DNA of 31,769 nucleotides from a virus, in the IMG/VR virus record IMGVR_UViG_3300034374_008893, positions 1 to 31,769 of that record; one strand, written 5' to 3'. The notes below the pieces were generated by a model that worked only from the letters and a program-made list of their open reading frames with translations, was not told where the DNA came from and did not search any database. The position numbers were made by a program, and so were the translations under genes. This document shows, one piece after another, positions 1 to 31,769 of this stretch. The first letter of the stretch is position 1. Each line of letters begins with the position of its first letter.

Positions 1-1985
1 CGGGCGGCAGCACGGAGGCACTCGCTCAGCTGTTCGGTGGCGTGGAGGCCCTCATACCTGTCATGGCTCTGTCTGGTCAAGCGGGCGTCGACTTCGCTAA
101 TATCCTAGAGGATATGGCTGAGAAGGGCGGAGCTACTGAGGAGGCGTTCAACAAGATCGCCAACTCTCCGGGCTTCCAGCTCAACCGTGTCATGGCGGCG
201 ATAAAGGTAGAGGCCATCGAGCTAGGCTCCGCGATAGCCGACGCTCTCGTGCCTGCCATGAGGTTCCTCGCAGACAACCTGTCGAACATCATAGACCTGC
301 TGAAGGTCGCGACAGCGGCTACGGCTGCCTACTACGCGACCGTACGAGGCGGAGCTCTAATCACGGCCGTGACCCAGTTGGTCGCCCTAGAGAAGGCACT
401 CGGGGCCACGACTACGGCGCAGGCCCTAGCTTCTGCTGCCAGCAAGACGTTCACCCGAGCAACCGCGGGCGCCACCGGCGCCGTGCGAGCTCTGACCGTC
501 GCACTCATCGCCAACCCGGTCGGAGCCCTCGTCGCTCTCATAGCCGGCGCGGTTACAGCCCTCGTCTTGTTCGGCGACCAGATAAGCGTGACGGGCGACG
601 GTGTAGTGTCACTGCTCGACATCTTCCGAGCGCTCTTCAGCTTCGTGACCGACGCGCTAGGCCCCGTCGTCGAGTTCTTCAAAGACGCGTGGGATGGCAC
701 TGTGGACAGCGTGGGCGGATACCTCGGTGAGCTGCTCCAGTTCTTCGTTGACGTGCTAGGCAAGGTCCTCGAGTTCGCGAAGGACGTCGTCAACAAGTAC
801 ATCGGGCTTTGGGTCGGAGCCGTACAGGCCGTCATCGCCGCTTGGGGCATCTTCCCGGACGCATTGAAGGACATATTCATTCAGGCCCTCAACGGGGCCA
901 TCGGCCTGGTCGAGAGCGGCGTCAACAAGATGATCGGCCTGCTCAACGAGCTGCCCGGCGTAGACATAGGCGCCGTACAGTTCGAGGAGTTCGAGAACAA
1001 CGCTGCTGGAGCCGCGGCTCAGCTAGGACAAGCAGTGTCCGGAGCGTTCGGCGACGCGTTGAACCGAGACTACATCGGGGACGTGGCAAATGCCGTACTG
1101 GACCGCGCTCGTGAGATAGCAGAACGTCGCAGGGGTGAAGCAGTCGCAGACGCCGTCGCGCCGACAATCCCGACCGTGAACCCCGGGGGCATCAACATTC
1201 CGACGGCGGCTTCAGGCTCTAGCGGCGCAGCCGCTCAAGACGCTGAGAAGCTGAACGACGCGTTGAAGCTGCAGAAGGAACTGCTCGAAGGCATCCGTGG
1301 TCCCGCGACTGACTACGGTCAGAAGCTCGACGCCCTGTCCGCACTGCTCGACAAAGGCAAGATCAGCCTGGACGAGTACGAGAACGCGGTTCGAGACGTA
1401 CGCATCGAGTTCCTCGAGAGCCAGACGGACTTCACTTCCGGCTTCGAGCGCGGACTGCTCAAGATACAGCGCGACATAGACGACGTGGCCTCCCAGATCG
1501 AGGACGCTCTTACGAACGCCTTCCGCGGCGCAGAGGACGCACTCGTCGAGTTCGTGACGACCGGCAAGCTCGACTTCAAGTCCCTCGCAGAGAGCATCAT
1601 CGCTGACCTGGCTCGCATAGCCATACGTCAGGCAATCATCAAGCCCCTGACGAACGCCCTAGGGTCGTTCGCTAGCAGCTTCGGCGGGGGTTTTGGAGGA
1701 GGAGGCTTCGGTGGCGGCGGAGGAGGCCTAGGCTTTGCCACGGGCGGCGGCTTCACAGTCGGCGGCGGAGGCGGGGTTGACAGTCAGCTTGTACAGTTCC
1801 GAGCGTCACCGGGTGAGCGCGTGAACATCACACGTCCAGGCGAGAACCCCTCTGACGGCGGCGGAGGTCCTCGTCAAGTGGTATTCAATATCTCGACGCC
1901 GGACGTCCAAGGCTTCCGACAGTCAGAGGCTCAGATCGCTGCTCGCATGCAACGGATCGCTTCACGCGGAGACAGGGTGAGATAA
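1..1985 (+). CDS. Tail tape measure protein, 3' part (5' end outside window)
   Basis: The reading frame is open from base 3 to the stop at 1983-1985, so about 660 C-terminal codons of a longer gene are visible. Tape measure proteins span the tail lumen, set tail length and help DNA entry. The visible part starts in a region typical of the TP901/lambda-H type. A long hydrophobic stretch follows at about bases 480-590 (alternating Ala, Val, Leu), then Ala-rich helical segments. The C-terminal block 'ARIAIRQAIIKPLTNAL' and the Gly-rich run at about 1683-1790 are usual for the C-terminal domain of lambda-H-like proteins. It lies 1 base before the DUF2460 tail-tip gene, the normal order. The internal GTG at 42 is not the true start. 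Family assignment is firm; full length is unknown. Confidence 0.9.
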   Translation, partial: GGSTEALAQLFGGVEALIPVMALSGQAGVDFANILEDMAEKGGATEEAFNKIANSPGFQLNRVMAAIKVEAIELGSAIADALVPAMRFLADNLSNIIDLLKVATAATAAYYATVRGGALITAVTQLVALEKALGATTTAQALASAASKTFTRATAGATGAVRALTVALIANPVGALVALIAGAVTALVLFGDQISVTGDGVVSLLDIFRALFSFVTDALGPVVEFFKDAWDGTVDSVGGYLGELLQFFVDVLGKVLEFAKDVVNKYIGLWVGAVQAVIAAWGIFPDALKDIFIQALNGAIGLVESGVNKMIGLLNELPGVDIGAVQFEEFENNAAGAAAQLGQAVSGAFGDALNRDYIGDVANAVLDRAREIAERRRGEAVADAVAPTIPTVNPGGINIPTAASGSSGAAAQDAEKLNDALKLQKELLEGIRGPATDYGQKLDALSALLDKGKISLDEYENAVRDVRIEFLESQTDFTSGFERGLLKIQRDIDDVASQIEDALTNAFRGAEDALVEFVTTGKLDFKSLAESIIADLARIAIRQAIIKPLTNALGSFASSFGGGFGGGGFGGGGGGLGFATGGGFTVGGGGGVDSQLVQFRASPGERVNITRPGENPSDGGGGPRQVVFNISTPDVQGFRQSEAQIAARMQRIASRGDRVR

Positions 1986-1986
1986 G

Positions 1987-2754
1987 ATGACAGACTTTCA
2001 CGAGGTCCGGTTCCCGGACGACATAAGCAAGGGCTCGAGTGGCGGGCCGACACGTAGGACCGACATCGTCGAGCTCGTGTCAGGGCACGAGAAGAGGAAT
2101 GCGGCTCAAGCAAACTCGAAGCGTATGTACGATGCAGGCATCGGACTTAGAAATGTACAACATTTACATGCAATAATAGAATTTTGGGAGGCACGCTTCG
2201 GACAGCTATATGGCTTTAGATGGAAAGACTGGCTTGATTATAAAAGCAGCCGGGGAAAAGCTCAGCCTTCAGCCATAGATCAGGTACTAGGTACCGGAGA
2301 CGGCACTAACACAGTCTACAAAGTCTACAAGACTTACGGTGGCCCCGAAACAGCTTTTTACACTCGTAGGATTACAAAACTAGTGGAAGACAGCGTATTA
2401 GTTGCGCTAAACGGGACAGAGACCGACGAGTATTTGTACTCAGTAAATAAGGGCTTAATAATTTTCTTCAGTCCTCCGAGCGCAGGCGCTAAAATTACTG
2501 CGGGCTACGAGTTTGACGTTCCAGTTAGGTTTAATGCAGACAGTCTTATGATTAGTATTGATGCTTTTGAGGCGGGCTCAGTGCCAGCAGTAGAGATACG
2601 AGAACTAAAGCTTCAAGAGGCACCGGTTCCTATCGAGGCACAATATGCCGTAGATATTGCAGCAGTTTATGGCCTTAACGCCCTAATTGATTTGGCTAAC
2701 AAACTCGACAACACAGTTAACGTGGTCTATCCTGGAGTGCTATCATGCCCGTAA
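1987..2754 (+). CDS. DUF2460 distal tail protein, GTA g12-like
   Basis: A 255-residue protein matching the DUF2460/TIGR02217 family, the g12 homologue of Rhodobacter-type GTA tails, which forms part of the distal tail hub. Typical features are the N-terminal 'FHEVRFPDDISKGSSGGP', the 'RNVQHLHAIIEFWEARFGQLYGFRWKDW' region (residues about 56-83; key residues WEAR, GFRWKDW), and a C-terminal beta-rich half ending in 'VPVRFNADSL'. Length is near the family norm of about 210-250. The gene starts 1 base after the tape measure stop and overlaps the next gene by 10 bases. Codon use changes inside the gene: the first 150 bases or so are GC-rich like the neighbours, and from about 2140 on it becomes AT-rich. 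This suggests a recombination joint inside a conserved gene. Confidence 0.9.
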   Translation: MTDFHEVRFPDDISKGSSGGPTRRTDIVELVSGHEKRNAAQANSKRMYDAGIGLRNVQHLHAIIEFWEARFGQLYGFRWKDWLDYKSSRGKAQPSAIDQVLGTGDGTNTVYKVYKTYGGPETAFYTRRITKLVEDSVLVALNGTETDEYLYSVNKGLIIFFSPPSAGAKITAGYEFDVPVRFNADSLMISIDAFEAGSVPAVEIRELKLQEAPVPIEAQYAVDIAAVYGLNALIDLANKLDNTVNVVYPGVLSCP

Positions 2755-4690
2755 CATTAGAACAATTGACTACTCGGCTAGAAAACATTGACGTTGACGC
2801 CAACACACTGGGCAAGATTGTCAACGACGCCGCAGACACACCAAACGCCGGGCAGCCCAGCGGTACGGTTACAACACGCAGCGGGAATGTAGTCAAAAAT
2901 GCAGCGCGAGTATTGCAAGACCTTCGGCAGAATGCAACTTACAAAGTGCCAGTAGATTTCGGGGCAGGTTTACTCGTCGATGATCCGGCTTTCACCGTAC
3001 GCTATAATGGTAATATATATGCTCCTTCAAATGACTCTCCAAATTTTACGACAACTGCAACTTTTGTGCCCACTGAATGGGAGTTAGTTGCAAACCGTTC
3101 AGGAATGCCCTGGTTTGCGGAAATTTGTGCGGATGGGGTCTGGCGGGTCATTCTTGTAAAAATGGGGCAGTCGAATGCCGTCGGTAAGGGGGAGACGGGA
3201 GGTATAACTGCGTACAACTCCCTAGTCAAAGTGTATGATCAGCCTAACAATCAGATAGTCGAAGCAACTTATGGCTTTTTTAACACGCCAGACGCTGCGG
3301 ACATGGGCCTGACTACTGCGCATCGTATTGCTGAAAAATACGGCGTCGAAGTTATTGTGGTCGACAACGCGCAAGGGGGCTTATCGATTGACAACTGGCA
3401 CGAACCTCTGCAGGGAAACTCGGCTCCGACGCTAAACATGTGGACGCCGCTAACAACTGACGTACCGGCCGCACTTAGTCTCGCAGGGGCCACTAAGGCT
3501 CACATTCTATTTGCGCAAGGGGAGTCTGACTCGAATATGCCCCTTGACGAATATTACATAAAACTAGATGCCATCATCGACGATCTGATTGACAACCAGC
3601 CCTGGTTTGTCCGGGGTTTTTCGTTGTTCATGGACGTTGAAATGGGCACAGCAAACCTGGCGGGCAAGTCAGACAAGCAGATATGGTCGAAGCAGTTGCT
3701 TTCAGGCAAAAGACCTGATATTCATAAAATTTTGCGGACTAGACTTATGCCAATGAAGGACGCTCTGCATTTTTCTGGAGAGTCTACAGACGCTATTGGT
3801 GCAATGGCTGAACAAACCCTTACCGCTCCAGCCTTGAATACGTCAGTTGACGCATATATAGCTGATAATTCCATAATTGACTTACACCCAACAGGCACGA
3901 CCGGAGTGCTTTTTAACAACCTACAAGATATTTGGTACGCGGTTTCGGCTTCTCGCATTGAACCGTCTAAAATAGTCATAATAAATCTTAAGCCCGGAGA
4001 CCATATCTATAAAAGTTTGGTAGTTGACGCAGCTAATTCTAATCAGATTATTTTCAGAGGAGCTCCCGTATCTGGCACTGAGCCTACTGCTTCTAATCTT
4101 ACTGGAACGTATTCTACCGATCTTAGTGCTTGGGAAAGCTACTGGCCTTCGCGTTTGCGTCCTACAGGACAAGCTTTAGCTCTCGTGTCTCCGGTCTATG
4201 CTTTTGAAAACCTTTTAATAGCGGCAGACGTGAATGCCGACGGAGTTGTGTTAGGCTCTGAAACGGGGGACAGATATTCGGGTTCAAGCCAGTTTAAGAA
4301 AGTAGGTATCATAGGTTTCAATGAGGCTGGGGTTGAAGGTCGTTATGGTGGAAAACTTTTTGCCCCGGGGGCCTTAGGCAGCCCCGAGTTGTATATATCT
4401 CATTGTCAAGATGCATTAAAACTCAACGGCGCTCAGGTCTGGACGCAAGGAGCTTTAATTTCGCGAAATTTGCGATACGGAGTATATTGTGGCGGATTTT
4501 CCGACGCTTATGTTGACAATGCAGACATTGTAAACAATGCCTCTAATGATCTTTTTGTTGCCGGAGAGGCTCGGGCGACAATTCAGGCAAAGAACATGCT
4601 AACTGCTACTACGTCTAACCGGACTTATAATTCTACAGGAGGCTGGGGGCAAACAGTTTACGGCAATGATGGGGCTAGGTAGTGAAGAAA
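2140..4690. other. Low-GC mosaic segment in the tail-tip module
   Basis: From about 2140 to about 4690 base composition drops. Hand-counted 60-base lines give roughly 38-50 percent GC here, against 60-75 percent in lines at 1261, 7201 and 13081. The left edge falls inside the DUF2460 gene. The right edge falls at the first codons of the DUF2163 gene. The segment carries most of the DUF2460 gene and the whole tailspike gene. I read it as an exchanged host-recognition cassette brought in by homologous recombination through conserved tail genes. Edges are approximate because they were judged by eye. Confidence 0.75.
2745..4682 (+). CDS. Tailspike/tail fibre with SGNH (sialate O-acetylesterase-like) domain
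   Basis: A 645-residue protein with three visible parts. Residues 1-120 look like a tail-attachment region, including 'VRYNGNIYAPSNDSPNF', as in many phage fibre N-termini. Residues about 130-365 carry SGNH/carbohydrate-esterase motifs: GQSN at 141-144 (nucleophile Ser143), QGESD at 258-262, and Asp339/His342 in 'DALHF', a complete Ser-Asp-His set. Residues about 375-645 are repetitive short beta-strands typical of beta-helix tailspikes. I infer that it deacetylates or otherwise modifies surface polysaccharide during adsorption. It lies between the g12 and g13 homologues, where the GTA has no extra gene. It overlaps the upstream gene by 10 bases and the downstream one by 1. Its low GC suggests acquisition from elsewhere. 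The exact substrate cannot be told. Confidence 0.8.
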   Translation: MPVTLEQLTTRLENIDVDANTLGKIVNDAADTPNAGQPSGTVTTRSGNVVKNAARVLQDLRQNATYKVPVDFGAGLLVDDPAFTVRYNGNIYAPSNDSPNFTTTATFVPTEWELVANRSGMPWFAEICADGVWRVILVKMGQSNAVGKGETGGITAYNSLVKVYDQPNNQIVEATYGFFNTPDAADMGLTTAHRIAEKYGVEVIVVDNAQGGLSIDNWHEPLQGNSAPTLNMWTPLTTDVPAALSLAGATKAHILFAQGESDSNMPLDEYYIKLDAIIDDLIDNQPWFVRGFSLFMDVEMGTANLAGKSDKQIWSKQLLSGKRPDIHKILRTRLMPMKDALHFSGESTDAIGAMAEQTLTAPALNTSVDAYIADNSIIDLHPTGTTGVLFNNLQDIWYAVSASRIEPSKIVIINLKPGDHIYKSLVVDAANSNQIIFRGAPVSGTEPTASNLTGTYSTDLSAWESYWPSRLRPTGQALALVSPVYAFENLLIAADVNADGVVLGSETGDRYSGSSQFKKVGIIGFNEAGVEGRYGGKLFAPGALGSPELYISHCQDALKLNGAQVWTQGALISRNLRYGVYCGGFSDAYVDNADIVNNASNDLFVAGEARATIQAKNMLTATTSNRTYNSTGGWGQTVYGNDGAR

Positions 4691-5581
4691 TTATCTGCAG
4701 CTCTTCAAGACCACTTGGACGGCGAAGCAACAACCATGTGCTACTGCTGGCGGGTGACTCGTACGGACGGTATCGTTCAGGGCTTTACCGAACACGACGA
4801 AGATATCACGTTTGCGGGAACCACGTTTCTTGCGTCCTCGGGCTTCACGGCCACTCAGGTGCAACATAGTCTGGGTCTCGCAGTTGACAACCTAAACGTC
4901 GACGGCGCCTTGTCGAGCGACACGCTCAACGAAGATGACCTGGCAGCAGGCAAGTATGATGACGCGTTTGTCGAGCTCTTTTGGGTGAACTGGGCAGACG
5001 TGTCTCAGAGGATACTCAAGCAGACCGGGTACACGGGAGAGACGCAACGGACCGGCTTGGCGTTCTCTGCAGAGCTGCGAGGCCTCAGCACCCGTCTCGG
5101 GCAGACGCAGACGCGAACCTTCAAGCGAACGTGTGACGCGATAGTCGGCGACGCGGCTTGTAAGATCGACCTAACCGCGTCAACGTTCCGGGGTGCCGGC
5201 GAGGTACAGGCCGTGTACTCCCCACGGTCGTTCTCGGCTACCGGCATAGCCTCATATGATAGCAAGTGGTTCGATCAGGGCATACTCACCTGGACGTCCG
5301 GCCCGGCGTCGGGCACGTCGATCGACGTCAAGGCCCACGTCAAGGACGCGGGATTGGTGACTATCGAGCTATGGAACGCACCGGCCTTCGAGATCGAAGC
5401 AGGATGGGACTTCAACGTGACGGCCGGCTGTCAGAAGACCGTAGGCATGTGCACCACGAAGTTCAACAACCTCGTTAACTTCAGGGGCTTCCCGGCAATG
5501 CCAGGCTCCGACGCAGTCATCCGCAACCCCGACCCGTCTGCTCGCAACACCGGGTCTAGCACGACATCGAGTTCGAAGTGA
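4682..5581 (+). CDS. DUF2163 tail hub protein, GTA g13-like
   Basis: A 299-residue protein of the DUF2163/TIGR02218 family, equivalent to GTA g13, part of the distal tail hub. The N-terminal half has the usual 'WRVTRTDGIVQGFTEHDEDI' pattern. The middle has the conserved Cys region 'RTCDAIVGDAACKIDL' (about residues 150-165), and two further Cys follow near the C-terminus in 'GCQKTVGMC'; in this family such cysteines may bind a metal cluster. The GTG start overlaps the tailspike TAG by 1 base, so translation is probably coupled. The first dozen codons are AT-rich and the rest is GC-rich, marking the right edge of the mosaic segment. Length fits the family. Confidence 0.9.
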   Translation: MKKLSAALQDHLDGEATTMCYCWRVTRTDGIVQGFTEHDEDITFAGTTFLASSGFTATQVQHSLGLAVDNLNVDGALSSDTLNEDDLAAGKYDDAFVELFWVNWADVSQRILKQTGYTGETQRTGLAFSAELRGLSTRLGQTQTRTFKRTCDAIVGDAACKIDLTASTFRGAGEVQAVYSPRSFSATGIASYDSKWFDQGILTWTSGPASGTSIDVKAHVKDAGLVTIELWNAPAFEIEAGWDFNVTAGCQKTVGMCTTKFNNLVNFRGFPAMPGSDAVIRNPDPSARNTGSSTTSSSK

Positions 5582-6030
5582 TGACCCCTGTAGAAATAGC
5601 TCGCGACTGGATAGGAACGCCGTACCATCACCAAGAGAGCGTGAAGGCGGCAGGAACGGACTGCCTCGGCCTAATTCGCGGAGTGTGGCGCGAGCTGTAC
5701 GGTGCCGAACCGGAAGCACCGCCTCCGTACACACAGACTTGGGGCGACTACTCCAAGAGAGAGACGCTCCTCGAGGCCGCGTACCGGAACCTCGAACTGG
5801 TGGCCATGGCCGAGAACAAGAGGTTCGTGGTCAGGCCGAGAGACAAACACTGGGAACCCGGAGCCGTGCTGGTATTCCGTCGCACCCCCGGCGCCGTCGC
5901 CAAGCACTGTGCCATCCTCTCTGGAGACGAGAGCATGGTCCACGCCTATAGTGGTGTTGGCGTGCGGGAGACTAGCGTAGGTATTTGGGACAAGCGCGTG
6001 GCTGGCATATTCAGGTTTCCGGGCCACTGA
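5581..6030 (+). CDS. NlpC/P60 tail cysteine peptidase, GTA g14-like
   Basis: A 149-residue NlpC/P60-fold protein of the TIGR02219 phage type, equivalent to GTA g14. Catalytic Cys28 lies in 'GTDCLGLIRG' and a candidate His109 in 'AKHCAIL'; the length is typical. Such tail peptidases are thought to cut peptidoglycan peptides locally during DNA entry. I chose the ATG at 5581, which overlaps the upstream TGA as TGATG; an in-frame GTG at 5578 is an alternative that adds one residue. It follows the g13 homologue and precedes the megatron gene, the standard order. Confidence 0.9.
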   Translation: MTPVEIARDWIGTPYHHQESVKAAGTDCLGLIRGVWRELYGAEPEAPPPYTQTWGDYSKRETLLEAAYRNLELVAMAENKRFVVRPRDKHWEPGAVLVFRRTPGAVAKHCAILSGDESMVHAYSGVGVRETSVGIWDKRVAGIFRFPGH

Positions 6031-6048
6031 GCCGAAGGAGACACACGA

Positions 6049-9000
6049 ATGGCCACATACGTCTTAGGAGCTGTGGGTACAGCCATCGGCGGACCGATCG
6101 GCGGAGCAATCGGCTCCGCGCTAGGTAGCCTCATAGACGGCGCCATCATCGGAGCTCTCACTCCGGGCACCACCACGACAAACACAGGACCCCGACTGAC
6201 CGAACTCTCGTTGACGACGTCGACCGAGGGGGCGGTTGTTCCTCGCATATTCGGCAGGTGCCGCCTCGGTGGCCAGGTCATCTGGACTGCCCAGTTCAAG
6301 GAGACCGAGGTCGTCAACAGTCAGGAGAGCGGTGGCAAGGGAGGCGGGCCTACCCAGACCACCACTACCATCTCGTACGAGTATAGCCTCTCGTTTGCCG
6401 TCGCCTTTGCGGTCGGCAACCCTATGGCGCATCTCGGACGTGTGTGGATTGACAGCATCGAGACTGACCTCTCGAAGTTCAGCTTCAAGTTCTATCCGGG
6501 CTCAGAGACCCAGCAGCCCGACCCGACCATCGAGGCGATTGAGGGCTCGGGCAAGGTACCCGCCTACCGCGGCGTCGCGTATCTCGTGTTCGAGGACCTC
6601 CCCCTGGCCGACTACGGTAACCGCATGCCCCAGATCACGGCAGAGATCGTTGTACCGCTAGAGACTGACGAGGCTGACGACCTGACTAACATCGGCGAGG
6701 CCTGGCAGTTGATCCCCGCGACCGGGGAGCACATCTACGGCACACAGAAGTACACTCGGTCCGTGTCGAACAACTCCGGTGACGCGTCTAAGATCACCGA
6801 GAACATGCACAACAACTTCAACCAGCCTGACGTCGAGGTGTCGCTAGACATACTCGATCAGGTACAGCCGAACCTTGACGCGGTCTCGGTCGTTGTCTCT
6901 TGGTTCGGTACGGACCTCCGCGCCGGAGAGTGTCGTGTAATTCCGAAGGTAGAGGGACAGGACAGGTCCGTACAGCCGACCGACTGGGCAGTTGCGGGCT
7001 ACACCCGATCCACGGCGGAGCTAGTGAGCTACGACGCCGAAGGCAATCCCATATTCGGAGGCACTCCGTCAGACGTCACGGTCCGCGAGCTGGTGTCCCA
7101 CATCAAGAACGACCTCGGTAAGCGGGTAATGTTCTACCCGTTCATCCTCATGGACGTGCCGTCCGGCAACAGCCTTCCCAATCCGTATTCAGACAACGCG
7201 GCTTCCAACGGGCAGGCCGTGTTCCCCTGGCGCGGACGCATCACGTGCTCCCCGGCCCCGGGCTATGCGGGATCGCCGGACCAGACCGCTGCAGCGGCAA
7301 CCCAGGTCAACAACTGGTTCACGCGCACCGAGGGCTATAGGGCCATGGTGTTGCACTACGCCAACTTGCTCGACGACCTCATGGGGGCAGACGACGCGTT
7401 CGTCATTGGCTCGGAGCTCGTCGGCCTGACGAGTGTGCGTTCGAGCCCCGGCGCCGGTACTTATCCGGCCGTGACCCAACTCGCCACGTTGGCCGCCGAC
7501 GTATCGGCCATACTACCCGGCGACGTGAAGGTGAGCTACGCGGCCGACTGGTCCGAGTATCACTCGCACCGCCCGAACGACGGGACAAACGACGTCATAT
7601 TCAACATGGACCCCCTCTGGTCTTCGCCTCACATCGACTTCATCGGCATCGATAACTACCTGCCAATATCGGACTGGCGAGACGGTGCGGGGCACCTTGA
7701 CTATGACGCCGTCAACGGCCCTGTCTCGATATATGACAAGGACTACCTGGCCAGTAACATTGAGGGGGGAGAGTATTACGACTGGTTCTATGCCTCTACG
7801 GCTGACCGTAACAACCAGGTGCGGACGACGATCACAGACGGTGATCCTGCGAACGAGCCCTGGATATATCGCCAGAAGGACATTCGCAACTGGTGGCAGA
7901 ACGCCCACCATCATCGCCCGGGAGGGGCGCGTGTGAGCAGTAGCACTTCATGGACTGCCTCAAGCAAGCCTGTGTGGTTCACCGAGCTAGGAGCGCCGGC
8001 GATCGACAAGGCGACGAACCAACCAAACGTGTTCTACGATCCTAAGAGCTCCGAGAGCTTCTTCCCTTATCACTCAAGCGGTCAACGGGACGACCTCATA
8101 CAGCGTCTCTACCTTGAGGTCAGCCTGGCATATTGGAGGGACAACGGCGGGGCAATGATCGATCCGGCAAACATGTTCATCTGGACCTGGGACGCAAGAC
8201 CGTTTCCTGCTTATCCTAAACGGACCGACGTGTGGTCTGACGGTGCACAGTGGGTGCTAGGGCACTGGTTGTCAGGTCGTATCGATGGAGCCGTGCTGCC
8301 TCGTCTCGTTAGGAAGCTATGCCTTGAGGCGGGACTAGCCGACAGTCAGATAGACGTCGAGGGTCTGTACGGGCCAGAAGCTCTGGTTCGAGGCCTGCTG
8401 ATAGCGTCGAGCATGTCGGCTCGAGACATCATTGAGGCCTTATCGACGGCGTACCAGTTCAAGGGCTTCGAGAGCGAGGGCAAGATCAAGTTCGTCATGG
8501 ACATCAACCAGAAGTCTACGGAGCTACCGCTTGACGACCTCGTGTTGATAGGCGACGCGACTGCCCCGGTCACGGTGACACGCGGTCAAGAGACGGATTT
8601 GCCTAAGCGGGTAAACGTCTCGTACCTCGACGAGGTCAACAACTATCAGGCCGCCTCAATCGACGGACACAAGGGCACAGGCACTAGTCAAAACCAAATT
8701 GCCGTAGACTTCCCTCTCGTCTGGAGCGACGGCCAGGCTCGCGCGCTCGCGACCTCTTTGCTGTTCAAGGCATGGGCTGCACGTGAAAAGGGCGAGCTCG
8801 CTTTGCCTCATAGCTACATGTACCTCGACGCGGGTGACTTGGTCCGAGTGCCAGTAGGCAATCGCTCGGTCACTGGCCAGGTGTCAAACATCGACGACGG
8901 CATCGCGCGTCGTGCGGAGTTCGTCGGCTTTGACTTGTCCATTCTGTCGTCTCCCCGCTACGAGACCGACCTCAAGCTGCCGATAGTGACTGACCTCACA

Positions 9001-9981
9001 CCTCAGGTGGTGTTGCGTTTCATGAACCTGCCTCTCGTGTCTGAGGATGAGCTGTTGCCGTACTCTATGAGGCTGGCGGCAGGCGCCAGTGACGGAGCAT
9101 GGCCGGGCGGCGTAGCGGTCCTACAGAGCGATGGAGCCGGAGGCTTTTCGCCCGTGCAGACCGTGGCGAACAGGACGACGATGGGCGCTCTAAGCGGTCA
9201 ACTCTTCACCGGACCGACAAACGCCTGGGATCGCAACGGTGAGATTTACGTCAACATGCTGAGCGGCGGTCTCTCGTCACTGACGGAGGAGCAGCTGTTA
9301 CTGAGCAACACAAACGCCGTCGCCATCGAGAACACGGTTACCTCCGAGTGGGAGGTCGTGCAGTTTGCCAACGCGGACCTGCAGTCTTCGGGCGTTTATC
9401 GTCTGACAGGGCTGATACGCGGGCAGCTCGGCACCGAACATGTGATGCGAGACCCTTATCCTGTCGACACCCGAGTCGTTTTCATTAACACTGTCTCAGT
9501 GGAAGCCCTTAAGGTTAGCCGCAACGTGGCAACGAACGACACGCTTTATCGCTGGGGCCCTATAACCGTACCGACCGATGACGATCGCTTCGTAGAGGGT
9601 ACTCGTCGGAGCACGATCGCAGGCTTCCGGCCCTATTCGCCTTGCGATATGAGACTGCAGCTTGATACGTCAAACGATGACTTGACAATCTCCTGGAAGC
9701 GTAGAACCCGTCTAGGTGGAGACGACTGGGAACAGAACGAGGTTCCACTCAACGAGGAGAGCGAAGAGTACCGCCTCAGAGTGTATGACGACACTGGCGG
9801 GGCCCTGTTGCGGACAGAGGTACTTACCTCTCCCTCTTTCACCTATACTGCAGCCATGCAGACCGCCGACCATGGAACAACGAAGGCAGACGTCTTCCTA
9901 CGCGTCAGTCAGTACGGCACCGAGTACGGAGCCTACGGACCTGAGTTGGAGGGAATGTTCTTCACAAGGAGCACGACATAA
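6049..9981 (+). CDS. Baseplate megatron / host specificity protein, GTA g15-like
   Basis: A 1310-residue protein of the GTA g15 ('megatron', GTA_TIM plus phage-tail_3) type, a large tail-tip subunit that forms the central hub and contacts the host. The N-terminus is Gly/Ala-rich and membrane-active in look ('GTAIGGPIGGAIGSALGS'). The centre (about residues 400-760) has glycosidase-like TIM-barrel text such as 'DFIGIDNYLPISDWR', 'WFTELGAPAIDKATNQPNV' and 'MFIWTWDARPFPAYP'. The rest is a phage-tail_3-like beta region. Length matches the family (about 1300). A clear Shine-Dalgarno (gaaggag) precedes the ATG. It ends in a TAATG overlap with the DUF2793 gene. Confidence 0.93.
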   Translation: MATYVLGAVGTAIGGPIGGAIGSALGSLIDGAIIGALTPGTTTTNTGPRLTELSLTTSTEGAVVPRIFGRCRLGGQVIWTAQFKETEVVNSQESGGKGGGPTQTTTTISYEYSLSFAVAFAVGNPMAHLGRVWIDSIETDLSKFSFKFYPGSETQQPDPTIEAIEGSGKVPAYRGVAYLVFEDLPLADYGNRMPQITAEIVVPLETDEADDLTNIGEAWQLIPATGEHIYGTQKYTRSVSNNSGDASKITENMHNNFNQPDVEVSLDILDQVQPNLDAVSVVVSWFGTDLRAGECRVIPKVEGQDRSVQPTDWAVAGYTRSTAELVSYDAEGNPIFGGTPSDVTVRELVSHIKNDLGKRVMFYPFILMDVPSGNSLPNPYSDNAASNGQAVFPWRGRITCSPAPGYAGSPDQTAAAATQVNNWFTRTEGYRAMVLHYANLLDDLMGADDAFVIGSELVGLTSVRSSPGAGTYPAVTQLATLAADVSAILPGDVKVSYAADWSEYHSHRPNDGTNDVIFNMDPLWSSPHIDFIGIDNYLPISDWRDGAGHLDYDAVNGPVSIYDKDYLASNIEGGEYYDWFYASTADRNNQVRTTITDGDPANEPWIYRQKDIRNWWQNAHHHRPGGARVSSSTSWTASSKPVWFTELGAPAIDKATNQPNVFYDPKSSESFFPYHSSGQRDDLIQRLYLEVSLAYWRDNGGAMIDPANMFIWTWDARPFPAYPKRTDVWSDGAQWVLGHWLSGRIDGAVLPRLVRKLCLEAGLADSQIDVEGLYGPEALVRGLLIASSMSARDIIEALSTAYQFKGFESEGKIKFVMDINQKSTELPLDDLVLIGDATAPVTVTRGQETDLPKRVNVSYLDEVNNYQAASIDGHKGTGTSQNQIAVDFPLVWSDGQARALATSLLFKAWAAREKGELALPHSYMYLDAGDLVRVPVGNRSVTGQVSNIDDGIARRAEFVGFDLSILSSPRYETDLKLPIVTDLTPQVVLRFMNLPLVSEDELLPYSMRLAAGASDGAWPGGVAVLQSDGAGGFSPVQTVANRTTMGALSGQLFTGPTNAWDRNGEIYVNMLSGGLSSLTEEQLLLSNTNAVAIENTVTSEWEVVQFANADLQSSGVYRLTGLIRGQLGTEHVMRDPYPVDTRVVFINTVSVEALKVSRNVATNDTLYRWGPITVPTDDDRFVEGTRRSTIAGFRPYSPCDMRLQLDTSNDDLTISWKRRTRLGGDDWEQNEVPLNEESEEYRLRVYDDTGGALLRTEVLTSPSFTYTAAMQTADHGTTKADVFLRVSQYGTEYGAYGPELEGMFFTRSTT

Positions 9982-10703
9982 TGGCCGATACTAACCACCT
10001 GCTCTTGCCGCTAATGTCAGCGGCACAGAGCCAGAAGCACTTGACCCACAACGACGCCATCATCATGCTGGACGCCCTCGTGCAGCTAGCCGTCATCGAT
10101 CGCGACCTCGCCACTCCACCGGCTTCACCCAGCGAGGGGGACCGGTACATCGCGGCGTCCGGTGCCGCGGGCGCGTGGGTCGGAAGCGACTTCAACATCT
10201 TTTACTACACGAACGGTGCCTGGACAAAGATTGTTCCGAAGGCGGGCTTCCTTGCTTGGGTGGTCGACGAGCAACTGCTCGTCTTCTGGAACGGCAGCTC
10301 CTGGGCCCCGGTCAACGCGGTCACGGACCTCGCGGCTCAAGTTGTAACGGCGAATGGCGCGGGTACGGGCATTACGGTGGTCGACGAGCTGCTCACCGTG
10401 TCGGGTGCATCAACGACGAGCACCATCAGCTTCCCCAACCGATCGATCATTCAGGCGGCTTCCGTACGCGTCGTAACGGCCGTCACGGGTGCGACGTCGT
10501 TTGACTGCGGCATAACGGGTGAGCTCAACAAGTTCGGAGGTTCACTAGGTATCGCAGCCGGTTCGACGAACGTAGGCGTTATAGGACCCACGGCCGTATA
10601 CGCCAATACTCCCGTCATACTGACCGCGAACGGCTCGAACTTCACTGGAGGTGAGGTTCGCGTAGCCTTGCATTATGTGACAGCATCGGCACCATCGTCT
10701 TGA
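9981..10703 (+). CDS. DUF2793 tail-associated protein
   Basis: A 240-residue protein whose first half is a clear DUF2793 domain ('SAAQSQKHLTHNDAI', 'PPASPSEGDRYIAASGA', then Trp-rich text around 'GFLAWVVDEQLLVFWNGSSW'). The second half is a Thr/Ser/Gly-rich beta region as in fibre or decoration domains. DUF2793 proteins are common after g15 in alphaproteobacterial phages and GTA-like elements and are probably tail-tip appendages. The C-terminal half could bind glycans; that is inference. The ATG overlaps the megatron TAA by 1 base. Codon use is GC-rich like the older part of the tail module, unlike the tailspike. Confidence 0.85.
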   Translation: MADTNHLLLPLMSAAQSQKHLTHNDAIIMLDALVQLAVIDRDLATPPASPSEGDRYIAASGAAGAWVGSDFNIFYYTNGAWTKIVPKAGFLAWVVDEQLLVFWNGSSWAPVNAVTDLAAQVVTANGAGTGITVVDELLTVSGASTTSTISFPNRSIIQAASVRVVTAVTGATSFDCGITGELNKFGGSLGIAAGSTNVGVIGPTAVYANTPVILTANGSNFTGGEVRVALHYVTASAPSS

Positions 10704-10725
10704 CCCTAAAAGGAGACTCCCCACA

Positions 10726-11889
10726 ATGTTCAGTAAAGAGATCGAACAGGAGCTACGCAGTCTAGCCGTCGGCCACGGGTATGAGTCGGCCGCGCTCTTG
10801 GCCGTAGCCGACACGGAAGGCAAAGTCGTCGACATGATCGACGGCATCCAGGACGGACTGGTACACGGATACGTGATGATCCGCTTCGAAGGGCACCACT
10901 TTTGGCGTCACCTGCCGAAAAGCAAGCGTGACCAGGCACGTCGTGCCGGCCTTGCGCACCCAAAGATGGGAGCCGTCAAGAACTCCCGCTCCATGAAGAA
11001 GCGTCACGAGATGCTAACTCGGGCCATGGCCATCGACGAGGAAGCAGCCCTCAAGTCTATCAGCATGGGCGTCGGGCAGGTCATGGGTTCGAACTACGCA
11101 ATGTGCGGGTACAAGACCGTCTTCGAGATGTGGCACGACTGCCACACGGTAATTGGTCAGGTGCGAGCGATGGTAGGCTTCATCAAGTCTGCTCGCCTGG
11201 ACGACGAGTTGCGTGATCTTCGTTGGGCTGCTTTTGCTCGCGGTTACAACGGACCGGCGTACAAGCGCAATCGTTACGACGTCAAGATGGCCGAGGCATA
11301 TAAGAAATATGGGGGCTCACGCCAACAGCGCCCTCAAGGCGACGACGTCGTGCGACTGGGAGACCATCGTTCGAGCCTCGTCCGCCAGATACAGACGCGT
11401 CTCAAAGAGCTAGGCTACCCGGTCGTGCCGGATGGAGACTTCGGCCCCGCTACACGCCGGTACGTCATGGCATTCCAGGCTGAACGCGGTCTCAAACCGG
11501 ACGGCATTGTCGGACCGAAGACTAAGAACGAGCTGTACTCTGTTGCTGCCGCTGCGGTAGTCTCGGAGGAACGCATAACGACTTCGGCAAGCGAACTGAG
11601 CGAGCGTTCTCGCATTGCGTCGAAGGCAAAGACGTTGCAAGATACGGCTGCCACCGGCGCCGTAGTCGTGGCGGCAGGCAAAACCGCTCAAGAGACCGGG
11701 GTGCTCGAGACGATCACAGACAACGTTGAGCCTTTGAGCTCCGCCTTCTATTATATTCAACCGGTCTTAGAGTTTGCTTCTGAGAACTGGTGGGTGTTTG
11801 CCGTCATCGCGCTCGTCGCTCTCGCGTACTTCGGTCGCGGCATTCTAATGGCCCGCCTTGAGGACCACCAGTCAGGGAAGACAGCCTAA
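10726..11889 (+). CDS. Endolysin: N-acetylmuramidase, peptidoglycan-binding domain, C-terminal TM
   Basis: A 387-residue endolysin. Residues about 15-205 fit the N-acetylmuramidase (DUF3380-type) domain, with candidate catalytic Glu55 in 'IRFEGHHFW' and the conserved 'SMGVGQVMGSNYAMCGY' patch. Residues about 210-270 are a PG_binding_1 domain ('LVRQIQTRLKELGYPV', 'DGDFGPATRRYVMAFQ'). After a linker, residues about 354-375 form one hydrophobic membrane span with a basic tail. It should cleave the glycan strand of host peptidoglycan at lysis. No N-terminal signal or SAR sequence is visible, so the C-terminal span is unusual and may tether the enzyme to the inner membrane. A strong Shine-Dalgarno (aaaaggag) precedes the ATG. 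It heads the lysis cassette and overlaps the i-spanin gene by 1 base. Confidence 0.88.
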   Translation: MFSKEIEQELRSLAVGHGYESAALLAVADTEGKVVDMIDGIQDGLVHGYVMIRFEGHHFWRHLPKSKRDQARRAGLAHPKMGAVKNSRSMKKRHEMLTRAMAIDEEAALKSISMGVGQVMGSNYAMCGYKTVFEMWHDCHTVIGQVRAMVGFIKSARLDDELRDLRWAAFARGYNGPAYKRNRYDVKMAEAYKKYGGSRQQRPQGDDVVRLGDHRSSLVRQIQTRLKELGYPVVPDGDFGPATRRYVMAFQAERGLKPDGIVGPKTKNELYSVAAAAVVSEERITTSASELSERSRIASKAKTLQDTAATGAVVVAAGKTAQETGVLETITDNVEPLSSAFYYIQPVLEFASENWWVFAVIALVALAYFGRGILMARLEDHQSGKTA

Positions 11890-12257
11890 TGTTGAGCATG
11901 GTAGCTATAGGCGGATGGCTTGCGACGACCTGGTCGTCGAAGCTAGTCCGCTTCGGGGTGGGAGTGGGAGCGTTGCTGCTTCTCCTAGCCTGGTTCTACG
12001 CCTGGGCGGCTGGTAACGGTCGTCAGCAGTGCGAGTTGCGGGTCGAACGGCTCAAGCTCGAAGAGCTGCTGAGACAGAGGGAAGTCGTCCGCGAAGCCGT
12101 AAAGGGGGCCGAACGTCGAGCCGAAGAAGCTGAGCTGTCCGAGGCCGAAGCCCGCAAAGCGGTTCAAGCCGCAATAGACGCGGCTCGCAAAGCTGAGGCT
12201 GCGGGGCAAGTATGTCTAGGAAAGGACGTCACTGATGCGCTACGCAACATCAAGTAA
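11889..12257 (+). CDS. Putative i-spanin (Rz-like)
   Basis: A 122-residue protein with an N-terminal membrane span (about residues 22-41, Leu/Ala/Trp-rich) followed by a long charged coiled coil rich in Glu, Arg, Lys and Ala. This is the layout of inner-membrane spanins, which act with an outer-membrane lipoprotein to disrupt the outer membrane in the last lysis step. The next gene, in another frame and overlapping by 23 bases, is a small lipoprotein, as in Rz/Rz1 pairs. Sequence similarity is not recognisable by eye; the call rests on topology and position. Confidence 0.75.
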   Translation: MLSMVAIGGWLATTWSSKLVRFGVGVGALLLLLAWFYAWAAGNGRQQCELRVERLKLEELLRQREVVREAVKGAERRAEEAELSEAEARKAVQAAIDAARKAEAAGQVCLGKDVTDALRNIK

Positions 12258-12537
12258 GATCGCATTTACACTACTCGCCGGGTTGCTCCTGGCAAGTTGT
12301 GCCTCTATGAGAGCTGCGCCTCCGGTCAAGCCCGATTTGCCGCCGGTGCCTACTCACATCAAGAACTGCTTCGCGTCTACGGTCGCACTTCCCAAGGAAG
12401 ACGAGTGGAACAACGCGAAGGTTGCAGAGGTCATAGCCAGGCTCCGTCAGAGCGAGCTGGCAAAGACGCGGTGTGGACGTCAACTGATTGCTTACTACGA
12501 GGACCTCCGCAGAGGCCTCGCACAAGAGAAAGGGTGA
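12235..12537 (+). CDS. Putative o-spanin lipoprotein (Rz1-like)
   Basis: A 100-residue protein with a signal peptide ending in a lipobox, 'LLLASC', with Cys22 as the expected lipidated residue. A Pro-rich stretch ('APPVKPDLPPVP') follows, which is typical of o-spanins. The start overlaps the end of the i-spanin gene by 23 bases in a different frame. It should be anchored in the outer membrane and pair with the i-spanin. It is longer than lambda Rz1 but within the range for separate spanin pairs. Confidence 0.78.
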   Translation: MRYATSSKIAFTLLAGLLLASCASMRAAPPVKPDLPPVPTHIKNCFASTVALPKEDEWNNAKVAEVIARLRQSELAKTRCGRQLIAYYEDLRRGLAQEKG

Positions 12538-12541
12538 CCCC

Positions 12542-12874
12542 ATGCCGACTGAAACCCTCAAAGACCAGGCGCTGCTAGAGCGGATTGCTGCTCAGGCTGC
12601 AGAGCGTGCCGTCAAGGACACTCTGACCCAGCTGGGCATTGATCACACTCAGCCCCTAGAGGCGCAGCGCGACTTCCTGGCCTTGAGGGAGATGCGGCAA
12701 CTCATCACGGACAACCAGTTCCAGGCCGACCTAATGCACCTGCGGAACTGGCGCAAGACAATGGAGGGGGTCAAGAGCAAGGGCTCCCTCACCTTCATCG
12801 GCCTGGCCGTGACCGGCATAATGGCCGCTCTCTGGATCGGGTTCAAGGAGATGGTAACCGGCGCGGGAGGTTAA
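12542..12874 (+). CDS. Small one-span membrane protein, candidate holin
   Basis: A 110-residue protein starting at the ATG after 'gaaaggg'; a longer in-frame start at 12488 would lie inside the o-spanin gene and is not preferred. The first 80 residues are amphipathic and charged. Residues 83-101 form a single hydrophobic span ('GLAVTGIMAALWIGF') with a short tail. It resembles small phage proteins sometimes listed as DUF6127-like; I am not sure of that family. Its place right after the spanins, and the lack of any other holin in the cassette, make a holin role likely but unproven. Confidence 0.6.
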   Translation: MPTETLKDQALLERIAAQAAERAVKDTLTQLGIDHTQPLEAQRDFLALREMRQLITDNQFQADLMHLRNWRKTMEGVKSKGSLTFIGLAVTGIMAALWIGFKEMVTGAGG

Positions 12875-12879
12875 AAGAC

Positions 12880-14568
12880 ATGGCGAGACGGAATGTAAGC
12901 GAGGAAGAGCTCGAGCTAGACGTACAGGCGTACTTCGATTGCGAGGGAAACAAGTCAGAAGCCGCTAGGGCTCGAGGGCTCCAGCGGCAGACCTACAACG
13001 ACCGACTGCGAATGGCTCAGGCCAGGCTCGGCATAACGCTCGGCAAGGTGGCTGACGGCCAGATAGAGGCGACGGAGAGCGAGGCTCTCAAGCTGCCCAA
13101 GAAGGGCCACGTCGCCCGGTACATTCTGACCTCAATCCAGAACAACACGAGGTTGCACCCGGGGTTCAACAACCTGGTCGCGCTGCGTGACTGGTACGAC
13201 GGCCTCAAGAACGCGACCTGTGAGCTGATGGTCGGAACCTTCTCCTATCAGATGAACGCGTACGGCCCGAAGGCCGTGAAGAGAGGCACGTTCGATCGGC
13301 GCCGAACTCACGAGAGCCTCTGGTACGCCCCCGAAGCTGAACGCTACATCGTCGACCGCAGCGTGGAGCTCGCTCCCGGTCTCGTATGGTGCGGGGAACA
13401 GAACATACTGCCGACGACGCGACACCCGTTGACTGCCTTCGAGGACTACAACGGACGCAAGTCGAACATCGTACCCCACTCCAAGATAGCAATGGAGAGC
13501 GTTGCCTCAATGGCTGACGAGGCAACGAAGTTCAACTACTCGACCGGCACCGTGACACAGCGGAACTACATTCAGAAGCGCGCGGGCATTTTGGCCGAAC
13601 AGAAGCACACCTACGGAGCTCTGCTCGTCGAAGTGGACGCAGCGGGTAACTGGTTCGTACGTCAGCTGACCATCGCGGACGATGACAGCATCATGGACGT
13701 TGGTCCCGAGGGCTGTCAGGGCCTACGTGTACAGGCAGGCTTCGTCACCAAGCAGAACGTGACCGCTTCGATCTATTGGGGTGACGGTCACGTCGCTGAG
13801 ATGGACGAGTGGGTTCGCGAGCTCTGCTGGGGCCAAGATGGCATGGTGGACGAGCTCGAACCACGTCATCAGTTCGTAGGAGACGTGTTCTCGATGCGGT
13901 CCCGTGGTCACCACGAAGAGCGTGACTTCCATCGGACCTACGCTAAACAGGCCATGGCCGAGAACTCGGTGCAAGAGGAGATAGACGAGACGGCCGAGTT
14001 CCTGAGGGAGGCTCGCCGTGACTTCTGCGAGACAGTCATCGTCCCAGGCAACCACGACCGCCACCTCGACCGTTGGTTGAACGAGGCGGACTTCCGTAAG
14101 GACCCGACAAACGCGAAGACGTTCGTGCGCCTGCAGTACGAGTTGCTCGACGCGATAGATCGCGGAGACGAGGACTTCAACATTCTGGACTGGGCCCTGA
14201 GAGACGCAGGCTGTCCGGAGGACACTCGGTTCCTGTCACTGGACGAGAGCTTCCTGGTCCATGGTATCGAGAACGGTCTGCACGGAGACTTGGGGCCGAA
14301 CGGCTCTCGAGGCTCTACGCGATCGCTCACGAAGCTGGGCCGCCCGATCAACAAGGGCCATGACCATACCGCAGCCATCCGAGACAACGTGTTCTCGGCA
14401 GGCGCGTGCTCGTTGAACTTCGCTTACATGAAGGGGCCGAACTCACACTCGGTCAGCCACATCGTCACCTACGAGAACGGGTCTCGTGCCATAGTGACTA
14501 TGTGGGGCGGTCACTGGAGAGCCAGTCACGCCAAGGGCAAGCTACCTAAGCAGCCCCGCCTCCTTTAA
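12880..14568 (+). CDS. HTH plus calcineurin-like metallophosphoesterase, possible DNase
   Basis: A 562-residue protein. The N-terminal 60 residues look like a helix-turn-helix ('CEGNKSEAARARGLQRQTY'). The C-terminal half carries the metallophosphoesterase metal motifs in order: Asp302-x-His304 ('GDGH'), Asp335 ('VGD'), Asn391-His392-Asp393 ('PGNHDRH'), His461 ('LVHG') and His494/His496 ('GHDHT'). The segment between (about 60-290) is not recognised. It probably binds two Mn ions and cuts a phosphodiester. The size and fold recall the T5 A1 host-DNA degradation protein, but I cannot confirm homology. Last plus-strand gene, 5 bases after the holin candidate; its end overlaps the convergent minus gene by 27 bases. 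Confidence 0.8.
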   Translation: MARRNVSEEELELDVQAYFDCEGNKSEAARARGLQRQTYNDRLRMAQARLGITLGKVADGQIEATESEALKLPKKGHVARYILTSIQNNTRLHPGFNNLVALRDWYDGLKNATCELMVGTFSYQMNAYGPKAVKRGTFDRRRTHESLWYAPEAERYIVDRSVELAPGLVWCGEQNILPTTRHPLTAFEDYNGRKSNIVPHSKIAMESVASMADEATKFNYSTGTVTQRNYIQKRAGILAEQKHTYGALLVEVDAAGNWFVRQLTIADDDSIMDVGPEGCQGLRVQAGFVTKQNVTASIYWGDGHVAEMDEWVRELCWGQDGMVDELEPRHQFVGDVFSMRSRGHHEERDFHRTYAKQAMAENSVQEEIDETAEFLREARRDFCETVIVPGNHDRHLDRWLNEADFRKDPTNAKTFVRLQYELLDAIDRGDEDFNILDWALRDAGCPEDTRFLSLDESFLVHGIENGLHGDLGPNGSRGSTRSLTKLGRPINKGHDHTAAIRDNVFSAGACSLNFAYMKGPNSHSVSHIVTYENGSRAIVTMWGGHWRASHAKGKLPKQPRLL

Positions 14569-15069
14569 CACTTGGGCCCAGAGACCGGGCAGCAGTTCGT
14601 GGAACTTGTCGCTAGGCTTCTGCATCGCACTGATGGGATCGCCTGAAGCCTTCCAGCTGTCGCATCGACTTCTTATCACTCGAGCGTATTCGACTTCGGC
14701 GTCGAACGTAGTCAGCTCTTTTCGCGTAATCCGAGGGAACGGAAGCCGGTGAGGGGCTTCTAGGGGTATATACAGGGAGCCGTCCGTCTCATCCAAGTCA
14801 CCGGACATCTCGTGAACCATGCACCTCGGAAGACAGGAAGTCTCGGCACAGCGTTCGATGTGACAAATTTTGTAGTCCGCATAGGGGCAACCGTCCGGCA
14901 TCACAGGTGTGTAGCCCAATTCGGCACTCGGAGTGAGCACGATCAGGTTGCGTTCTGCTGCCGAGATTAGAACTCGACCTCCATACTCTCTTGCCCAGGC
15001 TTGCCCCTCGTCCCATAGCTTCAACGTAACTCCGTTGTAGGCCACCCCTACTGCCAATTCGACCTTCAT
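14542..15069 (-). CDS. Hypothetical Cys-rich protein
   Basis: A 175-residue protein I do not recognise. The N-terminal 50 residues read as alternating beta strands. Residues about 60-83 hold a Cys cluster with five Cys ('CPYADYKICHIERC', then 'CLPRC'), which may bind a metal. The C-terminal part is helical. The ATG has a good Shine-Dalgarno (gggagaaaagc before it). It lies downstream of the terminator-like hairpin that follows the reductase gene, so it may have its own promoter; an 'ATAAGGGG' element lies about 35 bases upstream of the start. Its 3' end overlaps the convergent metallophosphoesterase gene. Confidence 0.65.
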   Translation of the reverse strand: MKVELAVGVAYNGVTLKLWDEGQAWAREYGGRVLISAAERNLIVLTPSAELGYTPVMPDGCPYADYKICHIERCAETSCLPRCMVHEMSGDLDETDGSLYIPLEAPHRLPFPRITRKELTTFDAEVEYARVIRSRCDSWKASGDPISAMQKPSDKFHELLPGLWAQVLKEAGLLR

Positions 15070-15107
15070 GCTTTTCTCCCGCGTATCGAGTGCTGTCTCT
15101 TTATCCC

Positions 15108-15142
15108 CTTATAGCAAATAAAAAGGGGGCCGTGAGCCCCCT
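15108..15142 (-). terminator. Intrinsic terminator after the ribonucleotide reductase gene
   Basis: A perfect 7-bp GC-rich stem (AGGGGGC at 15124-15130 and GCCCCCT at 15136-15142) encloses a 5-base loop. Read on the minus strand it is followed by TTTTTATTTGC, a U-rich tail. On the plus strand there is no U tract, so it serves minus-strand transcription. It sits about 30 bases past the reductase stop. Confidence 0.8.
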
Positions 15143-15171
15143 AATTACATTCGATCGTGTTTTTCCCTTAT

Positions 15172-17025
15172 TTACTCACAGCTACGACGCCCGGTCGCAG
15201 GGTCTATCTCGCAGCTTGAGCCTTCAGAGGCCTGCTCGGCTTCGTCGTCCTCGTCGCTCGACAGCAGGATACCCAAACGCTTGCCGTCCTTGTTGAAGGT
15301 CGTACAGCCCTTGCCGCCGGCCTCCCAGACGCGTTCGTATATCCCCTTGAAGTCTTCCCACGGCATCGACCCGTCAACGTTGCAGGTCTTCGAGACCGCA
15401 CTGTCCACCAGGCGAGCCGCCGTCACTAGGACGTCGACGTGTTCCTTAGCCGTGACCCGTTCCGCGAGCTTACCCTGCACTCCGAAGTTCTCGGCCGCGT
15501 AGTCTGCGACCTTCACGGTCTCGGTGCCTCCGGGCATGATAACCAGTCGCTCGCCCTCGTGCTCGAAGACCGGCTCGATACCGGAGCTCACGTAGTCGGC
15601 ACAGAAGCTGATGGTCCCGGTCGGTGCGATCGAGGTCAGGTGTGAGTTCCGAATGCCGTTCCGCTTGATCGCGTCACGCACGTGGTCAGGCAGCTGCTTC
15701 ACGAAGTTGCCCTGCAGGTAGAGCTCCTCGTCGTAGAGCGGGAAGCTCCCCTTCTCGGCGGCCAGGTTCGCGGAGGCGAGGTAGGCCTCGTCGCGGAGAA
15801 CGGTTAACACCTGCCTTTCAAATTCAATAAAGCCGAAGGAACCATACTCAACGCCTAAAGCCTCTGCAGCATTTGCCAACGCCGTAATACCGAGACCCAT
15901 ACGACGCTTATTCTTCGCCTCTATCTCCTGCTCACGGAGCGGGTAGCTGGCTCGATCGACGACGTTGTCCATTGCGCGTACGACGATTGGAATGTCTCGC
16001 TTGAACCTATCCCAGTCAAAGTCCCACTCAATATCAAAGTCAGTCTGCGAATATCCGGAACGATATTGCCGCTGAACCATGTACTTAGCCAGGTTGAAGG
16101 AGCCGAGCAGGCATGCTCCGAACGGAGGTAGGGGCTGCTCACCGCAGGGGTTGGTTGCCGCGATGGTCTCGCAGTACCAGAGGTTGTTGAGCCGGTTGAT
16201 AGCGTCGACGAAGAGCACGCCTGGCTCGGCGTAGTCCCAGGTGGAGCGCATCAGCATCTCCCAGAGAGCCTCTGCGTCTACCGTGTCGTACACCTTGTCG
16301 TCCCACTTGAGCTCGAAGCCCTTGCCGGTCTTCAGGCACTCCATGAACCTGTCCGTCACAGCGACGGACAGGTTGAAGCCCGACAACGGCAGAGTGCTCT
16401 GCAACGCCATGGCCATGGCCTTCTTCTCCGGTCCGTTCTCCATGGCCTCTACGTGGTCCCACAAGGGCTTGACGCTAGCGGGCGGGTGCTTCGCATGGAT
16501 GAACTTGATAATGTCGGGGTGGTCGATACGCATGACGCCCATCTGCGCTCCGCGTCGGTTGCCTGCAGAGCTCGTCGCCTTACAGACCGCGTCGTTGATG
16601 GGCATGAAGGCCAGAGGCCCGTCAGTCAGTGCCTGTACGCCGCGGATGAGGTCCCCGCTCGGACGCAGGGTCGAGAAGTCGTATCCGATCCCTCCGCCCA
16701 TCCGCATGGTAGACGCGGCCTCAGAGGCGCGCTGCATGATGGAGCCGTCTCCGTGGGTGAAGCTGTCGTGGATCGTGCCTGACACGAAGCAGTTGTAGGG
16801 CGTGACGGCCTTAGGTGATCCCATGGCGGCCTGGATACGGCCGGCGGGCATGAAGCGCATGTTCAGGGTGATGTCTCGATAGGCCTGGAAGTGTTCGTCG
16901 TCGTCCTTCAACGCGGCCGCGCCACGGTTCATGCAGTCTCTGAATGTCTCTCCCTCGAGACGGTACTTCTCGGCGTGAAGTCGCTCTGAGAAGGGGTTAG
17001 TGGGTCCATAGTGCGGCGTCGTCAT
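15172..17025 (-). CDS. nrdJ: Ribonucleotide reductase, class II (adenosylcobalamin-dependent)
   Basis: A 617-residue reductase that makes deoxyribonucleotides for phage DNA. Cys79 ('PYNCF') is one redox Cys. The active-site block 'NPCGEQPLPPFGACLLGS' holds radical-site Cys294 and its Glu. The end 'SCEIDPATGRRSCE' supplies the C-terminal Cys pair that relays electrons. The text matches class II NrdJ enzymes common in roseophages; no small subunit or activase gene is seen nearby. The ATG at 17025 is chosen because GCAAGGAG precedes it; an open frame reaches 17112 but would run through a hairpin. Bases about 15,800-16,085 are AT-richer (43-53 percent GC in sampled lines) than the rest of the gene. 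Confidence 0.92.
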   Translation of the reverse strand: MTTPHYGPTNPFSERLHAEKYRLEGETFRDCMNRGAAALKDDDEHFQAYRDITLNMRFMPAGRIQAAMGSPKAVTPYNCFVSGTIHDSFTHGDGSIMQRASEAASTMRMGGGIGYDFSTLRPSGDLIRGVQALTDGPLAFMPINDAVCKATSSAGNRRGAQMGVMRIDHPDIIKFIHAKHPPASVKPLWDHVEAMENGPEKKAMAMALQSTLPLSGFNLSVAVTDRFMECLKTGKGFELKWDDKVYDTVDAEALWEMLMRSTWDYAEPGVLFVDAINRLNNLWYCETIAATNPCGEQPLPPFGACLLGSFNLAKYMVQRQYRSGYSQTDFDIEWDFDWDRFKRDIPIVVRAMDNVVDRASYPLREQEIEAKNKRRMGLGITALANAAEALGVEYGSFGFIEFERQVLTVLRDEAYLASANLAAEKGSFPLYDEELYLQGNFVKQLPDHVRDAIKRNGIRNSHLTSIAPTGTISFCADYVSSGIEPVFEHEGERLVIMPGGTETVKVADYAAENFGVQGKLAERVTAKEHVDVLVTAARLVDSAVSKTCNVDGSMPWEDFKGIYERVWEAGGKGCTTFNKDGKRLGILLSSDEDDEAEQASEGSSCEIDPATGRRSCE

Positions 17026-17065
17026 TACCAGTATTCTCCTTGCTTTGTCCGGCTTAAAACGTAAC

Positions 17066-17100
17066 TCGGGGACCGTCTGCCTTCTGGGCTCGGTCCCCGA
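17066..17100 (-). promoter_or_regulatory. Hairpin in the leader of the reductase gene
   Basis: A perfect 10-bp inverted repeat (TCGGGGACCG at 17066-17075, CGGTCCCCGA at 17091-17100) with a 15-base loop. It lies in the 123-base gap upstream of the reductase start, about 40 bases before the ATG on the minus strand. No U tract follows it, so it is more likely a processing, stabilising or regulatory structure than a simple terminator. Confidence 0.5.
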
Positions 17101-17148
17101 TGGTTCGTTCAATATGTAGTCGGACAGGCCCGGAGCGGACCTTCGAGA

Positions 17149-17427
17149 TTAGAGCACGCTGGCGTAGTAGTCGGACCTCAGCTGTCGCATGTGCTCGACC
17201 TCTTCCCGCGCCTCCTGCGCGCAGTCCTCACAGTAGCCGTCTTCGTCCAAGTCACTATGGCTAACGTGCCACTCGTCGCATCCGTCGCAGCTGTAGAGGT
17301 CCTCGGAGTTGTACTTCTCGCCGTCGACCTCGACCACGAGCTCCTCCCATCCCTCTTCCTTCGCCTCTGCCAGCTCCTCGGCCCCGAGAGGCTTGGCGTC
17401 AGGTCGTCTGTTCAGCCAGTAGCTCAT
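17149..17427 (-). CDS. Small acidic zinc-ribbon protein
   Basis: A 92-residue acidic protein with two CxxC pairs (CDGC and CEDC) separated by 15 residues, as in a small zinc ribbon. The N-terminal half is rich in Glu and the C-terminal end is helical. The start at 17427 is favoured by 'gaggaagagacg' before the ATG and by a 4-base ATGA overlap with the upstream 59-residue gene. Function unknown; zinc ribbons of this size may bind nucleic acid or protein. A similar small zinc-ribbon protein lies at 28824-29063. Confidence 0.7.
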   Translation of the reverse strand: MSYWLNRRPDAKPLGAEELAEAKEEGWEELVVEVDGEKYNSEDLYSCDGCDEWHVSHSDLDEDGYCEDCAQEAREEVEHMRQLRSDYYASVL

Positions 17428-17603
17428 CGTCTCTTCCTCATCAATGCCTTCCAAAACAGGACCGGCCAGAGCAGCCAGATGAGCACGCTCGACAGGGCTT
17501 CCATCCTAGGTCTCTCGGTTCGCTGGCCGAGGGCTCGGGAGGCTAACAGCTCAAGCACAACCCCGAGCAGGAGGTAGCCGCAGAAGTATAGCAGCCAGTC
17601 CAT
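17424..17603 (-). CDS. 59-residue membrane protein (small ORF)
   Basis: A short gene supported by a strong Shine-Dalgarno (GCAAGGAGGACTGAC before ATG) and an ATGA overlap with the next gene. The 59-residue product has two hydrophobic segments: about residues 3-21 ('WLLYFCGYLLLGVVLELL') and about 38-54 ('SSVLIWLLWPVLFWKAL'). A basic Arg-rich link joins them and a 'MRKRR' tail ends the protein. This hairpin layout with basic ends suggests an inner-membrane protein. Such small phage proteins can act on host membrane functions, exclusion or lysis timing, but nothing here shows which. It sits between a hypothetical gene and the zinc-ribbon gene and fills an otherwise empty gap of about 175 bases. 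Confidence 0.75.
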   Translation of the reverse strand: MDWLLYFCGYLLLGVVLELLASRALGQRTERPRMEALSSVLIWLLWPVLFWKALMRKRR

Positions 17604-17604
17604 G

Positions 17605-18114
17605 TCAGTCCTCCTTGCGTTTACGCTTCGGTGACGAGCGTGGACGATACTCGGGAAACTCGTACATCAGCTCTCCGTCGTCGTCGACGTCTTCCTGCAC
17701 CTGTACGATGTACCAGCGAAGACACGCGGCCGAGGTCGAAGCGTAGGGATGCTCCTCGGCCAGAATGTCCAGTATCTCCTGGTAAGACAGGCCGACGAGA
17801 CGGCCGTCCGAGTCGAGCACAATGTTGCCCTCGTCGTCTAACTTCTTGACCAGCAACAGTTCGATGGAACGCTCGCGGATGGTGTCTCCGAGACGGACGT
17901 GCTGACGACGTATCATCTTGACCAGGTCGGCTCGCTCGACCTTGCTGCCATCAATCGGATGCAGGAGGCGTTCCTCGGCGTCGATCTTGCGCTCGGCGCA
18001 GAAAGCGACGGTTGCCTCGTTGTAGGCCTCGAGCCTATCGTGATAGTGTTTCAATAAGACTTCCATCGGAGCTTGAGTGGGCTCCGGCTTCTTTGGGGTC
18101 TTGTGTCTCTTCAT
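17605..18114 (-). CDS. Hypothetical charged helical protein
   Basis: A 169-residue protein I do not recognise. It starts and ends with Lys/Arg/Pro-rich tails. The middle has acidic helical stretches and a section ('LSYQEILDILAEEHPYASTSAACLRWYIVQVQ') that looks like a small helical DNA-binding or winged-helix-like unit; key residues are the YASTSAACLRWY motif. The start at 18114 is fixed by AAGGAGACAGACAC directly before the ATG; the longer frame to 18186 would run through a strong hairpin. The 'ASTSAA..RWY' text is faintly like the motif in the 23329-23583 gene. Confidence 0.65.
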   Translation of the reverse strand: MKRHKTPKKPEPTQAPMEVLLKHYHDRLEAYNEATVAFCAERKIDAEERLLHPIDGSKVERADLVKMIRRQHVRLGDTIRERSIELLLVKKLDDEGNIVLDSDGRLVGLSYQEILDILAEEHPYASTSAACLRWYIVQVQEDVDDDGELMYEFPEYRPRSSPKRKRKED

Positions 18115-18140
18115 GTGTCTGTCTCCTTGATGTCTGAGTT

Positions 18141-18176
18141 CGAGGGTTCCCAATAGTCTAGTATCGGGAACCCTCG
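18141..18176 (-). promoter_or_regulatory. Perfect 11-bp hairpin in a leader
   Basis: CGAGGGTTCCC (18141-18151) and GGGAACCCTCG (18166-18176) form a perfect 11-bp stem with a 14-base loop. It lies between the nuclease stop and the start at 18114, with the Shine-Dalgarno about 16 bases downstream on the minus strand. It has no U tract in either direction, which argues against a plain intrinsic terminator. Confidence 0.55.
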
Positions 18177-18202
18177 TTCCCTTCAACCGTCGTTTCCCCT
18201 TA

Positions 18203-18637
18203 TTAAAATCCGGCCATGGCCCTGATTATGCTCGCAGCGCCGTCCTTCTCTCCTATGACCGAGCGTTCCGCCAGCCATACCTCCTGCACGCTCTTACGCA
18301 GAGCGGTCAGGTCCTCCCCTTCTAGCAGGTAGTGCCTGCGTTTATTCCCCGTGCCGACCCGAATGAGTAGCCAAGCAAGCCCTCCGACCTTACGCCTACG
18401 ACGCAGCCAGTCCATCTGGCGATCGGTTATCTTGACCTGAACTCCCCCTCGGGGACCGGGTTCCGGGCACGACTTGAGTTCGGTCCAGAAGCAAGAGCCG
18501 CGATAGCAGCCCTCCACGTCCGGACAGCCGACCTCCACCTCGTTCTCGACCCTGTGCATGTGCAGGTCTCGGCGGACCGGCTTCGCGCCGTCACGCAACC
18601 AGGCCCACAGGGCCTTCTCCTTGTCCTTCGTCACCAT
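18203..18637 (-). CDS. PD-(D/E)XK nuclease (VRR-NUC-like)
   Basis: A 144-residue protein with the core of a PD-(D/E)XK nuclease: Glu residues in 'VENEVEV', then 'GCPD' with Asp40, then 'FWTELK' with Glu53 and Lys55, followed by 'DRQMDWLRRRRKVGGLAWLLIRV', the usual Gln/helix end of the fold (key residues Q, W, GG, L). Such small phage enzymes act on branched or damaged DNA in recombination and repair; the exact substrate is unknown. The ATG at 18637 overlaps the end of the DHFR gene by 7 bases; a GTG at 18634 would give a 4-base overlap instead. Four Cys are present at 38, 44, 49 and 57. Confidence 0.75.
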   Translation of the reverse strand: MVTKDKEKALWAWLRDGAKPVRRDLHMHRVENEVEVGCPDVEGCYRGSCFWTELKSCPEPGPRGGVQVKITDRQMDWLRRRRKVGGLAWLLIRVGTGNKRRHYLLEGEDLTALRKSVQEVWLAERSVIGEKDGAASIIRAMAGF

Positions 18638-19092
18638 AAAAAAGCCCCCTGTCTCCAGGTCTCGACGTCCACGGAACCGACCTCAAACGACGCGTCCTTG
18701 TACCAGCTCGAGGCCAACACGCTTGAAAGCTCGTCGCGCTGCCCGGAGCCGAGCTGCACGCTCCGAGACCGACACACGTGTACGGAACGAACTAGGTTCT
18801 GCTCGAGGGCGTACAAGGCGAGCGTCTGACCGCCTAGCAGCGTGCAGTCAGGGCCGTGTCTCTGGACAAACGCCTCGAGACAGAAGTTCGAACGCGTTAT
18901 GCGAACGAGGCGCCGGCCCTCGAGGTGAGCGGGCATTAGGTCTAAGGTGCGGGCACTCGCTCCGCACACGCCTGAACCCGCTACAGTCAACAGCCTGAAG
19001 GCGAGCTTGTCGTCGCCCTTGAGCCACTCCATACGGTCGTCGGGGCCGCGTGACACGTATCCGTCCGACGATACTCCCATCACAAGCCTCAT
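18631..19092 (-). CDS. Dihydrofolate reductase-like protein
   Basis: A 153-residue protein with a DHFR layout. 'MGVSSDGYVSRG' is the first strand and loop. 'EWLKGDDKLAFR' matches the Trp-x-x-x-Asp helix with the catalytic acid. 'GASARTLDLMP' stands in for the NADPH-binding G-R-x-T-W region, 'LLGGQTLALYAL' for the GGxxxY motif. DHFR restores tetrahydrofolate after thymidylate-synthase-type methylation, which fits the TS-family gene nearby. The start at 19092 is chosen from GGAAGGAGACC before the ATG and the ATGA overlap with the dCMP deaminase gene. RibD C-terminal domains share the fold, so a related reductase cannot be excluded. Confidence 0.75.
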   Translation of the reverse strand: MRLVMGVSSDGYVSRGPDDRMEWLKGDDKLAFRLLTVAGSGVCGASARTLDLMPAHLEGRRLVRITRSNFCLEAFVQRHGPDCTLLGGQTLALYALEQNLVRSVHVCRSRSVQLGSGQRDELSSVLASSWYKDASFEVGSVDVETWRQGAFLW

Positions 19093-19529
19093 GGCAGGTC
19101 TCCTTCCCAGTTCACGACCTCGACGCTGCACTCCCGGAGTGCATCGCGGCCCTCTAGGTGGTGCCGCTTCCAGCGGCCGTCGAACGGTGGCGGAGACACG
19201 ACGCGGACAATCCCCGCCTGTATCATCGCCGCCGAGCAGTGAGCGCAGGGGCAGGTGGTCGCGTACATCGTCCAGCCGACGACCGATCGCCCTGCGTTAA
19301 GTATGGCGTTCAGCTCAGCGTGTACGAGGTGATAGTCCTTGAACTCCAGCTGAGTGATGCGCTCGTCCGTGTCCTCCATGCCTCGCGGCAGGCCCGAGAA
19401 GCCGAGGGAGAACCCTCGGCGATCCGGGCTGACGACACACGCACCGACGCCGAGGTCGGAGCCCTTGACCCACGACCGGGCTTCGACGGCGAGACGCATA
19501 AATCTAATGTCCCATTTGTTATTTTTCAT
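19089..19529 (-). CDS. dCMP deaminase (deoxycytidylate deaminase)
   Basis: A 146-residue zinc deaminase converting dCMP to dUMP. The zinc and catalytic residues are plain: His70-Ala-Glu72 in 'VHAELNAIL' and Cys95/Cys98 in 'CPCAHC'. The segment 'GFSGLPRGMED' and the fold order fit dCMP deaminases of phages such as T4. The ATG has GGAGAACAAAC before it and overlaps the HNH gene end by 11 bases; the 3' end overlaps the DHFR gene by 4. In this block it would supply dUMP for thymidine and would also compete for dCMP with the TS-family enzyme. Confidence 0.9.
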   Translation of the reverse strand: MKNNKWDIRFMRLAVEARSWVKGSDLGVGACVVSPDRRGFSLGFSGLPRGMEDTDERITQLEFKDYHLVHAELNAILNAGRSVVGWTMYATTCPCAHCSAAMIQAGIVRVVSPPPFDGRWKRHHLEGRDALRECSVEVVNWEGDLP

Positions 19530-19890
19530 GTTTGTTCTCCATGTAAGAGACTATGCTTTTCAACTCCTCTAAAGAGGCGTCGCCCTTTATCTTGTTTGCC
19601 CGCCAGCTTATAATAGCAACATTGCCCTTCACATAACCCGTACGATTGTCAAGTCTGTCGAGGGAAGCCGAGTTAGGTTGTCGGCCCAAGCCTGTTCCGG
19701 GGTATGAAAGCTTGAGCCCTAATACTGGACAGTGTGTTGGAGCAACACCTAAGTCTTCTACTGTAAGCGCAAAATCGACAGAGTATATGCGAGCCCGGTC
19801 CCTCGCATTTTTCAATAGGCTAGATAAGGGGTTGTTTTGCCGCCATCTACGAGCGGCTGCTCTTTGTTTTTCCGGGCTCGCTGAACTCAT
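19519..19890 (-). CDS. HNH-type endonuclease (free-standing homing type), copy 1
   Basis: A 123-residue protein with the small phage HNH layout: basic N-terminus, 'CPVLGLKLSY', then 'SLDRLDNRTGYVKGNV' and 'ISWRANKIKGDASLEEL'. The middle His/Asp/Asn elements fit an HNH or endonuclease VII-like fold. These genes usually spread by cutting a homologous allele lacking them. It sits between the TS-family and dCMP deaminase genes. One sampled line gives 48 percent GC, well below the flanking genes, which suggests recent arrival. The start at 19890 follows a GGAGG-containing stretch. A related gene lies at 25464-25838. Confidence 0.78.
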   Translation of the reverse strand: MSSASPEKQRAAARRWRQNNPLSSLLKNARDRARIYSVDFALTVEDLGVAPTHCPVLGLKLSYPGTGLGRQPNSASLDRLDNRTGYVKGNVAIISWRANKIKGDASLEELKSIVSYMENKHEK

Positions 19891-19892
19891 GT

Positions 19893-20783
19893 CTATTCTA
19901 CGACCTCCGGCATGGGGTCCCACGAGTTCGAGGCCGCACGCTTCGCGAGGCGCTTGACCGTGTCGCAGTAGGCCTCGGGGTCTCCGAGGATCATCTCTAT
20001 GGACCAGCCAGGCAGGTTGGGCTGCACGCCCGTCGCCCAGTGGGAAGAGGCGCCCTTGAGCATCTCACGTTCGCGGGCGTCTTTGGGACGCGGGTCCATG
20101 TCGAGACACGCCTTCGTCGCGTTCCAGTGCGTCTCGTACAGGTGCGCATGCGCCAGCGAGAAGTGCAGGCTTCCGGGCTTGCAGTCCGTGCTGGCTGCGA
20201 TCGCGTCTAGCGTGAGAGCGTAGGCCATCACGTCGTAAGGCAGACCGACGAACAGGTCTGAGGACCGGACGTACACGCTCATGTGCAGGTCGTCGTCGAA
20301 CCGGTTTATGGCGAAGCCGAGAGGGCACGGAATGTTCTTCGGCTGTACGCCTCCGAGGCCGTCACAGCGGGGGTCCCAGGCAGACACGAACAGCTGTCGG
20401 TTGGTCGGGTTGGCCTTGAGCTGAGACACCGCTCGGCCTATCTGGTCACGTTCGAAGGCCTCACGCCATCGCCACCCGTAAGCCGTCTTGAGCTCGCCGT
20501 CCTCGACGAACTTGCTCCACAGCTTGGGAGCCTTCGACAGGATGAACTTCGGGTCTTTGGTCCCCATGAACTGCCAGGCGGTCTCCGCGGCGGCGATGTG
20601 CGGGTAGTATCGACGGTTGCCGGCCATGGGGATCGTACCCTCGCGCAGGTCGAGGGTGAAGGCATGGCCTCCGGGCACGACCTTGATGCGTGACTTCGTC
20701 CGTTCGTTCACCTCCTCGAACCCCTGGTTGAGGGTGTTGACGAGCAGGCCCCGATAGGCCTCGTGGAATGTCTGTCGGTTCAT
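19893..20783 (-). CDS. Thymidylate-synthase-family enzyme, predicted dCMP-acting (methylase or hydroxymethylase)
   Basis: A 296-residue ThyA-fold enzyme. Aligned by eye with E. coli TS at a constant offset of 7: catalytic Cys153 ('NIPCPLGF') for Cys146; Arg173-Ser174-x-Asp176 for Arg166/Ser167/Asp169; His214 and Tyr216 ('HAHLYETH') for His207/Tyr209. Two positions differ. Asp184 in 'GLPYDV' replaces Asn177, the residue that reads uracil, and Pro154 replaces His147. Asp at this position marks dCMP hydroxymethylases such as T4 gp42. The usual hydrophobic TS C-terminus is also missing (the end is 'PEVVE'). I infer action on dCMP; a diverged dUMP enzyme remains possible. It overlaps the kinase-fusion gene by 4 bases (ATGA). 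Confidence 0.82.
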   Translation of the reverse strand: MNRQTFHEAYRGLLVNTLNQGFEEVNERTKSRIKVVPGGHAFTLDLREGTIPMAGNRRYYPHIAAAETAWQFMGTKDPKFILSKAPKLWSKFVEDGELKTAYGWRWREAFERDQIGRAVSQLKANPTNRQLFVSAWDPRCDGLGGVQPKNIPCPLGFAINRFDDDLHMSVYVRSSDLFVGLPYDVMAYALTLDAIAASTDCKPGSLHFSLAHAHLYETHWNATKACLDMDPRPKDAREREMLKGASSHWATGVQPNLPGWSIEMILGDPEAYCDTVKRLAKRAASNSWDPMPEVVE

Positions 20784-21802
20784 GACAAGTCTCCCAGCAG
20801 GCGTTTGACCAAGGTGTCCACGTTGTCACGCAGCTGAGCCTCAGTGCCGTTGTTGTCGATGACGAAGTCAGCCATCCAGGGCTCGACGGTGCAGGAGCTT
20901 GCGTCCTCGGGAGGCAAGCGGTCCGAAGCATCGACCCAGATGCAGACGTCGAAGCCGCCCACGTTTTTCAGTCCGTTAAACTCGCGCTTGTTGCGGAGAC
21001 CGCAGTATACGTCGTGCTCCTCGAAAATCTCGCGGCCGAGGCGAGCTGGGTCTTCGGCGCAGTACTCCGAAATGGCTTCGAACCAAGCGGCTCTGTAATT
21101 AGCACGGTCGTCGAAGCACTCCTTTGCCGTTTTGTAGGGGCCGGGTCCATTGTACTCAGCGTCTTGCTCAGCGCAGATTGCCATGGCGCGATCGATAGTC
21201 GGCATGACTACGCGCTCTGCGCAGAACTCCGAGCTAGACGTGAACCGGAAGCCGTAGACGTCACGTAGACGCTCACACACAGTGTCCTTGCCGTGCCGAC
21301 CGTGGCCGAGCACCAAGACCTTCGGCAGGACCTGACGGACAGGTAGCTCCGGAGCCGTCGAGAGCTCACCCTCGTCGGTCAACAGGCCCATGAAGCGCAC
21401 GTCTTCCTGCGTGATGCGGAGGTAAGGCGCGAGGTCGGGGGGCGTCCATCTCTCGGGCTTGACGGCGTCGAAGCCCTTGCTGTTCGGCCGCTTGGACAGC
21501 TCACCTCGTACCTTGCGCATGTTCGCTCCGTGCACCTCCTCGAAGAGAGGCCGCGGACAGAGACCCATCTCCACCAGGCGTCCAAGCGCGAAGTAGGTCA
21601 AGTCGATGAGCGCGTCTGCCTCGCCGTCTATGTCTCCGGCGTCCTTGAACTCGGTCAGCTCCTCGTTCAAAGCGGACAACGCCCACTCCTTGCGTTCGGG
21701 GCTCAGTCGCTCCGGCTCCTTCGGGATGGGTAGGCCGAGAATGTCGCGAGCGAAGCGCTCGGTCATCTCAGCGAAGTCCGCAATCATGTCTGTTCTCTTC
21801 AT
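20780..21802 (-). CDS. MazG-like NTP pyrophosphohydrolase fused to deoxynucleoside monophosphate kinase
   Basis: A 340-residue two-domain protein. Residues about 1-125 fit an all-alpha MazG-like NTP pyrophosphohydrolase: metal-binding EELTE (Glu47, Glu48, Glu51) and 'EADALIDLTYFALG' (Glu61, Asp63, Asp67). Residues about 158-340 fit a phage dNMP kinase: Walker A 'GHGRHGKDT' at 166-174, as in the GKDT motif of T4 gp1, and 'GREIFEEHDVYCGLRNKREF' further on. The first domain could hydrolyse a dNTP to dNMP, the second phosphorylate a dNMP. ATGA overlaps on both sides couple it to the glycosylase and TS-family genes. The ATG at 21802 follows AAAGGAAAGTAGC. Substrates are inferred from context only. 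Confidence 0.8.
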   Translation of the reverse strand: MKRTDMIADFAEMTERFARDILGLPIPKEPERLSPERKEWALSALNEELTEFKDAGDIDGEADALIDLTYFALGRLVEMGLCPRPLFEEVHGANMRKVRGELSKRPNSKGFDAVKPERWTPPDLAPYLRITQEDVRFMGLLTDEGELSTAPELPVRQVLPKVLVLGHGRHGKDTVCERLRDVYGFRFTSSSEFCAERVVMPTIDRAMAICAEQDAEYNGPGPYKTAKECFDDRANYRAAWFEAISEYCAEDPARLGREIFEEHDVYCGLRNKREFNGLKNVGGFDVCIWVDASDRLPPEDASSCTVEPWMADFVIDNNGTEAQLRDNVDTLVKRLLGDLS

Positions 21803-22224
21803 GCTACTTTCCTTTCTCGCACGTACCAGTTCAGTTTGCCATCGTTCGGCTCGACGTCGTCGCGCTTCTCGATGAACAGGGCCCAACTGTCTGCAGCATA
21901 CTTGCCACAGCCGGGCAGTCTCATGACGTCGTCCGACGTCCTTACCTCCGAGCTGAAGACCTGAGCCATGCCGGTCAGGGTCTTCGCCCTTCGATTGTAT
22001 AGCCCCAAGGGGGCCAGCGTCTGAGCCATCGCTTCAAGGGGCGCTCTCGCGAGCGCGTCCTGCGTCGGATAGGACCGACGGAGCTCGTGGAACACGGGCT
22101 CAGCGGCGGTCCACGTCGTTAGGTTGACTAACTGGCATGCGACAAGCATCCAGAACGGGTCGGAGCAGAGGTCCTCCTGGAAGAGCGTCCCCTTGCGCGG
22201 CACAGCTATCTTCGTCGTTCCCAT
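21799..22224 (-). CDS. HhH-GPD DNA glycosylase, MBD4-like
   Basis: A 141-residue protein resembling the catalytic domain of vertebrate MBD4. Shared text includes 'DPFWMLVACQLVNLTT' (MBD4 has DPW-LLIA-LNRT), 'LAPLGLYNRRAKTL' (PLGLY-RAKT), 'LPGCGKYAADSWALF' (the helix-hairpin-helix, G-GKY-DS) and 'VEPNDGKLNWY' with Asp128 as the likely catalytic residue (MBD4 'PEDHKLNKY'). MBD4 removes T or U from G:T and G:U mismatches, especially after 5-methylcytosine deamination. ATG at 22224 is used; a GTG at 22233 would add three residues, and neither has a strong Shine-Dalgarno. It overlaps the upstream gene by 125 bases and the kinase-fusion gene by 4. Confidence 0.8.
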   Translation of the reverse strand: MGTTKIAVPRKGTLFQEDLCSDPFWMLVACQLVNLTTWTAAEPVFHELRRSYPTQDALARAPLEAMAQTLAPLGLYNRRAKTLTGMAQVFSSEVRTSDDVMRLPGCGKYAADSWALFIEKRDDVEPNDGKLNWYVRERKVA

Positions 22225-22567
22225 AGTTCTCACACACCATCATGATCTCGAGGTAGGTCACTATCATCGATACGACCCCCACGACTGAGCCGCAACGCAC
22301 GGCCCGCGTCTTGACGACCGGGTAGAAGGCCTTCTTCGTCTTCTCGTCTCGTAGGACGAACAGGCTTCCTCCCTGTCTCGTGTCCCTGAGGTGCTTACCC
22401 TCCTTGTTCCAAAGTCTCCGTTCGTGTTCGATGTACGTCGCCTTCGCGTCGTCAAAGGCGAGCCCGTACCTCTCCATGAGCCTGAACATGGAGTGCCTAC
22501 GTGCCCTGAACCTGTGCTCCTTCAACTCTCGCTTGACGATCGCGTCCTCAAGCGGCGAAGGGATCAT
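22100..22567 (-). CDS. Hypothetical protein overlapping the glycosylase gene
   Basis: A 155-residue protein I do not recognise. The first 110 residues look like a real fold: a basic helix ('RELKEHRFRARRHSMFRLMERYG') and then strands ending at 'VVGVVSMIVTYLEIMMVCEN'; key features are the Arg-rich helix and the hydrophobic strand. The last 40 residues lie within the glycosylase coding region and look like low-constraint sequence, so the functional part may end near residue 115. The start at 22567 is inside the end of the upstream gene by 20 bases. Confidence 0.55.
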   Translation of the reverse strand: MIPSPLEDAIVKRELKEHRFRARRHSMFRLMERYGLAFDDAKATYIEHERRLWNKEGKHLRDTRQGGSLFVLRDEKTKKAFYPVVKTRAVRCGSVVGVVSMIVTYLEIMMVCENYGNDEDSCAAQGDALPGGPLLRPVLDACRMPVSQPNDVDRR

Positions 22568-23240
22568 CGCACCCCTCCGGCAGGTGTACCTCGACGGCGT
22601 CACCCGTGACGGTGTATCCGATCCCGTGGTCCTTCTGTAGCAGGAATAGCTGGCTCAACAGGTTCTTACGGGAGACCTCTATTTCGGCCATGGCCTCTCT
22701 AACGGAACGCCTGGACGCCTCGCCTCCTAGGAAAAACTCGAGCACCTGACCTCGACGGCTGCCCTTCTTGACGGGCTTGAGCAGCTGGCCCCCAACCTCC
22801 TTACCCCCTCGGGGCTTGTCTTCCTCCCCGTCTTTGGCGCTAGGCGTGTTCATCGGCACGTCGAGCCCTAGTAACCGCATCACGACCGCTGCCGTGTCGA
22901 AGTCCTTCATCCATCCGCGGTCGCTTATCTCCGCCCAGCGGGATGGCAGCATCTGTTCGAAGAACTCGGGGCTGTAAGGGTCGGCCTTCATGGACTTGTA
23001 TTCGAGGGACGCCCTCGACACGTTGTAGGCATCGAAGCCGTAGGGCGAAAAGAGCGTGACCGTCTTACGGCCCTTGTCTATCACGAACGCCCCTGACCAG
23101 CCGGCGTTCGGTGGGTCCTTGACCTCGTTGCGGTCACGTCCGCGACCCGCTGGTATCGGGCCTCGTACCCAGTAAATCCTTGCCCATCCCAGTCCCTCGA
23201 CGATCGGGGTGTAGGGCAGCTCTTCAGGTTCGTCAATCAT
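22548..23240 (-). CDS. Hypothetical protein with possible winged-helix C-terminus
   Basis: A 230-residue protein of unknown function. The N-terminal 120 residues are beta-rich with several Trp. Residues about 125-155 are a charged, Gly/Lys-rich linker. Residues about 160-225 ('RRGQVLEFFLGGEASRRSVREA', then 'SQLFLLQKDHGIGYTV') read like a winged helix-turn-helix, with three helices and a beta wing. It could be a regulator or DNA-binding accessory protein. The ATG follows AGAGACAGGAAGACAG. A terminator-like hairpin lies just upstream, so expression may be attenuated or started anew here. Confidence 0.6.
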   Translation of the reverse strand: MIDEPEELPYTPIVEGLGWARIYWVRGPIPAGRGRDRNEVKDPPNAGWSGAFVIDKGRKTVTLFSPYGFDAYNVSRASLEYKSMKADPYSPEFFEQMLPSRWAEISDRGWMKDFDTAAVVMRLLGLDVPMNTPSAKDGEEDKPRGGKEVGGQLLKPVKKGSRRGQVLEFFLGGEASRRSVREAMAEIEVSRKNLLSQLFLLQKDHGIGYTVTGDAVEVHLPEGCDDPFAA

Positions 23241-23254
23241 CTGTCTTCCTGTCT

Positions 23255-23293
23255 CTAAAGCAAAAGGGGAACGCCCGTCAAGGCGCTCCCCTT
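23255..23293 (-). terminator. Terminator-like hairpin between two minus-strand genes
   Basis: Arms AAGGGGAACGCC (23264-23275) and GGCGCTCCCCTT (23282-23293) pair over 12 bp with one mismatch and a 6-base loop. Read on the minus strand the stem is followed by TTTTGCTTTAG, a partial U tract. It lies between the 23329-23583 gene and the start at 23240, so it could end or attenuate transcripts coming from the right. Confidence 0.65.
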
Positions 23294-23328
23294 AATGTAA
23301 CACACTCGAGGGGTGTTGTAAATGCCCC

Positions 23329-23583
23329 TTATTCGAGCGGGTCAGCTCCCTCCCCTGCATCGGCCTCAGCGGCCTTGCGTTCCTTCTTCAGCTCCCGTGC
23401 CGTCGGCACGTCGAGCTTCTCCTTGCGCATCTGGTTGCGGTACCAGCTGACGGTCGAGGTCGTGGTCGACGCCTCGGGCATCTCGGCCTGGACGGCAGCG
23501 AGTGCCTCCTCGTTCGTCTTACGAGCGAGCAGCGCCTCACGGATGATGGTGCCGACCCCGCGCTTCTGTTCCTCTTCAGCCAT
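23329..23583 (-). CDS. Small protein with a TNEE-AST-WYR helical domain
   Basis: An 84-residue protein with a short domain seen in several phage proteins: 'TIIREALLARKTNEEALAAV' followed by 'PEASTTTSTVSWYRNQMRK', then a charged Ala/Glu tail. The same pattern forms the N-terminus of the AAA+ ATPase at 30724-31749. It looks like a three-helix, DNA-binding-like unit. Function unknown. The ATG is preceded by GCAAGGAGAAAAGCTT and, further up, by an 8-bp hairpin. Confidence 0.7.
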   Translation of the reverse strand: MAEEEQKRGVGTIIREALLARKTNEEALAAVQAEMPEASTTTSTVSWYRNQMRKEKLDVPTARELKKERKAAEADAGEGADPLE

Positions 23584-23609
23584 AAGCTTTTCTCCTTGCT
23601 TGTCTGTTC

Positions 23610-23630
23610 GTCGGGACGGCGTGTCCCGAC
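23610..23630 (-). promoter_or_regulatory. 8-bp hairpin upstream of the 84-residue gene
   Basis: GTCGGGAC (23610-23617) and GTCCCGAC (23623-23630) form a perfect stem with a 5-base loop. It is followed on the minus strand by a GAACAGACAAGC stretch and the Shine-Dalgarno, without a U tract. It is the same kind of leader hairpin as at 17066 and 18141. Confidence 0.45.
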
Positions 23631-23673
23631 AGAAGGCTAGTGTCTCCGACCCAGTCAGCGAGCCGGTATTCCC

Positions 23674-24009
23674 TTACACGGCTATACGCCGTCTCACGTA
23701 CCGGTCGGACCTCCGATCGTACTTGAGGGCTACGAAGTCCTCGCCCTGCTCGCCCATGAAGGCGCCAATGCAGGCGATTAGGACCGGGTCCCCGAGCAGC
23801 AGGACGCTGTCCTTCGAGGCGTCGAAGGAGGATAGTCCGTCGGCGATCTGGCGTTTGACCGTGTCGGCGTCGTCAGCCACGTTGCCGTAGGGCAACAGCG
23901 CTATGAGCTCCCCGTGCTCCTCAGCTGGTGACAGGTCGAACTTCTCGCGCCAACAGCCCTCTTGTCTGTCCCAACGAGCGGGCACCTGACTTACGAAGAC
24001 CCTAGACAT
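23674..24009 (-). CDS. Hypothetical protein downstream of the helicase
   Basis: A 111-residue protein I do not recognise. It starts 'MSRVFVSQVPARWD' and has a mixed alpha/beta look, with 'LLPYGNVADDADTVKRQIADGL' (key residues LLPYGN) and 'VLLLGDPVLIACIGAFMGEQ' (a possible Rossmann-like strand-turn-helix, LLGDP). Small proteins of this look often sit beside phage helicases. It overlaps the helicase gene end by 8 bases and has GAGGAGC before the ATG, so it is probably co-expressed with the helicase. Confidence 0.65.
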   Translation of the reverse strand: MSRVFVSQVPARWDRQEGCWREKFDLSPAEEHGELIALLPYGNVADDADTVKRQIADGLSSFDASKDSVLLLGDPVLIACIGAFMGEQGEDFVALKYDRRSDRYVRRRIAV

Positions 24010-25471
24010 TTTCCATGCTCCTCAAGAAATTCTTCAGGCCCCTGCCGCTCAGGTAGTCCGCGGTCTGAGCCTTCTCCTCTTGTTTCTCCAGTATACGCTC
24101 GTCGGGTGTACCGAGAGCCACCAGGTCGGCCACTCCGATCCTGCGTCCCCCGAGCTGCGTGGCCCTCTCGTCGGCCTGCTTCCGCTCGATCGCACTGAAC
24201 GTGTGGCTGAACCAGACAATGTCATCTCCAGCCGACAGGTCTAACCCCTGTCCACCTGCTCGCGGCTGACCCACGAACTCGGTCACGGACGGGTCGTTCT
24301 GGAACGCGTCAATCGCGTCTGAACGCTCGTCTGCCTTCGTGCCTCCGTGATACTCCACGAAGTTACGCCCCATGCGACGTAGCAGCTCGGTGACCAGGCG
24401 TATTTCCTCTCGGAAGCGACACCAGATTATCGTCTTGCCTCGAGCGAGTATGAGCTCAGCCCTCAGGGCCTCTAGCCTCGGGTTCAGCTCCGGTTTGACG
24501 AGCTGGTGGATGTCTCCGTCCTCGTCGACCACGTAGCCCGACGATACCTGCTGCAGCCTGATGACCAGGGCGCCTCCGTCTGACGGGCTGACGTGCTCGC
24601 CGCTCTCGAGGCGTTGCATCATGCCATCGACCAGGTTGTCGAAGACCTTGCGTTGCTCGGGCAGCATCTCGAACGGTCGAGCGGCCCTGATGAGCTCGGG
24701 CATGTCGTCGCAGTCCTCTCTGAGCACGACGGACGACCACTGAGCCATGCGCTCACGGAGCTCCTCCTGGTTGACGTACTCGGAGATGACCTTGTAGGTG
24801 CGCTTCGTCTTCCAGTTGCGCTTCTCTTCCTCGACGGCGTAGCGGTCCTTGAAGTCCTGATAGCGAGTGAACCCTAAGGCCCCCTTGCTGAGTATCTCAT
24901 ACTGTGAGAAGGCTTTGAGCGGGCTCTCGTCGACTGCCGTCCCGCTGAGTATCCGGCGCATCGCCGTCTTGCTCTCGAGCGCACGGACGGCTCGAGTGCG
25001 CTTAGCCCCCGGAGTACCGAACTCGTGGCTCTCGTCAACGACGAGCAGCACCCTCTTGCGGGATTTCAGGAACTCGGCCACGGCCTGCTTACCGACCTTC
25101 GTCTGAAAGGCGTCACAGTTGACGGCGAACCAGGCCAGCTTGTTGGAGGCCTTGAAGTGTGCGAAGGCCTCGCGCCAGGACACGTTCCGTGCCTTGACGG
25201 CGTTCCACACCATCTTGCAGTGTGGCACTTCCCTCCAGTGATGCTTCGGGAGCTCGCGTATTATCCAATTGACGTGAACGCCGTTGGGAGCAATAACGAG
25301 CACGCCGTCTAGCTCCCGGTACCGCGCGTTGTAGCAGGCCGTGTCGATGACGGCCTTCGTCTTCCCCGAGCGCATTTGCCAGAGTAACGCCCGGGCCTCA
25401 TCGTCTCGGTGCAGTTCGAACTCACGTAGCTGGTGTCTGTAGGGCGGAAATACAAAGGGATAGTCAGCCAT
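24002..25471 (-). CDS. SNF2-family DEAD/H helicase
   Basis: A 489-residue superfamily 2 helicase with SNF2 features. 'YRHQLREFEL' is the Q-like motif, 'LLWQMRSGKTKAVID' is Walker A (GKT), 'LLVVDESHEF' is the DESH box, 'ILSGTAVDESP' is motif III. In the second RecA domain 'KTIIWCRFREEI', 'EYHGGT' and 'QPRAGGQGLDLSAGDDIVWF' with 'QADERATQLGG' form motifs IV-VI. Phages use such ATPases as remodelers or helicases in replication and recombination. It overlaps the HNH gene end by 8 bases, and GCGGAG precedes the ATG. Length is near the phage norm of 450-550. Confidence 0.9.
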   Translation of the reverse strand: MADYPFVFPPYRHQLREFELHRDDEARALLWQMRSGKTKAVIDTACYNARYRELDGVLVIAPNGVHVNWIIRELPKHHWREVPHCKMVWNAVKARNVSWREAFAHFKASNKLAWFAVNCDAFQTKVGKQAVAEFLKSRKRVLLVVDESHEFGTPGAKRTRAVRALESKTAMRRILSGTAVDESPLKAFSQYEILSKGALGFTRYQDFKDRYAVEEEKRNWKTKRTYKVISEYVNQEELRERMAQWSSVVLREDCDDMPELIRAARPFEMLPEQRKVFDNLVDGMMQRLESGEHVSPSDGGALVIRLQQVSSGYVVDEDGDIHQLVKPELNPRLEALRAELILARGKTIIWCRFREEIRLVTELLRRMGRNFVEYHGGTKADERSDAIDAFQNDPSVTEFVGQPRAGGQGLDLSAGDDIVWFSHTFSAIERKQADERATQLGGRRIGVADLVALGTPDERILEKQEEKAQTADYLSGRGLKNFLRSMENV

Positions 25472-25838
25472 TGCGAAACTCCGCTACGACTTCGTCATCC
25501 CAGTCTAGCTTAACGAGATTGTAGATATAGCTTACAACGCGTACGTTGTCGCGGGTGTAGCCTTCTCCCGGTTTTATCTGGTCAAGAGAAGGCTTCCAGG
25601 GATTGCGTTTGCCCGGACCGCTCCATTCCCAAGAGAGCGGATGACCGGTGACTGCGCACCTCATGGGCGCGTACAGCTCTTCGAAGTCTTCAAGCGTCAA
25701 CTCAAACTTTCGACCCTTTTTCAATGCCCTTGAGCGAATGTAGGAGAACTCGCAACGTATCGGGTTGCGAGCTTTCCACGCGTTGTTTGAGAGCTGACGT
25801 GCAGTCGCTTTAATGGGCAGTGACGTACCTGTACTCAC
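25464..25838 (-). CDS. HNH-type endonuclease (free-standing homing type), copy 2
   Basis: A 124-residue protein with the same plan as the HNH gene at 19519: an Arg/Lys helix ('SYIRSRALKKGRKFELTLED'), 'CAVTGHPLSWEWSGPG', then 'PSLDQIKPGEGYTRDNVRVV' and a C-terminal helix. One sampled line gives 47 percent GC, lower than the helicase and HD genes around it. It starts at a GTG with CAGGAG before it and overlaps the HD gene end by 29 bases and the helicase start by 8. Probably a mobile gene inserted between two core genes. Confidence 0.72.
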   Translation of the reverse strand: MSTGTSLPIKATARQLSNNAWKARNPIRCEFSYIRSRALKKGRKFELTLEDFEELYAPMRCAVTGHPLSWEWSGPGKRNPWKPSLDQIKPGEGYTRDNVRVVSYIYNLVKLDWDDEVVAEFRNG

Positions 25839-26370
25839 GGAGGAACTCCTGTTCGGCCTGGTCAGGCGACCAGAACTGTACGTTCACGCCGAGCGGCTCG
25901 AGACCATCTACGCCCCACACGTTCGTGCTCGGGTTCATCGCCTGCGCTCGCTCGTCCACGAGGATGCGCGTGTCGATCTCCTTGAGCCACGGTGGGAACG
26001 GGTACTGCACCTCGAAGTGAGCCATAACGAAGCCGTCAATCGACGCCTCCATGGCCTTGTAGTCTTCGAGGAAGTTCTTGACCGGGCGTACAACGTCGCT
26101 GAGGTACGCCTCGGAGGCGTCGTGCAGCAGCGCGACCTTGCAGTCGTCAATCGTGCGGTCTGCCTGGCCGGACACCCAGCGAGACATGAGCACGCAGTGC
26201 TCGGCCACCGAGTAGAACCGACGCGTGTGACCATTGTAGCGACACATCTTGCTGAGTGCTGCCGCCACGTCCTCGATGCAGATGGAGCCGGCGTCCAGGT
26301 GAGCGTAGTTGAACTGTCGACCCGAGTTGGTCTCCATCCATGCGGTCTCTGCGCTGCTGAAGTCACCCAT
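25810..26370 (-). CDS. HD-domain phosphohydrolase (YfbR/DatZ-like)
   Basis: A 186-residue HD hydrolase of the type common in phages. 'RQFNYAHLDAGSICIEDVA' opens the domain, then 'MCRYNGHTRRFYSVAEHCVLMS' supplies the first His residues, and 'ALLHDASEAYLSDVVRPVK' holds the His-Asp pair and a later Asp. Relatives act as 5'-nucleotidases or dNTP triphosphohydrolases (for example DatZ, a dATPase of Z-genome phages). Here it may trim a nucleotide pool; which one cannot be told. The start at 26370 is chosen because the longer frame runs through the upstream gene, which it otherwise overlaps by 8 bases. Confidence 0.8.
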   Translation of the reverse strand: MGDFSSAETAWMETNSGRQFNYAHLDAGSICIEDVAAALSKMCRYNGHTRRFYSVAEHCVLMSRWVSGQADRTIDDCKVALLHDASEAYLSDVVRPVKNFLEDYKAMEASIDGFVMAHFEVQYPFPPWLKEIDTRILVDERAQAMNPSTNVWGVDGLEPLGVNVQFWSPDQAEQEFLREYRYVTAH

Positions 26371-26611
26371 CGTACTCAACCCCTGCCGCCTTCGCCATTC
26401 CGTTGACGAGGTCGATCTTCTCTTTGATGTGTCCGGGCGGGTTGCCGCCGTTCCTGTTGCGTATCCAGCGAGAGGCCCGCTTAGCCGCATGGGACGCAGC
26501 CCTCGGCGTGTATCCCTGCTTCGCTGCGTGGGTGAGGACCTTAGCCATCACTCCTGGATCGGCCTGAGCTCCGGCGATGAGGTCACTCGCGGCTTGTTGT
26601 TCGGTCTGCAT
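26363..26611 (-). CDS. Hypothetical small helical protein
   Basis: An 82-residue Ala-rich, basic, helical protein ('VLTHAAKQGYTPRAASHAAK', 'RASRWIRNRNGGNPPGHIKE'). No family is recognised. The basic middle could bind nucleic acid. It has a very good Shine-Dalgarno (AAGGAGACAGACA before ATG) 12 bases after the DNA polymerase stop and overlaps the HD gene start by 8 bases. Confidence 0.65.
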   Translation of the reverse strand: MQTEQQAASDLIAGAQADPGVMAKVLTHAAKQGYTPRAASHAAKRASRWIRNRNGGNPPGHIKEKIDLVNGMAKAAGVEYDG

Positions 26612-26623
26612 TGTCTGTCTCCT

Positions 26624-28873
26624 TTACTTTCTGTATCTGAGGCCCTTCCAGCCCTCTGCCGTCACCGGGCAGCCTTGCGCCCATGGCGGTGTCATGCTGA
26701 TTAGCTCCTCGAACTCGCCGACGTCGCCAGCGCCAAGGTCGGCCTCGGCTACCAGTTCATCGTGCACGCTCATGACCATGTCGTATATGGGGTGCTTGTG
26801 TACCCTTAACATGGCCGCAGCCATCAAGTCCCTGGCGGTTGCCTGGACGACGTTCTCGCAGAGCATGCCCCCGTAGGTCCCGAGGCGGGTCCACTTCTTA
26901 CTGTAGGGGTCCACGCCCATGAAGGTGAGCTCCTGGCCCTCGGCTCCCCAGGGCGTCTTCTTCTTGACTACCTTCGGGTCACAGTACGACAGCAGCCTGC
27001 CCGACGGCAGCTTCGCGTGTAGGAAGCGTCCGGTCAGCTTCCACTCGATCTTGCCCGTCTTCACGACGCGTCCCCGGTTCTGGGTGGCCATGAGGGCTCC
27101 CTGCTCAAGGTCCTTCCACATCTGCGCCACCTCGGGGTAGCGTGACCGGTATCGATCGACGATGAACTGCATAAGGACTAGCTCATGTAGGACCTCGTCG
27201 TAGTCAAGACCCTCCTTTATCAGCCTCTTTTTACGGGTAACTCCTACGCCCTTCCGTTCTAGGTCGTCCTTACCGTGGAAGTACGCGACCACTCGGTCCT
27301 GTACTTCCTTCCACGCGGAGCCCACGATCTTGCGGGCCTGCTCGGGACTGAACACGATGTCGTACTTACGGCAGGTCAGCAGGAAGGTCAAGAAGCCCAT
27401 ACCAAACCCGAGGCCGAGAATGGACTGCTTGCCCATCTGTCTTTCCTCGGCCATGGCCTTATTAACGGCGTAGCCGTAAATGCCGCTTGCCATGTCACAG
27501 TAGATGTCCTCGCCCTTTCGGAAGACGTCCAGTGCCTGTTCGGCGCCTGCGAGCCAGAATACCACGCGAGCCTCGATGGCCGAGTAGTCGGCAACGACAA
27601 GTTCCTTGCCTTGGCGAGCAGTCAGGGCCCCACGCAGGGCACAGGACAGGACCTCTAGCACCGAGCCTCCGCCGTATAGCAGCTCTATCCAGGTCCTGTC
27701 TCCGGTCCGTATCGCCTCGCAGGCCGTGTCTATGTCCTTGGCGATGTCCTTGATGGTGCCGCGAGGGAAGTTGTGAGGCTGGACGCCCTTGCCGGCCCAT
27801 CGGCCGGTCGAGGCGCCGTGGTACATCATAGTGTCCTTGAGCGTGTCATCCGAGGCCGCTCTCTTGAGCATGGCGTCGTACTTGCGAATGGACGTCCGGT
27901 TGACGTCCTTGACTATCTTTAGGGCCGCTCGCACCGTGTCGGGCACGTCTTCCTTAGCCGCGAACTCCTCGAGCGTCGGTCCTTGAGTGTCGGGCAGCGG
28001 CACGTCCTGGCGGTTGACCCAGTCGACGAACGCCATCCGAGAGCTAGCCGTTTTGACCTCACCGGCCGTCAGGTCGCTAAGTTCGGCGTTCAGCTTGTAC
28101 GACTGCGCCTTAGCTAGCCGAAGGGCCTCACGAGCCATACGCACGTCGCAGTGCACGCCTCTTTCGTTCATCTCCTGGTCCATCTGCCAGAGCTCTAGCT
28201 CGAACGGCGTGAGGTCCCTCAACGAGAGGCTGAGCTCGTGTTCCGCATCGACGTCAGTCATGCAGTACGACCAGAGCTTCTCGAGGTCCTCCTCGTCCTC
28301 GTGCCATAGGATGACTTCGTCCGGGTTGATGCCTTGCGCGGCCATCTCAGCCCGCTCTGCCTTCCGAGGCTTGCGAGGCTTAGAGAGCTTCAGCATTATC
28401 CGCCGACCCTCTTGGTCCTTCTCGACCGGTAGGCCTAGCGCGGCGCCGGCTCCGTCGAGCGCCCTGGGCAACGCGAAGGTGGAGGCCTTAGCCGCCGAGC
28501 AGCGCCACTGTAGATGGGGCATGGCCGGCCATCCGTGACGTTTGTGCATCACGTTCGCCCAGATGGCTCGCTCGAAGAAGGCGTTGTGGGCCTCTACGAG
28601 CCCGCCTTGAGCGATCCAGTCGAACAGCTCCTCCGGCGGAGGGCTCTCGAATATCATGTGCTGAGGGTGAGCCATGTGCCAGAGCTTCGTCACCTGGCCG
28701 GGCAGCTTGTACGCGAGGCACATGGCCTCCGTGCTCTCGTGCTCCGAGTAGACCCACCCGCCTTGCTTCAACAGGTCGCAGGCCGAGCGGGTCTCGAAGT
28801 CGATGGTCGCCTTGTCTTCCGAGCTACGTCTCGCTACAGTCCGAGCAGACGTCTTCTCCGCTGTCTCCTTCAC
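26624..28873 (-). CDS. DNA polymerase, family A, with 3'-5' exonuclease
   Basis: A 749-residue replicative polymerase. The exonuclease opens with 'ATIDFETRS' (Asp25, Glu27, DEDD type). In the polymerase domain, motif A is 'VADYSAIEARVVFW' with Asp429, motif B lies around 'RQMGKQSILGLGFGMGF', and motif C is 'MSVHDELVAEA' with Asp705. There is no 5'-3' exonuclease domain, as in phage enzymes. The start is uncertain: GTG at 28873 with CAGGAGAAGC before it is preferred; the frame is open to a GTG at 28912. Both lie inside the upstream zinc-ribbon gene, giving at least a 50-base overlap. The first 23 residues are basic and probably disordered. Confidence 0.92.
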   Translation of the reverse strand: MKETAEKTSARTVARRSSEDKATIDFETRSACDLLKQGGWVYSEHESTEAMCLAYKLPGQVTKLWHMAHPQHMIFESPPPEELFDWIAQGGLVEAHNAFFERAIWANVMHKRHGWPAMPHLQWRCSAAKASTFALPRALDGAGAALGLPVEKDQEGRRIMLKLSKPRKPRKAERAEMAAQGINPDEVILWHEDEEDLEKLWSYCMTDVDAEHELSLSLRDLTPFELELWQMDQEMNERGVHCDVRMAREALRLAKAQSYKLNAELSDLTAGEVKTASSRMAFVDWVNRQDVPLPDTQGPTLEEFAAKEDVPDTVRAALKIVKDVNRTSIRKYDAMLKRAASDDTLKDTMMYHGASTGRWAGKGVQPHNFPRGTIKDIAKDIDTACEAIRTGDRTWIELLYGGGSVLEVLSCALRGALTARQGKELVVADYSAIEARVVFWLAGAEQALDVFRKGEDIYCDMASGIYGYAVNKAMAEERQMGKQSILGLGFGMGFLTFLLTCRKYDIVFSPEQARKIVGSAWKEVQDRVVAYFHGKDDLERKGVGVTRKKRLIKEGLDYDEVLHELVLMQFIVDRYRSRYPEVAQMWKDLEQGALMATQNRGRVVKTGKIEWKLTGRFLHAKLPSGRLLSYCDPKVVKKKTPWGAEGQELTFMGVDPYSKKWTRLGTYGGMLCENVVQATARDLMAAAMLRVHKHPIYDMVMSVHDELVAEADLGAGDVGEFEELISMTPPWAQGCPVTAEGWKGLRYRK

Positions 28874-29063
28874 ACGCTTCTCCTGTCTCGCACCACCACC
28901 CGCACTCAGCACAGCAGAAGACGAGTTCGTCGAGTGCAGCGCAGAAGTTCGGGTCGTCTTGTTCCTCGTCAGAAGCTACGTCATGGAGGGACTGAGCAGT
29001 ACCCTCGAGTGCCTCCGCGGCCTGTCGGCCGCGGAGGTACATGTCTTTGCTTATCAGGCTCAC
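28824..29063 (-). CDS. Small acidic zinc-ribbon protein
   Basis: A 79-residue acidic protein with Cys pairs in 'FCCAECGWWCETGEACEG' and 'CSDC', fitting a zinc ribbon like the one at 17149-17427. It begins at a GTG forming a GTGA overlap with the end of the Mini-A gene, with TAGGACC before it; an ATG at 29042 is an alternative. A perfect 11-bp hairpin lies inside its first codons. The 3' end overlaps the polymerase start by about 50 bases. Function unknown; position suggests a replication accessory. Confidence 0.65.
   Translation of the reverse strand: MSLISKDMYLRGRQAAEALEGTAQSLHDVASDEEQDDPNFCAALDELVFCCAECGWWCETGEACEGDSGEDVCSDCSET
29012..29037 (-). promoter_or_regulatory. Strong 11-bp GC hairpin inside the zinc-ribbon coding region
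   Basis: CCTCCGCGGCC (29012-29022) and GGCCGCGGAGG (29027-29037) form a perfect, very GC-rich stem with a 4-base loop (GACA in the transcript). It starts about 4 bases past the in-frame ATG at 29042 on the minus strand and about 140 bases before the polymerase start. No U tract follows. It could slow ribosomes or protect or process the mRNA ahead of the polymerase gene. Confidence 0.5.
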
Positions 29064-30154
29064 GGTCCTACCCGCGCGTTGCGCAACAAGTTAGCCCGCT
29101 CTTTCAGTGACAACACAAAGTCAACGTTTTCACTCTCTCCATACACTTCAACAAGACGCCCAGCAATCCAGTCAAGAAACTCGAGGGTGTTGAGTGACTG
29201 TCCATGGTCGACAGCGAAGTCATACATGCGTAGTCGTTCGAGAGGCTTGCCCTCAATGTTCACGAGGCGCTGCAGCTCAGGCCAGCGCTCGTGCAGCTTA
29301 GCCAGGTCGGCCCGCTTCTCGTCTTCCTCCCGCACGGCCTCGTCCCACTTGTCCATGTCGATGTGGGTCGTGATGGCGTCTTGGATGAGGTCGTCGAGCA
29401 CCTTGGGCTCCAAGGCGTCTAGCTCCCACGAGTTGTTGCCGTGCTCCTCTGCGTACTTGCGCCAGCGACTGTCAGAACCCTTCACCGGGTTCGGTGGCGG
29501 GTCGTACTGCTCGATCTGGTCCATGTTCAACGCAATGCGCCGGACCTCTACACCCTGGCGGGAGTACAGCTCGAGACGATCGCCGTTGTCGCGGGTCATG
29601 TCAATACCGGACGGGTCATGGTCGCCGAGATGGATGAGCACTGGACGCTTGCCCTGTTGCCTTGCTTGCTGGAAGCGAAGTCCGGCACGCCAGGCCTCGC
29701 TCGCAGACAGGTAGCCTTTACAGGCCATGAAAGGCGTGTGCCACTTGCGACACGGCTTTGCGATCACGCTCTCGAGCGCCTGCTTCTCGACCCAGACCTC
29801 GACGTAGTCGTCCATCTTGGCCCAACGATCGACGTTCAGCCCGAACTCAATGCCGTTTAGCACTTCTGACGGGTCTTCCGTGTAGGCGTTTATTTCGCAG
29901 TTACGCCCGCGGTCTTCGATGGCCGTCCAGCTCATGAGGCCGGCTTCTCGCGCGTCCGTGACGACGCGACCGAGGCGCTTGTAGTTGCGCTCCGTGTTCT
30001 CGATCCAGTTGCGACGGACGAACTGGTAGAACAGCTGGCGGAGGGTGAGCGTGTAGCCCATCGCGCCCATCTCGGCTAGGATCGTGTTTGCCTGGTTGAT
30101 CACCCCGAGCACCGACTTGCGGAAGCGGTGCTCCTTGTACTGAATGAGGGTCAA
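29060..30154 (-). CDS. Topo VI-A/Spo11-like toprim protein ('Mini-A' type)
   Basis: A 364-residue protein with two parts resembling topoisomerase VI subunit A. The first 85 residues hold a winged-helix-like region with 'LTLRQLFYQFVRRNW'; Tyr43 sits where the cleaving Tyr is found in Topo VI-A/Spo11 ('R-x-x-Y-Y'). The centre is a toprim domain: Glu123 ('VWVEKQALE') and Asp178-x-Asp180 ('HLGDHDPSGIDM'). The remainder is helical. Relatives in mobile elements lack a recognised B subunit. It could nick or break DNA in replication or recombination. It starts at a TTG with GCGGAGGG before it, in a TTGA overlap with the upstream gene. Confidence 0.72.
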   Translation of the reverse strand: MTLIQYKEHRFRKSVLGVINQANTILAEMGAMGYTLTLRQLFYQFVRRNWIENTERNYKRLGRVVTDAREAGLMSWTAIEDRGRNCEINAYTEDPSEVLNGIEFGLNVDRWAKMDDYVEVWVEKQALESVIAKPCRKWHTPFMACKGYLSASEAWRAGLRFQQARQQGKRPVLIHLGDHDPSGIDMTRDNGDRLELYSRQGVEVRRIALNMDQIEQYDPPPNPVKGSDSRWRKYAEEHGNNSWELDALEPKVLDDLIQDAITTHIDMDKWDEAVREEDEKRADLAKLHERWPELQRLVNIEGKPLERLRMYDFAVDHGQSLNTLEFLDWIAGRLVEVYGESENVDFVLSLKERANLLRNARVGP

Positions 30155-30480
30155 TGTACCGTCCCTCCGCTCTGACGCTGACGAGCGTATGCCTTACGCT
30201 CGGAGCCGGTCTTACCCGCAACGCCTGCGTGGCGGTTAGCGCGGACCTCAGCGGCTACCGGCTTGTACGGCTCCATCATGTCAGCCGCGACGGCCGTCTT
30301 TTCGGCAATGCTCATATACTCACCGCCTCGGGCCCGCATCATCCGCTTAGGCGACGTCTTAGGCTTGCGGAAGCCCTCGTGGTTGAGCTGCATCATGTGC
30401 ATGGCGTGCTCGGCGCGAGCGGTCTTCTGGGCCTTCGTCAGAGGAACGTCGCGCTTGTGGTGTAGGGGTATCTGGTGCAT
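30151..30480 (-). CDS. Hypothetical small basic protein
   Basis: A 109-residue basic protein rich in Lys, Arg, His and Met. It has no recognisable domain; the C-terminal end 'AGKTGSERKAYARQRQSG' looks disordered and nucleic-acid-binding. The start at 30480 is set by GCAAGGAGAAAGACAG directly before the ATG; the frame is open to 30549 but that would run into the upstream gene. It ends in a 4-base TTGA overlap with the Mini-A gene, so the two are likely co-translated. Confidence 0.65.
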   Translation of the reverse strand: MHQIPLHHKRDVPLTKAQKTARAEHAMHMMQLNHEGFRKPKTSPKRMMRARGGEYMSIAEKTAVAADMMEPYKPVAAEVRANRHAGVAGKTGSERKAYARQRQSGGTVH

Positions 30481-30505
30481 CTGTCTTTCTCCTTGCACTG
30501 ATGGG

Positions 30506-30727
30506 TCAACGGACCCGGGTTGAGTGTTGCATCTGACCTCGAACCGCACACTGCAGCTCTATGGCCTGTTCTCGATCTTGGCGGAAGGCGACTGCCATTT
30601 CTAGGCAGTCGGTCATTGAGACGTGCCCCTTCGCTGCCTTGAAGAGCGTGCCGGCTGTACGCCTGTCACAGTCGTAGGCTCGAAGCTCGTTCACCTTGGT
30701 CCGTAGGTCGAAGCTCAGCTGTCTCAT
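30506..30727 (-). CDS. Hypothetical small protein
   Basis: A 73-residue protein of unknown function with a helical look ('LSFDLRTKVNELRAYDCDRR', 'CLEMAVAFRQDREQAIELQ'). The ATG forms an ATGA overlap with the AAA+ ATPase stop, so it is probably translated by coupling. A small 5-bp hairpin (GGGTC/GACCC, 30503-30516) overlaps its end. Confidence 0.6.
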   Translation of the reverse strand: MRQLSFDLRTKVNELRAYDCDRRTAGTLFKAAKGHVSMTDCLEMAVAFRQDREQAIELQCAVRGQMQHSTRVR

Positions 30728-31749
30728 ACGGTCCTCATCTTAGTGGCCTCGACGTCGTCCTTCCAGTCATCGGGGTCTGCCAGCATGCACTGAGCGACCT
30801 GTCTGACCAGTCGCAGCGACAGGCCGTAGAAGCGGGTCTGATGCTCTGACACGAAGTCGAGCACCTCCTCCGCTTGCTCCTCGGTCAGCTCGAGCTGAGG
30901 GTCTTTACAGAGCATGCCGGTCTCGCCCTCGCTGACTTGGCGGATGCGTATCATGAAGTCACGACGCGCACGGAGCGTGAGGCACAGGTACATGGACCTG
31001 TCCATCAGCGCCTCGAAGTGCTTGCCGCTGCGGTTGCCGCTCTCGACGGCCTTCTCGAAGTCCACGTTCGTGAGGAAGACGACTGAGCCTTTGAAGTCGA
31101 AGCTGTCGTCTATGCCGAGTTCGTCGAGCCAAGGCGCACGCTTACGCCAAGAGACGCGACGGACCGGAGTGCTGTCGAGTACGGCCTTCAACAGGTTGAG
31201 TGCCGTCTCGTCGCGGAACACATCGTCGCAGTCGTCGAGTACGATTATGCCACCTTCTCTCATGTTCCACAGGGCAATGTAGAGGCCGACTGCTGTGATG
31301 GCCCCGCTTATGACGTCGTACTGTTCCTCGTCGAGTTGCTCGACGGCCTGCATGACGGTGAACGACTTGCCCAATCCGGGAGGGCCGCTGATGATGAGTG
31401 AGGGAATGTGTCCGTCAACGACGCGTTGAGCCATGCGCTCCATGGAGAGGTAGCGCTTCGCGATGCGAGCCTTTGCGTCCTCGAGGCTCTCCTCAGGGTC
31501 GTGCTCGGCGTAGCGCCCGAAAGTGGGTAGAGGCTGAGCTGCTGCGGGTTGAGGAAGCTGTATGTTACCGTCGTCGTCGACGGTCGGCTCGCCTAGCTTC
31601 TTGAGGCGAGACTTTATGCTCGAGACCGAAGCGGCCGTGGTCGATGCGCCTGGGATCATCTCCCGCACCTTTGCGGCGACTTCGTCGTTGGTCGCCTTTG
31701 GGTTCTCGTTGATGATCGTCGCTACCGCGACCTGCACCTCACTGGCCAT
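30724..31749 (-). CDS. AAA+ ATPase with N-terminal helical domain
   Basis: A 341-residue protein. Residues 1-52 carry the 'ATNDEVAAKV...GASTTAASVSSIKSRL' unit also seen in the 84-residue protein at 23329. After a Pro/Ala linker, the ATPase core has Walker A 'GPPGLGKS' at 122-129, Walker B 'IIVLDDCDD' (Asp172/Asp173), a sensor-like 'VVFLTNVDF', and an Arg-rich 'DRSMYLCLTLRARRDF'. It may load a helicase or remodel DNA-protein complexes at replication start; the true role is unknown. GGAGACAGACAG directly precedes the ATG. It is the first minus-strand gene in the window; another may lie to its right. Confidence 0.8.
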   Translation of the reverse strand: MASEVQVAVATIINENPKATNDEVAAKVREMIPGASTTAASVSSIKSRLKKLGEPTVDDDGNIQLPQPAAAQPLPTFGRYAEHDPEESLEDAKARIAKRYLSMERMAQRVVDGHIPSLIISGPPGLGKSFTVMQAVEQLDEEQYDVISGAITAVGLYIALWNMREGGIIVLDDCDDVFRDETALNLLKAVLDSTPVRRVSWRKRAPWLDELGIDDSFDFKGSVVFLTNVDFEKAVESGNRSGKHFEALMDRSMYLCLTLRARRDFMIRIRQVSEGETGMLCKDPQLELTEEQAEEVLDFVSEHQTRFYGLSLRLVRQVAQCMLADPDDWKDDVEATKMRTV

Positions 31750-31769
31750 CTGTCTGTCTCCGGTGTCTG

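Follow-up and report, generated by a model that had tools for sequence, protein, structure and literature searches.

The window, a 31,769-nucleotide stretch of viral DNA, carries on its minus strand a conserved gene cluster that probably encodes a pathway of the type known from Xanthomonas phage Xp12, in which cytosine is replaced by 5-methylcytosine (5mC) in the phage DNA, together with an accessory DNA glycosylase. This proposal draws on which genes are present and how they are ordered, on active-site residues that are conserved, on the predicted fold of the glycosylase, and on co-occurrence in several lineages. We also found phage MBD4-like glycosylases beside or with dCMP methylases, T4-type dCMP hydroxymethylases, and DNA C5-methyltransferases in several separate lineages, which is new. 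We put at roughly even odds the broader reading that several unrelated phage lineages keep a dedicated MBD4-like G:T/G:5hmU glycosylase within cytosine-C5-modification cassettes (nucleotide-level methylation, nucleotide-level hydroxymethylation, or DNA methyltransferases), constituting virus-encoded, modification-linked base excision repair.

A conserved six-gene cluster

In order along the minus strand, the cluster comprises an MBD4-like HhH-GPD DNA glycosylase (21799–22224; 141 aa from ATG 22224, with GTG 22233 likewise open as a start); a MazG-like NTP pyrophosphohydrolase with a fused P-loop dNMP-kinase-like domain (20780–21802; 340 aa); a thymidylate-synthase (TS)-family enzyme, predicted to be a dCMP methylase (19893–20783; 296 aa); an HNH endonuclease (19519–19890; phrog_3322); a dCMP-deaminase-family enzyme (19089–19529); and a divergent dihydrofolate reductase (DHFR; 18631–19092; 153 aa). 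The initial annotation had described five adjacent genes at 18631–22224. The parts it named do lie there, far above chance, but the genes number six, and it had passed over the HNH and deaminase-like genes between TS and DHFR. ATG 21802 and ATG 19092 are the preferred starts of MazG-kinase and DHFR, because each creates a 4-bp ATGA overlap with the preceding stop codon (that of the glycosylase, in the case of MazG-kinase), as the TS start does.

Gene order is conserved in the named phages RDJL Phi 2, AXL1, Donnerlittchen, DoCa6, YB23, PaMx28, and DLP4. The HNH gene, a probable mobile gene within the operon, occupies its position in only some relatives, and a nuclease-like gene directly downstream of the cluster (18203–18637, minus strand; phrog_2165, with a weak RecU-like match) follows it in nearly all of them. 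An HD-type deoxyribonucleoside 5'-monophosphatase on the same strand (25810–26490; phrog_318, E = 8e-59) is possibly an extra pool enzyme.

The TS-family enzyme is a predicted dCMP methylase

The TS-family gene matches PF00303 (E = 3e-38). In an alignment of solved TS structures, T4 gp42, the phage M6 enzyme, and clade members, its Asp184 occupies the column of E. coli TS Asn177 and T4 gp42 Asp179. This is the dCMP-specifying position: changing Asn to Asp at TS 177 converts the enzyme to a dCMP methylase, and TS genes on modified phage contigs are distinguished by Asp177, with position 147 as a second marker. All aligned clade members have Asp at the site where a dUMP thymidylate synthase has Asn, and Pro takes the place of His147. 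The invariant Asp184 supports the earlier prediction that dCMP, not dUMP, is the likely substrate.

Three residues before the catalytic Cys153 (the Cys-3 position), the clade has Asn150 throughout, whereas T4 gp42 and the 15 readable 5hmU-type enzymes have Asp. An acidic residue (Asp or Glu) here characterizes T4-type hydroxymethylases, whose signature is defined in PMC6400193, and T4 gp42 carrying D145N makes no 5hm-dCMP. Methylation is favored because our enzyme has Asn150 in place of the Asp on which hydroxymethylation in T4 depends. The initial annotation had reached the same preference from the presence of DHFR, and that argument is strengthened by ten complete relatives, each of which encodes exactly one ThyA-family gene, corresponding to the TS-family gene of the window, and no ThyX, which would leave DHFR without any other phage partner. 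Its suggested role as folate recycler is likewise supported. The label dUMP hydroxymethylase, applied to all Mesyanzhinovviridae (PMC11946847), was rejected for this branch on the basis of Asp184 and Asn150. More generally, the two positions offer a residue test for phage genomes, where many such enzymes are currently annotated as thymidylate synthase: among those with Asp177, Asn at Cys-3 predicts a dCMP methylase and Asp a dCMP hydroxymethylase.

MazG-kinase, deaminase, and DHFR

The MazG domain matches PF01503 (E = 4e-11) and has the EExxE...ExxD motif. The C-terminus of the fusion resembles phage dNMP kinases (phrog_139, E = 2e-10; also phrog_38514) and contains a P-loop, GHGRHGKDT, consistent with a T4 gp1-like dNMP kinase. 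DR2231 and the T4 dNMP kinase (1dek) were among the best fold matches, with weak E-values (2e-3 for 1dek). A phage-induced 5-methyl-dCMP kinase is in the literature. The MazG substrate may be dCTP or dUTP, since the nearest solved structure, DR2231, is represented in the PDB by complexes with dUMP and dUMPNPP.

The deaminase (PF00383, E = 3e-19; also phrog_174) is central to the pathway and is predicted to act on 5-methyl-dCTP (or 5-methyl-dCMP), yielding dTTP (or dTMP). In Xp12 a deaminase converts 5-methyl-dCTP to dTTP, and a similar role would account for the gene here. The window enzyme has Trp at the position of Xp12 W128, equivalent to W128 of AXL1 gp62; that Trp is present in other deaminases too. 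DHFR was recognized through a single family profile (phrog_13578, E = 7e-35), and sequence searches returned no Pfam or PDB match for it. It is homologous to the DHFR of AXL1, which is functional by trimethoprim assay.

An MBD4-like glycosylase

The glycosylase matches PF00730 (E = 9e-8), and its best PDB sequence match is MBD4 (E = 1e-14, residues 12–137). For its AlphaFold2 model (pLDDT 90.5), MBD4 structures fill all 16 top places among PDB fold matches, with TM-scores of about 0.8. Sequence match and predicted structure both point to an MBD4-type HhH-GPD fold, in keeping with the identity first proposed. The position of the catalytic Asp560 and those of the neighboring Tyr and Lys are conserved, with GKY...NDGKL aligning to GKY...EDHKL of MBD4; the intercalating Arg468 of MBD4 is Leu.

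The glycosylase is dispensable, because most close relatives lack it: the cluster is present without it in RDJL, Tedan, PaMx28, DLP4, and RcRudolph, and comparison of DLP4 with AXL1 shows a clean absence at that spot. The AXL1 protein gp65 (ENDO3c) was reported in 2022 as shared only with Xp12, with no proposed role in repair of deaminated 5mC (PMC9206674). The earlier claim that cytosine methylation combined with a mismatch glycosylase is undescribed must therefore be narrowed to the repair role, as the gene itself had been reported. A two-pattern scan confirmed no bacterial relatives of the glycosylase in genome contigs. Matches to Listeria, Enterococcus, and Staphylococcus "phage" sequences were set aside; they are unannotated, have an EndoIII/MutY-like look, and are possibly host DNA.

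Glycosylases beside cytosine-C5-modifying enzymes in other phages

A TS-family gene lies near the glycosylase in 20 of 35 viral loci that carry it, and residue 177 is Asp in every one that could be read (18/18). Loci L055, L056, L060, and L063 have T4-type dCMP hydroxymethylase signatures (L055 ends before residue 177), and a DNA C5-methyltransferase adjoins the glycosylase in L053 (with a 4-bp gene overlap), L054, and L045. In cyanophage S-TIM54 the glycosylase occurs together with a TS of the Asp177 type. No partner enzyme was found on contigs L051 and L066, both of which are fragments. No MBD4-like glycosylase was found in photolyase loci (all readable TS genes Asn177) or uvsX loci (all Asp177, T4-like), although these comparison loci are lineage-biased and do not constitute a random control for co-occurrence. 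These associations suggest that cytosine-modifying phages may bring their own repair for a mutagenic by-product of the modification.

Proposed pathway and alternative explanations

For this phage, every reaction in the following scheme is inferred, as are the substrate of MazG and the part played by repair. The MazG domain would lower dCTP (and/or dUTP), giving dCMP, which the TS-family enzyme would convert with methylene-THF to 5-methyl-dCMP and dihydrofolate by reductive methylation, DHFR returning the dihydrofolate to THF. The fused kinase, together with host kinases, would raise 5-methyl-dCMP to 5-methyl-dCTP for the phage polymerase to place opposite G, and the deaminase would divert part of the 5-methyl-dCTP (or -dCMP) to dTTP (or dTMP). 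Finally, the MBD4-like glycosylase would excise T (or U) from G:T (or G:U) mispairs left by deamination of 5-methylcytosine (or cytosine). Spontaneous deamination of 5mC proceeds at a rate near 6e-13 per s, and with about 37,000 5mC per genome the yield per infection would be tiny, so any benefit of the glycosylase must lie elsewhere, for example in virions that persist for long periods or in intermediates with single-stranded DNA.

That the cytosine pathway is right and the glycosylase has a different job, such as removal of U from G:U, an attack on the DNA of the host or of competitors, or activity on some lesion specific to the phage, is possible, if doubtful. Most relatives manage without the enzyme, spontaneous deamination would very seldom occur within one infection, MBD4 also acts on G:U, and the Leu in place of Arg468 fits such a departure. 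However, a general uracil or host-attack role would not predict that this glycosylase family recurs beside three kinds of cytosine-C5-modifying enzymes.

Two further readings concern the chemistry itself. A T4-like 5-hydroxymethylcytosine pathway, with a TS-family enzyme that hydroxymethylates dCMP and a glycosylase that removes 5hmU opposite G, seems unlikely. Asp184 is common to T4 gp42, G:5hmU is also an MBD4 substrate, and the enzyme resembles hydroxymethylases in having Thr at the second position ahead of the catalytic Tyr, but Asn150 replaces an Asp whose loss in T4 (D145N) abolishes hydroxymethylation (PMC6400193). DHFR would moreover be superfluous, given no other TS in the ten complete relatives; Xp12, in the genus of AXL1 and DoCa6, has 5mC; and no glycosyltransferase was recognized among the scanned window genes. 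Very unlikely, in our judgment, is ordinary thymidylate supply with plain cytosine in the DNA, where the deaminase would furnish dUMP, TS would make dTMP, DHFR would recycle the folate, and MazG would remove dUTP. The gene set does fit the classical dTMP pathway, as the AXL1 authors annotated it (PMC9206674), and the affinity of MazG to DR2231 agrees with it. Yet every member has Asp where a dUMP enzyme has Asn177, which strongly disfavors dUMP; the second marker of modified contigs has also changed (His147 to Pro); and most enzymes with G/C sites fail to cut AXL1 DNA (PMC9206674). We prefer the 5-methylcytosine pathway.

Comparison with known systems

T4, the precedent first invoked (gp42, gp56, and gp1), shares a dCMP-specific TS-family enzyme, a pyrophosphohydrolase, and a dNMP kinase with the window. 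It differs in having Asp at Cys-3 and gp56 where the window has a MazG domain, and gp42 matches the window enzyme weakly (E = 8e-5). The thymidine hypermodification system of Yuavirus M6, built on a dUMP hydroxymethylase, has AXL1's phage family, a TS-family enzyme, and a dCMP-deaminase relative in common, but its enzyme has Asn at 177 and Asp at Cys-3, the opposite of our pattern.

The MBD4 glycosylase domain shares its fold and the catalytic Asp, Tyr, and Lys with the phage enzyme, which stands alone, without a methyl-CpG-binding domain; phage loci thus supply small stand-alone MBD4-like enzymes for study. The phage enzyme can also be likened to Mig (1kea), a thermostable microbial thymine-DNA glycosylase that travels with a 5mC methyltransferase, although Mig and EndoIII folds have a C-terminal Fe-S region that the phage glycosylase lacks.

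The nearest precedent is Xp12, a phage of the same extended family, with 5-methylcytosine for all cytosine in its DNA and relatives that carry the same cluster. Xp12 is also the source of the phage-induced 5-methyl-dCMP kinase, and its dCMP methylase and 5-methyl-dCTP deaminase (with W128) have been published. Its pathway genes were announced in 2020 as due for publication elsewhere. A published Xp12 primer had no match in IMG/VR, and AXL1 and DoCa6, which are Bosavirus like Xp12, stand in here for Xp12 itself (MT664984), so that the likeness rests on these relatives and the published Xp12 work. Both have glycosylase, MazG, TS with Asp, deaminase, and DHFR in the window's order, and the TS of the window is about 39% identical to that of AXL1. 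The window differs in its inserted HNH gene and in the fusion of MazG to a P-loop kinase, which AXL1-type MazG proteins lack. For a pathway known in Xp12 mostly through enzymology of the 1970s and 1980s, the cluster offers gene-level candidates at every step.

A probable cytosine-modification cluster with an additional deaminase

On the minus strand of the window, a 31.8 kb fragment from an IMG/VR virus record, transcription runs from an MBD4-like glycosylase (22224-21799) through a MazG-kinase fusion (21802-20780) to a TS-family enzyme (20783-19893). An HNH endonuclease of PHROG 3322 (19890-19519) and a dCMP-deaminase-like gene (19529-19089) follow, then DHFR (19092-18631) and a nuclease-like gene of phrog_2165, called DNA helicase (18637-18203), which lies downstream of DHFR in nearly all relatives. 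ATGA overlaps of 4 bp at the glycosylase/MazG, MazG/TS and deaminase/DHFR junctions suggest coupled translation. The initial annotation, which proposed a cytosine-modification pathway accompanied by an MBD4-like glycosylase, was mostly right: the genes it named are present, but it omitted the HNH endonuclease and the deaminase. The former breaks up the operon; a related gene occupies the same spot in locus L020 and PaMx28 and none does in RDJL phages. Together with a second PHROG 3322 endonuclease at 25464-25838, it is likely mobile. An HD-type deoxyribonucleoside 5'-monophosphatase within the replication block (25810-26490) could shape the dCMP/5-methyl-dCMP pool.

By both DNA and protein, the closest named phages are Roseobacter RDJL Phi 1/2/3/6 and Ruegeria Tedan (TS identity 61-68%), followed by Bradleyvirinae of Xanthomonas, Stenotrophomonas, Pseudomonas and Janthinobacterium; most named relatives keep the order DHFR, deaminase, TS, MazG. 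The closest solved relative of MazG is DR2231, and dCTP and dUTP are both candidate substrates of the window's MazG domain. The Roseobacter-phage-like branch carries the MazG-kinase fusion, and in AXL1-like proteins the C-terminus lacks a P-loop.

Residues of the TS-family enzyme point to dCMP

In alignments, Asp184 of the window enzyme falls in the column of bacterial TS Asn177 and T4 gp42 Asp179, and every aligned clade member has Asp there. According to work cited in PMC8670742, an Asn-to-Asp change at TS position 177 converts TS to a dCMP methylase. That paper found TS to be the domain tied most strongly to modified phage DNA, with Asp177 in the TS of modified contigs and position 147 (Pro in the window enzyme) ranking second. 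It also reported TS, PRA-PH, dCMP deaminase and MafB19-like deaminase domains together on modified contigs; all four Pfam domains match in the window, although the modification on the contigs of that study was 5hmC-based. The signature of hydroxymethylases is an Asp (or Glu) at position -3 relative to the catalytic Cys, and T4 gp42 D145N yields no 5hm-dCMP (PMC6400193). At this -3 position the clade has Asn, whereas T4 gp42 and every readable Yuavirus-type dUMP enzyme have Asp. Because ten complete relatives each encode a single ThyA-family gene and no ThyX, the conserved DHFR appears to pair with this enzyme. Asp184, Asn at -3 and the single ThyA with DHFR thus favour reductive methylation of dCMP. 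In RcRudolph (L032), AXL1 (L002) and Bradleyvirinae generally, the Asp177-type enzyme bears the annotation thymidylate synthase, deoxyuridylate hydroxymethyltransferase or "ThyX-like"; its residues point to dCMP as substrate.

MBD4-like glycosylases recur beside cytosine-C5-modifying enzymes

The best PDB sequence match of the glycosylase is MBD4 (1e-14), far ahead of EndoIII (2e-5) and Mig (6e-4), and the 16 best fold matches of its AF2 model (pLDDT 90.5) are all MBD4, including complexes with G:T and G:5hmU DNA. It retains the GKY Tyr, the Asp of catalytic type and a Lys two residues further on; Leu stands where MBD4 has its intercalating Arg468. By sequence and predicted fold, it counts as a genuine MBD4-like enzyme.

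Scanning IMG/VR with a profile gave 35 loci with such a glycosylase. The fetched DNA held a TS-family gene at 20 of them, with Asp177 in all 18 that were readable. These genes are of two types, one with Asn at -3 as in the window and a T4 type with an NSNYG motif and Asp at -3; the T4 type occurs at L056, L060, L063 and L055, the last cut off before residue 177. A DNA C5-methyltransferase lies nearby on three contigs: in L053 its ORF (6468-7892) overlaps the glycosylase ORF (5974-6471) by 4 bp, and it lies ~0.6 kb away in L054 and ~0.9 kb away in L045. Cyanophage S-TIM54 has a related glycosylase and, at another genome site, an Asp177-type TS. The L062 and L068 contigs make a weaker case, with divergent TS-like genes elsewhere bearing Asp at the 177 column (L062 additionally has an ordinary Asn177 TS), and no partner enzyme was found on the L051 and L066 contigs, both fragments. 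Our main new result is that the glycosylase occurs repeatedly with three kinds of cytosine-C5-modifying enzyme, a pattern that spans few lineages and is descriptive rather than statistical.

Several loci have features of their own. L053 (5974-7892) shows a Mig-like pairing of glycosylase and DNA C5-methyltransferase on a virus contig. In L045 (IMGVR_UViG_3300005937_000429), a 529-aa TS-family gene (8085-9506) contains an apparent intein just before the catalytic Cys (junctions KDIP|CLAGST...AHN|CTVAM); the intein-free enzyme would show Asp at -3 and Asp177. In L060 (5950-9560), the glycosylase is followed by a T4-type dCMP hydroxymethylase and an ORF judged glycosyltransferase-like by eye (8862-9560), which might point to glycosylated 5hmC.

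A plausible repair role

That the glycosylase guards C5-modified phage DNA is plausible and unproved. AXL1, DoCa6, YB23 and Donnerlittchen share the window's arrangement, with the gene directly upstream of MazG; among the named relatives compared, it is missing from RDJL, Tedan, PaMx28 and DLP4. DLP4 matches AXL1 at 85-94% in the flanks and has no glycosylase gene between them. Because family members do without it, the gene is dispensable, which speaks against a repair role. Spontaneous deamination of 5mC proceeds at near 6e-13 per s, and we estimate ~0.002 deaminations per genome per day (about 63 kb, 59% G+C), so selection would have to act via long virion survival, single-stranded stages or another cause. 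The gene itself was recorded earlier in AXL1 and Xp12; in the literature searched, we found no earlier proposal that it protects C5-modified phage DNA.

Comparison with phage Xp12

In Xp12 DNA, 5-methylcytosine substitutes for every cytosine, and Bosavirus includes Xp12, AXL1, DoCa6 and DLP4. The literature, as cited, describes a dCMP methylase in Xp12-infected cells, a bacteriophage-induced 5-methyl-dCMP kinase and, for Xp12, a 5-methyl-dCTP deaminase yielding dTTP. AXL1 gp62 has, as its residue 128, the Trp described as W128 in the Xp12 deaminase, and this Trp is kept in the window deaminase. We take the phage behind the induced kinase to be Xp12. Deamination of 5-methyl-dCTP would supply dTTP to a phage whose sole TS yields 5-methyl-dCMP; the pathway as initially annotated lacked this dTTP step, and Xp12 enzymology would give the deaminase a role. 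AXL1 has a functional DHFR, its DNA is cut by 5 of 31 restriction enzymes, and its gp65 has been published as shared with Xp12 (PMC9206674). Drawn through AXL1 and that published statement, the likeness suggests that the window cluster works like the Xp12 pathway and probably belongs to its kind.

Follow-up and report, generated by a model that had tools for sequence, protein, structure and literature searches.

The question raised by this locus is why a phage should carry a DNA glycosylase resembling MBD4, and on which lesion in which DNA such an enzyme would act. The window, by which we mean the whole stretch of viral DNA analysed (31,769 nucleotides), holds the gene at one end of a compact nucleotide-metabolism cassette. 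A preliminary description had regarded the product as a G:T mismatch glycosylase that matches the catalytic domain of MBD4 along nearly its full length, and had argued that such an enzyme makes sense mainly if the phage genome holds modified cytosine. The genes concerned are as follows.

21799..22224, minus strand: MBD4-type HhH-GPD glycosylase without a methyl-CpG-binding domain (MBD), 141 residues
20780..21802, minus strand: MazG-like nucleotide pyrophosphohydrolase with a C-terminal kinase-like part (PF01503, phrog_38514, phrog_139)
19893..20783, minus strand: Asp-type thymidylate synthase homologue (GLPYD184; PF00303)
19519..19923, minus strand: small HNH-like ORF (by eye) between synthase and deaminase, with a similar ORF in L022 and others
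19089..19529, minus strand: dCMP deaminase homologue (PF00383, phrog_174)
18631..19131, minus strand: dihydrofolate reductase (DHFR) homologue (phrog_13578, E 7e-35)
18203..18637, minus strand: small nuclease/resolvase-like gene at the cassette end (phrog_2165, phrog_843)

The glycosylase ORF starts with ATG at 22224 and stops with TGA at 21799-21801; the protein would have 144 residues if the upstream GTG at 22233 serves as the start. The three motifs quoted in the preliminary description (PLGLYNRRAKT, GCGKYAADS and PNDGKLNWY) are all present in it. In a phmmer comparison with the PDB, the first 15 distinct sequences were MBD4, the best with an E-value of 1.5e-14 over residues 13-134 of 141, and the near full-length match was thus reproduced. 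Endonuclease III (1.9e-5), 1kea (Mig.Mth; 6e-4) and MutY (1e-3) followed among the lower matches. The profile search that had been proposed as a check gave the same ranking: with a profile of 11 relatives, MBD4 (1e-29) was ahead of 1kea (7e-15), endonuclease III (9e-15) and MutY (3e-10). The PHROG search of this ORF gave no match. In Pfam, HhH-GPD (32.9 bits against a cut-off of 26.2) was the only domain in the whole 141-residue ORF, and the claimed lack of a fused methyl-CpG-binding domain was therefore borne out. Without this N-terminal domain, the protein is a relative of the MBD4 catalytic domain only and not an MBD4 orthologue.

The predicted model of the glycosylase (mean pLDDT 88.6, pTM 0.83) gave a similar result. 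VIA placed MBD4 at a Z of 20.6 (1.9 A over 130 residues), and the next families by fold were endonuclease III (14.0) and Mig.Mth (13.9). The first 16 Foldseek matches were all MBD4 (best E 2.5e-7, TM 0.83-0.85). By sequence and predicted fold, the MBD4 catalytic domain is the nearest solved relative of this protein. The four-cysteine Fe-S motif C-terminal of the catalytic Asp is absent, as the protein ends 13 residues past D128 with no Cys there; when the aligned part alone was counted, 61 of 61 phage members had at most one Cys from the catalytic-Asp column onward. None of the sequence, profile and fold comparisons placed an Fe-S enzyme of the MutY or endonuclease III kind at the top, an outcome that would have spoken against the claim. 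An endonuclease III or MutY identity is ruled out by profile, by fold and by the missing Fe-S motif.

The cassette is tightly packed and conserved. The glycosylase stop and the ATG of the MazG/kinase-like gene share four nucleotides (ATGA). The gene order glycosylase-MazG-synthase-deaminase-nuclease is identical in 13 of 13 close relatives (L001-L009, L015-L018), and the nuclease/resolvase-like gene is conserved in all of them. DHFR was matched in 10 of the 13; L002, L007 and L008, whose cassettes are otherwise window-like and include the glycosylase, gave no DHFR match, and their synthase might be a hydroxymethylase. All 19 aligned homologues of the synthase keep Asp184. Since Asp at this position marks a cytosine-type enzyme of modified genomes (PMC5175136, PMC8670742), the synthase is read from its sequence as a putative dCMP methylase (or hydroxymethylase). 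The deaminase homologue is possibly a 5-methyl-dCMP deaminase yielding dTMP. The ORF at 19519..19923, for which the Pfam search gave no match, is probably a homing-type insert outside the pathway.

Several further ORFs were noted. HNH-like small ORFs (19519-19923 and 25464-25838, both minus strand) are inserted between cassette genes of the window, and similar inserts occur at different gene borders in L001, L002 and L022. Between its DHFR and deaminase genes, PaMx74 has a 134-aa ORF without annotation (L255 34630-35034), which is absent in its close relatives G045 and G046. In the tail region of the window, the protein encoded at 2745-4682 contains a SASA domain of the carbohydrate-esterase type (6.6e-10), which may act on sugars of the host surface.

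We consider it quite likely that the gene serves base-excision repair of T:G pairs arising from 5-methylcytosine deamination in the phage's own DNA, with an MBD4-type glycosylase as the first enzyme. The Asp-type synthase would make 5-methyl-dCMP, and DHFR would recycle the dihydrofolate produced by a reductive dCMP methylase. As in Xp12, 5-methylcytosine would presumably replace the genomic cytosine of the window phage. Its deamination gives thymine, and the resulting T:G pairs would be invisible to uracil-DNA glycosylase. The residues that would deal with such a pair were assigned by sequence alignment together with the fold alignment ranges: Q16, L35, L75, Y109, D128 and K130 correspond to Q449, R468, L508, Y540, D560 and K562 of human MBD4, respectively. 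MBD4 uses V448, Q449 and Y540 to recognise the edge of the thymine and D560 to prime the water; K562 anchors the phosphate, and R468 serves as the finger (PMC12073362). The putative monofunctional phage enzyme would start the repair by flipping the thymine out and reading it via Q16, F15 and Y109. D128 would be the general base in cleavage of the glycosidic bond, and the later steps would fall to the AP endonuclease, polymerase and ligase of the host. Since every cytosine would be methylated, the glycosylase should act in any CpN context, beyond CpG.

The proposal could be examined in vivo because the gene is naturally gained and lost. The genus of AXL1 and DoCa6 also includes DLP4 and DoCa10, whose cassette is the same except for a gap of 75 bp in place of the glycosylase gene. 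AXL1 and DLP4 have a common isolation host strain, and so do DoCa6 and DoCa10. GLPYD was found in 14 genomes (AXL1, DLP4, DoCa6, DoCa10, YB23, PaMx74, AAT-1, PA_LZ02, PaMx28, phiH1, G045, G046, G060 and G057), of which only AXL1, DoCa6, YB23, G060 and G057 carry the glycosylase; in the Asp-type-synthase record set it is also present in G050, G051 and G063. DLP4 and DoCa10 share 109 C>T changes, 13 T>C changes and 163 transversions, and these common changes indicate that the gene was probably lost once. In phiH1, a small ORF annotated as a HicA toxin (L278 39210-39437) lies between a 1-kb gene and the MazG gene, beside the glycosylase site.

To compare mutation spectra, close genomes were aligned and private changes, at which all the other genomes agree, were sorted into three classes: C>T together with G>A, T>C together with A>G, and transversions. 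The counts are given below in this order, followed by the ratio of C>T to T>C per available site.

DLP4, without glycosylase: 313/19/126, ratio 8.2
DoCa10, without glycosylase: 185/12/82, ratio 7.7
AAT-1, without glycosylase: 113/5/18, ratio 11.2 (five-genome set)
PA_LZ02, without glycosylase: 92/8/30, ratio 5.7 (five-genome set)
phiH1, without glycosylase: 105/4/26, ratio 13.1 (five-genome set)
PaMx74, without glycosylase: 54/10/95, ratio 2.8
G045, without glycosylase: 375/43/374, ratio 4.4
G046, without glycosylase: 152/18/106, ratio 4.4
AXL1, with glycosylase: 72/32/190, ratio 1.1
DoCa6, with glycosylase: 56/14/22, ratio 2.0
G060, with glycosylase: 101/40/210, ratio 1.2
G057, with glycosylase: 201/46/272, ratio 2.1
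Yuavirus controls, ratio only: YuA 1.0, M6 1.05, MP1412 0.79, LKO4 1.2

The ratio was 2.8-13 in the eight genomes without the gene, 1.1-2.1 in the four with it and 0.8-1.2 in the four Yuavirus controls, which are dUMP-type by record annotation; M6 among them carries modified thymine (PMC6449724). That phages with the cassette but no glycosylase have a large C>T excess is a new result of this study. When dense import tracts were masked, the ranges became 4.8-18.3, 1.6-4.1 and 1.4-2.1, respectively, in unchanged order. A Mann-Whitney test of the eight against the four genomes gave p = 0.004, and the comparison of those with the gene and the controls gave p = 0.11. The genomes are not independent: each state of the gene is represented by about two lineages, so that the p-values overstate the difference. 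At fourfold-degenerate positions, C>T changes per GC site were 97/2058 in DLP4 and 75/2032 in DoCa10, against 24/2035, 20/1943 and 44/2397 in AXL1, DoCa6 and YB23, which have the gene. In DLP4, no CpN context was spared: the C>T changes per 1000 were 17 (A), 12 (C), 30 (G) and 28 (T). They were equally frequent on the two strands (155 vs 158) and occurred in each of the eight 4-kb bins into which the aligned stretch was divided.

The size of the ratio depended on the genomes compared. AAT-1, PA_LZ02 and phiH1 gave 4.3, 3.7 and 3.7 in a four-genome set, and a further set with G060 and G057 gave 9.5 for AAT-1, 4.5 for PA_LZ02 and 0.56 for PaMx74. PaMx74 reached 2.8 only once outgroups were added; its three-genome test, which was misled by homoplasy, gave 0.43. 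Used as outgroups, AAT-1 (in the G045/G046/PaMx74 set) gave 1.9 and the distant G060 gave 0.53. When C>T was set against transversions, DoCa6, which has the gene, overlapped with the phages without it (53:14 after masking). Imports and saturation dominate the deep branches, which were therefore left out of the comparison. Their all-site ratios were 0.40 (YB23), 1.9 (G051), 1.35 (G063) and 0.56 (G050) with the gene; PaMx28, without it, gave 1.6 in two sets, 1.7 in another and 0.56 in the four-genome set. The masked ratios of G051 (12.9) and G063 (4.9) came from just 31 and 20 changes, respectively.

The spectra point to T:G repair in vivo, and they suggest that the cassette phages without the glycosylase do contain 5-methylcytosine. 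A repair deficit would be the cause of the difference. Lifestyle may also contribute, as DLP4 forms lysogens (PMC9206674). The family, the fold, the residues, the cassette, the accessory gain and loss of the gene and the C>T excess in its absence are directly supported by the present data.

Co-occurrence with the Asp-type synthase, which the preliminary description had proposed to look for, was observed. A search of 28 glycosylase-bearing viral records for thymidylate synthase gave 14 matches. Thirteen of these were above the Pfam cut-off, 11 being Asp-type (seven Xp12-like, three T4 dCMP-hydroxymethylase-like and one other) and two Asn-type. The remaining 14 records, many of which are fragments, gave no synthase match, and in L044 the synthase is cut off before the diagnostic residue. 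In the reverse direction, the glycosylase was present in 15 of 47 viral records found via the Asp-type synthase and in 3 of 35 found via the Asn-type (Fisher p = 0.015, uncorrected for kinship). The 35 Asn-type records, of at least 37 kb, were drawn from 80 loci; the motif search read Asn in 74 of these, gave matches in other frames in five and none in one. Since 32 of the 47 Asp-type-synthase records have no glycosylase, the gene is not essential.

Three T4-like records, L052, L056 and L047, bear on which modified base is concerned. In L052 (8403-10626), two ORFs of 93 and 350 aa separate the glycosylase from a homologue of T4 dCMP hydroxymethylase; the other two are arranged alike, and the Asp lies in GLQYD in all three. 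The Pfam-recognised synthase lies about 1.4 kb from the glycosylase; that of L052 matches T4 dCMP hydroxymethylase (E 2.6e-20) better than any true thymidylate synthase (3.6e-13 at best). These records connect the glycosylase with cytosine modification a second time, and apparently independently. They also favour the reading that the cassette synthase is a hydroxymethylase and that the main lesion is 5-hydroxymethyluracil:G, derived from 5-hydroxymethylcytosine, or that both this pair and T:G are repaired. MBD4 structures bound to hmU:G exist (4ea5, 4ew0, 4e9h), and the three window-like cassettes without a DHFR match would fit as well. However, Xp12, the characterised relative of the window's group, has 5-methylcytosine, most of the close relatives do have a DHFR match, and the A1 synthase profile matches ordinary thymidylate synthases best. 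We therefore regard this reading as unlikely for the window.

Some members of the family lie further from cytosine modification. Four large phages (L043, L045, L243 and L244, in records of 219-290 kb) have an MBD4-like glycosylase, and the only synthase found in them was Asn-type. A large clade of short MBD4-like proteins (L058-L085) comes from environmental viral contigs, and the records searched gave no thymidylate synthase; L071, an environmental viral contig, matches MBD4 in the PDB at 6e-20. DNA C5-methyltransferase (PF00145) was found in 0 of 41 records searched, and the distant members thus get no support from this side. The claim that the enzyme makes sense mainly with modified cytosine therefore stood for the window's group but does not yet fit the whole family, in which members sit with an Asn-type synthase alone or with no sign of modified cytosine.

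Such members would be expected if the protein were a general pyrimidine or uracil glycosylase acting on U:G and oxidised bases, whatever the state of cytosine, and MBD4 indeed removes U from U:G as well (PMC5053750). In the window's group, however, the gene overlaps or directly precedes a cytosine-type cassette, and phages that have this cassette but lack the gene show an excess of C>T. The hosts, moreover, possess a uracil glycosylase of their own. A general role is very unlikely on these grounds.

The strongest objection to an MBD4-like activity is Leu35, because R468L and R468Q nearly abolish the activity of human MBD4 (PMC12073362). The arginine finger is not kept in the phage family: at this position, 38 of the 61 members have Leu, 20 have Gln and one each has Arg, Cys or Lys. 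The protein might then be a catalytically dead DNA-binding relative, and the spectra would differ by lifestyle, polymerase or host. Against this, the equivalents of MBD4 D560 (D128) and Y540 (Y109; Lys in bifunctional enzymes) are kept in 61 of 61 distinct phage members and that of Q449 (Q16) in 60 of the 60 with a letter there, which would be unexpected if catalysis were lost. The equivalent of K562 is K130 in the window but K in just 27 of 61. Given the invariant residues and the wide variation of the intercalating residue in the family, we think it highly improbable that the enzyme is dead. DNA glycosylases are known in anti-phage defence (PMC11078745, PMC13160076), but it is hardly credible that this one is a weapon or exclusion factor against host DNA or rival phages, like the bacterial defence glycosylases against T-even DNA, because the thymine-reading MBD4 residues are kept, the gene sits in a nucleotide-metabolism cassette and the spectrum difference is in the phage's own genome.

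If repair of T:G from 5-methylcytosine is indeed the function, the locus would represent a repair system for a hypermodified genome with a minimal MBD4 core that has to act whatever the sequence context. Near-identical phages that differ in having the gene would then be a natural experiment revealing the mutational cost of 5-methylcytosine. Work on 5-methylcytosine has long used Xp12 DNA, in which all cytosine is methylated, as a model; in the open-licence literature, we found no paper on how such a phage withstands deamination at every cytosine, and no description of a phage MBD4-like or T:G glycosylase. A wider hypothesis is that cytosine-replacing phages evolved repair for their own bases, one glycosylase family serving 5-methylcytosine phages (T:G) as well as T4-like 5-hydroxymethylcytosine phages (hmU:G), with gain and loss setting the spectrum, and that the eukaryotic MBD4 catalytic domain descended from it. 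A quick tree placed human MBD4 beside L041 and L042 inside the phage family (SH-aLRT 91, 89) and apart from E. coli Nth and MutY. This placement is only a hint in view of the long branches and the short alignment, and the hypothesis as a whole is speculative and rather doubtful. A scan of bacterial and archaeal genomes gave 50 pattern matches and no relatives; the patterns were strict, and cellular relatives may exist.

Among 50,697 phage records, seven contain full-length relatives at 51-53% identity and six more give weak partial matches. The seven represent four phages, Donnerlittchen, YB23, DoCa6 and AXL_1, three of which are placed in Mesyanzhinovviridae/Bradleyvirinae by record taxonomy, YB23 being unplaced. 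The Donnerlittchen orthologue (L017 7929-8399) carries the deposited annotation endonuclease III. AXL1 gp65 is an orthologue of the window protein, with 52% identity and the same site, flanked by a small ORF and the MazG gene, but has a longer N-terminus. In print it is an ENDO3c-domain protein, reported elsewhere in Xp12 only and said to lack canonical active-site motifs (PMC9206674); that paper, from which the statement on Xp12 is taken, did not recognise its MBD4-like nature. The same source describes AXL1 as resistant to restriction enzymes and the cytosine of Xp12 as wholly replaced by 5-methylcytosine (PMC9206674), and Xp12 is listed in Bosavirus (PMC11946847).

The MBD4 catalytic domain and the window protein share the HhH-GPD fold, the catalytic Asp, the Tyr replacing the Lys of endonuclease III, the Gln and Lys of the thymine pocket and the lack of an Fe-S cluster. 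The window protein differs in having no methyl-CpG-binding domain, Leu in place of the R468 finger and about 32% identity, and in being a phage gene inside a nucleotide cassette. Mig.Mth, the archaeal T:G glycosylase, is second in the profile search but far lower by fold, and it is a larger, Fe-S-containing enzyme; its gene adjoins a 5-methylcytosine methyltransferase gene. Endonuclease III (Nth) and MutY share the HhH-GPD superfamily but are far weaker matches, with an Fe-S cluster and different residues at the Tyr position. The Xp12-type cassette resembles that of the window in its Asp-type synthase, dCMP deaminase, DHFR and MazG genes, and 5-methylcytosine, which is known for the Xp12 genome, would by inference be the base of the window phage as well.
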